A stretch of DNA of 64,000 nt from Candidatus Accumulibacter sp. ACC003 (lineage in GTDB: Bacteria; Pseudomonadota; Gammaproteobacteria; Burkholderiales; Rhodocyclaceae), in the NCBI RefSeq assembly GCF_907163085.1, contig NZ_CAJQTX010000002.1:372001-436000 (forward strand), given 5' to 3'. Each line of letters opens with the position of its first letter. The stretch's first letter is position 1. Positions 1 through 64,000 of the stretch are shown in pieces. The notes beneath the pieces are model-generated. The model was not told where the DNA came from. It made no database searches and worked only from the letters and a program-made list of their open reading frames with translations. The position numbers and the translations under genes are program-made.

Positions 1-651
1 TACCTGGAGAAGAATCTACCGGGGCTGACCCAGATGGCGATGCAATTCATGGCGCTTGGAACGTTCGACGAGCTGCGGCGGCAGTTGCTCGAACTGACGT
101 TCGCACGCGCCTGCCTGAGCGATCCGTGGCCAAGCGACGCCGCCAGTTTCGCGGCGCGCTGCCTGGAGGCCAAACCACGGGTGGGCTTGCTGGCACAGGA
201 AATTTGCCGTCTGCTTGGGCAGATCCTCGACGATTGGCTGGCGCTGCACAAGAAACTGCTGGCGTGCAAGAGCTCGGGCAGCACAGTGCACGATATCGAG
301 GGACAATTGGCACGGCTGATCGGCAAGCACTTCATCACCGAAACACCCTTCGAGCGTCTGCAGCACTTCCCCCGCTACCTGAAAGCGATCGCGCTGCGGC
401 TCGACAAACTGAAAGCGGGCGGCGCCCAGGGCGCGGCGCGCGATAGCCGCTTGCTGGCCGAGTACCTGCCGCTGTGGACAAACTATCAGCGACGCGCCAC
501 GGTGTTGGCCAAACAGGGAGTCGGCGACGCGCAGCTCGAACAGTTTCGCTGGTTACTCGAAGAACTGCGCGTGCACCTGTTCGCGCAGGAGCTGCGCACG
601 CCGACGCCGATTTCGAGCAAACGTCTGCAGAAGATGTGGGAAGGCATGTAA
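1..651 (+). CDS. hrpA: ATP-dependent RNA helicase HrpA, C-terminal end (5' truncated by window)
   Basis: The open frame runs in from the first base (YLEKNLPGLTQMAMQF...), so only the last 216 residues are present. They match the C-terminal DUF3418 region of HrpA, a DEAH-box RNA helicase, ending in the typical block SSKRLQKMWEGM before TAA. No helicase motif (Walker A, DEAH) lies inside the window, so the identification rests on this tail alone. HrpA unwinds RNA and has been linked to mRNA processing and stalled-ribosome rescue. The next gene starts 32 bases downstream. Confidence is fairly high for family and high that this is a coding frame. Confidence 0.8.
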   Translation, partial: YLEKNLPGLTQMAMQFMALGTFDELRRQLLELTFARACLSDPWPSDAASFAARCLEAKPRVGLLAQEICRLLGQILDDWLALHKKLLACKSSGSTVHDIEGQLARLIGKHFITETPFERLQHFPRYLKAIALRLDKLKAGGAQGAARDSRLLAEYLPLWTNYQRRATVLAKQGVGDAQLEQFRWLLEELRVHLFAQELRTPTPISSKRLQKMWEGM

Positions 652-683
652 GGCCATGGCCACGCTGGGCAAGGAGAGGAACA

Positions 684-1436
684 ATGACTGAGATCGTGCT
701 GGCGATGGGGCGCAGCCTGCGGACGCTGGGCCGCGGCCGCGTCTGGCTGCTGTTTTTCGGGCCGGCGGTGGTCGCCCTGCTGGTCTGGATCGCGCTGACG
801 GTGTTCGCCCTTGAGAGTCTGATCGGCGCCCTCATCGAGCAGCCGCCATTGACCTGGCTGGTCGGCTGGGGAGTGGCGTGGCTGGCCAAGCTCGGCGCCG
901 TACTCGGCGGCTGGCTGCTGATTCTCGCCGCCGCCTTCGTCACGGCGATGCTGCTGGCGGCGATCTTCGTAATGCCGCTGCTGCTCGACCACGTCGCCCT
1001 GGCTGATTACCCGGAACTGGCACGCCTCGGCAAGGACAGCGTCGCAGCGGGCGCCTGGAACAGCATTGCCGCGGTCGTCCTGTACCTGATCGGCTGGCTG
1101 CTGACGCTGCCGCTGTGGTTGATCCCGGGCCTTGGCCTGCTGCTGCCGATCCTGTGGATGGCCTGGTTGACGCGTCGGACCTTTGCCTTCGACGCGCTCA
1201 CCGTGCACGCCACCGAGCAGGAATGGCGCGAGCTGCGTCGCCAGCATGGCCTGCCGCTGCTGCTCCTCGGTGTCGTCCTGGCGCTGCTGGCGCATATCCC
1301 GATCCTCGGCCTGCTGACGCCGACGCTGGCCGCCCTGGCGTTTACGCACTTCTGCCTCGAGGCCTTGCGACGCTTGCGGCAAGGAGCGCTGGTGGCGGTG
1401 ATCAACGAACAGCCGGCGCTGGAGGAAGTGAAATGA
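684..1436 (+). CDS. EI24 domain-containing (CysZ-like) inner-membrane protein
   Basis: A 250-residue hydrophobic protein with several membrane segments (first about residues 15-45, then paired segments near 65-95 and 130-160 and a C-terminal pair). It fits the EI24/CysZ family of membrane proteins; CysZ is a sulfate channel, but the substrate here is unknown. The start was chosen at the ATG preceded by AAGGAGAGGA; upstream in-frame starts would run into hrpA. Its TGA overlaps the ATG of the next gene (ATGA), so the two are probably translated together. An EI24 gene beside a cinA-like gene is, from memory, a recurrent betaproteobacterial pairing. Confidence 0.75.
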   Translation: MTEIVLAMGRSLRTLGRGRVWLLFFGPAVVALLVWIALTVFALESLIGALIEQPPLTWLVGWGVAWLAKLGAVLGGWLLILAAAFVTAMLLAAIFVMPLLLDHVALADYPELARLGKDSVAAGAWNSIAAVVLYLIGWLLTLPLWLIPGLGLLLPILWMAWLTRRTFAFDALTVHATEQEWRELRRQHGLPLLLLGVVLALLAHIPILGLLTPTLAALAFTHFCLEALRRLRQGALVAVINEQPALEEVK

Positions 1437-2188
1437 GTTTCGGAGCAATCATCATCGGTGACGAGCTCCTCTCGGGAAAGCGCAGCGACCAGCACTTTGC
1501 CAAGATCGCCGAGTTGCTGGCGGCGCGCGGCCTGCGCCTGTCGTGGGTCGAATACCTCGGCGACGACGCGGCGCGCATCGCCGCGACCCTGCGGCGCAGC
1601 CTGGCCGCTGGCGACGTCGTTTTCAGTTTTGGCGGTATCGGCAATACGCCGGACGACCAGACGCGGCAAGCGGCGGCCGCCGCGCTGGGTGTTGACCTGG
1701 TCTTGCATGCCGACGCCGAACGCGAGATTCGCGGCCGTTTCGGCGACCAGACCAACGCCGTTCGCCTGCTGCTCGGCACCTTCCCGCGCGGCGTGGACAT
1801 CATTCCCAACCCGTTCAACCGTATTCCGGGCTTTCGCGTACGCGACCATCACTTCGTACCGGGTTTCCCGCAGATGGCGCACCCGATGGTTGAATGGGCG
1901 CTCGACACCTTCTATGGCGATCTTTTTCACCGCCAGCCGAGCGTCGAAAAAGCCTTCCTGTTGACCGGAGCCAACTGCTACGAAAGCGCGCTACTCGATC
2001 TGATGGAGGAAATCGTCGGCGATTTTCCGACGCTACGACTGTTCAGTCTGCCGTCGATAGCCGACGACGGGCAGCGCCGGCACCTCGAACTCGGCGTTGA
2101 AGGCGAGGCGGCACTGGTCGATGAAGCGATGGGCAGGATCCGCCAGGAGGTCGAGCGGCGCGGCATCAGCTGGCGCTGGCGCCCCTAG
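1433..2188 (+). CDS. CinA-like competence/damage-inducible protein, molybdopterin-binding (MoaB/Mog) domain
   Basis: A 251-residue protein made almost entirely of the MoaB/Mog fold. It opens with GAIIIGDELLSGKRSDQHF and carries the family's GGIGNTPDDQT loop near residue 65. Full-length CinA also has a C-terminal pyridine-nucleotide amidohydrolase domain; this protein is too short for that, so it is a CinA-N-only form. The start ATG lies inside the stop of the EI24 gene (4-bp overlap). The molecular role of such short forms is not established; a nucleotide or pyridine-nucleotide salvage role is possible. Confidence 0.8.
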   Translation: MSFGAIIIGDELLSGKRSDQHFAKIAELLAARGLRLSWVEYLGDDAARIAATLRRSLAAGDVVFSFGGIGNTPDDQTRQAAAAALGVDLVLHADAEREIRGRFGDQTNAVRLLLGTFPRGVDIIPNPFNRIPGFRVRDHHFVPGFPQMAHPMVEWALDTFYGDLFHRQPSVEKAFLLTGANCYESALLDLMEEIVGDFPTLRLFSLPSIADDGQRRHLELGVEGEAALVDEAMGRIRQEVERRGISWRWRP

Positions 2189-2216
2189 AGCACGCCATCG
2201 ACGACCTGCGGTAAAC

Positions 2217-2245
2217 CAAAAAAAACCCCGACCACAGCCGGGGTT
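2217..2245 (-). terminator. Rho-independent terminator after the first phasin gene
   Basis: On the minus strand the sequence reads AACCCCG, an 8-base loop, CGGGGTT and then a run of T. The 7-bp GC-rich stem followed by a U tract is a classical intrinsic terminator. It sits 34 bases past the phasin stop and between two convergent genes. Confidence 0.85.
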
Positions 2246-2278
2246 CTGCTCAGCGCCTGCGGCGCCTTTGTGCGGCGC

Positions 2279-2824
2279 TTACTTCTTGGGCGAAAGAACC
2301 GATGCGGCCTGCGAGGTGGCGTTGGACACCGCTTTGATGTTGGTGTCGACGATGTCGGTCATCTGCTTGGCCATCTGCGAGATGTTCTCGAAGGCCGTCG
2401 TCGATGCACTCATCATCTGCTTCATCGCGCCAGAAAAGACGTCGCCAGCGATCGGCGCCGCAGCGGTCTTGCCAACGACGCCGCCAGCGGACTTGGCCAT
2501 GGCGCTGTATTGCTGCTCCATCACCGAAGTGATTTCCCGCTGCATGTTCGCCGACAGATCGTACAGACCGCGCGAGTACTCCATGAGTTTCTCAACGTTC
2601 GGCTGTGCCAGCGAGCCCGCCATACTGGCCAACTCCTTGGGATCCTTGACGCCCAGCAGCTGCTGAGCGCCACCGGCACTGGAGTTGAAGAGTTCGCGGC
2701 TGGCGGCGAGATTGAGCGCGGACAGTTGTTCCATGCCGTGGAAAGCGGTACGAACCAGCGTCATCATGACTTGTGCGTTGGCTTTTTGGCTCTCGGCGAG
2801 TTGTTCGAGATTGATGGTGTTCAT
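2279..2824 (-). CDS. Phasin family protein (polyhydroxyalkanoate granule-associated)
   Basis: A 181-residue, alanine-rich, largely helical protein of the betaproteobacterial PhaP type (phasin family, TIGR01841-like). Phasins coat the surface of intracellular PHA granules and control their number and size. Recognisable blocks are LNLAASRELF, SLAQPNVEKLMEYSRGLYDL and the C-terminal amphipathic helices. The start ATG is preceded by CGGAGGAATTT, a strong ribosome site; a longer frame exists upstream but lacks one. A paralogue is directly upstream on the same strand, and an intrinsic terminator follows. No clear promoter of its own is seen in the 230-bp gap, so read-through from the upstream phasin promoter is possible. 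Confidence 0.9.
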   Translation of the reverse strand: MNTINLEQLAESQKANAQVMMTLVRTAFHGMEQLSALNLAASRELFNSSAGGAQQLLGVKDPKELASMAGSLAQPNVEKLMEYSRGLYDLSANMQREITSVMEQQYSAMAKSAGGVVGKTAAAPIAGDVFSGAMKQMMSASTTAFENISQMAKQMTDIVDTNIKAVSNATSQAASVLSPKK

Positions 2825-3054
2825 AAATTCCTCCGTAAATGGCAATAATGAAGCGCATTAAGCGCGTGACGGATACTCGAGGAAGCGTGAACACTGCGAC
2901 ACGCTCGGTCTGCTCCCGTCAGGGGTACTACGGTTCAGGCTGTTGGCGGCTGGCCACTTCGCGGCGCTCCGAAGAGGCCCCGGCAGCATACCGGGAGCCC
3001 TTCAGACGCTTGCTGGCGAAACCGTTGCGGCGAGCCTGAGAGACGCGGGCAAGC

Positions 3055-3606
3055 TTACTTCTTGACCGCTGCAGCGGTCGCACCAACAGCCTTGACGGTG
3101 GCGTTGGTCGCCGCGGCAACGTTTGACTCGGCAAGATCGGCAACCTGTTTGGCCGCTTTATTCATGGTGTCAAAAGCCGAGGTGGCCGACGCGATAGCCG
3201 ACTTGACGGCCGAAACGGCAACGTCCGAACCCACCGGCGCGTTCTTGGCGGCTTGCTCGAGCAGCCCGAAGGACTTCTTCTGGAACTCGGCGAACTGCGC
3301 TTCGAGGAGCTTGGAAACTTCTTCCTTCGACTGTGCCGAAATTTCATAGACGCTACGGGTGTAGGCAACGGCCTTTTCGACATTCGGCTGCGCCAACGAC
3401 GCCTGCACCGAGAAGAACTCTTGCGCATTCTTGGCGCCGAGCATTGCCTTGGCGTTGGCAACGCCGTCTTCGAGCATCGAACGGGCGGTATTCAGGTTCA
3501 ACGCAGCGATGCGCTCGGCGCTGGCCAGAGCGGTGTTGGCAAGAGTCAGCATGGCGTCGACCGAAGCTTTGTTGGCAGCGGCGAATTGTTCGGGCGTGGT
3601 AAACAT
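3055..3606 (-). CDS. Phasin family protein (second copy)
   Basis: A 183-residue phasin paralogue of the downstream gene. It shares the pattern ALNLNTAR, SLAQPNVEKAVAYTRSVYEI and an alanine/lysine-rich helical tail ending AAAVKK. It is expected on the PHA granule surface. The start ATG follows TGAGGAGATTG at good spacing; the frame extends 15 codons further without a ribosome site. It has a near-consensus sigma70 promoter about 110 bases upstream, which suggests strong expression, as is usual for phasins. The two copies differ clearly in sequence, so the duplication is not recent. Confidence 0.9.
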   Translation of the reverse strand: MFTTPEQFAAANKASVDAMLTLANTALASAERIAALNLNTARSMLEDGVANAKAMLGAKNAQEFFSVQASLAQPNVEKAVAYTRSVYEISAQSKEEVSKLLEAQFAEFQKKSFGLLEQAAKNAPVGSDVAVSAVKSAIASATSAFDTMNKAAKQVADLAESNVAAATNATVKAVGATAAAVKK

Positions 3607-3717
3607 GGTCAATCTCCTCAATATGGATGGGGGCACAACAAACATGTGCAATGTTTAACTCCGGGGCCCTGCGCCTGTTGGCTGCCAGACCTTTTGTTGC
3701 ACTGCACCATGGACAGT

Positions 3718-3745
3718 ATTATAGCCCCCCGCCGGCGCTTGTCAA
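3718..3745 (-). promoter_or_regulatory. Sigma70 promoter of the phasin gene, with TGC-rich element downstream
   Basis: The minus strand reads TTGACA, a 16-bp spacer and TATAAT: both boxes are perfect consensus. The region just upstream of the -35 box is unusually AT-rich and could act as an UP element. Immediately downstream (3695-3706) the minus strand reads TGCAGTGCAACA. This resembles the TGC-rich sites bound by PhaR, the PHA-responsive repressor of phasin genes. The operator assignment is inference; the promoter boxes are directly visible. Confidence 0.8.
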
Positions 3746-3897
3746 GAATTTTTTGGTGCGCCGCAACATATCCACTACCGCATTGTTTTATATGAAATTA
3801 AACTGAATAAACCAAGCACTCGCCGGGAAGCATCGACGACTTCTGCTGCGCCGCACGGTCAGCGGCACGCTAGCAGGCCGGCGACGCGCCGGTCGCT

Positions 3898-4503
3898 TCA
3901 CTTGGCGGTGGTCTTGGCGGCCGCCGCCGGCTTGAGCGTCAGCGGTTCTCCAGCCGCTGCCGTGTCGTTCTTGCCGCGCGGCTGAATGATCGCCTTGACG
4001 CGCGCCTGCGCGGCGCCGGTGGCGCTCTTGGTGGCACCGGCGCCGGTCGTGACCAGGTACTTTTCGTTCAGCGCATCGTAAGAAATATACGGGCCCTTGA
4101 CTTCGTCGCCGCCGCTCTTGACCCAGGCGCGATTGAAGAATTCGCTCTTTTCGGCGCGCGCGTCGTAGTCGATTCGCTCGGCCTCGCCCTCAATGAAGTC
4201 GTCTTGTCCCTCGCGCTTCTGCCGGAAGCGGGCCAGGCCGTCGGCGCCGCCGGTCGCCGTACCTTTCTGAAATCCATCGGCGTCCTGGGTGACTACCAGG
4301 TGGCTGGTGAGAATCTGCAAGGTACCCTGAATCAGGACCACGTTGCCTTCGAGGACCTGGACCTTCTTGATGTCGTCGATGCTCATCCGGTCCGCTTCAA
4401 GCTGAACGGGTTTCTCGCGGTCCGCGCGCTCGGCTTGTGCCGGCATCGACACGAGCATCAGCAGGAGGCTGCTCGCGCAGGCGCAGTAATGGGTTTTTTT
4501 CAT
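3898..4503 (-). CDS. lptA: LptA, periplasmic lipopolysaccharide-transport protein
   Basis: A 201-residue protein with a signal peptide (basic MKKTHY, hydrophobic stretch, cleavage likely after AQA at residue 24) followed by an OstA/LptA-type beta-jellyroll. Recognisable blocks are LEADRMSIDD, VLEGNVVLIQGTLQI and IDYDARAEKSEF. LptA forms the periplasmic bridge that carries LPS from LptC to the outer-membrane LptDE complex. Its ATG overlaps the stop of lptC by four bases. The usual next gene, lptB, does not follow; the phasin promoter comes next instead. Confidence 0.9.
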   Translation of the reverse strand: MKKTHYCACASSLLLMLVSMPAQAERADREKPVQLEADRMSIDDIKKVQVLEGNVVLIQGTLQILTSHLVVTQDADGFQKGTATGGADGLARFRQKREGQDDFIEGEAERIDYDARAEKSEFFNRAWVKSGGDEVKGPYISYDALNEKYLVTTGAGATKSATGAAQARVKAIIQPRGKNDTAAAGEPLTLKPAAAAKTTAK

Positions 4504-5093
4504 GTCGTGGGCTTTTTCTTGGCTGAACGGCTTTCAATTTCTCCGGTCACCCGGGATTCCAGCAGATAAGTCTGCAGCTTGTGGTCGACCTGCATGCCGA
4601 CGCCTTTTATCCATGAGTTCCCCTGCGTGATCACCACCGGGCTCTCGGTGAACGCCTTTTCAACATCGGTAAGAACGGTCAATTCCGGAGTCTCGACAAG
4701 CAGCGGCGGGTAGTTTGCGGTCGCCTCGCGGCGCACCTCGACGTTTTCCTTGAGGTCGACGCGCTCACCTTTGGCGCTCAGATGTCCCTGCAAGGCACTG
4801 ATGCTTACCGTCGGTTTGGTCGGATTCAGATAAACCAGCCTGGGCTTGACCAGGTCGACGGTGTCGTCATCGGGATAGTGACGAATCTCGTCGGCGTACA
4901 GCGTGTACTGCAGCGCTCCGCCCTGGTCGATCCTGCGCACCGTCGCATCGCTGACGATGTAATCGGGATCGTGACGACGACTGCCGTCGCCGCGGCTTTC
5001 CGAGATATCCGTCGCGTAGCGCAACCAGAAAGTCAGCGCCGCCAGAACCAGCATGATGAAAATCGGCAGCGCCGCGCTGCTCCAGCGCTTCAT
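4500..5093 (-). CDS. lptC: LptC, inner-membrane LPS export protein
   Basis: A 197-residue protein with one N-terminal membrane anchor (IFIMLVLAALTFWLRYA) and a periplasmic LptC/YrbK domain. It includes DPDYIVSDATVRR and a middle region with ISALQGHLSAKGERVDL. It links the LptBFG ABC transporter to LptA. Length and order (kdsD upstream, lptA downstream with ATGA overlap) fit the family. It begins only 55 bp after kdsD, with no kdsC between them, which is unusual. Confidence 0.9.
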   Translation of the reverse strand: MKRWSSAALPIFIMLVLAALTFWLRYATDISESRGDGSRRHDPDYIVSDATVRRIDQGGALQYTLYADEIRHYPDDDTVDLVKPRLVYLNPTKPTVSISALQGHLSAKGERVDLKENVEVRREATANYPPLLVETPELTVLTDVEKAFTESPVVITQGNSWIKGVGMQVDHKLQTYLLESRVTGEIESRSAKKKPTT

Positions 5094-5148
5094 GCCAGAC
5101 CTTGATGGCCGATGGCCCGCGGACGCCGTTGGCCAGCCACCGTGATCA

Positions 5149-6132
5149 TCAGATGACCTTGGCCCTGAACAGGTCGTGCATGTTCAGGGCGCCAAGCAGC
5201 ACGCCATTTTCGTCAAGCACCGGCAACTGGTTGATCTTGTACTGCTCCATCATCTCGACCGCTTCGACGGCCAGGCGTTCGGGCGCAATCGAGCGCGGCG
5301 CCTGGCTCATGACATCGGCCACCCGCAGTCTGCGCAGGTCGAGTCCCCTGGCGAAGGCGCGCCGCAAGTCACCATCGGTGATGATGCCGATCACGCGGCG
5401 CTCCGGCGTCACCACACAGGTCATGCCGATACCGCCGCGCGAGATCTCGAGGATGGCGTCGGGCAGACCGGTCTCCGCAACGACCACCGGCAGGGCAGCA
5501 CCGGCGCGCATGACATCGCGAACGTGGGTCAACAAGCGGCGCCCGAGCGTACCTCCCGGGTGCGAGCGGGCGAAATCCTCGGCGCCAAAACCGCGCGAAT
5601 CAAGCAGTGCTACCGCCAGCGCGTCGCCGAGCGCCAGCACGGCGGTGGTACTGGCGGTCGGCGCCAGATTGAGCGGACACGCTTCGACCGCCACCGCGGC
5701 GTCGAGGTGGACGTCCGACTCGATGGCCAGCGACGACTGCGCTTTGCCGGTCATGCTGATCAGCTTGGCGCCGAGTCGTTTGATGATCGGCACGATGGTC
5801 AGCAGTTCGACGCTTTCGCCGGAATTTGAAATGGCGATCAGGACGTCGTCGCGGGTGATCATCCCGAGGTCACCGTGACTGGCCTCGGCAGGATGAACGA
5901 AATAGGCCGGCGTGCCCGTACTTGACAGTGTCGAGGCGATCTTGCGCCCGACATGACCGGACTTGCCCATGCCACTGACGATAACCCGACCGTGGCAGTT
6001 GAGAATCAGCGCCACAGCCTGCAAGAACAAACCGTCGATGCGATCGGCCAATGCAAGCACCGCGTCGGCCTCGATGCGCAGCACCTGCCGGGCCAGATCC
6101 AGCGCCTTCGACGATGGCCTCACTTGGTTCAT
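5149..6132 (-). CDS. kdsD: D-arabinose 5-phosphate isomerase KdsD
   Basis: A 327-residue enzyme of the SIS-CBS type: a sugar isomerase domain in the first ~200 residues (GMGKSGHVGRKIA, HPAEASHGDLGMI, ISNSGES) followed by two CBS domains. It converts ribulose 5-phosphate to arabinose 5-phosphate, the first step of Kdo synthesis for LPS. The start ATG gives the normal family N-terminus; the frame continues 83 codons upstream but that part has no family resemblance. A TATACT box on the minus strand at 6159-6164 may belong to its promoter. It heads the lptC-lptA group. Confidence 0.92.
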   Translation of the reverse strand: MNQVRPSSKALDLARQVLRIEADAVLALADRIDGLFLQAVALILNCHGRVIVSGMGKSGHVGRKIASTLSSTGTPAYFVHPAEASHGDLGMITRDDVLIAISNSGESVELLTIVPIIKRLGAKLISMTGKAQSSLAIESDVHLDAAVAVEACPLNLAPTASTTAVLALGDALAVALLDSRGFGAEDFARSHPGGTLGRRLLTHVRDVMRAGAALPVVVAETGLPDAILEISRGGIGMTCVVTPERRVIGIITDGDLRRAFARGLDLRRLRVADVMSQAPRSIAPERLAVEAVEMMEQYKINQLPVLDENGVLLGALNMHDLFRAKVI

Positions 6133-6381
6133 TGGCAGGCAGCGGTTATCATCCGCCGAGTATAACAGAAGGTCATGGCACGCCGACCGTGCCCCGCCTC
6201 TGCGGCGGCGGCAAAAAGGTGCCGGCAACCGAGAAGAGCGATCGAGGCTCGCCCACCGAGGGCTGTCGTCAAGATTTTCCCTCACTTCCCGGGCGCCTGC
6301 CGATTGGCCCGCCGAAGCGGGGCGATTCGCGGCAATCCGTGAATCACCGACACGTCGCCAACGAAACGACATGAGGGACAA

Positions 6382-8349
6382 ATGGATACGCTACCAACCA
6401 TCGTGATGCTGCTCGGCGCCTCGGTCGTCTCGGTGATCTTTTTCCGCTCGGCCAACCTACCGCCGGTACTCGGCTATCTGCTGGTCGGCGCGATCATTGG
6501 CCCGCACGCGCTTGACCTGATCGGCAGCTTGACCGGCGCGCAGCATCTGGCCGAGTTCGGCGTCGTTTTCCTGATGTTCTCGATCGGGCTCGAGTTTTCA
6601 CTACCCAAGCTGTACGCCATGAAGCGCATCGTCTTCGGTCTCGGCCTGCTGCAGGTGTTGCTGACGCTGGCCGTGGTCACCGCCATTGTCACCGCGCTCG
6701 GGCTGAGCTGGCAGGAGGGGGTGGCGCTCGGCGGCGCGCTGGCGATGTCATCGACGGCGGTGCTGACCAAGCTACTGACCGAGCGCCTTGAACTCGACAA
6801 GGCGCATGGCCGCGAGGTGATGGGCGTACTGCTCTTCCAGGATATCGCCGTCGTGCCGCTGTTGATCCTGATTCCGTCGTTTTCGGAAACGCCCGAGCGG
6901 ATGGCGACGATGATGGGCCTGGCGCTTCTCAAGGCCGTCGTCGTCTTGTCGGTGGTGCTGTTCTTCGGCCAGCGCCTGATGAGCCGCTGGTTCGACGTCG
7001 TTGCCAAGGGCAAGTCGGCCGAGCTGTTCATGCTCAACGTCCTGCTGATCACCCTGGGCCTCGCCTACCTCACCGAGGTCGCTGGCCTGTCGCTGGCGCT
7101 GGGCGCTTTTGTCGCCGGCATCCTGATCTCCGAGACGCAATACCGGCATCACGTCGAAGAGGACATCAAACCGTTTCGCGACGTCCTGATGGGGCTGTTT
7201 TTCGTCACCATCGGCATGATGCTCAACGTCCCGCTGGTGGTCGCCAACGCGCCGCTGGTGCTCGGCGTCCTGGCGGCGCTGCTGGCCGTCAAGCTGGCGC
7301 TGGTCCTGGGCCTCTCGCGGCTGTTCGGCTCGACCTTTGGCGGCGCCCTGCGCACCGGCCTGTGGCTATGTGCCGGCGGCGAGTTCGGTTTTGTCCTGCT
7401 CGCCGAAATGCGCCGCTTCGAACTGCTGCCGTCGCCGGTCCTGCAAGCGGTGCTGGCGGCGCTGGTCCTGTCGATGCTGCTGGCGCCGCTGATCGTCCAG
7501 TACAGCAACCAGCTCGTCCTGCGCTTCGCCGCCAGCGAATGGCTGATGCGCTCGATGCAGATGACCCAGTTGGCGGCCAAGACGATGAACACCGAGAAGC
7601 ACGTGGTAATCTGCGGTTACGGCCGCACGGGTCAGTATCTGGCGCGCTTCATGGAACAGGAAGACGTCACCTACCTGGCGCTCGATCTTGACCCCGAGCG
7701 CATCCGTGAAGCAGCAGCGGCTGGCGAGAACGTCATCTACGGTGACGCCACGAGGCACGAAACGCTGGCCGCCGCCGGCATTGCGCGCGCCAGCGTGGCG
7801 ATCATCTCCTTTGCCGACGCACGCGCCAGCGAACGCGTCCTCGAACACATTCGCCAGATCAAACCCGACCTGCCGGTCGTCGTGCGGACGCTCGACGAAA
7901 AGGATCTCGACACGCTGTTGCGAGCGGGTGCCGCCGAAGTCGTTCCGGAAACGCTGGAAACGAGCATGGCCCTGGCCTCGCACGCCTTGCGCCACCTCGG
8001 CGTGCCGAACGCGCAGGTGATCGAGCACTTCCGGCAGACACGAATCGGCCACTATCGGACGCTGCGCGGCTTCTTCCACGGCGAGAGCGACGCCGAAGCC
8101 GATACGCTGGACGTCGAAGAAGAACGCCTGCACTCCGTCCTGCTGGTCGATGGCGCGCGCGCCATCGGCCGGACGCTCGGCGAACTGGCGATGCCAGAAC
8201 TTGGTGTCGAGGTGACGGCCGTTCGGCGGCGCAACATCCGCGCGCTCGAACCGTCGGCGGAAACGCTCTTCGTCGTTGGCGACGTGGTCGTGCTACTCGG
8301 CAAGCAAAGCGCCCTGAGCGCCGCCGAAGAGCGGCTCCTGCAGGGCTGA
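6382..8349 (+). CDS. Monovalent cation:proton antiporter of the KefB/YbaL (CPA2) type with RCK domain
   Basis: A 655-residue protein with a 12-13 segment Na+/H+ exchanger domain (about residues 5-375). It is followed by a TrkA-N/RCK nucleotide-binding domain beginning VVICGYGRTGQYLARF near residue 410, and a TrkA-C domain in the last ~80 residues. This architecture is that of KefB/KefC/YbaL potassium-efflux antiporters. The glutathione-regulation motif of true KefC was not identified, so the symbol is left blank. The start ATG follows GAGGGACA. It is transcribed divergently from kdsD. Confidence 0.88.
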   Translation: MDTLPTIVMLLGASVVSVIFFRSANLPPVLGYLLVGAIIGPHALDLIGSLTGAQHLAEFGVVFLMFSIGLEFSLPKLYAMKRIVFGLGLLQVLLTLAVVTAIVTALGLSWQEGVALGGALAMSSTAVLTKLLTERLELDKAHGREVMGVLLFQDIAVVPLLILIPSFSETPERMATMMGLALLKAVVVLSVVLFFGQRLMSRWFDVVAKGKSAELFMLNVLLITLGLAYLTEVAGLSLALGAFVAGILISETQYRHHVEEDIKPFRDVLMGLFFVTIGMMLNVPLVVANAPLVLGVLAALLAVKLALVLGLSRLFGSTFGGALRTGLWLCAGGEFGFVLLAEMRRFELLPSPVLQAVLAALVLSMLLAPLIVQYSNQLVLRFAASEWLMRSMQMTQLAAKTMNTEKHVVICGYGRTGQYLARFMEQEDVTYLALDLDPERIREAAAAGENVIYGDATRHETLAAAGIARASVAIISFADARASERVLEHIRQIKPDLPVVVRTLDEKDLDTLLRAGAAEVVPETLETSMALASHALRHLGVPNAQVIEHFRQTRIGHYRTLRGFFHGESDAEADTLDVEEERLHSVLLVDGARAIGRTLGELAMPELGVEVTAVRRRNIRALEPSAETLFVVGDVVVLLGKQSALSAAEERLLQG

Positions 8350-8383
8350 ACAGCGCACGCGCGCCCTCGCCGCGTGCGAGTGC

Positions 8384-9100
8384 TCAGTAGCCCGCGCAGA
8401 CCGTATATTGGCTGCCATCGACGATAGCGTTTGTCGCTACCGCCGCGCCGCCGCGGGCGGTACCGTCGAGTACCGCCTGCACCGAGCCACCCGCGGTATT
8501 GCCGTCGTCCATGCTGCTGTCAATTTGCCTGACGTAGCGGCCGAGGATGCCCGCCGAGCAGATGAAGAACGAACCGCGCATGCCGGCGATGAATGGTGCC
8601 GCGGCACCGAGAGCGCTGATACCGCTCTCAATCCCGATGAAGCCGCCGTCAGCATTGCGCGGCCGGTAGTTTACGTCGGCCAGCACCGTCGCGCCGGTCG
8701 CCAGGTTGGCCAATCGGGCGTGCTGCCAGAACACCGAGCTTTCGTCGGTGACCACGCCGGTACCGGCGCCGCCGGCATTCCACGCACCATCAATTCGGCC
8801 GTTGTTCTGCGCGCACTGGCCAGCGGTGTTGATGGGAGCGCAAGCCGCTGCAACGGCGGCGCCGAAAGCCAGATCGAGTTGCGCTTGCGTCTGGTCACCC
8901 GGAAAAGCCTTGAAGCGATCCTGATAGCCATAGACCAGACTCGATACGGTACGGAAGTCGCCGATCATGTTCTTGACCTTGGCACTATTGATCAGCTCCT
9001 GCCCCTTCAGCACGCCGCCCAGCAGCAGGCCGATGATGACGAGTACAATGGCAATCTCTACCAGCGTGAAACCCGCCTGTCTTTGTGGTAGCTGGTTCAT
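8384..9100 (-). CDS. Type IV prepilin-like protein
   Basis: A 238-residue protein with a type III signal sequence: short basic leader MNQLPQRQAG, cleavage before FTLVEIAIVLVIIGLLLGG, the conserved Glu5 and a hydrophobic helix. The C-terminal part is globular, with several Cys residues that could form disulfides. The start ATG has GGAGGAAGAC upstream; the longer frame does not. It is a candidate major or minor pilin for the MSHA-like machinery encoded further along the same strand, and would be processed by a prepilin peptidase not present in the window. Confidence 0.85.
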   Translation of the reverse strand: MNQLPQRQAGFTLVEIAIVLVIIGLLLGGVLKGQELINSAKVKNMIGDFRTVSSLVYGYQDRFKAFPGDQTQAQLDLAFGAAVAAACAPINTAGQCAQNNGRIDGAWNAGGAGTGVVTDESSVFWQHARLANLATGATVLADVNYRPRNADGGFIGIESGISALGAAAPFIAGMRGSFFICSAGILGRYVRQIDSSMDDGNTAGGSVQAVLDGTARGGAAVATNAIVDGSQYTVCAGY

Positions 9101-9150
9101 GTCTTCCTCCAGTCCGTGTCGAAAATGATATTGGGTACCAAGCATGTTTC

Positions 9151-10998
9151 ATGCCAGCCAAAATCAGCCGATTCGGCCGTCAGCGCCGGCGAAACTGTCG
9201 GCTTTTCGACACTCCTGCCCAAAGTCGGACTGCCGAAAGCCCTGACGCCAGGGCGGCGCGCCGCCACCGGAAGCGCCAGGTGACACCGCTGCAGCGTCTG
9301 GCCGGCCGCTTGCGCCAGCGTCAGCGCTGGTTGCTGATTGCTTTGCTCGGCGTCTTGCACCTGGCGCTGCTGGCCGACACCGACCGGCTATTCAGCATGC
9401 TCTGCTGGCTGGTCCATGTCGGCCTGTTCATTCTCTGGCAGCCCTTCATCTACGCCGAGCGCCGAGTCGACTTCAGCGGCCTGTTGGTGATTGCGCTGGT
9501 GCTCGGCGCTGGCATCACCTTTTACGGCTGGTGGCTGCTGATCGTCTGGGTGACCATCCTGGCAGCGCTGGTCGGCGGCCGCGTGATGTTCACCGACCAT
9601 CGGCCGACGCGCACTTTCTACCTGATCGCCTTTGCCTACCTGCTGGCGGCGCTGCTCTTCTGGCTGGTGCCGAGGGTGCTGGCCAATGCGGCGCTGGTCG
9701 GCCCTTCGCTCGATCCCGAGTTCGCCTGGGGAATGCCGCTCTTCCTGCTGCTGATGACCGTGCTGCCGCTCTCTCCCGACAGCGATCGCCCGGGTGCGGC
9801 CATGGTCGATCTGTTCTACAGCCTGTTCATCTTCCTGCTCATTGCCGTCCTCGTGCTCGGCACTCTGGCGTTCATGCTGCTGCGCCAATCGGCCTATCTC
9901 GAAGCCCTGCTCAACACGCTGATCTCGATCGCCCTGCTGCTCTTGCTGATCGGCTGGACGTGGAACACCCGTCCCGGCTTCACCGGTATCGATGTTTTCT
10001 TCTCGCGCTATTTGCTGACCATCGGCTTGCCCTTCGAGAACTGGCTGCATCGCCTGACGACGCTGGCGAGTAGCCAGAGTGACCCGGAAAAATTCCTGTC
10101 GCAAGCGCTCGCCGAAATGCTCGAGCTGCCGTGGGTGGACGGCGGCAACTGGCTGGCAGGGCCACGCAGCGGCAGTTTTGGCGGCGCCTCGCGCTTTGCC
10201 CATGACTTTGCCGGACAACCGCTGCAGCTGACGCTGCACACCCGCCACAAGCTCAGCCCGGCGCTGGTCTGGCACTTCCATCTACTGGCGCAACTGGCCA
10301 ACGAACACTACGTCGCCAAGCTACGGGCGCGCGAACTGCAGCAGGTTAGCTACCTGCGCGCGATTCACGAGACCGGCGCGCGCCTGACGCACGACGTCAA
10401 GAACCTGCTGCAAGCGCTGAACAATCTGTGCTATCTGGCGCAGACCAGCAACGGCCACCAAGGCCATCAACTCGAACTGCTGCAGCGGCAATTGCCACAG
10501 ATCACCCAGCGCCTGCAACAGACTCTGGGCAAGCTGCAGAAGCCACAAAGCGAGGCCGGCGGCGTTCTGCCGGCCGAAATGTGGTGGCGGATCCAGCAGC
10601 AACGCTATGCCGGTCTGGCGGTCGACTTCATCGCCAGCGACCTCGACCCCAACGTTCTCTTGCCGACGACGCTTTTTGACAGCGTCGCCGACAATCTCCT
10701 GCAGAACGCCTTGCTCAAACGCCAAACGGAAAGCGCGCTGCAGGTCAGCGTCACGCTGGCCACCGACGCGTCCGCTCTGCGCGTCTGTGATTCCGGCAGC
10801 GCGGTCAGAGCGGAAGTGATCGCCGACCTGCTACGGGCACCGGTGGCGTCCGAGAACGGCCTGGGAATTGGCCTCTATCATGCGGCACGACAGGCCGAAA
10901 GCGCTGGCTACGAACTGCACCTGGCCGCCAATCAGCCGGGTCAGGTGTGCTTCGAGTTGCGCCGATGCCGGCCGGACAAGGGCGCAGCAGACCGTTAG
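9151..10998 (+). CDS. Membrane sensor histidine kinase
   Basis: A ~615-residue protein with 8-10 membrane segments in its first half, then a cytoplasmic kinase. The phosphoacceptor box HDVKNLLQALNN lies near residue 414, an N-box (VADNLLQNAL), a G1-like CDSGSA and a G2 box (ENGLGIGLY) near 570. The HDxKN box recalls the PrsK group of kinases that partner PrsR-type regulators, and a PrsR-like regulator lies at the other end of this locus; the pairing is inference. The start is uncertain: GTG at 9280 is an alternative that trims a very basic N-terminus. Its stop overlaps the stop of the convergent cyclase gene. Confidence 0.8.
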   Translation: MPAKISRFGRQRRRNCRLFDTPAQSRTAESPDARAARRHRKRQVTPLQRLAGRLRQRQRWLLIALLGVLHLALLADTDRLFSMLCWLVHVGLFILWQPFIYAERRVDFSGLLVIALVLGAGITFYGWWLLIVWVTILAALVGGRVMFTDHRPTRTFYLIAFAYLLAALLFWLVPRVLANAALVGPSLDPEFAWGMPLFLLLMTVLPLSPDSDRPGAAMVDLFYSLFIFLLIAVLVLGTLAFMLLRQSAYLEALLNTLISIALLLLLIGWTWNTRPGFTGIDVFFSRYLLTIGLPFENWLHRLTTLASSQSDPEKFLSQALAEMLELPWVDGGNWLAGPRSGSFGGASRFAHDFAGQPLQLTLHTRHKLSPALVWHFHLLAQLANEHYVAKLRARELQQVSYLRAIHETGARLTHDVKNLLQALNNLCYLAQTSNGHQGHQLELLQRQLPQITQRLQQTLGKLQKPQSEAGGVLPAEMWWRIQQQRYAGLAVDFIASDLDPNVLLPTTLFDSVADNLLQNALLKRQTESALQVSVTLATDASALRVCDSGSAVRAEVIADLLRAPVASENGLGIGLYHAARQAESAGYELHLAANQPGQVCFELRRCRPDKGAADR

Positions 10999-12293
10999 AC
11001 CTTCGCGCCACCGCCAACAACGGCGACCGACCGGCGGCCGATCAGTGGGTGAACCTGCATGTTGCCCTTGCCCTTCAGATGAATCACCTTCCCCGGATGA
11101 AAATCGAAGCGGTCGCGCAATCGCTGGTAGGTCCGCTCATCGACCTGAACGATCCCCGGGATTCCTTCGCTGGTGACCCGGCTGGCGATGTTGACCGTAT
11201 CGCCCCACAGGTCGTAAATGAATTTCTTCTTGCCGACGACGCCGGCGACCACCGGACCCGTGCCGATGCCGATACGCAGTTCGAGGTGCCTATCATTGAC
11301 GTCGAAATCGTGCCGCAGCAGGCGACACATCTCCAGCGCCATGTCAGCCAGCGCCCCAGAAAAATCGCTGCGCTGATCGTTCAAGCCACCGGCCACCATG
11401 TAGGCGTCGCCAATGGTTTTTATTTTCTCGAGACCATACTGTTCGGCAAGGCCGTCGAAGCACGAGAAAATCTTGTTCAACATGGCGAACACCTGCTGCG
11501 GCGTCAGCCCTTCGGCAATGCGAGTGAAATTGACGATGTCGGCAAACATCACCGAGACCTCGGCGAAGCCGTCGGCGATCGGCTCCTTGCTGTTCTTCAG
11601 GCGTTCGGCGATCGGCGCCGGCAGGATGTTGAGCAGCAGCCGCTCGGAGCGTTCCTGTTCGACTTGCAGCAGCTGGTGCGCTTCCTGCAGGCGTTGCTGG
11701 GCCCGGTGCTTTTCGCTGTCGGAGTAGCGAAGCAGCAGGTAAACGATCGCCGATACGCCGGTGAAATTGAGCGCGAAGAAGAACGCCGTAGTGGCCGCCG
11801 GCACCGTCTGCGGCAGGCTGCTCGGCGAATCTGCCAGGTAAAAATCGAAAGCCCCGGACAGCGCGGTCAAAAAAACGTACGCGAAAAACCATGCGCCCGA
11901 CTCGCGCGTGCCGATGAACAGCACGGCACCGATCGGTGCCAGCAGCGCCCACAGGCTGATGCCGCTGGCGGTGATGAAGCTGCCAATACTCCACTGCGCA
12001 ATGAACGGCGTAAACAAGAACAACGACAACTGAATCAGGCGGAAAGCGTTGAAATTGAGCGTCTTCAGGTAGACCAGCAGATTGCCGATCAGCAACAACT
12101 GCAGCGCAAAGGGAAGGTTGGACGAAAAGCGCGGCCCGAGTTGCCAGTAGATCGACAGCCAGACCATCGACGCCAGGCTGATCAGGCCGGTGGCAAAGAA
12201 CAGCAGCGACTTCTGCAAGCGCCGTTCCTCGCCGTCGCTCGGCAAAATGCCGGCGTTGCGCAGTCTGTCGCGGAGGGTCCGGCCGGCGGTCAT
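10995..12293 (-). CDS. Class III adenylate cyclase with membrane-bound N-terminus
   Basis: A 432-residue protein with about six membrane segments (residues ~25-195), a short coiled coil rich in Gln/Glu, then a class III cyclase domain. Seen directly: the metal-binding block MFADIVNFT (Asp near 252), the KIKTIGDAYM block and YDLWGDTVNIASR (Asp near 361). The Lys...Asp pair at the purine-specifying positions is that of adenylate rather than guanylate cyclases. It would make cAMP, possibly in response to a membrane signal. The start ATG lacks a clear ribosome site. It lies downstream of the pilin genes on the same strand, so co-transcription is possible. Confidence 0.85.
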   Translation of the reverse strand: MTAGRTLRDRLRNAGILPSDGEERRLQKSLLFFATGLISLASMVWLSIYWQLGPRFSSNLPFALQLLLIGNLLVYLKTLNFNAFRLIQLSLFLFTPFIAQWSIGSFITASGISLWALLAPIGAVLFIGTRESGAWFFAYVFLTALSGAFDFYLADSPSSLPQTVPAATTAFFFALNFTGVSAIVYLLLRYSDSEKHRAQQRLQEAHQLLQVEQERSERLLLNILPAPIAERLKNSKEPIADGFAEVSVMFADIVNFTRIAEGLTPQQVFAMLNKIFSCFDGLAEQYGLEKIKTIGDAYMVAGGLNDQRSDFSGALADMALEMCRLLRHDFDVNDRHLELRIGIGTGPVVAGVVGKKKFIYDLWGDTVNIASRVTSEGIPGIVQVDERTYQRLRDRFDFHPGKVIHLKGKGNMQVHPLIGRRSVAVVGGGAKV

Positions 12294-12510
12294 CGGAAGG
12301 CTCGCTGAATGTAGAACGAAGGCATAGGCTATTGGACCCCAAAGCGTCCTGACGGTCAATGTACGCGCAGCGGCGCCGGCCGACTCGATCCGACACGCTC
12401 GCCGCTCACGCACCGGCCAGCAAGACAGTGGGCCGGTGCAGTACGATCGGGCGAGCCGGGACAAGGGTCAGCACGCGCATGCTCAAAAGCCTCTTGACGC
12501 GTCATCGGCG

Positions 12511-13326
12511 TCAGGGCAGCTTGCCGATCGTGATCAGACGGTTGAAGATGAGCAGACGCGAAATCCAGACGACCTCGTCGTCGAAGGTGGCGGTCGGCGT
12601 CCTGCTGACGAAGTCGACATTGGCCATATTCATTCCGCCGTTCGTCAACTGGTTGTCCTGCTCGTCGGCGTCGGCGCCGGCGGGTAGCTGCGCCCCTTGC
12701 GGAGTGAACGCGCCGTTGCCGTTCTTGCCGTGGGAAACAATCACCACCGGCAGCTGCGCGGCGATCACCCCTCCCACGGGAGCGCCGGCGACCGCGCGCA
12801 CGTTGAGGGTACCTGTGGAACAGAGAACGAAGGCCGTATTCAGCGGATTGGCGGCCGTACACGGCGCCGGCCAGCCGAATGCTGGTGGCGTCGCCGGCGC
12901 CACACTCGAGGCGAATTGCTGCGTCACCCGATAGCTATAGCGACGCCCCCAGGCGTCGGTCTCCTTGACGCCCAGCGTCACCCACGGCAAGACGCCGACC
13001 TCGGTGGCAGCGCCATTGAGGTCGGTGCAGCGACCATTCACCAGAGGAGCAAGCTCGCTGCCGGCATTGCCCGCATCACTCACCAGCGTCGCCGCAGCTG
13101 GGCACGGCAGGCGGCCGTTGGCCGCGACGAAACCGAGCAGCGCTTCGCGTATTTCCGCCATCGCCGCCCGGGTATCAGCCCGGTTGCGAATATCGATCTG
13201 GGCGGTCAGTGGGACCAGCAGGCTGCCGACCAGCAGCGCGACGATGACCAGCACCACCGCCAGTTCGGTTAGGGTAAATCCGCCGGCGAGCGGTGGCCGG
13301 CACGCCTCGCGGCTCACGGCAGGCAT
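12511..13326 (-). CDS. Prepilin-type protein of the MSHA-like locus
   Basis: A 271-residue protein with the prepilin signature: basic leader, then GG before FTLTELAVVLVIVALLVGSLL with the conserved Glu. The body has a short motif GRLPCPA and VLPWVTLGVKETDAWGRRYSYR, which is shared in spirit with the upstream pilin-like gene (GSLPCPA, GRLPWSTL), suggesting the two are paralogues. It would be a minor pilin or pseudopilin. The start ATG lies inside the end of a 45-codon ORF, so translation is probably coupled. Downstream is the cyclase gene. Confidence 0.85.
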   Translation of the reverse strand: MPAVSREACRPPLAGGFTLTELAVVLVIVALLVGSLLVPLTAQIDIRNRADTRAAMAEIREALLGFVAANGRLPCPAAATLVSDAGNAGSELAPLVNGRCTDLNGAATEVGVLPWVTLGVKETDAWGRRYSYRVTQQFASSVAPATPPAFGWPAPCTAANPLNTAFVLCSTGTLNVRAVAGAPVGGVIAAQLPVVIVSHGKNGNGAFTPQGAQLPAGADADEQDNQLTNGGMNMANVDFVSRTPTATFDDEVVWISRLLIFNRLITIGKLP

Positions 13327-13451
13327 CGGAGCAGGTCCCTGGTTGGCGCGTCGGGGTCGAAAGCCAGGGCACCGCTGAAGGCGACGACGCTGGCGATCGG
13401 GACGGCGAACCACGTCGCAGCAATATACGCGTTCAGAAGTGCGGTGATCAT
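13314..13451 (-). CDS. Small membrane ORF (45 residues) coupled to pilin-like genes
   Basis: Between two pilin-like genes the minus strand encodes a 45-residue peptide starting MITALLNAYIAATWFAV and ending DLLRCLP. Its ATG overlaps the stop of the upstream gene as ATGA, and its last 13 bases overlap the start of the downstream prepilin, so all three genes are linked head to tail. Residues 4-31 are hydrophobic and could form one membrane helix. There is no Shine-Dalgarno site, which fits translational coupling. I do not recognise a family. It could be a real small pilus-assembly protein or the remnant of a larger pilin. Confidence 0.55.
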   Translation of the reverse strand: MITALLNAYIAATWFAVPIASVVAFSGALAFDPDAPTRDLLRCLP

Positions 13452-14485
13452 GGGAGGACGATGTCCCTGGTGCTGTTGCCGATCGTGATCCTGGCCGAGC
13501 TTGCGCTCAATCGCCGATAGACAACGAGGGGCAACCAGCCATTGGCATTGAGCCAGCCGAGCGGCGGCGGTGTCGGGCCCGACTGCGACGGGTCGACCAG
13601 GAGCAGGTCATTGTAGGGCAGACCGCCGGTGGCCTGGTTGATGTCGGCGTGGCCGTCGCCGTCAGTGTCGGCCCATGGAAACGTGCCGTTGTCGGCAAAA
13701 TACTTACGCAAGCCCCATGTCGGCGGAGTCGCCTCCGGACCACTTATTTCGCTCAGCACCCGCTGATTCACGGTGCGGAACACGTCGCCTCGGGTGACCG
13801 CCAACGCCCGGTCGTTGAAGATCAACGTCGGCGGCCCGGAAACGTAGGCGTTATCACCGTCGTTATTGCTGCCATCAAGGAAATCGCTTACGGCGTTGCC
13901 CGGCCGACCGGTCTGAGTCGGCAGAGGCTCACCAGGCGAGAAGATGATCGCCGCCACGTCAGGTGTGCCGTTGAGCGTCAGTTCCACGGCCGTCTCGGCG
14001 TTGATCGGCTCGGCCGAATTGTCGTCGCGCAGCGCGGGCGCCAGCGCGTACCAAAGGAGTACCCCCGCGCTATCGCGCAAGTCGCCGACTTTCAAGGTCG
14101 ACCAGGGCAAACGACCGATGTACGTGGGGCAGTTATTGCCTACGAGGAGTGGCGACACACCATCTTCGTCCAGTGCCGGGCAGGGCAGGCTGCCGGGCCG
14201 GTTGCCATCGCTGGCGGCTCGGCCCACCAGCGCGTCCCGAACGTCGGCGAGCGCCGCCGCGCGCTGCTCGTTCGCCAGCCGCATTTGCGTTCCACTCAGC
14301 TGGCCGACGAACAAATAAAGACCCCAGAGCACCAGGAGCACCAGCATGGCCATCAGCGCGACGCCTTTCTGCTGTCCCTTGCGGCCAGCAGCAGCGCCGC
14401 GCCGGCAGCAGGCGTGCCGCGTGCGGCACGGGCACGGGCACGGACACGGTGACGGCTGATTTGCGGGAAGCGGCGGCGGGCGCAT
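13448..14485 (-). CDS. Pilin-like/PilX-like protein of the MSHA-like locus
   Basis: A 345-residue protein with one N-terminal membrane helix (KGVALMAMLVLLVLWGLYLF) preceded by a charged leader, without the usual Gly-Phe-Thr-Leu-x-Glu prepilin site; this resembles the PilX/MshP kind of minor component. The body contains GSLPCPA and GRLPWSTLKVGDLRDSAG, also seen in the downstream prepilin. The extreme N-terminus holds an unusual Cys-Pro repeat (SPCPCPCPC) encoded by an imperfect hexamer repeat, so the real start may lie further in. The chosen ATG is two bases after the stop of the previous gene. The downstream ORF overlaps it by ATGA. Confidence 0.7.
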   Translation of the reverse strand: MRPPPLPANQPSPCPCPCPCRTRHACCRRGAAAGRKGQQKGVALMAMLVLLVLWGLYLFVGQLSGTQMRLANEQRAAALADVRDALVGRAASDGNRPGSLPCPALDEDGVSPLLVGNNCPTYIGRLPWSTLKVGDLRDSAGVLLWYALAPALRDDNSAEPINAETAVELTLNGTPDVAAIIFSPGEPLPTQTGRPGNAVSDFLDGSNNDGDNAYVSGPPTLIFNDRALAVTRGDVFRTVNQRVLSEISGPEATPPTWGLRKYFADNGTFPWADTDGDGHADINQATGGLPYNDLLLVDPSQSGPTPPPLGWLNANGWLPLVVYRRLSASSARITIGNSTRDIVLP

Positions 14486-14487
14486 GC

Positions 14488-14958
14488 CTATTTCGCCCCT
14501 GCCGACCGCGACGGCACGCGTAGCTCGCCGCCATTGAGCAGGTCGGTCGCTTCGCCGGTGTTGCGGTTGACGGTCTGTCCGACGCGCGCTCTGGCCGCCG
14601 GAGAATCGCTGGATTCGATCAGTACCTGGCCTGGGTCACCTGGTCGCGGAATGACCGTCAGACCGCTCGACTGTTCATTGTCGTTCAGCGGGCTGCCATT
14701 GACCCACGCCGTGCGGCGGCCACTGCTACGCGTGACAATGCCGTTGATGGTCAGCGTCGGATCGGCCGGGAGCTGTTGCTGGTCGACGATATTCAGCTCG
14801 CGCTGGCGGTCGAGTTGCTGCCGGCGCTCGGGAGCGAAAAACAGTCTGCCGAGGCCGTCGTCGGCCACGGCGGCGATCGGACACGCCGCCAGCAACGGCA
14901 GGCTGCTGCGCAGCACTACCGCGAGGAGCATACTGGCGTGCGGAGAAATCCGGGACAT
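14488..14958 (-). CDS. MshK-like periplasmic pilus-biogenesis protein
   Basis: A 156-residue protein with a signal peptide (hydrophobic LLAVVLRSSLPLLAACPIAAVA) followed by a small soluble domain containing DPTLTINGIVTRSSGRRTAWVNG. MshK and the related PilP/GspC-type proteins show the same pattern of a DPT...ING...VNG beta module that contacts the secretin. The position just after the mshJ-like gene supports this. Sequence similarity is weak, so the assignment leans on context. Confidence 0.6.
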   Translation of the reverse strand: MSRISPHASMLLAVVLRSSLPLLAACPIAAVADDGLGRLFFAPERRQQLDRQRELNIVDQQQLPADPTLTINGIVTRSSGRRTAWVNGSPLNDNEQSSGLTVIPRPGDPGQVLIESSDSPAARARVGQTVNRNTGEATDLLNGGELRVPSRSAGAK

Positions 14959-15000
14959 CGGTTGTTCTACCTCTATCGTGCGGTCTGGCTGTCGTGCTCT

Positions 15001-15603
15001 CTATTTCCGACGCATATCGTGCAAAGTCAGCCAGTCGATTTCGCAATTGGCGGACAAATTTGCTCGACCACTGCTGCGATCCTCACTGGTCGCCGGCAGG
15101 CGCGCGACCTGGCAACTCCTGACCCGGACCAGGGCCCTCGCCTGGCTACGCAAGTCGCTGATCAGCCGCGAGAGATCTTCCTCATGCAGCAGCTTCAGTT
15201 GTACTTTCATGGCGCTGGCGAAGAAGGCGAAGTGGTCACCTGGCTTGCCGTCGAGCTGGCGCTGCGGCGAAATCTCGTACTGAAGATCGATCAGGCGGTG
15301 CTTATCACGAAGTTCCTTCAGCAGTTCGACCCAGTCCAGACGTTGCTCATCGCCAATGATGCCACGCTCCTGCAGCTTGTTGAAGACAATCGACTTCTGC
15401 TTGACCTCGCTCTCCTCCTGGCGGACCTGCTTGAGCTTGCCATCGGCCTCCTGAAGTTGCGTTCTGACGACCAAGCGGGCGCCTTGCACGCTGTCCTTGG
15501 CCTGTTCCGTGAGATACAGCGCAACGACCCCGACGGCGACCATCAGCACCGCCAGGACAATGCTTGGCTGCAGCTTGCGAAGGTCGGTGCGAGCGAATTT
15601 CAT
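15001..15603 (-). CDS. MshJ-like (PilO-type) inner-membrane pilus assembly protein
   Basis: A 200-residue bitopic protein: short cytoplasmic tail, one membrane helix (SIVLAVLMVAVGVVALYL), a coiled-coil rich in Gln/Glu/Lys (about 40-75) and a periplasmic ferredoxin-like domain. This is the layout of PilO/MshJ, which with the PilN-type partner forms the alignment complex between platform and secretin. Its ATG overlaps the stop of the preceding reading-frame fragment by four bases, as expected if the original upstream gene (mshI) ended there. Confidence 0.7.
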   Translation of the reverse strand: MKFARTDLRKLQPSIVLAVLMVAVGVVALYLTEQAKDSVQGARLVVRTQLQEADGKLKQVRQEESEVKQKSIVFNKLQERGIIGDEQRLDWVELLKELRDKHRLIDLQYEISPQRQLDGKPGDHFAFFASAMKVQLKLLHEEDLSRLISDLRSQARALVRVRSCQVARLPATSEDRSSGRANLSANCEIDWLTLHDMRRK

Positions 15604-15934
15604 GACTCGATATTGCGCCGGATCTGCACTTCGAAAGCCCGCGGCAACTGTTCCTCGGCAGCGCCAGAACCACCCTTGAGCGACTTGCCCGACTCGACGT
15701 CAAACGGCTGCTGCTGCACCTCAACCTGCAATTTCGAGTTGTCGCTCACCTGCCAGTCGATGGCGTCGAGCTCGAATGCCGGCACAGGTCCTCGAGAGGC
15801 GCGGCGATTTCACGGTACAACGCGGTCCGGGCACAAGTGCTGTTCGGCTCCAGCTCGCGGTAGCGGCGCTGACCTGACGCAACGGGACTCGTCTGGTCGG
15901 CCCCACGGCCTCGGCCGGCAAGGTTGACGCCTGC
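15600..15934 (-). pseudogene. Detached, frameshifted 3' remnant of the mshI-like gene
   Basis: The stretch after the mshI-like stop still reads as protein, but in changing frames. STLPAEAVGPTRR is in one frame, RYRELEPNSTCARTALYREI in another, and PAFELDAIDWQVSDN...QVQQQPFDVESG in a third, ending in TGA that overlaps the mshJ start. The last 61 codons look intact and PilN-like. I read this as the C-terminal half of the upstream gene, broken by at least two frameshifts. Assembly or sequencing error in this stretch is an alternative explanation. Confidence 0.6.
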
Positions 15935-17131
15935 CTAAGGCTCCATAGCGCCGATGGCCAGCCCCGCTCCGCGCCGTTTCTGCTTGCGAACTTCGGACCT
16001 CCCCGCTTGAGCCGCTGTGAGGTCCCCCGCAGGTACCGACAAAACCGACAAGAAAGAAGTTCCCCGAGAAACAAGTACACTGATCAACAACATCTCTCTC
16101 TTCCCCACCCCAAGATGACCCGCACCTAAAACGTTGCAACCGTAGACAAAAACACGAACAGGGAAACCCGCAGGAACTTTAAGAATACTGTAAGGGAGAA
16201 TTTCCCACACCCCGCGCCCACGTAGCAGCCATAAATGGTAGTTGTGGCGTAGCTCATCGTCGGCAAACTGCGAACGTGGCGGATCGGTAGCCAGCAGATT
16301 CAGGAACAAGGGCTCGCAGTGGGTATTTTCCGGAAGTGCCTTGAGGCCACAAAGGCGCGCGCTTTCCTCGATATCGAGAATGGCGAAGACCAGGGTATCG
16401 CGGTCGATGCAACTGCTTTCGATGGCCTTGCGAGTGTTGGCGTGCGCCAGCAAATAGGCGACCAGTGGCTGCTGGCGGCCGATCAGGCGCTGGCTGACCA
16501 GATACTGTTGCAGCTTGGCGGCCTCGCTGGCGAAGGTCTGCGCGATACCGCCGATACTGCTGTTGGTGAGCGGTGTCAGGCGGCTGAAATGCAGTTCGCC
16601 ATTTTCCAGGTAGCTCTGACGAATGCTCTGATCCTGAATGCTCAGCAACAAACAGGGATCACGGGCGACGCCGAGCTTCTTGAGCAGCAAGGGTCCGAGC
16701 AAGGGCAACGAGTAAATTCCCGCCAGGGCTACTTCGGCGTTGGCCATGGCCGCCAGCCAGGGAGCGAAAAGCTCGTGGTTGGTGAACGCCGCGAGCAGGA
16801 TGCGCTCGTCCTTGCGCCGGGATTTCTGGTGCCCCAGCGACAGCGATGCGCTCAGGCTGACGTTGAAAAAGAGCTGCCCGAGTTTGCGAGCGATGATCGC
16901 CCTTCGATCGCCGCCGCGCAGGAAGGGTATCGTTTCGATATGAAAGCCTTCTTCCGAAACGTTGGCGAGGATCGAGAAGATGCTTTTCGAGTGTTGCGCG
17001 AGATAGCCGGCGAAGGGCAGCGATCCGACGTTGCCGGCGTCGAACGAGCCCTCGGCGATCAGCACGCCGGCTTGCCAGTGGTAAGCAGACAGCTGATGGC
17101 CGTTGAGGTACAGGAGGCGGCGAGCGTGCAT
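15935..17131 (-). CDS. MshI-like (PilM-type) protein, C-terminus frameshifted
   Basis: The first ~330 residues look like a PilM/MshI actin-like assembly protein (MHARRLLYLNGHQLSAYHWQ..., ILLAAFTNHELFAPWLAAMA, VFAILDIEESARLCG). After about residue 305 (LRHNYHLWLLRGRGVW) the sequence loses family character. It is encoded by DNA of clearly lower GC than the neighbours, and ends at a stop while protein-like sequence continues in other frames. The intact gene would have carried a membrane helix and a PilN-like domain, so the encoded 398-residue product is probably non-functional or altered. It lies five bases before mshG. Confidence 0.65.
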   Translation of the reverse strand: MHARRLLYLNGHQLSAYHWQAGVLIAEGSFDAGNVGSLPFAGYLAQHSKSIFSILANVSEEGFHIETIPFLRGGDRRAIIARKLGQLFFNVSLSASLSLGHQKSRRKDERILLAAFTNHELFAPWLAAMANAEVALAGIYSLPLLGPLLLKKLGVARDPCLLLSIQDQSIRQSYLENGELHFSRLTPLTNSSIGGIAQTFASEAAKLQQYLVSQRLIGRQQPLVAYLLAHANTRKAIESSCIDRDTLVFAILDIEESARLCGLKALPENTHCEPLFLNLLATDPPRSQFADDELRHNYHLWLLRGRGVWEILPYSILKVPAGFPVRVFVYGCNVLGAGHLGVGKREMLLISVLVSRGTSFLSVLSVPAGDLTAAQAGRSEVRKQKRRGAGLAIGAMEP

Positions 17132-17135
17132 GTCT

Positions 17136-18341
17136 CTAGGCCTTGATCTTGCTGATCACGTCGTAGACCGGCCCGAGAACCGACAGCATGATCCAGCCGA
17201 GCAGGCCGCCCATCACCACAGTGAGCATCGGCTCGATCAGCTGCTGCATTTTCTCGACCGATTCCTTGACGTCACGATTGTAGAAGTAACTGACATTGAT
17301 CAGTGCGTCATCGAGCGCGCCGGTGTTTTCGCCAACTCGCAGCATGCGAATCACCAGCGGCGGGAAGAAGCCGGTGCTATGAAAAGCAGCGGTAACGTTC
17401 TGCCCTTCGCCGATCAGCTGCTCGACGCGCTCAAGACCACGGCGAATCACCAGATTGCCGACGACGTCCTGCGTGGTGCGGATCGATTCGAGGATCGGGA
17501 TTCCCGACGCGTACAGCAGGGCAAAGGTGTTGGCAAAGCGCGACAGGACGATCTTGCGCAGGATGCTGCCGAGAATCGGCAAGCGCAGCTTGATCGCGTC
17601 GAAGCGGAAGCGCGCCAATGGATTGCTGTTCAGCAGCAACTTCAAAGCGACGGCAAGCAGCAGTGGCAGCAACAGAAACAAGTACCAGTAGGCGACCATC
17701 AGGTCGGAAATGAAGAACAGGACCAGCGTCTGCGTCGGCAGCACCTGCCCCATGTTCTTGACGAACATCTTGAGCTGCGGAACCATGTAAATCATCAGGA
17801 AGAACGTTGCGCCGAGGACGACCGCAGCGACGAACGCCGGATAGGCGAGCATCTTTTTGGTTTGCGAAGCGAGTTCGTCTTCCCACTTCAGCGATTCGTT
17901 CAGGCTCTGCAGAACTTCGGGCAGGCGGCCGGTCACTTCACCGGCGCGAATCAGGCTGACGAAGACGGTGTCGAAGACGCGGCGGTGGCCGGCCATCGCC
18001 TGCGAGAGCGTCTGGCCACCCTCGATCGATTCGACCAGGCTGGCGACCACTTCGCGAAAACGGGGGTGCTCGAGACTATCGCGCAGGTCGCTCAGACCTT
18101 CGATGACGGGTACGCCGGCGCGCACCAGTTGCTGCAGATGGAAGCAAAAATGAATCATTTCGCGCCGCGGCACACCGCCGCTGGCAAACAGGCCGCTGCG
18201 GTTGCTGACCGGTTCGCCGCTGACCAGGTCGAGTTCCATCCGCCGCAGGCGCATCTCGAGGTCCACCAGATTGAGCGCGTCGATCTTGCCGAGAGCCATT
18301 CTGCCCTCGGGATTGACCGCCTTGTAGGTGTAGAGCGGCAC
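17136..18341 (-). CDS. mshG: MshG-like type II secretion/type IV pilus platform protein (GspF family)
   Basis: A 401-residue GspF/PilC-family protein with the duplicated cytoplasmic four-helix domains and three membrane segments (about 165-190, 215-235 and 375-395). Typical blocks are FCFHLQQLVRAGVPVIEGL, VFVSLIRAGEVTGRLPEVL and MLRVGENTGALDDAL. It is the inner-membrane platform that the assembly ATPase acts on. Translation starts at GTG, five bases after the mshE stop, with AGGA upstream. The order mshE-mshG matches known MSHA operons. Confidence 0.88.
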   Translation of the reverse strand: MPLYTYKAVNPEGRMALGKIDALNLVDLEMRLRRMELDLVSGEPVSNRSGLFASGGVPRREMIHFCFHLQQLVRAGVPVIEGLSDLRDSLEHPRFREVVASLVESIEGGQTLSQAMAGHRRVFDTVFVSLIRAGEVTGRLPEVLQSLNESLKWEDELASQTKKMLAYPAFVAAVVLGATFFLMIYMVPQLKMFVKNMGQVLPTQTLVLFFISDLMVAYWYLFLLLPLLLAVALKLLLNSNPLARFRFDAIKLRLPILGSILRKIVLSRFANTFALLYASGIPILESIRTTQDVVGNLVIRRGLERVEQLIGEGQNVTAAFHSTGFFPPLVIRMLRVGENTGALDDALINVSYFYNRDVKESVEKMQQLIEPMLTVVMGGLLGWIMLSVLGPVYDVISKIKA

Positions 18342-18346
18342 TGGTC

Positions 18347-20065
18347 CTACATCCGGTCGGTCAGATCCACCACCCGGCCGACTTCCTCGAGCGCGGTGGA
18401 GCCGTCGAGAACGCGCCGCAAGCCGTCGTCAGCGAGGGTGGCAAAGCCCTGCCGGCTGGCCAACGTCCGCATTTCACGAACGGTGCTGCGCCTGGCGATC
18501 AGTTCGTCCATGTCGCCGTTGATCCGCAGCAGTTCCATGATCGCCAAACGCCCGCGATAGCCCTGGAATTCGCAGCGCTCGCAGCCGCCCGGGCGGTAGA
18601 TGACCGGCCGTGGCCCTTCGATCATGTTGCCCAGCAGGCGCGCCTCGTGCGCTTCGGCCTGGTAGGGAATCTTGCAGTGCAGGCACAAGCGTCGCACCAG
18701 TCGCTGCGCGATGATGCCGATGATGTTGCCGGCCATGATGTCGGGCAACACACCGATGTCGAGCAGGCGCGGAATGGCGCCAATTGCCGAATTGGTATGC
18801 AGCGTCGAATACACCTGGTGACCGGTCATTGCCGCACGCAGCGCCATCTCGGCAGTTTCGGCGTCGCGCACTTCGCCGACCAGAATGATGTCCGGATCCT
18901 GACGCATCATCGAACGGATGCCGTTGGCGAAATCGAGCTTCACCGATTCGGCGGCCGAGGTCTGCCTGACCAGCGTCATCGGGTACTCGACCGGGTCCTC
19001 GAGGGTCATGATGTTCACGCTCTCGGAGTTGATGTGGTTGAGCACCGAGTACAGGGTGGTCGTCTTGCCGCTACCGGTCGGACCGGTCACGAAGACAATT
19101 CCCTCCGGACGGGCGATCATCAACTTGAGCTGGTCAAGCTGCTTTTCGGCAAGCCCGAGACCTTCCAGCGGCACGATCCCCTTTTGCCGATCGAGAATTC
19201 GCAGAACGATATTCTCGCCGTGAATCGTCGGTTGCGCCGAAACGCGAAAATCGATCTGCCGACCACGCATATTGAGCGAAATGCGACCGTCCTGGGGAGC
19301 GCGCGTCTCGGCGATGTTCATTCCCGAGAGCACCTTGATGCGCACCGCCATCGCCGGCCAGTAGGTTTTATGCAGCGAACGGATCTGCCGCAACATGCCG
19401 TCGATACGATAACGGATTCGCAAAAAACTCGCTTCGGGCTCGAAGTGGATATCGGACGCGTCGCGCTTGACGGCGTCGGTCAGCACCGAATCGATCAGGC
19501 GCACCACCGGCTGACTGTATTCGTCGGCAGACGACTGCAGGCCACGAAAGTCGATCTCGCCGGTCTCGATTTCGTGCAGGATGCCGTCGATCGACAGTTC
19601 GTGACCGTAGTACTGGTCGATCGCCCGATCGATCTCGGTCTCGCCGGCGAGCAAAGTATCGATCTCGATCTCGTCACCAGAGAGACCGCGGATTCGGTCG
19701 AGCGCAACGATGTCGTTGATGTCGGCGATGGCCACCGTCAGACGGTGGTTTTCGGCATCGTAGTCCAGCGGCAGCAGGTGGTGCCGCTTGGCAAGATCGC
19801 GCGGGACGTATTTCAGCGACGCGGGGTCGATGATCGCTTTCGACAAATCGACGCTCTGCTTGCCCAGACTCTCCGAGAGGGCATCACGCAAGGTCGCCTC
19901 GGAGACGAAACCGAGCAGCACCAGCAGCTTGCCGATCGGCCGATTGGCCTTCATCTGCTCGAGCAGCGCGATGCGCAGCTGATCTTCGCTGAGGATGCCC
20001 TTGCTGATCAGGATCTGACCCAGCGGCCGCGAATGCGTCTGCGTCTGCGTCACCGGAGCATTCAT
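18347..20065 (-). CDS. mshE: MshE-like assembly ATPase (GspE/PilB family)
   Basis: A 572-residue hexameric ATPase. The N-terminus (RPLGQILISKGILSEDQL, then RPIGKLLVLLGFVSEATL) forms two MshEN-type motifs, a known c-di-GMP-binding fold. The C-terminal half has Walker A GPTGSGKTTT near residue 330, Walker B DIILVGEVRDAETAEMA and a zinc site made of two Cys pairs (CLHC and CERC, about 460-505). It would power pilus extension. The chosen ATG gives MNAPVTQTQ; an upstream frame exists. Downstream is mshG. Confidence 0.9.
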   Translation of the reverse strand: MNAPVTQTQTHSRPLGQILISKGILSEDQLRIALLEQMKANRPIGKLLVLLGFVSEATLRDALSESLGKQSVDLSKAIIDPASLKYVPRDLAKRHHLLPLDYDAENHRLTVAIADINDIVALDRIRGLSGDEIEIDTLLAGETEIDRAIDQYYGHELSIDGILHEIETGEIDFRGLQSSADEYSQPVVRLIDSVLTDAVKRDASDIHFEPEASFLRIRYRIDGMLRQIRSLHKTYWPAMAVRIKVLSGMNIAETRAPQDGRISLNMRGRQIDFRVSAQPTIHGENIVLRILDRQKGIVPLEGLGLAEKQLDQLKLMIARPEGIVFVTGPTGSGKTTTLYSVLNHINSESVNIMTLEDPVEYPMTLVRQTSAAESVKLDFANGIRSMMRQDPDIILVGEVRDAETAEMALRAAMTGHQVYSTLHTNSAIGAIPRLLDIGVLPDIMAGNIIGIIAQRLVRRLCLHCKIPYQAEAHEARLLGNMIEGPRPVIYRPGGCERCEFQGYRGRLAIMELLRINGDMDELIARRSTVREMRTLASRQGFATLADDGLRRVLDGSTALEEVGRVVDLTDRM

Positions 20066-20116
20066 GATCGCCTCGACTTGAAGCTCAGCGACAGCGCTCG
20101 CCGAGCGCGGCACGAA

Positions 20117-21343
20117 TCACGGTTGCAGTTCAAAGAGGCGCTTCTCTGCCGCATGCTGGTCGAAGGCACTGGGCCACGTTGTCGCAGCGCTCAAGGCCAT
20201 CCTGTAGTACTGCGCCGCCAGCTTTGTCTGGCGCAGGTGGTCAAGGCTGACCGCGACGTTAAAAACGTAATCGGCGTTGCCTGGCTCGAGCGCGTAGGCC
20301 TGGAAATAGGCTTGCTGGGCGTCGTTCCAGCGTTGCTGCCGGGCGTACTGGTTGCCCAGCGCGAAATAAAGCGCCGGCGATTGTGGCTGGCTGGCGAGCA
20401 AGGTCTTCAGCCGGCTTTCGGACTGCCCCGCGTCACCGCCGCTGCGCAGGTCGCTCAGCGCCGCCTGCGCGGTGACATCGGTCGGGTCGGATTCGAGTAC
20501 CCGCAGATAGAAGGCCTGGGCACGTTCGAGTTGCCCCTGGCGAGCGGCAATTGCCGCCACTCCCAACAGCGCGTCGGCGTTCCTCGGATCGCCGCGCAGA
20601 ACCTGTTCGTAGCCCCGCAGAGCATCGTCCAGCCGGTCCGCCTGCCACGCCTGGTAGGCGCGGTTGAGCGTCTGGGCCTGCTGCTGCCGACCGTTGCTGC
20701 GTTGAAAAACCTCCCCCTGCCCGCTGCGCGGAGCGCTGGCCGCGCGTTGCGCCGGCGACGACCGCGCCGCCGCTCTCGCTGGCGGTGGTGCCGGCGGCGC
20801 CAGCGAGGCCGCGGCCGGCTCGCGCTCGGGCGGCACGGGCGCGGCGGCGGCTAGCGGCGCCGCGCTGGCGGGCTCGGTCGCGCTGGCTGGCAACGCCGGT
20901 GGCGGTCGCGTTGTCGTCGGAGCCGCCAGAGAGCCACCAGCGATCGACTGCAGCTGCCACCAGAAATAGCCGCCGATAGCCAGGCCGGCGACGCCGATCA
21001 GGCCCAGGAACAACCATAGTGACGTCCGCGAGCGCGGTAGTTGCTTGACGGCAAAGACGTTTCGCGCCGCATCGCGCTCGGCGGCCTGACGACGGCCAAG
21101 GTCGGCGCGCTGCGCGTCCAGCCTGGCCGCGTGCCGCGAAGCGGTCCGCTCGGCGGCAGCCAGGTCGGAATCGACGGCAGCGAGCTCCTCGGAAAGCGAC
21201 GGCGGCGGCGCCGAGGCTGACGGACTTTCCAGAGGATCGAGGCGCAATTCTGACGACGACGCAGCAGGCGCCGGGCGACCGCCCGCGCTGTTCTGGCGCT
21301 TCGCTTCTTCAGCGCGCCGCAGCGCGTCCATCAGCAGGCTCAC
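20117..21343 (-). CDS. MshN-like tetratricopeptide-repeat membrane protein
   Basis: A 408-residue protein opening MSLLMDALRRAEEAKR, a start shared by MshN-like and related secretion-associated proteins. One membrane helix follows at about 105-125 (LWLFLGLIGVAGLAIGGYFWW), then an Ala/Pro-rich linker and four to five TPR units (residues 215-408, for example NADALLGVAAIAARQGQLERA). TPRs suggest a scaffold role in the pilus machine. Its ATG overlaps the mshL stop by four bases, so both are coupled. Confidence 0.75.
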   Translation of the reverse strand: MSLLMDALRRAEEAKRQNSAGGRPAPAASSSELRLDPLESPSASAPPPSLSEELAAVDSDLAAAERTASRHAARLDAQRADLGRRQAAERDAARNVFAVKQLPRSRTSLWLFLGLIGVAGLAIGGYFWWQLQSIAGGSLAAPTTTRPPPALPASATEPASAAPLAAAAPVPPEREPAAASLAPPAPPPARAAARSSPAQRAASAPRSGQGEVFQRSNGRQQQAQTLNRAYQAWQADRLDDALRGYEQVLRGDPRNADALLGVAAIAARQGQLERAQAFYLRVLESDPTDVTAQAALSDLRSGGDAGQSESRLKTLLASQPQSPALYFALGNQYARQQRWNDAQQAYFQAYALEPGNADYVFNVAVSLDHLRQTKLAAQYYRMALSAATTWPSAFDQHAAEKRLFELQP

Positions 21344-23175
21344 TGCCGCGCTCCCGCGTTCTGTTCGGGCAGCGAGAACGGCCGGTACACCTGATCGGTC
21401 CTGAAGAAATCCTTGCCCGGCAGAGTCTCCTTGAAGCTGGCAAAGTCGCCTTCGATCGACGCGTCCTTGATCACCGTCGGGCGGATCAGAACGACCAGCT
21501 CGGACTTCGACGACGAGTTGGCGCGCGTGTTGAACACTTCGCCGAAGAAAGGAATATCGCCCAAGCCGGGCAAGCGCCCGGTGCGGTTGTCGAGGCGATC
21601 TTCCATCAGCCCCCCGAGAACCGCGATGTCGCCACTCTGCACGCGCATCATCGACTCGATCTCGCGCATCCGGATCTGCGGCACGAGGTTCTTGATGTTG
21701 TTCTTGGCAAGGTCGGGATTGGGGTCCTGCTTCAGTTCGGCAATACTCGAAATCGACGGCCGGACGTTCAGGGTAATCGTGCCGTTTTCGCTGATCTGCG
21801 GCGTCAGGCTCATGAAGAAGCCGATCGAGACCGATTGTGGCGTCGTCGTCGTCGTCACCGTCGCGTTGGTATTCGGCCCGCCGGGAACGGAATCCTGCTT
21901 GACGCTGAAATAGACGAAGTCCTCGGAAACCTTGAGCGTTGCCGTCTGGTTATTGAGTACCGCCAGTTTCGGACTCGAGAGGACCTTGACGGTTCCGAAA
22001 GCGCGCAGCAGGTCCACCGTCGCCAGCAAGCTCAGCGGGTTCAGGTTGTTGTACTTGATAATGTAGGGCGTTACCGCGCTGGGAACGTTGGTCGTCAGCG
22101 CCGGTTTGCTGACGCTGTACTCGCTGCCGCTGGTCAGACGACTCCACTCGATTCCTTGCTGGTAACCATCGCTCAGCGCGACTTCGATGATCGTCGCCTC
22201 GATCAACACCTGCCGCCGGGCGCCGCTCATCACCCGATCGAGGAACTCCTGGACTTTTTCGTGCTGTCGCGACGTCGCCCTGACGTTGATCACCCCGGCT
22301 TCCGGATTGGCAATCACCGACGCAGCTTCCCGGAAGGTCATCCGCTTGACGACCGTCGCGCCGGAGTTCTGCAGTGTCGCCGGATTTGGGCTGCCGGCCA
22401 GCGTCTGCGCCAGTTGGCTGGCGCGAGTGGTGGTAGCGCCTGCCGAAGCAGCGGCGGCGCCGGTACCGGTGGTGCTCTGTGAGGCGCTTTGCTCGGTCAC
22501 CGTTTCGGTCGAACCTTCCGGAAAGATCTTGTCCGTTTCGTGCAACAGGTCCTTCAAATTCTTCTCGAGAGACGCCCAGAAACGGTTCGTCGATTTGTTC
22601 TCGATCTGAATACGAGAGGTGTTGCCACTGCCCGCGGCACCGCCGCCGGTGGCCAGCGCACTGGTCGAAATCTGCGTATTGGTCGACACCGTACCGGTCA
22701 CTTCGCGAGCAATATTGACGTAGTCGACCCGGTAGTTCTTGAGGTAGGGGGTGTCGGGCATCACGGCCAGGTTGGGGCCATCGAGTTCGAAGCGCATGTC
22801 GACCTGCTTGGCAATGCGGCTGAGAAGCTGTGGCAGCGTCTGGTCGATCGCGTTGAGCGTCACCACGCCGCTTATTCCGGGGTGGATATCGACGTTCAGC
22901 TTGGCGTCGCGGGCGAGGGCGAACAGCAGATCGTGAACGCTGACGCTGTTGACCACGACGCTATAGGTTTCGGTCCGGCCGCTTGTTCTTGGCGGCGGCA
23001 GCGAGACGCTTTGTTGAACCGGTGGCGGAATGCTTCCCTGCGTAGGGGCGACACTGTCGCTCTGCAGATGTCCGGCCGCCGGCTGGCTGCTCATCATCGC
23101 CGGCGCACAGGCGCCAAGGAGGAGCGCAAGAAAGCCGATACCAAGAATTCCAGGAATTCGCAGGGACACGCTCAA
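21340..23175 (-). CDS. mshL: MshL-like outer-membrane secretin
   Basis: A 611-residue secretin. It begins with a lipoprotein signal (LALLLGAC, lipobox Cys about residue 23), then N-terminal periplasmic modules (DLLFALARDAKLNVDIHPG is a typical secretin N0/STN motif). The C-terminal secretin core holds VLSSPKLAVLNNQTATLKV, LTPQISENGTITLNVRPSI and LGDIPFFGEVFNTRA. It forms the outer-membrane pore for the pilus. The listed start is TTG; a GTG two codons later with GGAG upstream is equally possible. It overlaps the mshN start by ATGA. Confidence 0.88.
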   Translation of the reverse strand: MSVSLRIPGILGIGFLALLLGACAPAMMSSQPAAGHLQSDSVAPTQGSIPPPVQQSVSLPPPRTSGRTETYSVVVNSVSVHDLLFALARDAKLNVDIHPGISGVVTLNAIDQTLPQLLSRIAKQVDMRFELDGPNLAVMPDTPYLKNYRVDYVNIAREVTGTVSTNTQISTSALATGGGAAGSGNTSRIQIENKSTNRFWASLEKNLKDLLHETDKIFPEGSTETVTEQSASQSTTGTGAAAASAGATTTRASQLAQTLAGSPNPATLQNSGATVVKRMTFREAASVIANPEAGVINVRATSRQHEKVQEFLDRVMSGARRQVLIEATIIEVALSDGYQQGIEWSRLTSGSEYSVSKPALTTNVPSAVTPYIIKYNNLNPLSLLATVDLLRAFGTVKVLSSPKLAVLNNQTATLKVSEDFVYFSVKQDSVPGGPNTNATVTTTTTPQSVSIGFFMSLTPQISENGTITLNVRPSISSIAELKQDPNPDLAKNNIKNLVPQIRMREIESMMRVQSGDIAVLGGLMEDRLDNRTGRLPGLGDIPFFGEVFNTRANSSSKSELVVLIRPTVIKDASIEGDFASFKETLPGKDFFRTDQVYRPFSLPEQNAGARQ

Positions 23176-23285
23176 GCTCGCTCCGGTTAAAGTTCAAGTT
23201 CATCATACCACGTCAGAACTTCGCGACAAGTGCATGATTTTTATTGTGTTCGAGCCACCCAATCGAGCCGCTGCCGGGCCCTCGC

Positions 23286-24707
23286 TCAGCGCAACTTGCT
23301 GACGGCCCGGACGTAGGGCTTGCTCGCCGGGCTGATCTCTTCCAGCCTGGCCAAGGCGGCGTTCGCTTGCGCACGCGAGCGATAGTCGCCGTAAATGACT
23401 CCCAGCCGCGCCCGCCCGCTCAAGGTCGAACGATAGACTCGAACGTGCTGCAAATCGAGCGCCGCCGCGTTCCTGGCAATGAAATCAATAACTTCTTTCT
23501 CGCTGCTGGCGTCGACGTTGAGCAACTGTATGAAGTAATTCGAATCCGGCGCCGTCTCCAGCCAGCTCCTGGTGGCGAGCAGCCGCTCGTTCAAGGTCAC
23601 CGGCTGGGCCACGGCGGCTGCAGCGAGCGCTGCCGACGCCGCGGCGCTGGTCGCCGGCAAAGCCACCGCCGAGACGCCGGCAGGCGCTGTCGACGCGGCC
23701 GCTGCCGGCGGCTCCGCAGGCTGCTCTGGCGCGTGCTCGGTCGCCGTCATTGCCGCGCTGGCCGGCGCCGCGGCACTTGGCGCCGCCACCTGGATGCTGC
23801 CGGCGTTCCGAGCACCGGCGATGTAGGCCAGACCGCTGAACACGATAATCGCCAGCGCCGCGCTGGCCCACGGCCACCAGACGCCACGCGGGCGACTGAT
23901 ACGCCCGAAATCGGCGTCGCGAATCGCCGCCCGCACCTGCCGGCAACCGATCTGGTGAACGCCCTGCGAGTAGGCGACGAGCAGCGCCTTGTCGGCAAGA
24001 ATATTGATCCGCCGGCTGAGCCCCTCGGAGGCCTTGCTGATCATCTGAACCGCTCGCTTGGTGAACAGGTCGGGGCCACGGTAGCCGGCGGCTCGCAAGC
24101 GAAACATCAGATACACCGCGATGTCGCTGCGCAGCAGCGGCGCCAGCTTGAAACTGTGCGTGATGCGGTCGTTGAGCTGACGCATCGCCGTCTGACGGAG
24201 GCGCTGATCGAGTTCCGGCTGTGCGAAAAGGACGATCTGGAGCAGCTTGTGCTGCTTCGATTCCAGGTTCGAAAGCAGGCGTATCTCCTCGAGCGCTTCC
24301 GGTGGCATGGCGTGCGCCTCGTCGATCAGCGCCACGACCTGGCGACCCGCCGCGTAGATTTCCAGGAGGCGCGTCTGCAGCGCGCGTAACACCAGCTGAC
24401 TGCGCCCTTCCGGCAGCGGGATGCGGAGTTCGTCGGCGACGGCGAAGAGAATCTCGTCGCGCGACAGCATCGGGTTGGCCAGATAGACGGTCTCGACGTT
24501 GTCCGGCAGCTTCTCGAGCAGCATCCGGCAGAGCATCGTCTTGCCGCTACCGACCTCGCCGCTGACCTTGACGATTCCTTCGTCGTGGGTGATCGCATAG
24601 ATCAACGCTTCGAGGGTCGCCCCACGGTTGGCACCGGCGAAAAAGAACTCGGTGTGCGGCGTGATGCGAAAAGGCGCTTCCCGCAGGCCGAAATGCTCAA
24701 GATACAT
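23286..24707 (-). CDS. mshM: MshM/ExeA-like AAA ATPase with C-terminal SPOR-like domain
   Basis: A 473-residue protein. It begins MYLEHFGLREAPFRITPHTEFFF as in ExeA/MshM, with Walker A GEVGSGKT at about 50 and Walker B VVALIDEAHAMPPEALEEI near 125. A membrane helix follows near 285 and an Ala-rich linker. The end (NYFIQLLNVDASSEKEVIDFI...) resembles a SPOR peptidoglycan-binding module. Such proteins help insert or position the secretin in the cell wall. Its ATG shares one base with the stop of the response-regulator gene (TGATG), so both are in one operon. Confidence 0.82.
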   Translation of the reverse strand: MYLEHFGLREAPFRITPHTEFFFAGANRGATLEALIYAITHDEGIVKVSGEVGSGKTMLCRMLLEKLPDNVETVYLANPMLSRDEILFAVADELRIPLPEGRSQLVLRALQTRLLEIYAAGRQVVALIDEAHAMPPEALEEIRLLSNLESKQHKLLQIVLFAQPELDQRLRQTAMRQLNDRITHSFKLAPLLRSDIAVYLMFRLRAAGYRGPDLFTKRAVQMISKASEGLSRRINILADKALLVAYSQGVHQIGCRQVRAAIRDADFGRISRPRGVWWPWASAALAIIVFSGLAYIAGARNAGSIQVAAPSAAAPASAAMTATEHAPEQPAEPPAAAASTAPAGVSAVALPATSAAASAALAAAAVAQPVTLNERLLATRSWLETAPDSNYFIQLLNVDASSEKEVIDFIARNAAALDLQHVRVYRSTLSGRARLGVIYGDYRSRAQANAALARLEEISPASKPYVRAVSKLR

Positions 24708-26167
24708 CAGGGCTCCCGCGCCGCCGATTCCATGCGGTTGTAGAGCGTCGTGCGGTGGATTCCGAGCAGGCGCGCGGCCTGACTGACATTGCCATGCGCC
24801 AGCTTCAAGGCGGCCTCAATGTAGCCGCGCTCGGTCGCGTCGAGCAGGCCATCGAGGCTGAAAGGCTCGCGCTGCCGCAGACGCTCCGTCGCCACGCTGA
24901 TGATCGCGTCGCCAGCCTCGTCGATCGCCGTGGCCGCGCTGGCGACGGCGAACAGCGGCTCATCGGGCAGATCCAGCTCGCCTTCGAGCGCGCCGACGTC
25001 GACCGTCTGCTCGGCGTAGCGGGTGGCCAGACGGATGACGATGTTGCGCAACTCGCGCACATTGCCCGGAAAAGCGTAGGCCAGCCACAGCGATTTCGCC
25101 TCAGCCGACAGGCTGAATGGCAGCAAGTGTGTTTGCCCGGCGTAGAGTTGCCGAAAGTGCTCGAGCAGGAGCAACTTGTCGTCGCCCATTTCACGCAATG
25201 GCGGGGCGACGATCGAACAGACCGACAGACGGTGGTAAAGATCGGCCCGGAAGTTACCCGACCTGACTTCCTTGCGCAAATCGCGGTTGGTGGCGGCAAT
25301 GATGCGCGCACGACTGACGCGCTGCTGTGTTTCGCCAACCCGCTGGTACTCGCCATTCTCCAGTACGCGCAGCAGCTTGGCCTGCAGTTCGAGCGCCAGC
25401 TCGCCGATCTCGTCAAGAAACAGGGTGCCGTCAGCGGCGTCTTCGAAATAGCCAGCCTTGCTGGCGACGGCGCCGGTAAACGCGCCTCTGGCGTAGCCGA
25501 ATAGCGTCGCTTCAACGAGATTTGGCGAGATTGCCGCACAATTCAGCGCCAGGAATGGCTTGTCACGGCGACGCGTATCGTAATGCAGGCAGCCGGACGC
25601 GATGATCTCCTTACCACTGCCCGATTCACCCTCGATCAGCACTGCGAAAGGCAAGTCGGCGTACTGACGAAGCTGCACCCGCAATTTCTGGATCGCCAGA
25701 CTTTCGCCGATCAACGACGACCGCCCATCGTTCTGGTGCCGCTGTTCATCGATCGAACGAAACGCCAGCGCATGCTTGAGGATCTGCTGCAGATCGCCCG
25801 GATCGCAAGGCTTGGCGACAAAATCCGCCGCGCCGAGGGTGCGCGCATGCCGCGCATTGCCATCCTCACTCTGCCCGGAGAGGACGACGATGCGGATTTC
25901 CGGGGCGATCTTGAGCAGATCTGAAATCAGCGCGAAACCCTCGTCGGGTCGATGCGGTAGCGGCGGTAGGCCCAGGTCGACCAGCGCCAGTTCGGGTGGC
26001 CGGCGCAACTGCCGCAGCAACTGCATGCAATGCGGGCGCGAGTGACTGCTGAGCACTTCGAAGAGCGGGCTCAGCGAAAAACTCAAGGTGTCGCAGATCA
26101 GCGCGTCGTCGTCTACGATCAGCAGAAGCGGCTTGTTGGTCGAGGAAGTTTCCGTCATGGCGAGCAT
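24707..26167 (-). CDS. PrsR-like sigma54-dependent response regulator
   Basis: A 486-residue NtrC-type regulator. It has a receiver domain with acidic pair IVDDD and phosphoacceptor Asp about 64 (LALVDLGLP), an AAA+ domain with GESGSGKE, the sigma54-contact loop GAFTGA and Walker B DGTLFLDEIGEL, then a Fis-type helix-turn-helix (NVSQAARLLGIHRTTLYNR). The N-terminal arrangement is that of PrsR, known from exosortase/PEP-CTERM exopolysaccharide loci. Here it is the first gene of the MSHA-like operon and probably controls it. The frame offers two starts three codons apart; neither has a clear ribosome site. Confidence 0.85.
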   Translation of the reverse strand: MLAMTETSSTNKPLLLIVDDDALICDTLSFSLSPLFEVLSSHSRPHCMQLLRQLRRPPELALVDLGLPPLPHRPDEGFALISDLLKIAPEIRIVVLSGQSEDGNARHARTLGAADFVAKPCDPGDLQQILKHALAFRSIDEQRHQNDGRSSLIGESLAIQKLRVQLRQYADLPFAVLIEGESGSGKEIIASGCLHYDTRRRDKPFLALNCAAISPNLVEATLFGYARGAFTGAVASKAGYFEDAADGTLFLDEIGELALELQAKLLRVLENGEYQRVGETQQRVSRARIIAATNRDLRKEVRSGNFRADLYHRLSVCSIVAPPLREMGDDKLLLLEHFRQLYAGQTHLLPFSLSAEAKSLWLAYAFPGNVRELRNIVIRLATRYAEQTVDVGALEGELDLPDEPLFAVASAATAIDEAGDAIISVATERLRQREPFSLDGLLDATERGYIEAALKLAHGNVSQAARLLGIHRTTLYNRMESAAREP

Positions 26168-26297
26168 GAAAAAGCGTGCTGTCCTTACAGGATGGCGTAA
26201 CTGCCTATTGTTTCACCAGTATATTAGCACCAAGCAATTCACGAGGAGGGCGCGGGCGAGTCGCGTATAATGGCGCTTTTTTTCGTGGGATGCTGTA

Positions 26298-27104
26298 GTG
26301 TCTGCCGATAATCTTGTCGAGATCAAGGATCTTGATTTTGCCTACGACGATCGAGCGATCCTCAAGGGCATCAGCATGGAAATTCCGCGCGGCAAGGTCG
26401 TGGCCATCATGGGCGGCTCGGGTTGCGGCAAGACCACGCTACTGCGCCTGATCGGCGGCCAGCTCAAACCGAGCCGTGGTGAGGTGCTGGTCGACGGCCT
26501 GTCGGTGCCACGCTTGCGCGCTGATGAGCTGTACGCGCTGCGCCGACGCATGGGCATGCTGTTCCAGTTCGGCGCCTTGTTCACCGACATCTCGGTTTTC
26601 GACAACGTCGCCTACCAGATGCGCGAGCACACCAGCCTGCCGGAAGAGCTGATTCGCGACATGGTGCTGATGAAGCTCAATGCCGTTGGCCTGCGCGGAG
26701 CGCACCAACTGATGCCGGCCGAACTCTCCGGCGGCATGGCCAGGCGCGTCGCACTGGCACGGGCGATTTCGCTGGACCCAATGCTGATCATGTATGATGA
26801 GCCCTTCGCCGGTCTCGACCCGATCTCCCTGGGGGTCATTGGGCAACTGATCCGCAAACTGAATGACGCGCTCGGCGCGACGACGATCATGGTCACCCAC
26901 GACATTCAGGAATCCTTGCTGATCGTTGACTACATCTATTTCATGTCCGACGGAAAAGTCGTCGCTCTCGGCACGCCCGACGAGATCAGGGCTTCGCGAG
27001 ACCCCTTTGTCCACCAGTTCGTTTTCGCTCAAGCCGACGGACCGGTTCCCTTCCACTACCCTGCCGAGCCGCTTGCTCGGGACCTACTGGGGAAAGGCGC
27101 ATGA
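26298..27104 (+). CDS. mlaF: MlaF, phospholipid-transport ABC ATPase
   Basis: A 268-residue ABC ATPase with Walker A GGSGCGKTT, signature LSGGMARRVALARA, Walker B LIMYDEPFAGLD and the switch His in MVTHDI. It energises the MlaFEDB complex, which moves phospholipids between inner and outer membrane and keeps outer-membrane lipid asymmetry. The start is GTG. A TATAAT box at 26266-26271 lies just upstream, but no convincing -35 box was found. Its stop overlaps the next ATG by four bases. It heads the mla operon. Confidence 0.93.
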   Translation: MSADNLVEIKDLDFAYDDRAILKGISMEIPRGKVVAIMGGSGCGKTTLLRLIGGQLKPSRGEVLVDGLSVPRLRADELYALRRRMGMLFQFGALFTDISVFDNVAYQMREHTSLPEELIRDMVLMKLNAVGLRGAHQLMPAELSGGMARRVALARAISLDPMLIMYDEPFAGLDPISLGVIGQLIRKLNDALGATTIMVTHDIQESLLIVDYIYFMSDGKVVALGTPDEIRASRDPFVHQFVFAQADGPVPFHYPAEPLARDLLGKGA

Positions 27105-27919
27105 GCAATCCGAGTAACGAGGGTCGGCGCAGTTCGCTGCTATCGGCGATCACCGGCCTGGGACACCGCGTCAATGAGGCGCTGCAGCGACTGGGTTTCG
27201 CGGCACGCTTCTTTGTCATGGTGCTGCTGTACTCGGGGCAGTCGTTCCGGCGCCTGCACCTGACGATTCGCGAACTCTATTTTTCGGGTTTCCAGTCGCT
27301 GCTGATCATCGTCGTCTCCGGACTTTTCATCGGCATGGTCCTCGGCATGCAGGGTTACGAAACACTGCAGCGCTACGGCTCCGCCGAGGCGCTCGGCGTT
27401 CTCGTAGCGTTGTCGCTGGTGCGCGAACTGGGCCCGGTCGTTGCTGCCCTGCTGTTTGCTTCGCGCGCGGGCTCTTCGATCACCGCCGAGATCGGCCTGA
27501 TGAAGGCCACCGAACAGCTCACAGCGATGGACATGATGGCCGTCAACCCGATTGCCCGGGTGGTGGCGCCGCGTTTCTGGGGTGGTGTGATCTCGATGCC
27601 CTTGCTGGCGGCACTATTTTCAGCCGCGGGAGTCTTTGGCGGCTACCTGATCGGGGTGGTCTTCATTGGCGTCGACGAAGGCGCGTTCTGGTCGCAGATG
27701 CAGGCCTCGGTTGATTTTCGCTATGACATCTGCAGCGGCATCATCAAGAGCTTCGTCTTCGGTGTTGCGGTTTCGCTGATTGCCGTCTTCGAGGGTTACG
27801 ATGCGGTACCGACCGCGGAAGGCGTCTCGAGCTCAATCAAGAGCACCGTCGTCCAGTCGGCACTGGCGATCCTGGCGCTCGACTTTGTACTAACCTCGTT
27901 CATGTTCCGGGAGGCTTGA
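27101..27919 (+). CDS. mlaE: MlaE, phospholipid-transport permease
   Basis: A 272-residue MlaE/YrbE permease with five to six membrane segments. It has the family blocks GMVLGMQGYETLQRYGS, VVAALLFASRAGSSITAEIG and VNPIARVVAPRFWGG. Length and order are typical. It overlaps both neighbours (ATGA with mlaF; the stop shares bases with the mlaD start). Confidence 0.93.
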   Translation: MSNPSNEGRRSSLLSAITGLGHRVNEALQRLGFAARFFVMVLLYSGQSFRRLHLTIRELYFSGFQSLLIIVVSGLFIGMVLGMQGYETLQRYGSAEALGVLVALSLVRELGPVVAALLFASRAGSSITAEIGLMKATEQLTAMDMMAVNPIARVVAPRFWGGVISMPLLAALFSAAGVFGGYLIGVVFIGVDEGAFWSQMQASVDFRYDICSGIIKSFVFGVAVSLIAVFEGYDAVPTAEGVSSSIKSTVVQSALAILALDFVLTSFMFREA

Positions 27920-28389
27920 TGAGTCGCAAGTTGCTCGACCTGTGGGTCGGAATTTTTGTTGCCCTGGGGCTGGCTGGTGTGCTGTTCCTGGCGTTGAAGG
28001 TTGGCAACCTGGCAAGCGGCAACTTTGCCGAAACGTACCAGCTGACAGCCAATTTTGCTAACATCGGCGGCCTCAAGGTCAGGGCGCCGGTGAAGAGCGC
28101 GGGGGTCGTTGTCGGGCGCGTCGTCGATATCCATTTCGACCCGCAGGCCTACGAAGCAGTCGTAAGCGTCAGCATTGACGGCCGCTACAAGTTTCCCAAG
28201 GACACCTTCGCCCTGATCCTGACCGCCGGCCTGCTTGGCGAGCAGTACGTCGGCCTTGACCCGGGAGGCGACGAAAAGATGTTGGCCGCCAATGACGTCA
28301 TCACCAAGACGCAGTCGGCGGTAGTCCTCGAAAGCCTGATCAGTCAGTTCATGTTCAACAAGGCGTCCGAAAGCCCGAGCGAACAATAG
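27919..28389 (+). CDS. mlaD: MlaD, MCE-domain lipid-binding protein
   Basis: A 156-residue protein with one N-terminal membrane helix (LWVGIFVALGLAGVLFLAL) and an MCE domain (YQLTANFANIGGLKVRAPVKSAGVVVGRV, GLLGEQYVGLDPGG). MlaD forms the periplasmic hexameric ring of the transporter. The ATG was chosen over the TTG one codon earlier because it follows GGGAGGCTTG and overlaps the mlaE stop. Confidence 0.93.
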   Translation: MSRKLLDLWVGIFVALGLAGVLFLALKVGNLASGNFAETYQLTANFANIGGLKVRAPVKSAGVVVGRVVDIHFDPQAYEAVVSVSIDGRYKFPKDTFALILTAGLLGEQYVGLDPGGDEKMLAANDVITKTQSAVVLESLISQFMFNKASESPSEQ

Positions 28390-28404
28390 AAAGAAGGGAA
28401 ATCA

Positions 28405-29124
28405 GTGAAACCACACCTTTCAAGACAGCTGTCATCCTGGCTATGCCTCGGCGCGATTGCCGCCGCCAGTGGTTGCGCGACGACCGCCGAGAGCGATCCG
28501 GCCGATCCCTTCGAGGATTTCAACCGGGCGATGTTTTCGGTCAATGAAGGCCTCGACAAGGTGGCCATCAAGCCCATCGCGCAAGGCTACGACGCGGTCA
28601 CGCCACTGCCGGTGAAGGTCGCCGTCGGCAATTTCTTCGGCAACATCTGGGACTCCTGGACGGCGATCAACAACCTGCTGCAGGGCAAGGGCGGCGACGC
28701 GCTGTCGGACGTCGGGCGGGTGTTGATCAACAGCACCATCGGTATCGGCGGCGCTTTCGACGTCGCCAGTGAGATGGGGCTGACCAAGCACTCCGAAGAA
28801 TTTGGCCAGACGCTCGGCAAATGGGGAGTCGGCGACGGACCGTACTTCTACTGGCCGGTGATCGGACCGCGGACGACCCGCGACACCTTCGGCTGGATGG
28901 TGGACACTTTCTACGACCCGGTCTGGCGCGTGGACAATATTCCGCTGCGCAACAGCCTGGTGTCGCTGCGCTACGTCGACCTGCGGGCCAGCCTGCTGCC
29001 AACCGACAAGGTCGTCGAAGAGGCCGCTTTCGACAAGTACACGTACATCCGGGACGCCTACCTGCAGCACCGCCGCAATGAAGTTTTTGACGGCGATCCG
29101 CCGCGCATACCGGTCAACTACTAG
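28405..29124 (+). CDS. mlaA: MlaA (VacJ) outer-membrane lipoprotein
   Basis: A 239-residue lipoprotein: signal peptide ending in the lipobox AASGC, then the VacJ/MlaA domain (DPFEDFNRAMFSVNEGLDK, GIGGAFDVASEMGL, FGQTLGKWGVGDGPYFYWP). MlaA removes phospholipids from the outer leaflet of the outer membrane and passes them to MlaC. Translation starts at GTG behind GAAGGGAAATCA. Having mlaA inside the mla operon is common in betaproteobacteria, unlike in E. coli. Confidence 0.93.
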   Translation: MKPHLSRQLSSWLCLGAIAAASGCATTAESDPADPFEDFNRAMFSVNEGLDKVAIKPIAQGYDAVTPLPVKVAVGNFFGNIWDSWTAINNLLQGKGGDALSDVGRVLINSTIGIGGAFDVASEMGLTKHSEEFGQTLGKWGVGDGPYFYWPVIGPRTTRDTFGWMVDTFYDPVWRVDNIPLRNSLVSLRYVDLRASLLPTDKVVEEAAFDKYTYIRDAYLQHRRNEVFDGDPPRIPVNY

Positions 29125-29188
29125 GCCTGTGCCACGCCAGCCGCCGCTGCGGCTGGCACCAACCCCTACTTGCACGGAAAAAAACTTT

Positions 29189-29803
29189 ATGAAACGACTA
29201 CTACCTCTAGTTCTTGGCTTGTTGTTGCTGTCCGGCTCGGCCGCCGCCGTTGAGCGTTCGCCGGATGCGCTCATCCAGCAGGTCACCGATGACGTTCTGA
29301 CCATCGTTCGCCAAGACAAGGACATCCAGAGCGGCGACACCTCGAAAGCCATCGCGCTGGTAAATGCCAAGGTGCTCCCGTATTTCGACTTTCAGCGGAT
29401 GACCGCGCTGGCGGTCGGCCGCAACTGGAGCAAGGCGACACCCGAGCAGAAAAAGACGCTGACCGAAGAGTTCAAGAAGTTGCTGGTGCGCACCTATTCG
29501 AATGCGCTGACCTCGTACAAGGACCAGACCGTCACCTATCGCCCGAGCAAAATAGACGCTGCCGAGACTGACGTGGTGGTCAAGACCGAGATCGTCCAGC
29601 CCGGCAGCAAGCCCGTGCAGCTCAGTTACGCGCTCGAGAAACAGGGCGACGGCTGGAAGATTTACGATGTCATCGTCGCCGGCGTCAGCCTGGTGACCAA
29701 TTACCGCAGCTCGTTTTCGCGAGAAGTCCGCGACAACGGCATAGACGGTCTGAGCCAGATGCTCAGCGACCGCAACAAGCAACTCGAAGCCGGCAAGAAA
29801 TGA
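29189..29803 (+). CDS. mlaC: MlaC, periplasmic phospholipid shuttle
   Basis: A 204-residue protein with a signal peptide (MKRLLPLVLGLLLLSGSAAA) and an MlaC/Ttg2D domain (DFQRMTALAVGRNWSKATPEQ, FKKLLVRTYSNAL, VIVAGVSLVTNYRSSF). It carries phospholipid between MlaA and MlaFEDB. The chosen ATG gives the signal peptide directly; the longer frame overlaps mlaA and has no family character. Its stop overlaps the mlaB start by ATGA. Confidence 0.92.
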   Translation: MKRLLPLVLGLLLLSGSAAAVERSPDALIQQVTDDVLTIVRQDKDIQSGDTSKAIALVNAKVLPYFDFQRMTALAVGRNWSKATPEQKKTLTEEFKKLLVRTYSNALTSYKDQTVTYRPSKIDAAETDVVVKTEIVQPGSKPVQLSYALEKQGDGWKIYDVIVAGVSLVTNYRSSFSREVRDNGIDGLSQMLSDRNKQLEAGKK

Positions 29804-30090
29804 TCGAGCAGGTGGAGGGCGGCCTGCGCGTCAAGGCGCCGATGCTCATCGCCAACGCGAACGCCTTGCTCGACGCCGGGCGCCGCGTTCTGGGCGCCGC
29901 CGCCAGAGGCCAGGCGGTGCTGGATCTTGGCGGCGTTGACGAAGTCGATTCGTCGGCGCTGAGCGTCATTTTTGCCTGGCAACGCAGCGCCACCAAGCGT
30001 GGTGTCGATTTGCGCCTGCGCAATCCCCCGGCGAACATGATCAGCCTGGCCGCGCTTTACGGCGTATCCGAACTGCTGCCGCTCGCCTGA
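29800..30090 (+). CDS. mlaB: MlaB, STAS-domain subunit of the phospholipid transporter
   Basis: A 96-residue STAS-domain protein (VLDLGGVDEVDSSALSVIFAWQRSA) that supports MlaF assembly and activity. It is coupled to mlaC by an ATGA overlap and closes the mla group. A short tandem decamer repeat lies between it and the next gene. Confidence 0.88.
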   Translation: MIEQVEGGLRVKAPMLIANANALLDAGRRVLGAAARGQAVLDLGGVDEVDSSALSVIFAWQRSATKRGVDLRLRNPPANMISLAALYGVSELLPLA

Positions 30091-30100
30091 CAGGCTGGCA

Positions 30101-30130
30101 CCGCTTCTTCCCGCTTCTTCCCGCTTCGTC
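30101..30130 (+). repeat. Tandem decamer CCGCTTCTTC, three copies
   Basis: Two perfect copies of CCGCTTCTTC are followed by one with a single change (CCGCTTCGTC), in the gap between mlaB and the ABC-exporter gene. No function is evident. Confidence 0.8.
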
Positions 30131-30145
30131 GCCTGTACTGATGTC

Positions 30146-31072
30146 ATGAGCATCGCCGTTGCCATTGATCGCGTCGAAAAACATTTTGGCTCGCTGCGGG
30201 CGCTGGCCGGCGTTTCGCTGCAGATTGCCGAAGGCGAGTTCTTCGGTCTGCTGGGCCCCAACGGCGCCGGCAAAACGACGCTGATTTCGTGCCTGGCTGG
30301 TCTCGTCAGGCCAGACGCAGGCACGCTGAGCGTCCTCGGCCACGACGTCGTCGGCGATTACCGCGAAGCGCGGCGCCGGCTTGGCGTGGTCCCGCAAGAG
30401 CTTGTTTTCGACCCGTTTTTCTCGGTCCGCGAAACGCTGCGCATCCAGTCCGGCTACTTCGGAATCCGCAACAACGACGACTGGATCGACGAAATTCTCG
30501 CCAACCTCGATCTGACCAGCAAGGCCGAGGTCAATATGCGGCGCCTGTCGGGCGGCATGAAGCGGCGAGTCCTGGTCGCCCAGGCGCTGGTACACAAGCC
30601 GCCGGTGATCGTCCTCGACGAACCCACCGCCGGCGTCGACGTCGAGCTGCGCCAGGGCCTCTGGCAGTTCGTCCGGCGCCTCAACCAGGACGGGCATACG
30701 GTAATCCTGACCACCCACTATCTCGAGGAGGCCGAAGCCCTGTGCGGGCGCATCGCGATGCTCAAGCAGGGGCACGTGGTGGCCCTGGACACCACCCGCA
30801 ACCTCCTGGCGCGCGTCGCTGGGCAAACCCTGCAGCTGCGCCTGGCAGCGGCGCAGACGCTGCCGCCGGCACTGCGTGAGCGGGCGACGGAGAGCGCGGC
30901 AACCTGGACCTTCCATCTCGACAGCCTGAACGAAATCGAACCTTTGCTGGCCGCTCTGCGCGAGGGCCACTGCGTCGTCGACGACCTGCGCCTGACGCAG
31001 ACCGACCTCGAGGACGTCTTCCTCGGGGTCATGAAAAACAGTGGCAGCGCCGCGCCGGCCGCTTGCCGATGA
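30146..31072 (+). CDS. ABC exporter ATPase (YadG-like)
   Basis: A 308-residue ATPase with Walker A GPNGAGKTT, signature LSGGMKRRVLVAQAL, Walker B VIVLDEPTAGVD and the switch His in TTHYLEEAE. The arrangement matches the YadG/CcmA group, which works with an ABC-2 permease, here encoded directly downstream with an ATGA overlap. The substrate is unknown. This pair regularly sits between mla and bolA-murA in betaproteobacteria (from memory). Confidence 0.88.
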   Translation: MSIAVAIDRVEKHFGSLRALAGVSLQIAEGEFFGLLGPNGAGKTTLISCLAGLVRPDAGTLSVLGHDVVGDYREARRRLGVVPQELVFDPFFSVRETLRIQSGYFGIRNNDDWIDEILANLDLTSKAEVNMRRLSGGMKRRVLVAQALVHKPPVIVLDEPTAGVDVELRQGLWQFVRRLNQDGHTVILTTHYLEEAEALCGRIAMLKQGHVVALDTTRNLLARVAGQTLQLRLAAAQTLPPALRERATESAATWTFHLDSLNEIEPLLAALREGHCVVDDLRLTQTDLEDVFLGVMKNSGSAAPAACR

Positions 31073-31821
31073 GTGGCTTCCGGACCCTGCTCTACAAGGA
31101 GCTCCTGCGTTTCTGGAAAGTGAGCTTCCAGACCGTCGGCGCGCCGGTACTGACGGCCCTGCTGTACCTGATGATCTTCTCGCACGTGCTCGAGTCGCAC
31201 GTCCGCGTGCACAGCGTGCCCTACGCGGCCTTTCTGATTCCCGGGCTGGTGATCATGTCGGCGCTGCAAAACGCCTTTGCCAATAGCTCGTCGAGCCTGA
31301 TCCAGTCGAAAGTGACGGGCAGCGTGGTCTTCGTGCTGCTGCCGCCGATCTCCTACGTCGAGTTCTTTCTGGCCTATGTCGTTGCCGCGATGCTGCGCGG
31401 CGTGATGGTCGGCAGCGGCGTCCTGCTGGTGACCATGTGGTTCGCACCGCTCACCTTCATCGCGCCGATGTGGATCGTGCTGTTCGTCGCCATCGGCGGC
31501 GCCATCATGGGCGCGCTGGGAATGATCGCCGGCATCTGGGCAGACAAGTTCGACCAGTTGGCGGGCTTTCAGAACTTCCTGATCATGCCCCTGACGATGC
31601 TCTCGGGCGTCTTCTACTCGATCCACTCGCTACCGGAATTCTGGCAGCTGGTGTCGCGTTTCAACCCCGTGTTCTATATGATCGACGGCTTTCGCTTCGG
31701 CTTTTTCGGTGTCTCGGACGTAGCACCGGAGCTCAGCTTGGCGGTCGTCGTAGGCAGCTTCCTGGTGGTCTCGGCGGCAACGCTGGCACTGCTCAGAAGC
31801 GGTTACAAACTGAGGTCATGA
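31069..31821 (+). CDS. ABC-2 type permease (YadH-like)
   Basis: A 250-residue membrane protein with six predicted segments and the ABC-2 pattern (PYAAFLIPGLVIMSALQNAF, NFLIMPLTMLSGVFYSI, FNPVFYMIDGFRFGF). It pairs with the ATPase just upstream. The ATG overlapping that gene's TGA was chosen rather than a TTG two codons earlier. Confidence 0.88.
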   Translation: MSGFRTLLYKELLRFWKVSFQTVGAPVLTALLYLMIFSHVLESHVRVHSVPYAAFLIPGLVIMSALQNAFANSSSSLIQSKVTGSVVFVLLPPISYVEFFLAYVVAAMLRGVMVGSGVLLVTMWFAPLTFIAPMWIVLFVAIGGAIMGALGMIAGIWADKFDQLAGFQNFLIMPLTMLSGVFYSIHSLPEFWQLVSRFNPVFYMIDGFRFGFFGVSDVAPELSLAVVVGSFLVVSAATLALLRSGYKLRS

Positions 31822-31824
31822 ATT

Positions 31825-32070
31825 ATGATGCAGCCTGAACAAGTCCGTAAAATCATCGCCGACGGGATGTCGTGCGAACACCTGCAGGTCGCTGGCGACG
31901 GCCAGCATTTCGAGGCCCTGATCGTCAGCAGCGAGTTCGTCGGCAGAAACCGCGTGCAACGGCAGCAACGAGTCAACGAAGTGCTGCGTGCGCATTTCAA
32001 CAGCGGCGAACTGCACGCCCTGTCGATGAAAACCCAGACCCCGGACGAATGGAGTGCGACGCGTGGATAA
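31825..32070 (+). CDS. BolA-family protein (IbaG/YrbA-like)
   Basis: An 81-residue BolA-fold protein. It contains [35 protein letters not shown] and the ending [15 protein letters not shown], typical of the IbaG/YrbA branch encoded beside murA. BolA proteins partner monothiol glutaredoxins in iron-sulfur metabolism. Two in-frame ATGs stand one codon apart at the start. It overlaps murA by eight bases. Confidence 0.88.
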
Positions 32071-33325
32071 GCTGCTGATCCAGGGCGGCACGCCGCTGTC
32101 CGGAGAAATCGCCATTTCCGGCGCCAAGAACGCGGCGCTGCCGATCCTCTGCGCCAGTCTGCTGTCGTCCGATCCTCTGCGTCTGACCAACGTGCCGCGA
32201 CTGAAGGACATCTCGACGATGCTGCGCCTGCTCAAGCAGATGGGCGTCAAAGTCGCCGACGGGGGTCTCGACGGCCTGGTATTGAACAGCAAGGGGCTCG
32301 ACAATCCACTGGCGCCGTACGACATGGTCAAGACCATGCGCGCGGCGATCCTGGTCCTCGGCCCTTTGCTGGCGCGTCATGGCGAGGCGCGCGTGTCATT
32401 GCCGGGGGGCTGCGCGATCGGTGCGCGGCCGGTCGAGCAACACATCAAGGGCTTGCAGGCCATGGGTGCCGAGATCCACGTCGAGCACGGCTATATCCAC
32501 GCCCGGGCGCGGGGAAAACGTGGCCTCGAAGGGGCACGCATCGTCACCGACATGGTCACTGTCACCGGCACCGAAAACCTGATGATGGCAGCCGTTCTGG
32601 CGAAGGGCGAATCAATTATTGAGAACGCCGCCCGCGAACCCGAGGTAATCGATCTGGCCAACTGCCTGGTGTCGATGGGCGCCCAGATTGCCGGTGCCGG
32701 CACCGACACGATCCGCATCCAGGGAGTCAAGCGCCTGCACGGCGCGACGCATGCGATCATGGCCGACCGCATTGAGACCGGCACCTATCTTTGCGCCGCC
32801 GCCGCTACCGGCGGCAAAATTCGTCTGACCAATACTTCCGCCGCTTATCTCGACGCGGTGGTCGACAAGTTGTTCGACGCCGGTTGCGAACTCGTCACCG
32901 AGCGCGACGCGATCACCCTGCAGGCGCCAGCGAGACTCAAGGCGGTGAGCATCCGCACCGCGCCCTACCCGGCTTTCCCGACCGACATGCAGGCGCAGTT
33001 CATGGCCATCAACTGTGTCGCCGAAGGATCAGCCGTGATTCGCGAGACGATCTTCGAAAATCGCTTCATGCACGCCGTCGAACTGATCCGTCTGGGAGCC
33101 AATATCAGGATCGACGCCAGCAACGCCATGGTCACCGGCGTCGACCACCTCGATGGCGCGACGGTGATGGCGACAGACCTGCGCGCCTCCGCCAGCCTGG
33201 TCATCGCCGGCCTGGTAGCGCAAGGCGAAACGGTGATCGAGCGGATCTATCATCTCGACCGCGGATACGAGGCGATCGAGGAAAAGCTCGGCCAACTCGG
33301 CGCACGCGTCAGCCGCCTGAGTTGA
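32063..33325 (+). CDS. murA: MurA, UDP-N-acetylglucosamine 1-carboxyvinyltransferase
   Basis: A 420-residue enzyme for the first committed step of peptidoglycan synthesis, using PEP and UDP-GlcNAc. It starts [28 protein letters not shown] and has the fosfomycin-target Cys in [12 protein letters not shown] (about residue 117). The end is the usual [19 protein letters not shown]. The GTG at 32063 gives the conserved N-terminus and follows GGAG at eight bases. It overlaps bolA, so the two are coupled. Confidence 0.95.
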
Positions 33326-33401
33326 AACGGTGCCGCGCATAAAGATCCCTTGCTGATGACGCCCAAACAGTCGGCCTGAGTCGGCAGCGACGCCCGCGGA
33401 C

Positions 33402-33429
33402 ACGGGACGGGACGGGACGGGACGGGACG
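33402..33429 (+). repeat. Pentanucleotide microsatellite (ACGGG)5
   Basis: Five perfect ACGGG units plus a partial sixth lie in the gap between murA and the convergent DUF3579 gene. Such tracts can change length by slippage; here it lies outside any gene I can support. Confidence 0.9.
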
Positions 33430-33522
33430 AGCGGCGCGAGAAGCCTGGCAACGCCGCCCCCGTCGGCGGCGCCATGACGGGTGAGAGCCCCGATGGCCAA
33501 GCACCGCGCGTGACGCGAGCGA

Positions 33523-33810
33523 TCAGCCGAGCGCGGCGCCTTCGATCAGTTGCAGATCATTGTCCCGAGCGAAGTGGAGAACGAACCGATAAGCCATGGG
33601 TTCGACTTCGTACAAGCGTGCGTCTACGAAAACAGCCTTCTCGCCCTGATAATTTCGCGGACCGACATAAGGCGAATAGCGCATTCTCTTCTCGGCGCCG
33701 AAAGCCGACATAACTCCGCATAAGCGCTCAGCCCAGTCGCTGGGGCGGAACTTCTTGCCGGCGGTGGTCAAGCCGACGATGATGAAAGACGCGTGCGACG
33801 AAGTAGTCAT
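33523..33810 (-). CDS. DUF3579 family protein
   Basis: A 95-residue protein that fits DUF3579, a small betaproteobacterial family of unknown function (FIIVGLTTAGKKFRPSDWAERL, MRYSPYV, VDARLYEVEPMAYRFVLHFARDN). It is soluble, with no signal peptide. The ATG chosen gives the family's N-terminus; eleven further upstream codons are not conserved. It is convergent with murA. Confidence 0.82.
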   Translation of the reverse strand: MTTSSHASFIIVGLTTAGKKFRPSDWAERLCGVMSAFGAEKRMRYSPYVGPRNYQGEKAVFVDARLYEVEPMAYRFVLHFARDNDLQLIEGAALG

Positions 33811-34112
33811 ATCTGGGGATTTTGGTAACGACCGGGCCGCCAACAGCGGCGTGCCTGGCGGGTTGTCATTGAACGCTTAGGGATGATTTCGACGGGGTGA
33901 TTCTACCAGAAAGGAGGCTGCCTGACCGCTCTCGTGGCGCCGCCCAGCATGGCTATCGGGTTCGACTTCCGGCCGTATCGACGCCGGCCGTGCCGGCTCG
34001 GGCGCTTGCCACGAGTGCGACGTCGGGCGGCGCGGAAGGCCGCCATGAGCCGACTGCGCGCGCGACAGTGCCAAGCACTGCAATGGCAAACCGCGATGTT
34101 TGCAAGCGGCAT
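33811..34112. other. Intergenic region between DUF3579 gene and tRNA-Val
   Basis: About 300 bases with no supportable gene. A perfect 6-bp hairpin (GCAAAC, loop CGCGAT, GTTTGC) at 34086-34103 lies just after the tRNA 3' end and could help end or process the tRNA transcript, but it has no U tract. Confidence 0.5.
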
Positions 34113-34187
34113 TGGTGGGCGATAGTGGGATCGAACCACTGGCTTCCACCGTGTGAAGGTGGCACTCTACCGCTGAGTTAATCGCCC
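34113..34187 (-). tRNA. tRNA-Val (anticodon CAC)
   Basis: The minus strand folds into a full cloverleaf: acceptor GGGCGAT/ATCGCCC, D arm with CAGCGGTAGAG, anticodon stem CCACC/GGTGG enclosing TTCACAC (anticodon CAC, codon GUG) and T arm with GGTTCGATCC. The 3' CCA is encoded. Length is 75 bases with CCA. Confidence 0.95.
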
Positions 34188-34246
34188 TTTTTTTTGCTGC
34201 TTGCCGAAGCGCCTGCCAGTCAGCGAGCTGGCCGACAGAAGGCGGG

Positions 34247-34275
34247 ATTAGATCATAAGTCGCCAGGCGGGTCAA
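34247..34275 (-). promoter_or_regulatory. Sigma70 promoter, probably of tRNA-Val
   Basis: The minus strand shows TTGACC, a 17-bp spacer and TCTAAT, about 60 bases ahead of the tRNA 5' end. No gene other than the tRNA lies downstream within reach. Confidence 0.55.
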
Positions 34276-34421
34276 TCCGGGCGGCCGACGGCGAGGCGCT
34301 CGTGCCGCGCTGCTCGGCAGACGAGGCGGCGCTTCGGGCGTTGTCAGGGGAAGCACCAACTCTGCTCTGCGGCAGCCGTTGACGGCCCCACATGACGGGA
34401 TGTTATCTGACATAAATCGCC

Positions 34422-35354
34422 TCAAGCCGGCACCAGGAAGTCCTGACTGATACCGTCGCCAAGCACGTAAATGCGATCCATGAAATCGGTCAGATATTCG
34501 TGCAGCCCGCTGGCAAAGACATCCTCGATACGCGCAAAATGCAGTCCAGCGTGCAGCACGCCGGCTTGCCGCTGGGTCTCCGCCGAGCCGTTGTTGGCGA
34601 TCAACTGCAGCATCCGGACGATGCCGTCGGAACACGCATGCAGCGACCTCGGCAGGTCCCGGCGCAGGATCAGCAGCTCGGCAACGCGGCCCGGGGTGAT
34701 GGCGTCGCGATAGACCTTGCGGTAGACCTGAAATGCTGACAGCGAACGCAGCAGCGCACCCCAGCGGTAGAAGTCGCTGGCCCCCTCGTCGCCGTTGCGC
34801 AGGATGTGATACTGCATGTCGAGAATGCGAGCGGTATTGTCGGCGCGCTCGATGAGGCCGCCGAGGCGAATAAAGTGCAGGGCATCGTCGCGCAGCATGG
34901 TCCCGAAGGTCACGCCACGGATGACCGCCGAGCGTAGTTTGACCCAGTCGAAGAATTCGCTGACGCCGCGCGCGAGAATCTGCTCGAAGTCCTGCTGACG
35001 CAGTTCGATCCACGTGGCGTTCACGCTTTCCCACATCTCGGCGGTCATCGCGCCGCGTACGGCATGCGCGTTTTCACGCGCGGCGCGCACGCAGCTTAAG
35101 ATCGACGACGGATTGCTCGCGTCGGAAACCATGAAGCGCAGGACATTCTCGACATTGGCCGTGTCGTAGACCTCGGCAAACGCGCCCTCCAGGCTGTTGA
35201 GCGCGAGAATTGCCCGCCAGTTCTCGTTCTGCGCGGCGAGCGACTGCGGCACCATCGACATCTGGTAAGAAACGTCCAGCAGACGGGCCAGGTTTTCCGC
35301 ACGTTCGGCGAAACGTGCCATCCAGTAAAGGTGATCAGCGGTGCGGCTCAACAT
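34422..35354 (-). CDS. Alpha-E domain protein (DUF403)
   Basis: A 310-residue, mostly helical protein of the alpha-E family (MLSRTADHLYWMARFAERAENLARLLD, GTMLRDDALHFIRLGGLIERADNTARILD). Alpha-E proteins are encoded almost always beside a circularly permuted ATP-grasp enzyme, as here, and often with transglutaminases. They are thought to act in a peptide-forming or peptide-modifying system whose product is unknown. It follows the ATP-grasp gene by 18 bases on the same strand. A fused homologue of both genes is present at 46-48.6 kb. Confidence 0.88.
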   Translation of the reverse strand: MLSRTADHLYWMARFAERAENLARLLDVSYQMSMVPQSLAAQNENWRAILALNSLEGAFAEVYDTANVENVLRFMVSDASNPSSILSCVRAARENAHAVRGAMTAEMWESVNATWIELRQQDFEQILARGVSEFFDWVKLRSAVIRGVTFGTMLRDDALHFIRLGGLIERADNTARILDMQYHILRNGDEGASDFYRWGALLRSLSAFQVYRKVYRDAITPGRVAELLILRRDLPRSLHACSDGIVRMLQLIANNGSAETQRQAGVLHAGLHFARIEDVFASGLHEYLTDFMDRIYVLGDGISQDFLVPA

Positions 35355-35372
35355 GTCTGCTCTCCGTACATC

Positions 35373-36788
35373 TCAGTTTTCCAAAACCCAGGTGTCCTTG
35401 GTCCCGCCACCCTGCGACGAGTTGACGACCAGCGAGCCTTCGCGCAGCGCAACCCGTGTCAGACCACCCGGCAGCATGCTGATGCTCTTGCCGGAAAGGA
35501 CGAAGGGACGCAGATCAAGGTGGCGCGGCGCGATCCCAGACTCGACAAAGGTCGGACAGGTGGATAGCGCCAGCGTCGGCTGGGCGATATATTTTTCCGG
35601 TGCGGCGACGATCCGGGCGCGGAAATCCTCGATCTCGGCCTTGCTCGACGCCGGCCCGACGAGCATCCCGTAGCCGCCGGCGCCGTGCACTTCCTTGACC
35701 ACCAGTTCAGGCAAGTGCGCCAGTACGTACTTGAGGTCGTCGGGCTTGCGCAGCATCCACGTCGGCACATTGTGGAGCGTCGGTTCCTCGCCGAGATAGA
35801 AGCGGATCATTTCCGGCACGTAGGGATAAATCGACTTGTCGTCGGCGACCCCAGCGCCGATGGCGTTGGCCAGCGTCACCTGGCCGGCACGATAGGCGGC
35901 GAGCAGGCCAGGAACGCCGAGCATCGACTCCTTGTTGAAGGCCAGTGGATCGAGGAAGTCGTCATCCAGCCGGCGGTAGATGACGTCCACGCGCTGCGGT
36001 CCCTGCGTAGTCCGCATGAATACCGTCTCGTCCTTGACGAAAAGGTCTCTACCTTCGACCAGTTCGACGCCCATCTGCTGCGCCAGAAAACTGTGCTCAA
36101 AATAGGCGCTGTTGTAGGTGCCGGGAGTCAACACCACCACCGTCGGGTCGACGACGCCTTTCGGCGCTACCGTGCGCAGGTTTTCGAGCAGCATGTCGGG
36201 ATAATGCTGGACCGGCGCGACCTGGTGTCGCGAAAAGAGCTCGGGAAACAGCCGCATCATCATCTTGCGGTCTTCGAGCAAATAAGAAACGCCCGACGGG
36301 ACGCGCAGATTGTCTTCCAGGACGTAGGACTCACCGGCACCAGCGCGCACCAGATCGACGCCGGCGATATGCGCATAAATTCCCGAGGGCACATCAACAC
36401 CAACCATCTCGCGGCGGAATTGCGTGTTGTTCAGGACTTGCTCGGGAGGAATCCGACCAGCGCTGAGAATTTCCTGGTCGTGGTAAATATCGTGCAGAAA
36501 GGCATTGAGCGCTTTCACCCGCTGCCGCAGGCCGGCCTCCAGCATTGTCCACTCGGCCGCCGGAATGATCCGCGGAATGATATCGAAGGGGATCAGCCGT
36601 TCCGTGCCAGCCTTTTCGCCGTACACGGCGAAGGTGATGCCGACGCGGTGAAAGGCGGTGTCGGCCTCGGCCTGCTTGCGCAGGCGTCGCTCAGGCGGCA
36701 TCGCTGCCAGCCATTCCGCAAAGACCCGGTAATGTGGGCGCAGCGTCCCGGCCGCGTCGTACATCTCATCGTAGAAATCAGCGTTCAT
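35373..36788 (-). CDS. Circularly permuted ATP-grasp protein (DUF404/DUF407, type 2)
   Basis: A ~471-residue ATP-grasp enzyme of the circularly permuted type 2 class. Blocks include RVKALNAFLHDIYHDQEIL, YVLEDNLRVPSGVSYLLEDR, VVVLTPGTYNSAYFEH, RLDDDFLDPLAF, VKEVHGAGGYGMLVGP and the C-terminal MLPGGLTRVA...GGGTKDTWVL. Such enzymes probably form amide bonds using ATP; the substrate is unknown. An upstream GTG (36797) is an alternative start; the ATG was preferred because GGTGAG precedes it. It is followed directly by the alpha-E gene. Confidence 0.88.
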   Translation of the reverse strand: MNADFYDEMYDAAGTLRPHYRVFAEWLAAMPPERRLRKQAEADTAFHRVGITFAVYGEKAGTERLIPFDIIPRIIPAAEWTMLEAGLRQRVKALNAFLHDIYHDQEILSAGRIPPEQVLNNTQFRREMVGVDVPSGIYAHIAGVDLVRAGAGESYVLEDNLRVPSGVSYLLEDRKMMMRLFPELFSRHQVAPVQHYPDMLLENLRTVAPKGVVDPTVVVLTPGTYNSAYFEHSFLAQQMGVELVEGRDLFVKDETVFMRTTQGPQRVDVIYRRLDDDFLDPLAFNKESMLGVPGLLAAYRAGQVTLANAIGAGVADDKSIYPYVPEMIRFYLGEEPTLHNVPTWMLRKPDDLKYVLAHLPELVVKEVHGAGGYGMLVGPASSKAEIEDFRARIVAAPEKYIAQPTLALSTCPTFVESGIAPRHLDLRPFVLSGKSISMLPGGLTRVALREGSLVVNSSQGGGTKDTWVLEN

Positions 36789-37078
36789 CAGGCTCACCGC
36801 CAGTGTTGGATATTTCTAAGCTAGCACAAATCATGCCAAATCACGGAGACACGCGCAGACCAGCAATCGCGCCGCGGCAAGGCGCCCGCGGTGCCTGCAC
36901 ATGGTGCGCCGAGCGCCGACAAAGCACTCTGTTGGTGCGTCACAAGCGCCGCCATCGATCAGCGAGCAAGACTGATCGGGACGACCACTACTGCTCGCGG
37001 GCACCCGGGGGACCCGGATGACAGCGCCGCGCTGCCCATGGTACATTAGCACTCGCTTATATTTTGCCAGGAGCCGCC

Positions 37079-37660
37079 ATGAAGAACGCTACCGCAATCG
37101 TCGTCGCCGTGTCGCTGCTATCGCTCATCCAGACCGCCGGCGCGCAGGATTCCGCTCAACTACTCGCTGAAACGCGCAAGACGGCGCTACCGGTGCTGCC
37201 TAAAGTCGTGCACGCCATGCAGACCGCCGTGCAAGAGAAAGGTCCGGTCGCGGCGATCGCCATCTGCAAGGAACAGGCGCCACAACTCTTGCAGGAGCTG
37301 CGACAGCAGACCGGCTGGAGTATCCGCCGCGTCAGCCTGAAGACCCGCAACGCGACGACCGGCACACCCGATGCCTGGGAGGCGCGACAACTGGCAGAGT
37401 TCGACATCCAGGTTGCCAACGGCGCCAAGCCCGAGCAACTTGAAATCGGCGAAATCCTTACCGCCGATGACGGCCAGCGCAGCTACCGCTACATGAAGGC
37501 ACTGCCGGTCGCCGAGGTTTGCCAGACCTGCCATGGCCCTGCCGACGCACGCTCGGAAGCTCTCTCCGCTGCGCTGGCCAAGGACTACCCAGACGATCGT
37601 GCGAACGGCTATCGGGTCGGCGAGGTCCGCGGCGCACTGTCGGTCAAGCGGCCACTCTAG
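37079..37660 (+). CDS. Periplasmic DUF3365 (Tll0287-like) haem-binding protein
   Basis: A 193-residue protein with a signal peptide (cleavage likely after AGA, residue 22) and a DUF3365 domain. The c-type haem motif CQTCHG stands near residue 147. Other blocks are [38 protein letters not shown] and [13 protein letters not shown]. The family includes haem-containing sensor or redox proteins. The chosen ATG follows CAGGAGCCGCC. It stands alone between two convergent or divergent genes. Confidence 0.82.
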
Positions 37661-37830
37661 GGCTGATCATCGGCTGACCGCCGCCGTCCGGCGCCGCCGT
37701 GGCGGCTGGCTGGCGAATCGACCATTGGCGTTTGTCAGGACGCTTGCCGGGCGCCGCCCAAGAGGCCAAGCGGACGCCTCTGCCGGACTTGGCCGGAGCC
37801 TGAACGCCCCCACCCAGACCCACTTCTCGG

Positions 37831-39132
37831 CTACGAGCCGGCAATCGATGCGGCCGGCACGTTGCGTCTGGCGACACCGGTGTACAGCTGCCGCGGGCGA
37901 GCGATCTTGTATTCGGGATCGGCACGCATCTCTTCCCACTGCGCCATCCAGCCGGCCGTACGGGCGACGGCGACGATGCAGGCAAACATCGACGCCGGGA
38001 TACCGAGTGCCTTCTGGAGAATACCCGAATAGAAGTCGATATTCGGGTAGAGCCGGTTCTTGACGAAGTAGGGATCTTCGAGCGCGATCTTGTCGAGGGC
38101 GATCGCCAGCTTGAACAGACGGTCGTTCTCGAGACCCAACTCCGTCAGCACATCGGTACACAGCTTGCGCATCAGCTTGGCGCGCGGGTCGAAGTTGCGG
38201 TAAACGTAGAGACCAAAGCCGGTCAGTTTGAAGCGGTCACCCTCGACTCGCGAACGGCTGATCATTTCAGCGACCCGCGAAACGTCGCCGACCTCGTCGA
38301 GCATCGCCAGGCAGGCCTCACTGGCGCCGCCGTGCACCGGACCCGAAAGGCAGGCAATCGCCGCGGAAATGCAGGCAAACGGGTTGGCTCCGGACGAACC
38401 CGCCATCCGTACCGTCGAGGTCGAAGCGTCCTGAGCATGGTCGGCGTGCAGGATCAGCAACCGGTCGAAGGCGCGTACCAGGACCGGGTTCGCCCGATAC
38501 GCTTCGGCGGGCACGCCGAACATCATGTTCAAAAAGTTGGCGGCGTAGCCAAGATCGTTGCGCGGGCTGACGGGTGGCTGGCCGACGGTATACTTGTAGG
38601 CCATCGCCGCCAGCGTCGGCATCTTGGCAATGATTCGGTGGATGGTGAGACTACGCTGCTCGACGTCCGAAAAATCGGCCGCTTCGCGATGAAACGCCGA
38701 CAGCGCGCCGACTACGCCGACCATCACCGGCATCGGATGCGCGTCACGCCGAAAGCCCTGGTAGAAGTTCACCATCTGCCCATGCACCGGTGCGTTCTTG
38801 CGGATCGTCGACTCGAAAGCCGCCCTCTGGGCAAGATTCGGCAGCTCGCCATTCTTCAATAAATGCGCGACTTCAAGAAAATCACACTGGTCGGAGAGCT
38901 GCTCGATCGGGTAGCCGCGATAGAGCAGCTCTCCTTTCGCGCCATCGATGAAGGTGATGCTCGACTTGCAACTGGCGGTCGACTCGAAGCCCGCATCGTA
39001 GCCGAAGTGATCGGTGTTGCCGCCCAATGCGCGAATGTCTACGCAGTCGTGGCCATGCGTCGGCGACAGAATCGGAAAGTCCACCGAGCCTTCGCCGGCA
39101 ATGGTCAACGTCGCCTTACGTTCGATACTCAT
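37831..39132 (-). CDS. gltA: Citrate synthase (type II), with altered active-site His motif
   Basis: A 433-residue citrate synthase: oxaloacetate plus acetyl-CoA to citrate, entry to the TCA cycle. Family blocks are present (HADHAQDASTST, SGPVHGGASEACLAML, LEDPYFVKNRLYPNIDFYSG, KIARPRQLYTG). The segment that in E. coli GltA reads GFGHRVYKNYDPRA, containing catalytic His305, reads GFGLYVYRNFDPRA here: Leu308 and Tyr309 replace His-Arg. All else looks intact, so either activity is changed or this copy is specialised. The start ATG follows AAGGGGAATCAAGTG. Confidence 0.88.
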   Translation of the reverse strand: MSIERKATLTIAGEGSVDFPILSPTHGHDCVDIRALGGNTDHFGYDAGFESTASCKSSITFIDGAKGELLYRGYPIEQLSDQCDFLEVAHLLKNGELPNLAQRAAFESTIRKNAPVHGQMVNFYQGFRRDAHPMPVMVGVVGALSAFHREAADFSDVEQRSLTIHRIIAKMPTLAAMAYKYTVGQPPVSPRNDLGYAANFLNMMFGVPAEAYRANPVLVRAFDRLLILHADHAQDASTSTVRMAGSSGANPFACISAAIACLSGPVHGGASEACLAMLDEVGDVSRVAEMISRSRVEGDRFKLTGFGLYVYRNFDPRAKLMRKLCTDVLTELGLENDRLFKLAIALDKIALEDPYFVKNRLYPNIDFYSGILQKALGIPASMFACIVAVARTAGWMAQWEEMRADPEYKIARPRQLYTGVARRNVPAASIAGS

Positions 39133-39620
39133 CACTTGATTCCCCTTCAGGTCCTTGACATCACGACTTGCAGTTTGAAGGCGCCGCCTTCGCTCTGCGC
39201 TCACTTTGTAGATCCTGCACGTCCCTGGTCGATCGCCATCTCGGTGCCCGCCGCCGCTGGCGTGCCGCTCGCCCTGTTTCAGGGCCATCAGCTGCCACTG
39301 GCGCACCCAAGCGGTGCCATCAGGCCATCAACACCAGCCGGCAGCTGCTTGCGCGAGGGAGCCCTTTGCTCGACAAGTGTACCGCAGTTCCGCCGACAAA
39401 GCCCTTTTGCAGCATCGCTCCGGCGGTCGTGCGAGATCGCCAAATCGGCAGCCGGGAAAGCGCCATTCGATGGCGCCGTGCAGGCGCCAGGTCGACGCTT
39501 GCACGAATATTGCTTGGGCCTTGTTGCTAACCCACCGGCGGCGTCCCAAGAGACGCCGCTTTGCGGACGATAAGATTCTGCGATCGACCAGGCGGGCCGC
39601 TTTGATCAACAAAGGACAAC
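39133..39620. other. Intergenic region between gltA and the glnD group, with a GC hairpin
   Basis: Nearly 490 bases hold no gene I can support; it must contain divergent promoters. At 39538-39559 there is a perfect 8-bp stem (GCGGCGTC, loop CCAAGA, GACGCCGC) about 60 bases before the next gene. It lacks a U tract on the plus strand, so it is more likely a 5'-leader structure than a terminator. Confidence 0.5.
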
Positions 39621-39950
39621 ATGAAGACAGCGAAAATGCTTCCCTGGCTGGCGCGCCGAGCGGCAGTCAGCGATCACCGCGCCGAGGCACTGTGGATAAG
39701 CGCTTGCGGTCAGGCGGCGTCGGAGACCGGCGAGCACGACAACGCATGCTACTGGGGCGCGGCGAAGGAAAATCTGCTGGACTTGCTCGAAGGCGAGCGC
39801 CAGCGCACGCAGCCGCTGCCGGCCGGGCGCCTGCTGCTGATGCGCGGGCACGTCGAGCACTGCTCGGCGCCGGCGCGTCCATACCTGGCGCTGCTCAGGG
39901 TAGCACTCTCGACAAGGGCCATTGCTGCCCACTCCGGCGAGTCGAGATGA
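39621..39950 (+). CDS. Hypothetical protein translationally coupled to glnD
   Basis: A 109-residue soluble protein that I do not recognise (MKTAKMLPWLARRAAVSDHRAEALW..., HDNACYWGAAKENLLDLLEGER). It has an AAGGAC ribosome site, and its TGA overlaps the ATG of glnD (ATGA), so the two are translated together. The central part reads like an alpha-helical protein with a Trp/Cys-rich patch. The coupling suggests a role linked to nitrogen sensing, but nothing in the sequence proves this. Confidence 0.7.
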   Translation: MKTAKMLPWLARRAAVSDHRAEALWISACGQAASETGEHDNACYWGAAKENLLDLLEGERQRTQPLPAGRLLLMRGHVEHCSAPARPYLALLRVALSTRAIAAHSGESR

Positions 39951-42547
39951 GCGACGATAGCGACGCCAGGAACGCCCTGATTGCCCTCTGCAAGGACCGC
40001 CTACAGACCGACCAGAAGGTGATTTGCCAGCACTTCCTGGAAGATGGTGACGTCGTCCGTCTGCTCGCCGAACGCTGCCGGCTGATCGACGACGTCCTCG
40101 GCGAACTGTGGAGGGCGCTTGACTTGCCGCCCTCGCTGGCCTTGCTGGCGGTGGGCGGCTACGGACGCGGTGAGCTGTACCCGGCCTCGGACGTCGATCT
40201 GCTGATCCTTCTACCGGCGCAACCCGACCCCTTGCTGAGCGCCCAGCTCGAACGCCTGGTCGCCCTGTTCTGGGACATCGGCTTGGAGACGGGCCACAGC
40301 GTGCGCACCATCGACGAGTGTCTGCAACAGGCAGCCAACAACATTACCGTGCAAACGTCGCTGATCGAGGCACGGCTGCTGGCCGGTAGCGCGTCACTCT
40401 TTGCAGACTTCTTCTTGCGGACCCGCGCCGGTCTGGAGGCCCTGAGCTTCTTCCAGGGTAAACGGATCGAACAGGAAGACCGCCATCAGCGCTTTGGCGA
40501 AACGCCCTACAGCCTGGAGGCGAACTGCAAGGAAGGCCCCGGCGGGCTGCGCGATCTACAGCTGATTCTGTGGATCACACAGCCCGCCGGCTACGGCAAA
40601 TGCTGGAAGGATCTCGCGCAACGCGGCTTTATGACCGCCGCCGAAGAGCAGCTCCTGCAGTCGTGTGAAGATTTCCTGCGCGGCCTGCGCACACGCTTGC
40701 ACCTGCTCGCCGGACGGCGCGAAGATCGACTGCTCTTCGAGTACCAGACGGCGCTGGCCGAGCAGCTCGGATTCACCGCCACAGCCGCCCGCCGCGCCAG
40801 CGAGATGCTGATGCAAAAGTATTATCGGACGGCAAAGACGGTAATGCAGATCAGTACCATCCTGCTGCACAACATCGGCGCGGCGCTGCTGCCGCCGCCG
40901 GAGCAAGCACCGCAGGCGATCAACGAGCGCTTCCAGAACACCCACGAGTTCCTCGACGTGGTCCACGAAGACGTTTTCAACGAAACGCCGACGGCGATCT
41001 TCGAGGCCTTTTTGCTGCTCCAGCAGCAAGCCGGTTTGCACGGGTTGACGGCCCGGGCGCAGCGCGCCCTGTGGCGTGCGCGGGCGCTGATCGAAGACGA
41101 CTTCCGTAGCAACCCGGCCAACCGCGCCAACTTCCTGGAACTCTTCAAGAACGGCCAGCGGCTCACCGAGAGCTGCCGTCGAATGAACCAGTTGGGACTC
41201 CTCGGTCGCTATCTGCCCGCTTTCGGACGGATCGTCGGGCAAATGCAGCACGACCTGTTCCACGCCTACACCGTCGATCAGCACATCCTGCAGGTGATGG
41301 GCAAGCTCCGCCGCTTCAGCATCGAGGAGTTCGCGCACGAATACCCGCTGTGCAGCCGCCTGATCAGCGACTTCGGCAATCCCTGGCTGCTCTACATTGC
41401 CGCACTTTTTCACGACATCGCCAAGGGGCGAGGCGGTGATCACTGCCAACTCGGCGCCGTCGACACCAGACAGTTCTGCACCGAGCACGGCCTGCAAGCA
41501 GACGAGACCGAGCTGGCGGTGTGGCTCGTTGGCCAGCACCTGCTGATGTCCAGAACCGCCCAAAAGCAGGACATTTCGGACCCCGGCGTGATCGCGACGT
41601 TCGCCGCCAGCGTCGGTGACGAACGCCATCTGGTCGCACTCTACCTGCTGACCGTCGCCGACATTCGCGGCACCAGCCCGAAAGTATGGAATGCCTGGAA
41701 GGGCCAACTGCTCGAACAACTGTTCACCGCCACCCGGCGGCATCTCCGGTCGACTGAAACGCCGCCGATGGCCGCCGGCGTCATCGCCCAAAGGCAAGAC
41801 GAAGCCAGGCGCGTGATGCGCTACCTGGCACTTCCAAAAGCGATCCATGAGCGCCTCTGGAAAGCGGTCGATACGGTCTATTTCCTCCGTCACTCGGCCG
41901 AGGAAATCGCCTGGCACGCGCGCACCCTGCACGATAGCCGCAAGCCCGAGCAAGCGCTGGTCAAGGCCCGCCTCAGCCCGCTCGGCGCGGGCATCGAAGT
42001 GATGGTCTACACGCACGATGAAAAGGACCTGTTCGTACGCATCGTCGGCTTCTTCAGCCGTGCCGGCTTCAGCATCGTCGACGCCAAGATCCACACCACG
42101 CGTGCCGGCTACGCGCTCGACACCTTCATTGTCCTCGACGTCAACAACCGCGGCGGCAGGCGCGAGATGATCAGCTACATCGAACACGAGCTGAGCGAGC
42201 GCTTGTCCGGACGCTTGCCAACCGACCAACCCGCGAGCGGCCGCATTTCGCGGCAGGTCAGACACTTCCCCTTGCAGCCGCTGGTGAATATCCAGCCGCT
42301 GGTCAGCCTCGAAGCCGACGAAACCGGCAAAATGTTCGTCCTCACCGTCGTTGCCGCCGATCGTCCCGGCCTGCTGTTCCTGATCGCTACACAACTGGCA
42401 GCGCATCGCGCCAATCTGCATACCGCCAAGATTGCCACGCTCGGCGAACGCGTCGAAGATACCTTCCTGATCAGCGGCGGCCATCTCGAGGAAAGCGCCA
42501 GCCGTGTCAAACTGGAAACAGATTTGCTGAAACAGCTACTGCTCTGA
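39947..42547 (+). CDS. glnD: GlnD, bifunctional PII uridylyltransferase/uridylyl-removing enzyme
   Basis: An 866-residue enzyme that modifies PII proteins with UMP at low glutamine and removes it at high glutamine. It has a nucleotidyltransferase site GGYGRGELYPASDVDLL near residue 70 and an HD hydrolase domain with LFHDIAKGRGGDH near residue 487. Two ACT domains near 685 and 795 (FVRIVGFFSRAGFSIVDAKIH; VVAADRPGLLFLIATQLA) bind glutamine. The ATG overlaps the upstream gene's stop; a longer frame exists but the ATG gives the family length. Confidence 0.93.
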   Translation: MSDDSDARNALIALCKDRLQTDQKVICQHFLEDGDVVRLLAERCRLIDDVLGELWRALDLPPSLALLAVGGYGRGELYPASDVDLLILLPAQPDPLLSAQLERLVALFWDIGLETGHSVRTIDECLQQAANNITVQTSLIEARLLAGSASLFADFFLRTRAGLEALSFFQGKRIEQEDRHQRFGETPYSLEANCKEGPGGLRDLQLILWITQPAGYGKCWKDLAQRGFMTAAEEQLLQSCEDFLRGLRTRLHLLAGRREDRLLFEYQTALAEQLGFTATAARRASEMLMQKYYRTAKTVMQISTILLHNIGAALLPPPEQAPQAINERFQNTHEFLDVVHEDVFNETPTAIFEAFLLLQQQAGLHGLTARAQRALWRARALIEDDFRSNPANRANFLELFKNGQRLTESCRRMNQLGLLGRYLPAFGRIVGQMQHDLFHAYTVDQHILQVMGKLRRFSIEEFAHEYPLCSRLISDFGNPWLLYIAALFHDIAKGRGGDHCQLGAVDTRQFCTEHGLQADETELAVWLVGQHLLMSRTAQKQDISDPGVIATFAASVGDERHLVALYLLTVADIRGTSPKVWNAWKGQLLEQLFTATRRHLRSTETPPMAAGVIAQRQDEARRVMRYLALPKAIHERLWKAVDTVYFLRHSAEEIAWHARTLHDSRKPEQALVKARLSPLGAGIEVMVYTHDEKDLFVRIVGFFSRAGFSIVDAKIHTTRAGYALDTFIVLDVNNRGGRREMISYIEHELSERLSGRLPTDQPASGRISRQVRHFPLQPLVNIQPLVSLEADETGKMFVLTVVAADRPGLLFLIATQLAAHRANLHTAKIATLGERVEDTFLISGGHLEESASRVKLETDLLKQLLL

Positions 42548-42667
42548 GCCTGCCGTCGCCGTCGTGCGCTGCCGCGCCGACACAGCCGCTTTGTCACTTT
42601 TCCGAAATGGCGCGTTGCGTGCCTAGAAGTCTTTTGCCATCACCTTTTGCTGCCCTGGAGTCGAACC

Positions 42668-45600
42668 GTGTCCATTCATGTCGCCCTGAATCACCTGACG
42701 CACTATCGCTACGACCGCCCGATCAGCCTGGGGCCGCAGGTCATCCGCTTGCGGCCGGCGCCGCATTCGCGCACGCCGATCCTCAGCTACTCGCTAAAAA
42801 TCACGCCGGCAGAGCATTTCATCAACTGGCAGCAGGACCCGCAGGCGAACTACCTGGCGCGACTGGTCTTCCCGGAAAAGAGCAGCGAGTTTCGCGTGGA
42901 AGTCGATCTGGTCGCCGAGATGTCGGTGATCAACCCCTTCGACTTCTTTCCCGAGCCGTACGCGACGACGTTTCCATTCAAGTACGAGGCCTGGCAGCGG
43001 GAAGAACTGCAACCCTACCTGGAAGCCTTGCCGCCGACGCCGGCGCTGCAACGCTTTATGGCGACGATTCCGACGGCGGCACGCGCCAGCGTAGACTTTC
43101 TGGTCGATATCAACCAGCGAGTACAGAACAAGGTCGGCTACGTCATCCGCCTCGAACCCGGCGTGCAGACGCCCGATGAAACGCTCGTACTGGCGCGCGG
43201 CTCGTGCCGCGACTCGGCGTGGTTGCTGGTGCAGGTGCTGCGCAATCTCGGCCTGGCGGCGCGCTTCGTTTCCGGCTACCTGATCCAGCTGGTACCCGAC
43301 GTCAAGTCGCTCGACGGACCATCCGGCACCGATCACGATTTCACCGACCTGCACGCCTGGTGCGAGGTGTACCTGCCCGGCGCCGGCTGGATCGGCCTCG
43401 ACCCGACCTCGGGGCTTTTTGCCGGCGAGGGACACATTCCCCTGGCGTGTTCGCCGCAACCCGCGTCGGCGTCGCCGATCACCGGCATGACCGAGAAATG
43501 CGAGTGCCAGTTCGAGCACCACATGAAAATCGAACGTGTCTGGGAAGCGCCGCGGGTGACTCGGCCGTATTCCGACGAGCAGTGGCAGGCGATCGAGGCG
43601 CTTGGCCATCAAATCGACAGCGACCTCGGCAGCGACGACGTCCGCCTGACAATGGGTGGCGAACCGACCTTCGTCTCGATCGACGACCACGATGGCGCCG
43701 AATGGAACACCGAGGCCCTCGGCCCGAGCAAACGCCAGCGCGCCACCGAACTCTTTCAGCGCTTGCGCGAAAAATACGCGCCGCAGGGCCTGCAGCATTT
43801 CGGCCAGGGCAAATGGTATCCCGGCGAACAGCTGCCGCGCTGGTCGCTGAACTGCCTGTGGCGGCGTGACGGACAAGCGCTGTGGCACGACCCGGCTTTG
43901 TATGCCGACGAAAACCATGACTATGGCGCCGATGAGCAACTCGCCGGACGCTTCCTGCGCCACCTCGCCAAGCGGCTGTCGATTAACCCGAAGTACGTGT
44001 TCGCCGCCTACGAGGACGTCTTCTATCACCTGTGGCGAGAGGACCGCCTGCCGATCAACGTCGACCCCTTCGATTCGCGCCTCGAAGACCCGCTCGAACG
44101 CGCGCGCCTGGCGAAAGTCTTTCGGCAGGGACTCGAACACGCCGTTGGCCACGTTCTGCCGCTGCAGGCGCGCCCCCACGGTGGCTGGCAAAGCGGCCCC
44201 TGGTACTTGCGCGGCGGCCGCTGCTACCTGGTTCCGGGCGATTCGCCGATCGGTTATCGCTTGCCGCTCGACTCGCAGCCGTGGGTAGCCAAAGCCGACT
44301 ATCCGTACGTGCATGCACCCGACCCGACGCAAGACTTTCCGGAGCTAGCGGCGCACACCGACATCCGCGCCCGTTACGCGGTCAGTCGCAGCCTCGGCCT
44401 GCCAGCGGTCAGCGCCGCGGTCCGCGGCGACGGCTTCGCGGCAAGAGCGCTCGAAGGCGTAGACGACGCCCTGCTGCACGCCGCCGCCAGCCAGGACGAT
44501 CGGCCACCGGCGCCCGCCGAATCGGCGACGCTGGTCACCCGCAGCTCGGTTTCGGCGCAGGCCCGCCAGGGCGTTCTGTACATCTTCATGCCACCGACCG
44601 AGACTCTCGACGCCTATCTCGAACTCCTCGCCGCCGTCGAAGCCACCGCCGAAGCGCTCGCCGCGCCAGTCATCATCGAGGGCTACGAGCCGCCGTCCGA
44701 TCCGCGGCTGAGCAACTTCCGGGTCACCCCCGACCCCGGCGTGATCGAGGTCAACATCCAGCCATCGGCGACCTGGGACGAACTCGTCGAACGAACGACG
44801 CATCTCTACGAAGCGGCGCACCTGTCGCGCCTGTCGCCGGAGAAGTTCATGCTCGACGGTCGCCATACCGGCACCGGCGGTGGCAACCACTTCGTTTTCG
44901 GCGGTGCCAGCACGCTCGACTCGCCCTTCCTGCGGCGCCCCGACTTGTTGCGCAGCCTGATCAGCTACTGGCACAACCATCCGTCGCTCTCGTACCTCTT
45001 TTCGGGTCTGTTCATCGGCCCGACCAGCCAGTCACCGCGCGTCGACGAAGCACGCAACGATTCGGTCTATGAGCTGGAGATCGCTTTCAGCCAGTTGCCG
45101 CAAGCGGCAGCCGACGCGGCCGAGTGCGTCGCACCATGGGCCATCGACCGCGCCTTGCGCAATCTGCTGATCGACTCGACCGGCAATACCCACCGAGCCG
45201 AGTTCTGTATCGACAAGCTCTACTCACCCGACGGCGCTACCGGCCGTCTCGGTCTGCTCGAGATGCGGGCCTTTGAGATGCCGCCGCACGCACGCATGTC
45301 GCTGGCCCAGCAACTGCTGCTGCGGGCGCTGATTGCCCGTTTCTGGCGGACGCCGTATGCGCCCGAGCGACTGCTCCGCTGGGGCACCGAGTTGCACGAT
45401 CGCTTCATGCTGCCGCACTTCGTCAAACAGGACTTCGACGACGTCCTCAGCGAGCTGCGTGACGCCGGTTACGCTCTTGAGGAGGCGTGGTTTGCGCCGC
45501 ATTTCGAGTTCCGCTTCCCGGTGCACGGCAGTATCTCGACGCTGGGCATGGTGCTGGAGCTGCGGCATGCGCTGGAACCCTGGCACGTGCTCGGCGAACA

Positions 45601-46054
45601 GGGAGCGGCGGGTGGCACGGCGCGCTACGTCGACTCGTCGCTGGAGCGTCTGCAAGTCAAGGTGAGCGGCATGGCCGGTGATCGCTACGTGCTGACGTGC
45701 AATGGCCACGCCGTACCGCTGCGCCCGACCGGCAAGGTCGGCGAGTTCGTCGCCGGCGTTCGCTACCGGGCGTGGAATCCGCCATCGGCGCTGCATCCGA
45801 CGATCGGCGTGCACGCGCCACTGGTTTTCGACCTGGTCGACACCTGGATGAAGCGCTCGCTCGGCGGCTGCCAATATCACGTCGAACACCCTGGCGGCCG
45901 CAACCCCGACCGCTATCCGGTCAATGCCAACGAGGCCGAGGGCCGCCGCCTGGCTCGCTTCACGCCGTTTGGCCACACGCCTGGCCAGATCGACGTGCCG
46001 CCGTCAGCAGGCAATTCCGGCTTCCCGTTTACGCTAGACTTGCGGCGATCCTGA
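42668..46054 (+). CDS. Transglutaminase-like/DUF2126 protein
   Basis: A 1128-residue cytoplasmic protein. Its N-terminal ~280 residues form a bacterial transglutaminase-type domain with the catalytic triad visible: Cys in ARGSCRDSAW, His in LHAWCEVY and Asp in GLDPTSG. The long remainder is DUF2126 (LTMGGEPTFVSIDD, GTGGGNHFVFGG, YLFSGLFIGPTSQSPRVDEA). Such fusions occur with ATP-grasp/alpha-E genes, as here, and are thought to act in peptide synthesis or modification. Translation starts at GTG, giving SIHVALNHLTHYRYDRP, behind CTGGAG. It is the first gene of a three-gene operon. Confidence 0.88.
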   Translation: MSIHVALNHLTHYRYDRPISLGPQVIRLRPAPHSRTPILSYSLKITPAEHFINWQQDPQANYLARLVFPEKSSEFRVEVDLVAEMSVINPFDFFPEPYATTFPFKYEAWQREELQPYLEALPPTPALQRFMATIPTAARASVDFLVDINQRVQNKVGYVIRLEPGVQTPDETLVLARGSCRDSAWLLVQVLRNLGLAARFVSGYLIQLVPDVKSLDGPSGTDHDFTDLHAWCEVYLPGAGWIGLDPTSGLFAGEGHIPLACSPQPASASPITGMTEKCECQFEHHMKIERVWEAPRVTRPYSDEQWQAIEALGHQIDSDLGSDDVRLTMGGEPTFVSIDDHDGAEWNTEALGPSKRQRATELFQRLREKYAPQGLQHFGQGKWYPGEQLPRWSLNCLWRRDGQALWHDPALYADENHDYGADEQLAGRFLRHLAKRLSINPKYVFAAYEDVFYHLWREDRLPINVDPFDSRLEDPLERARLAKVFRQGLEHAVGHVLPLQARPHGGWQSGPWYLRGGRCYLVPGDSPIGYRLPLDSQPWVAKADYPYVHAPDPTQDFPELAAHTDIRARYAVSRSLGLPAVSAAVRGDGFAARALEGVDDALLHAAASQDDRPPAPAESATLVTRSSVSAQARQGVLYIFMPPTETLDAYLELLAAVEATAEALAAPVIIEGYEPPSDPRLSNFRVTPDPGVIEVNIQPSATWDELVERTTHLYEAAHLSRLSPEKFMLDGRHTGTGGGNHFVFGGASTLDSPFLRRPDLLRSLISYWHNHPSLSYLFSGLFIGPTSQSPRVDEARNDSVYELEIAFSQLPQAAADAAECVAPWAIDRALRNLLIDSTGNTHRAEFCIDKLYSPDGATGRLGLLEMRAFEMPPHARMSLAQQLLLRALIARFWRTPYAPERLLRWGTELHDRFMLPHFVKQDFDDVLSELRDAGYALEEAWFAPHFEFRFPVHGSISTLGMVLELRHALEPWHVLGEQGAAGGTARYVDSSLERLQVKVSGMAGDRYVLTCNGHAVPLRPTGKVGEFVAGVRYRAWNPPSALHPTIGVHAPLVFDLVDTWMKRSLGGCQYHVEHPGGRNPDRYPVNANEAEGRRLARFTPFGHTPGQIDVPPSAGNSGFPFTLDLRRS

Positions 46055-46070
46055 AACCAGCCGGCGCGGG

Positions 46071-48653
46071 GTGATTCCCGCGCCTTTGTCCTTGATGCCG
46101 CGATCCCTGCTCTCGACCTATCCACAAGAAGCCGACCGCTTCGACGAGATGCTCGCCGAAGACGGCAGCGTTCGGCGCGCGTGGCAGCCTTTCTTTACGC
46201 ATCTCGACTGGGCGACGCCCGAGCAGATGCGCCACCGGCTCGCGTACGTGCGCCGGCGGATCCTCGAGAACGGCGTCACCTACAACGTCTACGCCGACCC
46301 GGAAGGTGCCGACCGGCCGTGGGAACTCGACCCGCTGCCGCTGATTCTGTCGGCGGCCGAGTGGCAGGGCATCGCCGCCGCGGTCAGCCAGCGGGCGCGC
46401 CTGCTCAACGCCGTCTTGCACGACCTGTACGGCGAACAGCAGCTGCTCAAGGACGGCACACTGCCGCCGGCACTGGTCTACGGTCACAACAACTTCCTCT
46501 GGCCGTGCCAGGGCGTCAGGCCAGCCGGCGATATCTACCTGCACCTCTACGCGGTAGACCTGGCGCGCTCGCCGGACGGCCGCTGGTGGGTCATTGCCGA
46601 CCGTACGCAGGCGCCGTCCGGCGCCGGCTATGCCCTCGAAAACCGGACCATCGTCGGCCGCGCTTTTCCTGAACAGTTCCGTGACCTGCGCGTTCAACAC
46701 CTGGCTTCGTTCTTTCGCGAACTGCAGAACGCGCTTGCGCATTGGGCGCCGCGCACCGGCGAAGCGCCGCTGATCGTCTTGTTGACGCCAGGCCCCTACA
46801 ACGAAACCTATTTCGAACACGCCTATCTGGCACGCTATCTCGGCTTCCCGCTGGTCGAAGGCCAGGATCTGACGGTCCGCGGCGATTCCGTCTACCTCAA
46901 AACGCTCAATGGCTTGCGCCGAGTGCATGCGATCCTGCGCCGGCTTGACGACGACTACTGCGATCCGCTCGAACTGCGCGGCGACTCGGCGCTGGGTGTT
47001 CCCGGCCTCCTGCAGGCTGTCCGTAGCGGCAATGTGCTGGTCGCCAATGCCCTCGGCAGCGGCCTGCTCGAGTCCGCGGCGCTGCCCGGCTTCCTGCCCG
47101 GAGCCTGCGAAAAACTGCTCGGTGAGAAGCTGGCGATGCCGTCGGTGGCGACCTGGTGGTGTGGCGAGGAGGCCGCCCTGGAGTACACCATCGAGCATCT
47201 GGACCGCCTGGTGATCAAGGGCTCGTATCCCTCGCAACGTTTCGATCCCTTGTTCGGCAATGAATTGAGCGGCAGCCAGCGCGACGAAATGATCGCCCGT
47301 CTGCGCGCCAGACCACAGGCCTACGTCGCCCAGGAACTCGTCAACTACTCGCAGGCGCCGGCCTGGAGCGCCTCCCACAAACGACGGCTGCTGCCGCGCG
47401 GCGTCGGCCTGCGCGTTTTCGTTACCGCCACGCCAAACGGCCCCGTCGTCATGCCGGGTGGATTGACCCGGGTGTCAGCGGCGTCCAATGCACGCATCAT
47501 TTCGATGCAGCGCGGCGGCTCGAGCAAGGACACCTGGGTGCTGACCGACGCCGGCGTCAATACCTTCAGCCTGCTCAAGCATTCGGTCGGCAAGGCCGAC
47601 CTGGTACGCGGCGGCCGCAAGCTGTCGTCGCGGGTCGTCGAGAATCTGTACTGGTTCGGCCGCTACGCCGAGCGCTGCGACAAGACCTCGCGAATCTTGC
47701 GCGTCGTCCTTTCGCGACTGCTCGACGCCGGCGCCGACTCGCTGCCGGCGCTAACTTCGGCGCTCGAGGTCTGCCTGGCCTTGAAGCTGCTGCCGATGAG
47801 CGAAGGCAAAGCCGGCAGCGATACGCCGCCGAAGCTGCCGAACTCACAGGAAGAGCGCGAAGAGCTGCTGCTGGCGGCAATTTTCAGCAAGGAATGGGGC
47901 GATGGCCTGGCCGGCGACATCCGCCGCCTGCTATGGGTTGCGGCACAGGTACGCGAGCGCTTCTCGCTGGACAACTGGCACGCGCTCAATCGTTTGCAGC
48001 AGCAGCTGCAGGCGTACAACAAGCTGGCCAGCCGGGAAGCACACGCCGACCTTGGCGAGGCGCTGGCTTTTCTTGATCAGGTGCTGCTGGCGTCGTCGTC
48101 ACTGGCCGGTTTCGCGATGGACAACATGACCCGCGACGACGGCTGGCGTTTCCTGATCATCGGCCGACGCATCGAACGCCTGATCTTCCTCGCCAAAGCC
48201 GTCGCCTATTTCCTCCGCCTGGATTCGACACGCGCCGCTGGCGGTCTGGAATGGTTGCTCGAACTGACGGACAGCATCATTACCTATCGCTCGCGCTACA
48301 TGACTCAACCAGAGCTTCTGCCGACACTGGACCTGGTCGTCTTCGACTGCGACAACCCACACTCCGTCGCCTTTCAATTGCAGATCCTGGTCCGCTACCT
48401 CGACAATCTGGCGCGCCTGCTCGGCGGACCTCGTGACCAGACGCTACGCGCCGCGCTGGCACAATTGAAAGGCTTCGACCTCGGGAGCTTCGAGGGTCAG
48501 AGCTTCAGCAAGTGCCGTTCCTGCGATCCGTGCCGCGAACTGGCAGCGGTGCTGGACGAGATGGCCCTCGCCGCCGCGGCGCTCTCGGATAGCCTGGCGA
48601 TGCGCTTTTTCAGTCACGTCAGCGACGTCAGTCGCTACACCCTCACCTCCTGA
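46071..48653 (+). CDS. Fusion of circularly permuted ATP-grasp and alpha-E domains
   Basis: An 860-residue protein combining a type 2 circularly permuted ATP-grasp domain (about 1-500; LLTPGPYNETYFEHAYLA, RRLDDDYCDPLELRG, MPGGLTRVS, GGSSKDTWVL) with an alpha-E domain (about 530-860; SRVVENLYWFGRYAERCDKTSRILR). Its two halves match the separate genes at 35.4-36.8 and 34.4-35.4 kb, so the window holds the system in both split and fused form. The start is GTG; an ATG eight codons later is an alternative. It starts 16 bases after the DUF2126 gene and precedes a transglutaminase gene. Confidence 0.88.
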   Translation: MIPAPLSLMPRSLLSTYPQEADRFDEMLAEDGSVRRAWQPFFTHLDWATPEQMRHRLAYVRRRILENGVTYNVYADPEGADRPWELDPLPLILSAAEWQGIAAAVSQRARLLNAVLHDLYGEQQLLKDGTLPPALVYGHNNFLWPCQGVRPAGDIYLHLYAVDLARSPDGRWWVIADRTQAPSGAGYALENRTIVGRAFPEQFRDLRVQHLASFFRELQNALAHWAPRTGEAPLIVLLTPGPYNETYFEHAYLARYLGFPLVEGQDLTVRGDSVYLKTLNGLRRVHAILRRLDDDYCDPLELRGDSALGVPGLLQAVRSGNVLVANALGSGLLESAALPGFLPGACEKLLGEKLAMPSVATWWCGEEAALEYTIEHLDRLVIKGSYPSQRFDPLFGNELSGSQRDEMIARLRARPQAYVAQELVNYSQAPAWSASHKRRLLPRGVGLRVFVTATPNGPVVMPGGLTRVSAASNARIISMQRGGSSKDTWVLTDAGVNTFSLLKHSVGKADLVRGGRKLSSRVVENLYWFGRYAERCDKTSRILRVVLSRLLDAGADSLPALTSALEVCLALKLLPMSEGKAGSDTPPKLPNSQEEREELLLAAIFSKEWGDGLAGDIRRLLWVAAQVRERFSLDNWHALNRLQQQLQAYNKLASREAHADLGEALAFLDQVLLASSSLAGFAMDNMTRDDGWRFLIIGRRIERLIFLAKAVAYFLRLDSTRAAGGLEWLLELTDSIITYRSRYMTQPELLPTLDLVVFDCDNPHSVAFQLQILVRYLDNLARLLGGPRDQTLRAALAQLKGFDLGSFEGQSFSKCRSCDPCRELAAVLDEMALAAAALSDSLAMRFFSHVSDVSRYTLTS

Positions 48654-48658
48654 TCGCC

Positions 48659-49636
48659 GTGCGACCGCCAACAGCCCGCTATCACGTAGTCCACGAGACG
48701 ATCTACACCTACGACAGTCCGGTGTCGCTATCGCGCCAACTCCTGCATCTGACGCCGCGTGCTTGTCCATGGCAGCGCTGCCTGAGTCACCAGATCAGCG
48801 TCTCGCCCGAGCCGACCACCGCCCGCGAGCGCGTTGACAGCTTTGGCAATCCGGTTCGCGAACTGGCCATCGAGTTACCGCACGATCGCCTTGCGGTCCG
48901 TGCCGAAAGCACCATCGACGTGCTGCCGCACTTACCCGTGGACGATGCGCAGGCAGCCGTGGCGGCGCTGACGCGAGCACGCGAGTCGCCTGGCCATGTA
49001 CCTGCTTCGCTGCCCTGGGAAAAAGTGCGCGATGCGCTGGCCTATGGTTCTCGTCCGGTCTTGCTCGACGCCAGCTGCTTCCAGTTCGAATCGCCGCACG
49101 TGCGCGTCAAGCGCGAGTTCGCCGGCTACGCCGAGACGTGCTTGACGCCGCAACGACCGCTGCTGGAAGCGGTGCAGGCGCTGATGAGTCGGATCAACAG
49201 CGAGCTCGAATTCGACCCCGAAGCGACCACCGTCGCGACGCCCGTGCTCGAGGTACTGGCCAACAAGCGCGGCGTTTGTCAGGACTTCGCGCACCTGATG
49301 CTCTCGTGCCTGCGTTCGCAGGGCCTCGCCGCGCGCTACGTCAGCGGTTACCTGCTCACGCAGCCACCCCCGGGCCAACCGCGAATGGTCGGCGCCGACG
49401 CCTCACACGCCTGGGTCTCGGTTTATTGCCCGGAGTTGGAAGGCGGTCGCTGGGTCGACTTCGATCCGACCAACAACCTGCTGCCCGACACGCAGCACAT
49501 CACCATCGCCTGGGGCCGTGATTTCGCCGATGTATCACCGTTGCGGGGAGTCATTCTCGGTGCTGGCGCGCACGAACTCGACGTTGCGGTAACCGTCACG
49601 CCAATTGCCGAAGGCGGTGACGACGCGCTGGCCTGA
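48659..49636 (+). CDS. Transglutaminase family protein
   Basis: A 325-residue transglutaminase-like protein with an N-terminal beta domain (YHVVHETIYTYDSPVSLSRQLLHLTPR) and a catalytic core holding Cys in NKRGVCQDFAH, His in DASHAWVSVY and Asp in DFDPTNN. It probably cleaves or transfers peptide amides; the substrate is unknown. Starts at GTG five bases after the preceding stop, so it belongs to the same operon. It is convergent with the CNNM genes. Confidence 0.88.
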   Translation: MRPPTARYHVVHETIYTYDSPVSLSRQLLHLTPRACPWQRCLSHQISVSPEPTTARERVDSFGNPVRELAIELPHDRLAVRAESTIDVLPHLPVDDAQAAVAALTRARESPGHVPASLPWEKVRDALAYGSRPVLLDASCFQFESPHVRVKREFAGYAETCLTPQRPLLEAVQALMSRINSELEFDPEATTVATPVLEVLANKRGVCQDFAHLMLSCLRSQGLAARYVSGYLLTQPPPGQPRMVGADASHAWVSVYCPELEGGRWVDFDPTNNLLPDTQHITIAWGRDFADVSPLRGVILGAGAHELDVAVTVTPIAEGGDDALA

Positions 49637-49719
49637 CGAGGAAGCGGCCGCCGCGTGACGCTCAGGTCAGCACGGCCGCCACCGCCCCAGTTGCTCGCCT
49701 GGCCGGTAAACGACAGCGC

Positions 49720-50961
49720 CTACCAGGTAATCTGCACTTCCTGAATCACCTGCGGCGTGGCGCGCTGGACGGTAAACTTGATGCCCACGACCTCGATGAC
49801 GGCGCCGGTCTTCGGGATTTCGCGAGCGTGCTCGAGGAGAAAACCGGACAAGGTATCGTAGTCACCTTCCGGCAGCTTCAAGCCCAGCTTCTCACTGAGC
49901 ATCGCGGTGTCGGCACGGGCACTGACCAGATAATCATGATGGCCAAGTTTCTTCAGCCACTCGGCCGGCTTCTCCTGCCGGTCGTACTCGTCCTGGATAT
50001 CTTCGACAACCTCTTCGATGATGTCCTCGATGGTGATGATCCCTTCGGCACCGCCGAACTCGTCCATCACCACGGCCATCGCATCGCCGTCCTTGCGCAG
50101 CTCGACGAGCATTGACGCGGCGCTCTTGCTGCCCGGGACGTACTGCGTCGGGGTGATGAACGGTTCGATTGACGAGGACTGGTCTACGCCGATCAGGTCC
50201 ATGGTATTGAGCATGCCAATCACGCGGTCGATGCGGCCCTTGAAAACCGGCAAGCGGATGTGTGAGCTGGCCACCGCCAGACGGATGGCCTCGCCGACCG
50301 TGCAGCTGCTGTCGACGGCGTCCACGTCAATCAGCGGCACCATCACCTTCGACACCGACGTTTCCGAAAAGCCGAACATCCGCCTGATCATGTTTTTCTC
50401 GATCAACTGGATGTCGCCGCCTTCCTGCGGAGGCATCTGCACCATGCTCTGAATCTGTTCGCGCAAGGTAAACGGATTATGCTCGGCGGCACCGCCGGCA
50501 AGCTTGGAGAGGAGCTTGGAAAGGGTGACGAAGACGACCAGGATCGGCGAGAAGAGGATCGAGAAAGCGCGCAGGATGTAGATCAGGTACGGCGTCCAGG
50601 CGTCGGCACGCTGCTGGAAGACACTTTTCGGGACGATTTCGCCGAATACCCAGATCAGCGGCGCGACGATCAGCACCGCCATCCAGCTGCCGGCTTCGCC
50701 GAAGTGCGAGATCATCATCGCGGTGGTGATCGTCGAATTGGCGACGACCGCAATATTGGTGCCGACCAGCGTCGTCGACAGCAACCACTCTGGCCGTTTT
50801 TCGAGCATTTCGAGAGCCAGACGCGCGCCCACCGACCCCTTTGCCGCGTCGTGGCGCAGCTTCATGCGGTCGGCGCTGACGATCCCGAGTTCCGATCCCG
50901 AGAAGAAGGCTTCGGCGATCAGGCAAACGAACATGAACAGGACGGTGAGCCAGATATCCAT
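49720..50961 (-). CDS. CNNM/CorC-type membrane protein (hemolysin family)
   Basis: A 413-residue protein with an N-terminal CNNM (DUF21) membrane domain (FFSGSELGIVSADRMKL, VFGEIVPKSVF), two CBS domains (about 200-320; VVMDEFGGAEGIITIEDIIEEVV) and a C-terminal CorC/HlyC domain (YDTLSGFLLEHAREIPKTG). Such proteins are linked to magnesium and cobalt efflux or to divalent cation homeostasis. Its ATG shares one base with the stop of the upstream paralogue (TGATG), so the pair is co-translated. Confidence 0.9.
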   Translation of the reverse strand: MDIWLTVLFMFVCLIAEAFFSGSELGIVSADRMKLRHDAAKGSVGARLALEMLEKRPEWLLSTTLVGTNIAVVANSTITTAMMISHFGEAGSWMAVLIVAPLIWVFGEIVPKSVFQQRADAWTPYLIYILRAFSILFSPILVVFVTLSKLLSKLAGGAAEHNPFTLREQIQSMVQMPPQEGGDIQLIEKNMIRRMFGFSETSVSKVMVPLIDVDAVDSSCTVGEAIRLAVASSHIRLPVFKGRIDRVIGMLNTMDLIGVDQSSSIEPFITPTQYVPGSKSAASMLVELRKDGDAMAVVMDEFGGAEGIITIEDIIEEVVEDIQDEYDRQEKPAEWLKKLGHHDYLVSARADTAMLSEKLGLKLPEGDYDTLSGFLLEHAREIPKTGAVIEVVGIKFTVQRATPQVIQEVQITW

Positions 50962-52352
50962 CAGCTGGACGCCCGGCCGCTACTCGGCTGTGCGGGCGGC
51001 TCGGGCTCGGCGCCCGCGCCCGCGCTGCCCACCTGGCCTTTGGCGGTATCGTCGCCGGCCTCGCTCTCGGCCTGATCCAGCGCTTCCTTCGGCGGCTCGA
51101 CGAGCACGCGCGTGATGCGGTTGTTCTCGACGCCCTCGACGGTCAGCTTGATGTCCGACAGGACGATCGAAGCGCCGGTTGCCGGCAACTCGCCGAAAGC
51201 ATCGAGCAATGCACCGGCGATGGTTTCGGCGTCGCCGCTATCGATGTCAACGCCGAAGACCTTGTTGAACTCTTCGAGCGACATGCCGGCGTCGATCAGA
51301 CGGCGACCATCGTCGAATTCGCTGACCATATGCCAGTCGGGCATCTCGCTGTCCGATGGGCTGGCGATTTCGCCGAACACGCACTCCAGAAGGTCTTCCA
51401 TGGTCACCAGGCCGGTAACGCCGCCGTACTCGTCCACGATCAGAGCGAAGGACAGTTTGCGCTGCCGGAAGGTGTGGAACAGCTCAACCGCCGGCTTGGT
51501 TTCGGGAAAGAAATTCGGCTGCCGCAGCAACTTGCGAAAAGCGTGTGGATCCCGCTCCAGCTTCGCCAGATCGACGCCGAGAAGGTCGCGGGTATGCAGA
51601 ATCCCGAGGATGGCGTCGCGGCGTTCACGGAATACCGGGTAGCGTGATTGACGGCTGGTCTTGATCGCCACAATCAACTCCGGCACCGTCAGATCTGCCG
51701 ACAGGAACTCGATGTCGGATCGCGGCCGCATGACATCGCGTAGCGATTTACTGCCGAAGTCGAAAATCTTTTCAATGTAATGCGCCTCCTGACTGTCGAG
51801 GGCGCCCTGGCCGACAGCGTCAGTGACCAGCGTGCGAATCATGTCCTCGGTGACCAGGTTGCCTTGCGAGCGCTGCTTGCCGACGATCAAGCTAATGAAG
51901 AATTCGGCGACGTGGCGGATCACTTCGCGCAGCGGCGTGATCAACCGTGCGAATAGAGCGATCGGCCGCGCCTGGAAAGTGGCAAACGCCATGTTGTTAC
52001 GGATCGCCAGCACCTTCGGGGTGATCTCACCGAACAGCAACAGGATCGGCACCATCACCAGCAGGTTGATCATCTCGTTTTCCGCACCAAAGAGGTGGAT
52101 GATCACCGCGGCCGAAATGACCGATGCCGAAACGTTGACAAATTCATTGCCGATCAGGATCGTGACAATGAGGCGCCGCGGCTCGCTGCGCAGCCGTTCG
52201 ATCAGTTCAATGCGCGGATTCTTGGCCCTGCGCATCTCATCGATGTGGAACGAGCTCAGCGAGAATAGCGACGTTTCGGTGCTTGAAAAGAAAGCTGAAA
52301 AACACAACAGGACGACAAAAGCCACCAGCTCTATCCAGAGTGCTGGATCCAT
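50961..52352 (-). CDS. CNNM/CorC-type membrane protein (hemolysin family), second copy
   Basis: A 463-residue paralogue with the same layout: CNNM domain (FSAFFSSTETSLFSLSS, LLFGEITPKVLA), two CBS domains (FALIVDEYGGVTGLVTMEDLLE) and a CorC-HlyC domain (ETIAGALLDAFGELPATGA). The last ~35 residues are a low-complexity acidic, Ala/Pro/Ser-rich tail. It is the first gene of the pair. Probable role in divalent-cation homeostasis at the inner membrane; the exact ion is unknown. Confidence 0.9.
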   Translation of the reverse strand: MDPALWIELVAFVVLLCFSAFFSSTETSLFSLSSFHIDEMRRAKNPRIELIERLRSEPRRLIVTILIGNEFVNVSASVISAAVIIHLFGAENEMINLLVMVPILLLFGEITPKVLAIRNNMAFATFQARPIALFARLITPLREVIRHVAEFFISLIVGKQRSQGNLVTEDMIRTLVTDAVGQGALDSQEAHYIEKIFDFGSKSLRDVMRPRSDIEFLSADLTVPELIVAIKTSRQSRYPVFRERRDAILGILHTRDLLGVDLAKLERDPHAFRKLLRQPNFFPETKPAVELFHTFRQRKLSFALIVDEYGGVTGLVTMEDLLECVFGEIASPSDSEMPDWHMVSEFDDGRRLIDAGMSLEEFNKVFGVDIDSGDAETIAGALLDAFGELPATGASIVLSDIKLTVEGVENNRITRVLVEPPKEALDQAESEAGDDTAKGQVGSAGAGAEPEPPAQPSSGRASS

Positions 52353-52719
52353 TCCTCACCCTCCGAGTCAAATTGCACGCGACTTCCGAGCAAACAACGG
52401 AAGCGCGCCATGCTTAAGCGGCCAGGAGGAGCGTCGGGAACGCTCCTGCGGGCATGCCCGCAAGCCGGCGGCGATCTCAACGCCATGAAGATTCGTCATC
52501 AATATCGACGTTTTCTCGTGCTCGCGCACGACCGATCATTATCAGCCAGCTCGATGCCGAAGTCAAACGGCAGCCTTGTCCACCAGCCCTGACGCATGAC
52601 CTCCCCGAATCGACAGCACTTGCCGGTTACGCCCACTTTCGCCGCCGAGGCGGCCAGATGGGGGTTGGCTAGCGGCAAGGGAGCGCTTGCGGCGCGGGGG
52701 TTTGGTGTTCAGTCAGTGG
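52353..52719. other. Gene-free region between the CNNM pair and the mobile island
   Basis: No gene supportable on either strand. It must hold the promoter of the CNNM pair. A perfect 14-bp palindrome, GCGGGCATGCCCGC, lies at 52448-52461; its role is unknown. Confidence 0.5.
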
Positions 52720-52737
52720 GACAGGAGAGGTCGAGGG
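52720..52737 (+). repeat. Left terminal inverted repeat of the outer element
   Basis: GACAGGAGAGGTCGAGGG, matching the reverse complement of 57197-57214 (GGCAGGATAGGTGGAGGG) at 15 of 18 positions. Confidence 0.55.
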
Positions 52738-52822
52738 AGCTCCGTTACGATCGCCAGGCGAGCCTTTCCCGGCGCGGGGTGCGCCGCGCTTGGGAAGATG
52801 TGTTGGGCAGGCCTGGGCAAGG

Positions 52823-53295
52823 TTATTCGAGTTGCAGCAGGAACGGTTCGGCGAGAAGCAGACGCAGGCGTGCTGGGTCAAGCCAGGGCGCAGCACAGGA
52901 ATTACGGATGAAGGCGATGGCGCCGCGCACACCGAGTTCTTGATAGAGGTTGCGTAACTGCCGGGTGAAACGTGCCAGGGTATTGAACACATGCGCCAGG
53001 CGCATGAGGAGGTGATAGCCTTTCATGGCATTCCAGTCGAGGGCAAAGGCATGCTCGTAGTGGTAGCCCTGATGTTTTTCGACGAGGAAGCCCGCTTCGA
53101 TGCCCCAACGGTGGCGGGCACCGAGGTTGCAGCGCTCATGGACATTGTCTTGTCTGAGCGGTTGGCTGGAGAGCCAGGCGTGGCGCGATGTTTCGGTGAC
53201 TGTCCTGGCCTGTTCATCGATCTTTTCCCAGCTTTCCTCACAGACCACCAGGTTCAGCTTGAGACGCTGACGCCCGTTGGCCGCGAAGGCGTAGT
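52823..53295 (-). pseudogene. 3' part of the outer element's transposase gene, cut off by insertion
   Basis: The frame encodes NGRQRLKLNLVVCEESWEK and then a region with a likely catalytic Glu in RWGIEAGFLVEKHQGYHYEH, ending FLLQLE. It has no start of its own: codons beyond 53295 are read from the inserted element. Joined to the 5' part at 55214, it restores WVNDIDYAFAANGRQRLKL in one frame and a 506-residue transposase. This half alone cannot make an active enzyme. Confidence 0.85.
53286..53295 (+). repeat. Target-site duplication, left copy (AAGGCGTAGT)
   Basis: The 10-bp sequence AAGGCGTAGT stands directly outside the left end of the ISAs1-type element and again directly outside its right end at 55204-55213. 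Ten bases fits the 8-10 bp usual for the ISAs1 family. Confidence 0.85.
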
Positions 53296-53313
53296 CACGG
53301 TAAATTTGTTCTC
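53296..53313 (+). repeat. Left terminal inverted repeat of the ISAs1-type element
   Basis: Matches the reverse complement of the right end at 14 of 18 positions. The transposase stop codon is only ten bases inside it. Confidence 0.8.
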
Positions 53314-53322
53314 GTGCCGGGA

Positions 53323-54045
53323 TCAAGGTGATACGTGGCCTGTAGAATTTTTGGTCATGCGCAGGTAGTCGAAGACCAATCGGATGTTGCGGTTGAGGTG
53401 GCGCATTTTTTCGGAAATGCTGGTTTTGCCGTCGGAGAAGTGGTGCAGGATTCCGACGGCAAAGCGGCGCAGGCGTGACATGTTCTCGGGTCCGTAACCA
53501 GTCCGAATACGGCTACGGTCCTCGTCGTAGTTCCAGTCGATGACGTAGTGACAGCGGTTCTCTATCGACCAATGGCCGCGATTGATGGCGAGGATTTGCT
53601 GTGGGCTGGCCTGTTCTGGAGGGCGACTGGTGATCCCGAGAGCGATTTCGTGCGTCCGCTTGCCGCTCTTCTTGTGCAGCACTTCGCGCTCGATCAAGAA
53701 CACCTGGCCGACATGCGGGAAGTCGAGATAGGCGTTGAGGGCATTGCTGCACCAAATACGCCGAGTCTCGATCCGACCATGGTCAGGTGGCGAAACCGCC
53801 ATGAAGTCTGCCCCCTTCCGATCCTGGAAGAGGAGCGCGATATCGGCTTGCAGTGTTGGCTGATTGCCTTTGACCGTGAAGTGATAGTGCGCCTTGCGCT
53901 CCACCAGGTAGGTCGCCAGCTTGCGCTGTGTCAGTAGCGCGTCGGCGGTGATGTCCTTGCCCTGAATATCGATCGCATCGAGCAGGGGTATGAACATCCC
54001 GATTTCATTGGTCTGCTTGAGCTCGTCCCCGCCATTTACGGGCAA
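53323..54045 (-). CDS. ISAs1-family transposase, C-terminal part (-1 frame)
   Basis: 240 residues that form the C-terminal catalytic half of an ISAs1-family DDE transposase. Blocks are LLDAIDIQGKDITADALLTQ with the second catalytic Asp, YHFTVKGNQPTL, GHWSIENRCHYVIDWNYDED with the catalytic Glu, and FDYLRMTKNSTGH at the end. The nominal start is a TTG with no ribosome site. The part just before it (KKVGTL) continues the upstream frame after a -1 shift on the A7 run. It is probably made only as a fusion with the upstream gene, giving about 595 residues. Confidence 0.8.
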   Translation of the reverse strand: MPVNGGDELKQTNEIGMFIPLLDAIDIQGKDITADALLTQRKLATYLVERKAHYHFTVKGNQPTLQADIALLFQDRKGADFMAVSPPDHGRIETRRIWCSNALNAYLDFPHVGQVFLIEREVLHKKSGKRTHEIALGITSRPPEQASPQQILAINRGHWSIENRCHYVIDWNYDEDRSRIRTGYGPENMSRLRRFAVGILHHFSDGKTSISEKMRHLNRNIRLVFDYLRMTKNSTGHVSP

Positions 54046-55109
54046 GGTGCCGACTTTTTTTGGGTGTGGTAGACGCCGGTCTGATGCCCGACCACACTCA
54101 TGATGTGCGTTTGCTGACCGTGCTCGTCATGGGCATTGCGCATGGTCTTGCCGTCGACCGCCAGACTGGGGTCGTCTTGAGCATAGGCCTTGTTCCACTG
54201 CTGACACGCTTGGTCGAGTGCCGTGGGATCGACGCGGATCAGGACGTCACGAATGATGAACTCGCTGGGTACGCGGTAAACGCCCTTCTCGCGACGACAG
54301 CGGAAACGCTCGCGTGCTTTCGGTGTGAGGTCTTTGGCCCACCCGGCGATGGCTTTGTAGCCCTGCATTCCGCACAACGCCGCCGCCGTGGCGATGGCCA
54401 GCACGGCCGGCAGGGGATGGCGTCTTCCTTGCGCGCGCCGCGGGTCGGCGATGCCGGTAAAGAAATCGGGAAGCGTGCGCATCTGTTCGGCGGTGAGCAT
54501 CATCCTGGGCGCTCCTGTGCGATAGCGGGGGTTGAGTATCGAGCGGGAAAGTTGGCCGCGAGCGTCCGCCTGCAAGGGGCGAACAAAGACAACTTTGGGC
54601 GACGTCGGGTGGGCGCTGTAGCCTTCTCGGGTGCGGCGAAAGCCTTGCGTCAGCCCCAGAGGCGTCCAGTTCGCGGCGCGATAGACGGTCCCCTGGAAGC
54701 GCGAGGGGTCCACAAAGGTCTCCAGCAGTAACAGCGGCTTCCCGAAATGCGCCTGCCAGTCCTCTGCGATCCGTCGCTCGCACAGCGAGAGCACCTTGGA
54801 GCCGAGATTGGGGTAATGCCAATCGGGAAGGATCAGAAAGCGACTATTGTTGGCGACCAGGCCCAAGCGATCGTACTGATGCCGATAGTCCCAGCCGATC
54901 CAGCGGTCACGAACGCCGCATTTCCAGGCCGCCGCAGAGAAACTCAGCAAGGCCGTCCACTTTTCGCCGTAGGTGGCCACGTACCAAAGCGTGTGCCCGA
55001 TCTTCGCCAGGTCGCCCAGGTAGTGATGCTCTGCCATCAACTCCCGATAGCGAGCCTCTTCGCTCTTGCCCACCAAGCGAACACGCAATGCACCAAGAAC
55101 GCTTTCCAT
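54036..55109 (-). CDS. DUF4338 (DruA-like) domain fused to ISAs1 transposase N-terminal part
   Basis: 357 residues. Positions 1-190 are a DUF4338/DruA-type domain (MAEHHYLGDLAKIGHTLWYV, VRDRWIGW, NNSRFLILP, LLLETFVDPSRFQGTVYRAANW). Residues 205-350 are the ISAs1 N-terminal region (LPDFFTGIADPRRAQGRRHPL, YKAIAGWAKDLTPKARERF, first catalytic Asp in LAVDGKTMRNAHDEHG). It ends at a stop just after the slippery A7 tract, before the rest of the transposase. The same DruA-like domain is encoded separately in the neighbouring outer element. An internal ATG (MMLTAEQ, residue 203) could allow a short product without the DUF4338 part. Confidence 0.82.
   Translation of the reverse strand: MESVLGALRVRLVGKSEEARYRELMAEHHYLGDLAKIGHTLWYVATYGEKWTALLSFSAAAWKCGVRDRWIGWDYRHQYDRLGLVANNSRFLILPDWHYPNLGSKVLSLCERRIAEDWQAHFGKPLLLLETFVDPSRFQGTVYRAANWTPLGLTQGFRRTREGYSAHPTSPKVVFVRPLQADARGQLSRSILNPRYRTGAPRMMLTAEQMRTLPDFFTGIADPRRAQGRRHPLPAVLAIATAAALCGMQGYKAIAGWAKDLTPKARERFRCRREKGVYRVPSEFIIRDVLIRVDPTALDQACQQWNKAYAQDDPSLAVDGKTMRNAHDEHGQQTHIMSVVGHQTGVYHTQKKSAPCP
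54054..54060 (-). other. Candidate -1 ribosomal frameshift site A-AAA-AAG
   Basis: On the minus strand the 0-frame reads CAA AAA AAG TCG and ends 15 bases later in TAA. The heptamer A AAA AAG is in the phase required for -1 slippage, as in dnaX. Slippage gives KKVGTLPVNGG and continues directly into the C-terminal transposase frame. A short CCCG...CGGG stem follows about 11 bases later. A simple one-base mutation in the A run is the alternative. Confidence 0.6.
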
Positions 55110-55185
55110 GCGCCATTTATACGGACTTCCGGCGCGAATGTCCAGGGGGAAGAACTAACTGCTTGATTGCCCGTGCGTTGCCTGA

Positions 55186-55203
55186 GAGGACAAATCCACC
55201 CTG
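55186..55203 (-). repeat. Right terminal inverted repeat of the ISAs1-type element
   Basis: Reads CAGGGTGGATTTGTCCTC on the minus strand and pairs with the left end at 14 of 18 positions. Confidence 0.8.
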
Positions 55204-55213
55204 AAGGCGTAGT
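55204..55213 (+). repeat. Target-site duplication, right copy (AAGGCGTAGT)
   Basis: Exact copy of 53286-53295, flanking the element's right end. Deleting one copy and the element restores the outer transposase frame. Confidence 0.85.
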
Positions 55214-56257
55214 CGATGTCGTTGACCCAGCTGAAGTGTTGTCGGCGCCTTCCCCAAGCGCGCTGCACGGCTTGTGGCTTCAGGGCGTGGAGTGCGCGGA
55301 ACTCCTGCCAGACCGTGGACAAATCCTTGTCCTTAAGCACGATCATGAACTGCCAGTGGGCGCGCAAGCAGCGCTGCATCACCGGCCCGTTGGCGTAAAG
55401 GCCGTCGAGCAGGAGCAGGATCGGCAGGCGGGGGAACAGCGTCTTGAGCCGGTCGCTCAAGCGCACAAAGCCGCGCAGCTCGCAGTCCTGCTTTTGTGCT
55501 TCGGTATCGCCCAGCGCGTGTTCGAGGAACTCGCTGAGCAGTGGGACGACCAGGCCGTTGTGGAAAGCCAGGCTGGCCTCGAGGACGTAGACGAAGTACT
55601 GGGTGCGGCGGGTTTCCTCCTTGCCGACGGTGCGCTGGAGGAGTTCCTCCGCCCAGAGGGTGTCGCCGGCGACCTTCTGCGAGCCGTCGATGGCGATGGG
55701 GTAGCAGTGGTTGATCAGATAGCGGCGGAAGCTCTTGCCGCGGATCAGCCGCTTCACCAGATCGACGTGGGCCTGCTCAAGGTGGTCAAGGTCGATGTCG
55801 CGCAGCAGCCGAAACAGGGTGTCGGCGTGTGGTAGGGTCTCGATCTCCGGGAACAGCAGGTGGAGGTTGGCCATGAACTGGGGACGGGATATTTCGCGGT
55901 TGGTCTCGCGCCGAGAGGAGAACTGAAAGACGAACATCAGCAGACCGTAAAGCAGCAGCGCGGTCAGCTTGTGGCGGCGCTTCCTGGGGTCTCTCGGGTC
56001 GGGAATTTGTTCCAGTTGCTCGAGCAAGGCGGGTAGCTCTTTGCGCAGGAGACGCGTCTTTTTGCTCACGGCGTCCTCGCGGGCCTCCCTTTCCTCGCCG
56101 ACGGTCGCGAAGGCTGAGCATCGGTTGGGCAGAGAAGTGGGGGAGTGGAGGACTTGTCCACTCGCGCGCCGTTTCGCGTTCAGTGCCTTTTCCTGCCGTT
56201 TCTTCTCTGAGCGCAGCTCCTTGAGGGCAGCGCGTGTCGGGCGACGGCAGGGTTTGC

Positions 56258-57163
56258 TCATGGCCGGGAGCTCCCAGGGGCGGCACACAGCCGGTCGCGA
56301 CAATCGGCGCTCAGCGGTTTGAGCCACACCTGGCGGGGCGTGCTGCGATACGACTGGCCGGGGCGGGCCAGCCCGCGCCCGCTGGTTGCCCCGAGCAACT
56401 GCCAACCGGCCGCGCGGTAACAGGTGCCGGTATAGTGACGAGGATCGACGAAAGTCTCCAGCAACAGGGGCTCGAAGCCCCAGTGATCGAGCCAGTCCGC
56501 GCGTGCGCGGCGCGCGAGTTGTCCGAGCACATGACTGGCCAGATGCGGCACCCGGACGTGGGGAAAGATCAGGAAGCGGCTGTTGTTCACCACCCGCGCC
56601 AGGTTCTCGCGGCGGGCCTGGGCCGTCCAGCCGATCCAGCGGTCGCGCACGGCGACCGCGCGGGCAGCGCCGGCCAGCAGGACGCTGCCGAGCCGCCGGT
56701 CGCCCGCCGTGATGAAGTAGCGCAGGCGGTAGCCGAAGGCCCCCTGGAAACCCAGTGGGTGCCAGCGCGCCACCAGCGCATCCCACTGCGCCACCAACGC
56801 CGCGTCGCGAACGACTTCCAGGCAGACCGGTGCGAGTGCCGACAGGGCGCAGTGCACGGGAAGCTCCCCGGTGACCGTATCTACGGGTGCCGCGGGCGGC
56901 GCGCAACGGCGTGCTGACGACGGCCTTATCGCCGGCAGTGTCAGCAGCCCGGCCGCCTGCAAACGCTCCAGAAACTCCAGGCAGGCGCTGATCTTCGCCG
57001 TCCCTGTCAGAGTGGTCCACCCCAGGTGCTCGCAGACCGTCGCCGCCAACTCCTTGCGCGCCAATCCCGGCAGCCACGCCACCGTCCCGCACACCTCGGC
57101 GATCTCCGCGGCGCTGAATACGCGACCGCAGTGCACCCACTCCCCTTCGCTCGTTGCAACCAC
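56258..57163 (-). CDS. DUF4338 (DruA-like) protein of the outer element
   Basis: A ~301-residue protein. The N-terminal ~90 residues form a helical domain (VFSAAEIAEVCG, GLARKELAATVCEHLGW, LEFLERLQAAGLL). The DruA-like core follows (VRDRWIGW, NNSRFLIFP, LLLETFVDPRHYTGTCYRAAGW, RSTPRQVWLKPL). The core shares these blocks with the DUF4338 domain of the inner element. The family gives its name to DruA of the Druantia anti-phage system. GTG was chosen because GGAGGTATC precedes it; a TTG further up would start next to the inverted repeat. Its TGA overlaps the transposase ATG. Confidence 0.8.
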   Translation of the reverse strand: MVATSEGEWVHCGRVFSAAEIAEVCGTVAWLPGLARKELAATVCEHLGWTTLTGTAKISACLEFLERLQAAGLLTLPAIRPSSARRCAPPAAPVDTVTGELPVHCALSALAPVCLEVVRDAALVAQWDALVARWHPLGFQGAFGYRLRYFITAGDRRLGSVLLAGAARAVAVRDRWIGWTAQARRENLARVVNNSRFLIFPHVRVPHLASHVLGQLARRARADWLDHWGFEPLLLETFVDPRHYTGTCYRAAGWQLLGATSGRGLARPGQSYRSTPRQVWLKPLSADCRDRLCAAPGSSRP

Positions 57164-57196
57164 CACGATACCTCCGGCTGAAACGTGGACCAATGA

Positions 57197-57214
57197 CCCT
57201 CCACCTATCCTGCC
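57197..57214 (-). repeat. Right terminal inverted repeat of the outer element
   Basis: Reads GGCAGGATAGGTGGAGGG on the minus strand, 15 of 18 matches to the left end at 52720-52737. It lies just upstream of the DUF4338 gene. Confidence 0.55.
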
Positions 57215-57298
57215 AGAAGTCCCCCCGGCTGTCTAGCTCCCTTGTGCGAAACCTTTTTTGCCTGCCCACCGCAACGCCTTGCCAGTACTGGGCTGGCG

Positions 57299-57317
57299 CA
57301 GTCATGCTTCAGCGCTG
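57299..57317 (+). repeat. 19-bp direct repeat, left copy (CAGTCATGCTTCAGCGCTG)
   Basis: Identical to 60292-60310. The left copy stands where recognisable IS3 orfB coding begins; the right copy stands directly at the IS3 right end. Confidence 0.9.
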
Positions 57318-57865
57318 ACACCACCGATAGCCGCCATACCCTGCCGATCGCCGACAACCTGCTCAACCGGCAGTTCGAACCGGCCACGGCGAATGTCGCC
57401 TGGGTCTCGGATATCACCTACATCCGCACGGCTAGCGGCTGGTTGTACCTGGCCGTCGTGATGGACCTGTTCTCGCGCAAGATCGTGGGCTGGGCGATGG
57501 CCCCAAACATGCTTGCCGAACTGGTCTGCGCGGCCTTGCAGATGGCCATTACCCAGCGGCAACCGCCGGCGGGTTTGCTGGTGCATTCCGATCGCGGCAG
57601 CCAGTACGCCAGCGACGCCCACCGTAGCTTGCTTGCCCGGCACCATTTGCAAGCCAGCATGAGCCGCAAGGCCAACTGCTGGGACAACGCCGTCATGGAG
57701 CGCTTCTTCCTGAATCTCAAGATGGAGCGCGTCTGGCCGAACAACTATGCCAACCATGCCGAGGCCACTCGCGATGTGACCGACTACATCGTCGGCTTCT
57801 ACAACAGCACCCGCCTGCACTCGAAACTCGGTTACCTGCCGCCGAATGTCTATGAACACCAAATG
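57308..57865 (+). pseudogene. IS3-family transposase orfB, 5'-truncated, tail displaced by an insertion
   Basis: The frame encodes the integrase core of an IS3-family OrfB. All three catalytic residues are visible: Asp in WVSDITYIRT, Asp in HSDRGSQYAS and Glu in NAVMERFFLNLKMERV. The first part of OrfB and all of OrfA are missing; recognisable homology begins TTDSRHTLPIADNLL just after the 19-bp repeat. The frame appears to end QIS-stop, but the stop is supplied by the next element; the true tail lies at 60242-60285. Confidence 0.8.
57861..57865 (+). repeat. 5-bp target duplication AAATG, left copy
   Basis: Directly precedes the inverted repeat of the 2376-bp element and is repeated directly after its right end (60242-60246). 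Confidence 0.8.
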
Positions 57866-57883
57866 CAGATTTCCTGATCCCGG
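57866..57883 (+). repeat. Left terminal inverted repeat of the 2376-bp element
   Basis: Matches the right end in 17 of 18 positions. The TGA inside it (57875-57877) closes the interrupted IS3 frame. Confidence 0.85.
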
Positions 57884-57993
57884 CCGGGAATGTAGGTAGA
57901 ATTCCGGAATTGCACGTGGCACTTTATTTTGACGGCCATGATTTTCTTATGGCATAAACCAAGCTTCGCTAGGAGTGCAAGGAGGAGCAGACG

Positions 57994-60204
57994 TTGAGGC
58001 AATCGTGGCTTCCAGGGTTTCCGGATGGTGCGCAGAAAGTGGGAGAAGGGTTGGCGATTCTGGAGAAGGATGGCCAAGCGATCTACTTTGTTGGGGGAGA
58101 CAATTACTTCTCGCACCCCGTAGGAGACGACGCTGGCCGCAGGTTCGCTCTGACCAGCCTGATGGAGAACGGGCACGTCAAGGCGGTCGAACTGGAAAGG
58201 CCACCGCTGTGCATCCCGCACCGCACGCTGATGAACTGGGTGGGACAAAGCCGCAAAGCCGGGCCATCGTCTTTCTTTCGACCGGCGGCGGCGAGCCGGC
58301 CGCGGATCATGACGCCGGACAAGAGTGCCGAATGCGCGCGGCTGTTGAGCGAGGGAAAGCGTCCTGCCGAAGTGGCACGGCAGGTGGGCGTCCAGGAGTC
58401 GACGCTGCGCAAGGCGATCCGGCGCCAGGGCGTGCCGCAGTTGGCCGCCTTGCCGCAAGAGGCAGGGGAGTTGGAAGCGGCGAGCACCAAGAGTGAGCGC
58501 AGCCGGGCGGATGCGGAAGCCGCCGCGGGGATGGGCACCGCCTGCACGCGCGCCGACGAGCGGATCCAAACGGCGCTGGGATTGGCGACCGGTGCGACGA
58601 CGCGCTTCGAAGCGAGCCACGATGTGGCGATGGGGGGGCTGTTGGCCGGCTTGCCGGCCTTGTGCGCGAACGGGCTACTGACCGGCCTGGATCGCCATCT
58701 CAAGCTGCCCCGGGGATTCTACAGCGCCTTGCACATCCTTCTCGTCCTCGGCTTCATGGCCCTGGGGCGAATCAAGCGGCCGGAACATCTGCGACAAACC
58801 TCGCCCGGAGAACTCGGCAAAGTCATCGGCCTGGACCGGGTACCGGAAGTCCGCACCCTGCGGGAAAAGGTCCATCTGCTGGCCAAGACGGGTGACCCGG
58901 CAGCCTGGATGCGGGATCTCGCGAAGCTCTGGATGGAAAGCGAGCCAGAAGAAGCGGGTTACCTGTATGTCGATGGTCATGTTCGGGTGTATCACGGCGA
59001 GCAGGCCAGGCTGTCGAAGCGCTACGTCTCGCGCGAACGCCTGTGCCTGCGGGGCACCACCGACTACTGGGTTAACGATGCCCTGGGTCGCCCGTTCTTT
59101 GTGGTTTCGCAGCCGCTCAATGACGGACTCGCCGAGACCCTGCTCAAGGACATCGTCCCCCAACTGCTGGAGATTGTCCCGGGACAGCCGACGCCGGCCG
59201 AACTGGACGCCGACCCGACCCTGCACCGGTTTGTCATGGTCTTCGATCGGGAAGGGGCCACCCAGAGTCTCCTCGGCAGACTCTGGAAACAGCGCATCGG
59301 CGCACTGACCTACCGCAAGAACGTCAAGGACCTCTGGTCCGAAGAGGTGTTTCAGGAACAGGAAGTCCATCTGCCGGCAGGCGGCAGCACCGGGATGAAA
59401 CTCGCCATGCGCGAAACCCGACTCGGCACAGGCGATGGCAGCCTGGCCGTGAGCGAAGTTCGTCGGCTGACCCAGACGGGACATCAAACAGCCGTGATCA
59501 CGACCGCCCGGCAACTCGGAAACACCACCATCGCTGGGCGGATGTTCGCCCGTTGGTGCCAGGAAAACTACTTCGCGTACATGATGGAACATTATGATAT
59601 TGATGGGCTTATCGAGTACGGAGACGAATCTCTTCCCGGCACTCACCAGGTCGTTAACCCCCGCTGGCGGGAACTCGACAAGGCCGTCAGGCAAACCCGC
59701 CAGAGCGAAAGAAAACTGCAGGCCGCAATCGCCAGGACGGCCTTGAACGACGGCGGCGAAATCCAGAAAAACGCCGAGTCTGTCGAAGCACTGCAGGCCG
59801 TTCAGGAGGAGCTCAAGCGACTTTGCGCGGCGCGCAAGGCAAGCCCCCGAAAGATGACGATCGACAGTCTGCCCGAGGCCGAGCGACCGACCCAACTGCC
59901 GCCGCTGAACAAGATGCTCTGCGATACCGTGAAAATGGTCGCCTACCGGGCCGAGACCGCCATGGTGGCGCTATTGCGCCGCCACTTGAAGAAGGAGGAC
60001 GACGCACGTGCGCTCATTCGCGAATTGTTCGTTTCTTCCGCTGACATCGAACCGAACGCGCTAGCCAACACCCTGACCATCAAAATTCACCGGATGGCCA
60101 GCCCAGCTCATGATCGCGCTATCGCCGCGCTCCTCGAGGAACTCACCCTGCAAGATTTTCCGCATCCGGAAACCGGGGCAAGAATGACCTTCACTCTTGT
60201 CTGA
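57994..60204 (+). CDS. Large transposase of the 2376-bp element
   Basis: A 736-residue protein. A helix-turn-helix-like region stands near residues 120-145 (RPAEVARQVGVQESTLRKAIRRQG). A DDE-type core follows, with probable catalytic Asp in YLYVDGHVRVYHGEQARLS (about 330) and in FVMVFDREGATQSLLGRLW. The C-terminal ~150 residues are helical. The third acidic residue is not certain. Translation starts at TTG behind an excellent AAGGAGGAGCAG site at seven bases, so TTG is the likely true start. It is the only gene inside the inverted repeats. Confidence 0.82.
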   Translation: MRQSWLPGFPDGAQKVGEGLAILEKDGQAIYFVGGDNYFSHPVGDDAGRRFALTSLMENGHVKAVELERPPLCIPHRTLMNWVGQSRKAGPSSFFRPAAASRPRIMTPDKSAECARLLSEGKRPAEVARQVGVQESTLRKAIRRQGVPQLAALPQEAGELEAASTKSERSRADAEAAAGMGTACTRADERIQTALGLATGATTRFEASHDVAMGGLLAGLPALCANGLLTGLDRHLKLPRGFYSALHILLVLGFMALGRIKRPEHLRQTSPGELGKVIGLDRVPEVRTLREKVHLLAKTGDPAAWMRDLAKLWMESEPEEAGYLYVDGHVRVYHGEQARLSKRYVSRERLCLRGTTDYWVNDALGRPFFVVSQPLNDGLAETLLKDIVPQLLEIVPGQPTPAELDADPTLHRFVMVFDREGATQSLLGRLWKQRIGALTYRKNVKDLWSEEVFQEQEVHLPAGGSTGMKLAMRETRLGTGDGSLAVSEVRRLTQTGHQTAVITTARQLGNTTIAGRMFARWCQENYFAYMMEHYDIDGLIEYGDESLPGTHQVVNPRWRELDKAVRQTRQSERKLQAAIARTALNDGGEIQKNAESVEALQAVQEELKRLCAARKASPRKMTIDSLPEAERPTQLPPLNKMLCDTVKMVAYRAETAMVALLRRHLKKEDDARALIRELFVSSADIEPNALANTLTIKIHRMASPAHDRAIAALLEELTLQDFPHPETGARMTFTLV

Positions 60205-60223
60205 AGTGCCAACCCGGTTTCCT

Positions 60224-60241
60224 CCGAGATCAGGAAATCTG
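60224..60241 (-). repeat. Right terminal inverted repeat of the 2376-bp element
   Basis: Minus strand reads CAGATTTCCTGATCTCGG, 17 of 18 identical to the left end. It lies 20 bases after the transposase stop. Confidence 0.85.
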
Positions 60242-60246
60242 AAATG
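60242..60246 (+). repeat. 5-bp target duplication AAATG, right copy
   Basis: Directly follows the right inverted repeat; identical to 57861-57865. Confidence 0.8.
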
Positions 60247-60285
60247 GCAGAAAAACAACCTATCGAGGTGTCCGAAATTACTTGA
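60242..60285 (+). pseudogene. Displaced 3' tail of the IS3-family orfB
   Basis: Continues the interrupted orfB in frame across the AAATG duplication: HQM then AEKQPIEVSEIT and TGA. The IS3 right end probably follows at about 60293 (minus strand TGTAGTGGTCAAGTAATTTC, IS3-like with terminal TG). The recovered C-terminus supports insertion rather than a natural end at 57877. Confidence 0.75.
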
Positions 60286-60291
60286 CCACTA

Positions 60292-60310
60292 CAGTCATGC
60301 TTCAGCGCTG
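60292..60310 (+). repeat. 19-bp direct repeat, right copy
   Basis: Identical to 57299-57317. It begins with the terminal CA of the IS3 remnant, so 17 bases lie outside the element. Confidence 0.9.
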
Positions 60311-61041
60311 CTTGTCCACTGTGGTGTGAGCCTGAACGGGTCGCGTGTTTCCACCGAGGCATGAGCCTGAAAGAAGATGTTGGCGCAGGAAGAAACGGGT
60401 CGATCATTCTGAAGATGGTGATCAACATGAACACTGCCGGTGCCGGTTTCTTGAAGAGCTGAGGGAAGGCCGGGAGTGACGTCGTCGAGGCGAACGCAAC
60501 TGCGTCGGCGGCAACGAGCGCACATCGCATCGCCTTCGTTCATGCGGACCTTGCTCCGCACGGAGACGTTTTTTCCCGCAGTCCCGCTGCGGCGTTCTCA
60601 ACACGTCGCAGATCCACCCAAACCGACCTGCTCATCGGCAGATTGCTTCGGGCGCTTCGCGTGCTGTTCCCAGCTGGCGAACAAGAGTCGGTCCTCAATC
60701 TGCTCGAACGCTCGGTGACTCTCCGGACACCGGTCACGATCGACGCGTTCTGCAAAACACCCGCGGGCTGGCGAACAGCCACTCAGACTTGCCAACGGCC
60801 GGCGATGACGTGCGCAAACTGCCGTAGCCAAGAGAAAAGGGCCTCGATGATCGTTTTGCCGCAGCGCCGGTGAGCGATTGGCCATGGCCAGACGCGAATG
60901 GCGCCTGACGAGCGTAGCAGCAGCGTCGGGCGGCGGCGAATCTTGCAGCGCTTCGGCAAGTGGTGTAAGAAAGAAAGGCTGTTTTTCCCGGCTGCCGGTT
61001 ATCGGAACCGCTTCTCGGACCACATCGGGAGCAAAGTCACC
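60311..61041. other. Gene-poor stretch between the mobile island and the third CNNM gene
   Basis: No intact gene supportable. A plus-strand fragment near 60640-60770 (VLFPAGEQESVLNLLERSVTL, TIDAFCKTP) looks protein-like, but the surrounding frame is closed and no start or family could be assigned; it may be a decayed gene. The region must also contain the promoter of the downstream CNNM gene. Confidence 0.45.
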
Positions 61042-62319
61042 GTGTTCGAAGCATTCCTGCTAGTCACCATGCTGCTCCTCTCGGCGTTCTTCTCGAGCGC
61101 CGAGACTGCCCTGACATCGCTGTCCAGGGCACGCACCGAGTCCTTGCTCGCCGAGCGGCGGCTTGGCGCCAAGACCTTGCATCGGATGAAGAGCAACCTC
61201 AATCGAACACTGGTCATCATCCTGATCGGCAACAACCTGGTTAACACCGGCACCGCGACGCTGGCTACGGTTTTCGCCACCGAACATTTTGGCCATCTGG
61301 GCCCGGGCCTGGCGGTCGGCGCCATAACCCTGCTGTTGCTGATATTTGGCGAGATCACCCCCAAGACCTACGCCTCACGCTACGCAATAGTCGTCGCGCT
61401 GTTTGCGGCAACGCCCCTGGAAATTCTCGGCAAGCTGCTCTTTCCGCTGGTGTGGACGCTGGAGAAATTGATCGGCTGGATGCACAGTCTCAGCAGCCCA
61501 CCCAGGGACCCGACGGTAACCGAAACGTCGTTGATCGCACTGGCGGCGCACGGCACGCTGGAAGGGTCGATCGAAGCCGGCGAGCACCAGATGATTCGCC
61601 GTATCTTTGACTTCAGCACACTCCGTGCCAGTGACATCATGGTGCACCGCCACCAGATATTTTCACTCGACGGCAATCGCCGTATCGGTGACGCGCTGGA
61701 CGAAATCATCGCCGGCTCGCACTACCGGATTCCGCTGCACTCGGGCAATCCCGAAGAAATCAACCAGGTGATTACGCTGCGGACGGTGTTGAGCGAAGTC
61801 GCGCAAGGCCATCTCGACAAGACCCTGAACGAGGCAGGCACGGAACCGCTGTTCGTCCCGCCCAACCAACCGGTGGACCGCCTGCTCGACGTTCTCAAGG
61901 CAGACAAGGATCGTTTGATGGTGGTGGTCAACGAATTCGGTGCCCTCCTCGGAATCTTTACGCTCGAAGACGTCATCGAGGAACTGGTCGGCGACATTTA
62001 CGACGACCACGAGGCACCACCCGATAGCCAGGCTCGGCGCGAGAACCCCGACGACGACGACCTGGTCGTCGATGGCACGACTGAACTGCGCGTCGTCGAG
62101 GCTTTTTTTGGCCAGGATCTCGCCGGCAAACCGTATGACTCGGTCAACCTCTGGATCATCAGTCATCTCGAACGGATTCCCGCTGCCGGCGAGTGTCTGC
62201 TCCTTGAGAATCTCGAGGTGAAGATCGAATGCGCATCACGGCGACGGATCCATGAACTGCGGATCAGCCGCCGAAAAAACGCCAAGACAGGCTCACCGGC
62301 GGAACCGCCGAGCGACTGA
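61042..62319 (+). CDS. CNNM/CorC-type membrane protein (hemolysin family), third copy
   Basis: A 425-residue protein with a CNNM membrane domain (LLSAFFSSAETALTSLSRARTE, LLIFGEITPKTYASRYA), two CBS domains (about 200-320; MVVVNEFGALLGIFTLEDVIEELV) and a CorC-HlyC domain. It is a paralogue of the two genes at 49.7-52.4 kb, separated from them by the mobile island. GTG was chosen as start since it opens the first membrane helix; GGGAG lies upstream but at long spacing. The longer open frame has no family character. Confidence 0.88.
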   Translation: MFEAFLLVTMLLLSAFFSSAETALTSLSRARTESLLAERRLGAKTLHRMKSNLNRTLVIILIGNNLVNTGTATLATVFATEHFGHLGPGLAVGAITLLLLIFGEITPKTYASRYAIVVALFAATPLEILGKLLFPLVWTLEKLIGWMHSLSSPPRDPTVTETSLIALAAHGTLEGSIEAGEHQMIRRIFDFSTLRASDIMVHRHQIFSLDGNRRIGDALDEIIAGSHYRIPLHSGNPEEINQVITLRTVLSEVAQGHLDKTLNEAGTEPLFVPPNQPVDRLLDVLKADKDRLMVVVNEFGALLGIFTLEDVIEELVGDIYDDHEAPPDSQARRENPDDDDLVVDGTTELRVVEAFFGQDLAGKPYDSVNLWIISHLERIPAAGECLLLENLEVKIECASRRRIHELRISRRKNAKTGSPAEPPSD

Positions 62320-62467
62320 AAAACGGCTTTGGCCGGCAAGCGTAAGGGCTCTGCAGCATGTGGTTGCGGCGGCGCGACGACGGCCATGACGAGTGCGCAC
62401 CCTCGACCGGCTGACCGCGTTCGGCGGTTTGGCAAGAACGAGAGAGAAAAAAACCCGGGTTGCCCCC

Positions 62468-62497
62468 TTGGCGTTCCGCGGCAACCCTGTTTATAAT
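62468..62497 (+). promoter_or_regulatory. Sigma70 promoter of rpsU
   Basis: TTGGCG, an 18-bp spacer and a perfect TATAAT lie about 50 bases upstream of the rpsU start. The next genes (yqeY, dnaG) are probably in the same transcript. Confidence 0.75.
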
Positions 62498-62544
62498 GCG
62501 CGGCTAAGCTGTACGATGCTGACCTTGAACCTTTGGACGAGTCT

Positions 62545-62757
62545 ATGCCTGCTATTCGCGTAAAAGAAAATGAACCATTCGAAGTTGCCATTCGACGTTT
62601 CAAACGCACCGTTGAGAAAACGGGGCTGCTGACCGAGCTAAGGGCTCGCGAGTTCTACGAGAAGCCGACCGCCGAGCGCAAGCGCAAACTGGCGGCAGCG
62701 GTCAAGCGCCATCACAAGCGGATGCGCAGCCAGACTCTCCCGCCGAAGCTGTTCTAG
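62545..62757 (+). CDS. rpsU: 30S ribosomal protein S21
   Basis: A 70-residue basic protein, the full S21 sequence: [42 protein letters not shown] and the basic ending [18 protein letters not shown]21 takes part in mRNA selection on the 30S subunit. It starts the macromolecular-synthesis operon, with yqeY and dnaG downstream. Confidence 0.95.
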
Positions 62758-62933
62758 AAGCGTACCCCGAACGTGTGAACGGCCGCCTCTCTACGAGTGG
62801 CGGCTGTTGGCATTTCTGGAACGACCGCCGCCGCGAGCCAGATTCGATCTGGTCGCGGCGACTTGGTCGTGGTCGCATCGACTCGCCTGCGTTTCCGTCG
62901 AGCGCCACCCCAGGATCAGAAAGGAGCTTCGCG

Positions 62934-63383
62934 ATGTCCCTCAAAACGCGCATCAACGAAGACGTCAAGACGGCGATGCGCGCGCGCGAGGCCAAAACGC
63001 TCGGCGCGCTTCGTCTGCTGCTGGCGGCGATCAAACAACGCGAGGTCGACGAGCGCATCGAGCTTGATGACGCGGCGATCGTGGCAGTCATCAACAAGAT
63101 GCTCAAGCAGCGCCGCGATTCGTTCGAACAGTTTGCTGCAGCCGGGCGAAACGATCTCGCTGACGGCGAGCGCTTCGAGGCCGAGTTGCTCACCGCGTAC
63201 CTGCCCGCCGCTCTCGCTGCCGACGAAATTGCCGAGGCCGTTGCCGCGGCAATCGCCGAGACCGGCGCCAACGGACCTGGCGACATGGGCCGCGTGATGA
63301 ACACGCTACGCACACGGCTCGCTGGTCGGGCAGACATCGGCGAGGTTTCGCGGCTGGTGAAGAATCGCCTCGCTGGCGCCTGA
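62934..63383 (+). CDS. yqeY: GatB/YqeY domain protein
   Basis: A 149-residue YqeY protein (MSLKTRINEDVKTAMRAREAKTL, LLAAIKQREVDERIELDD, ELLTAYLPAAL, DMGRVMNTLRTRLAGRADIGEVSRLVK). It resembles the tRNA-binding tail of GatB; its role is unproven. It lies between rpsU and dnaG, the usual place. The ATG follows AAGGAGCTTCGCG. Confidence 0.92.
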   Translation: MSLKTRINEDVKTAMRAREAKTLGALRLLLAAIKQREVDERIELDDAAIVAVINKMLKQRRDSFEQFAAAGRNDLADGERFEAELLTAYLPAALAADEIAEAVAAAIAETGANGPGDMGRVMNTLRTRLAGRADIGEVSRLVKNRLAGA

Positions 63384-63428
63384 AAACCTGCCGCGCAATA
63401 GCCGGCCACCAGTCGGAAGGATAGCCAG

Positions 63429-64000
63429 ATGATCCCCGACTCGTTCATCCAGGAACTGCTGCAGCGCGTCGACATCGTCGACCTGGTCGACGGCTATGTG
63501 CCCCTGAAGAAGACCGGCGCCAACTTCGCCGCGTGCTGCCCGTTCCACAGCGAGAAGTCACCGTCGTTTACGGTCAGCCCGAGCAAACAGTTCTACCACT
63601 GCTTCGGCTGCGGCGCGCACGGCAGCGCCATCGGCTTTCTCATGGAATACTCGGGCGCCGGTTTCGTCGACGCCATCAAGGAACTCGCGGCACGCTGTGG
63701 ATTGCAACTTCCCGATGAGCAGGGACATGCGCCGCAGCACGGTCCGAAACTCAAGGCGCTCGCCGACACCATGGCCCGGGCAGCGAAGTTCTACTGCCAG
63801 CAACTGAAGAGCTCCGAGAAAGCAATCACTTACCTCAAGGAGCGCGGCGTCAGCGGTGAAGTCGCCCGCCTCTTCGGCATCGGCTATGCGCCTGATGGCT
63901 GGCAGAACCTCGCCGGCGCCGTCGACGATTACAGCGATCGGGAGTTGCAGCTGGCGGGCCTGGTCATCAAGAACGAGCAGGGGCGGCTCTACGACCGTTT
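63429..64000 (+). CDS. dnaG: DNA primase DnaG (3' end beyond window)
   Basis: The first 190 residues of DNA primase, which makes RNA primers for replication. The CHC2 zinc-binding domain is complete: CCPFH, then SPSFTVSPSKQFYHCFGCG (His and three Cys as ligands). The start of the Toprim-preceding region follows (YLKERGVSGEVARLFGIGYAPDGW). The ATG follows GGAAGGATAGCCAG. The gene runs off the window end in frame. Confidence 0.95.
   Translation, partial: MIPDSFIQELLQRVDIVDLVDGYVPLKKTGANFAACCPFHSEKSPSFTVSPSKQFYHCFGCGAHGSAIGFLMEYSGAGFVDAIKELAARCGLQLPDEQGHAPQHGPKLKALADTMARAAKFYCQQLKSSEKAITYLKERGVSGEVARLFGIGYAPDGWQNLAGAVDDYSDRELQLAGLVIKNEQGRLYDR

What the first reader, a model, noticed from the sequence alone, without database searches (positions are those of the whole stretch)
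53296..55203. DruA-like DUF4338 domain fused to an ISAs1 transposase within one element's inverted repeats
The DUF4338 region and the transposase lie between the same terminal repeats, and the element has a target duplication. The domain therefore moves with the element as part of its transposition protein. DUF4338 is otherwise best known as DruA of the Druantia defence system. The arrangement suggests the defence subunit family overlaps with, or derives from, transposon accessory proteins. What the domain does in transposition (target choice, end binding, host-factor role) is unknown.
Basis: partly seen in the sequence, partly recalled or inferred. Interest (0 to 1): 0.82.

Follow-up and report, generated by a model that had tools for sequence, protein, structure and literature searches.

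The report
Jumping gene carrying DNA-modifier-like domain
A real, multi-copy bacterial jumping gene makes its transposase with an extra enzyme-like domain that resembles a phage DNA-modifying protein, apparently by a programmed slip of the ribosome, and the same kind of domain accompanies several unrelated kinds of jumping gene.

Summary
Window 53296-55203 is a 1908-bp insertion sequence with inverted repeats and a 10-bp target duplication. The genome has 23 full copies (22 with an exact duplication), so the PF14236 ("DruA") domain moves with the element. One correction: it is not one reading frame. ORF1 holds the DruA domain plus the first part of the ISAs1 transposase; the rest lies in the -1 frame after A_AAA_AAG. 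That heptamer, with ORF2 in -1, is kept in 61 of 72 relatives that reach the site, across many phyla, so programmed -1 frameshifting is the likely route to the transposase. DruA-linked ISAs1 transposases group apart from 28 plain ones.

The domain is not Druantia's DruA: a 100/100 branch separates them, and 31 of 31 domains of this clade keep H29, R90, S104 and E130 while 0 of 6 on the Druantia side do. Its predicted fold matches phage Mu Mom best (a DNA-modifying GNAT), with Mom's HY/S/D/Y/N motif positions kept.

Related domains accompany IS66, IS4/Tn5, ISKra4 and an unclassified element; the window element sits inside that last one. Best reading: a transposition-linked, Mom-like acyltransferase domain. 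Its substrate is untested.

The parts
53296..55203 (-). Whole DruA-ISAs1 insertion sequence, 1908 bp (element C)
   Evidence: 23 full-length copies with the same ends in the genome
55186..55203 (-). Terminal inverted repeat at the 5' end, CAGGGTGGATTTGTCCTC
53296..53313 (+). Terminal inverted repeat at the 3' end, CACGGTAAATTTGTTCTC
55204..55213 (.). Target duplication, 10 bp (ACTACGCCTT on the minus strand)
53286..53295 (.). Target duplication, second copy
54036..55109 (-). ORF1 (357 aa): DruA-type GNAT domain, DDE_Tnp_1_assoc domain and the first part of the ISAs1 transposase
54639..55088 (-). PF14236 match (residues 8-157 of ORF1), predicted GNAT fold closest to phage Mu Mom
54195..54467 (-). 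DDE_Tnp_1_assoc domain (residues 215-305 of ORF1)
54054..54060 (-). Slippery heptamer A_AAA_AAG where ORF2 continues in the -1 frame
53323..54045 (-). ORF2 (240 aa as listed from a TTG): remainder of the ISAs1 DDE transposase, -1 frame relative to ORF1
52584..57317 (-). Element D (2816 bp when whole), a second DruA-carrying insertion sequence that element C interrupts
56258..57193 (-). DruA-type ORF of element D (311 aa)
   Evidence: PF14236, 89.7 bits

Best explanation
The element is an insertion sequence of the ISAs1 group whose transposase has an N-terminal GNAT domain of the phage Mu Mom type. SHOWN by sequence: it is a mobile, multi-copy unit; the DruA-type domain is inside the ends; the transposase is split at A_AAA_AAG with the second half in the -1 frame; that arrangement is conserved across phyla under purifying selection. 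INFERRED: the ribosome (or, less likely, the RNA polymerase) slips back one base at the heptamer, so the cell makes much ORF1 protein (GNAT domain + N-terminal part of the transposase) and little full-length GNAT-transposase, which limits transposition. INFERRED further: the GNAT domain is an active acyl-CoA-dependent enzyme acting in cis in the transposition complex. Because its nearest solved fold is a DNA-base modifier and it is joined to a DNA-binding transposase, DNA (element ends, donor or target) is the likeliest substrate. The probable benefit is marking or protecting element DNA from host nucleases, or biasing where it inserts. My estimates: anatomy 0.95, frameshifting 0.85, active enzyme 0.6, DNA as substrate 0.35.
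For: Copies and duplications. Frame: 22 of 23 full copies keep A7G and 0 of 23 is single-frame. 58 of 72 relatives that reach the site have in-phase A7G with ORF2 in -1; 3 more keep the same heptamer with ORF2 in -1 (8 of the 80 loci do not reach the site). Elsewhere in ORF1 of those 58, Lys codons are 414 AAA to 392 AAG and Gln codons 503 CAA to 518 CAG, so AAA AAG in 58 of 72 is not explained by codon bias (relatedness not corrected for). dN/dS is 0.11-0.15 for ORF1 and 0.06-0.17 for ORF2 in the four of seven comparisons with dS under 2.5 in both parts. Fold: top PDB hit is Mom 8bv8 for two separately built models (E 8.4e-8; 1.5e-6). Motif: Mom HY, NxxS, D, Y and N positions align with H29-Y30, N101-S104, D134, Y143 and N147. 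Conservation in 66 aligned proteins: H29 66, S104 63, D134 64, Y143 66. The domain recurs with five transposase types.
Against: No downstream RNA structure or Shine-Dalgarno-like stimulator was found at the slip site (window sequence z 0.73; mean z -0.34 and 0 of 58 with an upstream motif). Sequence-profile searches do not reach Mom: PF25680 scores 13.7 bits against 27.1, hhalign against a single Mom sequence gives probability 8%, and the PDB sequence search lists no GNAT. Foldseek gives ordinary GNATs scores not far behind, so protein or small-molecule acylation is open. Plain ISAs1 elements show no such domain. Of the 11 of 72 relatives without heptamer-plus-ORF2-in-minus-1, one (L147) is single-frame; L077 is also single-frame at the site (with a later stop) and the early branch L263 has the domain without the shift. 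At least one domain of this clade, L223, has no IS66- or ISAs1-type transposase annotated beside it.
Confidence: 0.55

Rival explanations
1. The GNAT-fold domain is no longer an enzyme; it is a DNA- or protein-binding module that helps recognise ends or choose targets.
For: It is joined to or beside transposases of several families. The IS66-linked version has an extra N-terminal helical domain (helices at 12-24, 30-40 and 52-64 in the model), also present in most of 17 aligned proteins, that looks like a winged helix (my reading).
Against: H29, S104, D134 and Y143, at Mom motif positions, are kept in 63 to 66 of 66 proteins, more than a binding surface alone would need.
Confidence: 0.25
2. 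The domain acetylates a protein (the transposase itself or a host factor such as a DNA-architectural protein or RNA polymerase) and so tunes transposition.
For: Foldseek also finds RimI, RimL, Naa60 and other protein acetyltransferases. A phage GNAT that acetylates RNA polymerase is in print (PMC7824862, passage seen).
Against: Mom is the top hit in both models, and the HY/S/D/Y/N motif order matches Mom.
Confidence: 0.25
3. One reading: the domain is shared with, or derived from, the Druantia defence subunit DruA, possibly with a defence role.
For: Same Pfam family above the cut-off; profile comparison of the two groups is significant (probability 97.4%, E 1.3e-11); the class D DruA ORF gets weak PADLOC DruA hits.
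Against: 100/100 split with a long branch; residue signatures differ; no PADLOC hit for this element; 0 of the 83 domain matches in this genome spans the full profile, as the Druantia-type ones do (about 2-297, against about 15-232 for transposon-type).
Confidence: 0.07
4. The split frame is decay or sequencing error, not recoding.
For: Homopolymer runs are error-prone, and one of 23 full copies has A6.
Against: 22 of 23 copies and 61 of 72 relatives share heptamer and -1 frame; ORF2 is under purifying selection; 0 of the 23 full copies is single-frame.
Confidence: 0.02
5. The two halves are joined by transcriptional slippage on the A7 run rather than by ribosomal frameshifting.
For: A run of seven A is present; no translational stimulator was found.
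Against: The run is not lengthened in the family: 58 of 72 have exactly A7G, and L165 and L185 keep A_AAA_AAG with a run of only six A. Slippage usually uses longer runs (recalled).
Confidence: 0.12

Closest known systems
ISAs1 family insertion sequences
   Same: Transposase family (NF033564), DDE_Tnp_1_assoc domain, inverted repeats, 10-bp duplication
   Different: Extra N-terminal GNAT domain, 1.9 kb rather than the 1223 bp of ISAs1 itself (table in PMC2556355, passage seen), two frames; separate clade from 28 plain ISAs1
Mom of phage Mu (Mom family of GNAT DNA modifiers)
   Same: Top structural match for two models, motif positions
   Different: Not matched by sequence above the Pfam cut-off; joined to or beside transposases rather than a phage late gene
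DruA of Druantia type I (PF14236)
   Same: Pfam family; R67, D68, P95, Y143, G152 and G156 positions
   Different: Separate clade, lacks H29/R90/S104/E130, sits near a DEAD/DEAH helicase gene
IS1 and IS3 families (frameshifted transposases)
   Same: Two overlapping ORFs joined by frameshifting; PMC3281130 (passage seen) says such products were reported only for IS1 and IS3 families as of 2012
   Different: Different transposase family; the upstream product here carries a GNAT domain

Membership tests
ISAs1 insertion sequence family | ISAs1-type transposase | tested here: met
   ORF2 NF033564 137.9 bits over cut-off 70; ORF1 part 50.4, under it
ISAs1 insertion sequence family | Inverted repeats and 8-10 bp duplication (range recalled) | tested here: met
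   22 of 23 copies with exact 9-10 bp
ISAs1 insertion sequence family | Single transposase ORF (recalled for the family) | tested here: not met
   Two frames in 23 of 23 full copies
ISAs1 insertion sequence family | Transposase groups with plain ISAs1 in a tree | tested here: not met
   DruA-linked rows on one side, 28 plain rows on the other, 100/99: a sister group
Druantia (DruA subunit) | PF14236 match over cut-off | tested here: met
   88.5 bits
Druantia (DruA subunit) | Operon with DruE helicase | tested here: not met
   The whole element is 1908 bp with two ORFs
Druantia (DruA subunit) | Clusters with Druantia DruA | tested here: not met
   100/100 split
Mom-type GNAT | GNAT fold closest to Mom | tested here: met
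Mom-type GNAT | PF25680 over its cut-off | tested here: not met
   13.7 bits for this protein, 18.2 for the IS66-linked one, cut-off 27.1
Mom-type GNAT | Residue equivalent to Mom S124 (mutated in the 'inactive mutant' of 8bv8) | tested here: inconclusive
   S104 aligns with Ser 114 of the 231-aa Mu record; equating it with S124 assumes a +10 numbering shift
Mom-type GNAT | Acylates DNA adenine | not testable with these tools
   needs enzyme assay and mass spectrometry
Programmed -1 frameshift element | In-phase slippery heptamer with overlapping -1 ORF, conserved | tested here: met
   61 of 72; 22 of 23 own copies
Programmed -1 frameshift element | Downstream RNA structure or upstream SD-like stimulator | tested here: not met
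   mean z -0.34; 0 of 58

The most novel reading that the evidence does not exclude
A Mom-like acyltransferase acts as a shared transposition module. Unrelated DDE transposases (ISAs1, IS66, IS4/Tn5, ISKra4 and an unclassified group) have each joined with it to chemically mark element or target DNA in the transposition complex, shielding it from host nucleases. The ISAs1 branch then added a programmed frameshift, so that the free modifier plus DNA-binding half is made in excess over the full transposase.
Probability: 0.3. Interest if true: 0.92.

Novelty: new variant of a known kind. Interest (0 to 1): 0.74.

Why it matters
It would add an enzymatic accessory function to the simplest mobile elements, link insertion sequences to the phage strategy of DNA modification, and explain why a domain named after a defence system is scattered through genomes: in the regions sampled, more PF14236 matches were transposon-type than Druantia-type (27 of 38). 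It also describes an ISAs1 subgroup with conserved frameshifting that can be tested with ordinary reporters.

Tried and rejected
Downstream RNA structure at the slip site: none. Rfam over 53200-55300: no match up to E 0.1. PADLOC: no hit for either ORF of this element; weak DruA hits for the class D ORF. Finding Mom by sequence against PDB chains: no GNAT listed. A second structural aligner was not available. DruA-less close relative L304: rejected as an ancestral form, since the start of the DruA region remains, it is single-copy and has no duplication. L275 and the partial ISAs1 pieces L277, L278 and L280 could not be judged: no DruA was seen in the fetched flanks, but they are near contig ends or cover only part of ORF2; the longer stretches L305-L308 fetched for them were not analysed. 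Survey regions left out: 1 of 19 foreign places (its short locus L109 was read and carries the ISAs1 fusion) and 9 of 29 were not fetched. In my tree the label 'IS66like' for L223 rests on 47% identity to the IS66-linked protein, not on its neighbours, which show no IS66 transposase; L082 likewise has no transposase seen.

Literature: 10 searches of the open library, the cap. DUF4338 occurs in 3 papers; DUF4338 + transposase in 2, of which I saw passages of one, on DndF, and did not open the other; ISAs1 + DruA in 0; DruA + transposase as whole words in 0. ISfinder and subscription papers were not searched, so a prior description there is possible. A paper on base-modifying enzyme families was not held.

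Full report
OBSERVATION. The stretch 53296-55203 (minus strand) is an insertion sequence of 1908 bp. Its ends are CAGGGTGGATTTGTCCTC and CACGGTAAATTTGTTCTC, and it is flanked by ACTACGCCTT on both sides. A DNA search of the window's own genome gives 23 full-length copies plus pieces. All 23 were examined: 21 have an exact 10-bp duplication, 1 has 9 bp, and 1 (L010) has none exact but two 10-mers differing by one base. Two of the copies, L009 and L019, have the same flanks, so they are probably a duplicated region rather than two insertions. ORF1 holds PF14236 (88.5 bits, cut-off 27) and DDE_Tnp_1_assoc; ORF2 holds the rest of an ISAs1 transposase.

CORRECTION. ORF1 and ORF2 are in different frames. 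At 54054-54060 the coding strand reads CAA AAA AAG; ORF2 continues from there in the -1 frame, while ORF1 meets a stop a few codons on. Of 23 full copies, 22 keep A7G, one has A6, and 0 is single-frame. An element whose transposase is split in every full copy has nevertheless reached 23 copies, so the cell probably joins the halves. A transposase supplied by some other element of the genome was not excluded: the genome's own ISAs1 hits were only partly scored.

RELATIVES. Its patterns lie in the DruA domain, so it cannot find DruA-less relatives. Several loci come from the same genome (for example L142/L143 and L153/L193). Of the 80, 8 do not reach the slip site. Of the other 72, 58 have A7G in phase with ORF2 in -1; L165, L185 and L195 keep A_AAA_AAG with ORF2 in -1 in another codon or run context (61 of 72 together). 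The remaining 11: L149, L150 and L141 keep the heptamer but ORF2 was not found; L154, L194 and L201 have A6; L177, L178 and L182 lack the run; L162 is out of phase; L147 is single-frame with A8. Among the 61 loci scored A7G the zero frame stops within 8 codons, counted from the codon holding the start of the run, in 53. Elsewhere in ORF1 of the 58, Lys codons are 414 AAA to 392 AAG and Gln 503 CAA to 518 CAG, so free codon choice does not explain AAA AAG at the site in 58 of 72; relatedness was not corrected for. dN/dS is 0.11-0.15 (ORF1) and 0.06-0.17 (ORF2) in the four of seven comparisons with dS under 2.5 in both parts; the other three are saturated. No RNA structure or SD-like stimulator was found. 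In 51 loci with both coding ends, the best inverted-repeat pair spans 1.84-1.99 kb in 40, and an exact 10-bp duplication was found in 17; the pairs were chosen by score without a chance control, and some are poor.

PLACE IN ISAs1. An ORF2 search of 398 genomes of the phylum separates close relatives (about 43% identity and up) from ordinary ISAs1 (about 26-36%); the ordinary ones show no DruA domain in the fetched flanks, and those with both parts matched are in one frame. In a tree of 61 ORF2 sequences (three short ones dropped), 28 plain ISAs1 lie on one side of a 100/99 branch; all 31 DruA-linked rows lie on the other, together with L304 and L275. L263 branches first there; it has the domain and one frame. 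L077 (one frame at the site, with a later stop) and L147 are nested. The simplest reading is that the domain came first, the frameshift later, and the shift was lost at least twice. One DruA-less close relative, L304, is an internal-deletion derivative: it keeps the start of the DruA region, has one copy and no duplication.

THE DOMAIN IS MOM-LIKE, NOT DRUANTIA-LIKE. A model of ORF1 (mean pLDDT 81) has as top PDB match phage Mu Mom, 8bv8, E 8.4e-8; ordinary GNATs follow closely. A second model, of the IS66-linked protein from a different alignment (pLDDT 86), again puts Mom first at E 1.5e-6. Aligned with Mom from the Mu record, the motifs HY, NxxS, D, Y and N fall together, but the profile score is weak (8% probability). 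In 66 aligned proteins H29 is kept in 66, S104 in 63, D134 in 64 and Y143 in 66. In a wider set of 31 proteins of the transposon clade and 6 of the Druantia side (3 from loci with a DEAD/DEAH helicase gene, and L205, L206 and L226), H29, R90, S104 and E130 are in 31 of 31 and 0 of 6. Membership of the 31 is by sequence: for at least two (L223, L082) no partner transposase was seen. The tree of these 37 has a 100/100 branch between the two groups; its long end branches (L206, L226) are flagged. That DUF4338 is a GNAT domain is in print (PMC10853773, passage seen), and that Mom-family GNATs acylate N6 of adenine is stated in PMC7824862 (passage seen). Mom's protection of Mu DNA from restriction is in PMC6483171 (abstract and passages seen).

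A TRANSPOSITION MODULE. The genome has 83 PF14236 matches. Grouped by me from open-frame lengths and the regions read, these are 32 of class A, 4 of class B, 25 of class C (this element), 21 of class D and 1 split remnant; not every one was read. Class A is a 2716-bp IS66 element with GTAAG ends and 8-bp duplications, TnpC and a 286-aa DruA-type ORF, ends read at four copies. Class B is an IS4/Tn5-type transposase with the domain N-terminal. Class D is a 2816-bp element with 9-bp duplications, ends read at six copies, with a DDE_Tnp_1_assoc transposase that reaches no NCBIfam cut-off. The window element C sits inside a class D copy. In even draws, PF14236 passes its cut-off in 15 of 299 phylum genomes and 16 of 369 class genomes (the window's own genome is listed in both), so it is uncommon. 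I fetched 18 of 19 and 20 of 29 of the foreign places. By my reading 27 of those 38 regions hold transposon-type domains: 16 are joined to or directly beside a transposase (ISAs1, IS66, IS4, ISKra4 or, at 24% identity, class D-like), 4 are doubtful (L212, L213, L256, L258), and 7 are fragments with none found (L210, L218-L221, L266, L273). The other 11 are Druantia-type or partial matches. Some genomes contribute several regions. Loci with DruA and a DEAD/DEAH helicase gene were read at three plasmids.

MECHANISM. Shown: mobile unit, domain inside, split frame, conservation, fold class. Inferred: -1 ribosomal frameshifting, giving abundant GNAT-plus-N-terminal protein and scarce transposase; catalysis by the GNAT domain; DNA as the likeliest substrate. 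The last step is the weakest.

NOVELTY. The parts are known kinds; their combination, the conserved shift in this ISAs1 subgroup and the recurrence across transposase families were not found in the open papers searched. Of the papers listed there I saw passages of only a few. ISfinder was not available.

Noticed in passing
window 52584-57317 and 60292-60310: Class D element is broken twice: by element C, and near its 5' end by about 3 kb, where its first 19 bases appear twice (57317 and 60310). A 9-bp duplication GTGGACAAG flanks the outer ends.
   Followed up: partly
window 57994-60204: A Transposase_29 (PF21804, 508.6 bits) protein lies in the stretch that splits element D.
   Followed up: no
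L051:2653-5368 and about 30 more places in the genome: IS66 element with TnpC and a DruA-type ORF overlapping the end of the TnpC frame; no TnpA or TnpB ORF evident between the ends in the ORF listing.
   Followed up: partly
L060:1815-4630: Class D element: a DruA ORF and a transposase ORF in another frame that seem to overlap at the DruA stop, suggesting coupled translation (my reading of the frames); its transposase reaches no NCBIfam cut-off.
   Followed up: partly
L014 and L020 (G000:C5:159399-163224): Two element C copies in tandem separated by exactly one 10-bp target repeat.
   Followed up: no
L206:7697-12742: A Druantia-type DruA directly beside TniQ and a Mu-type transposase gene, suggesting carriage by a Tn7/Tn5053-like transposon.
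   Followed up: no
L214:3304-7194: A 1297-aa protein with a PF14236 match in two stretches and a weak AAA ATPase match, possibly a DndF-like fusion as in PMC10853773.
   Followed up: no
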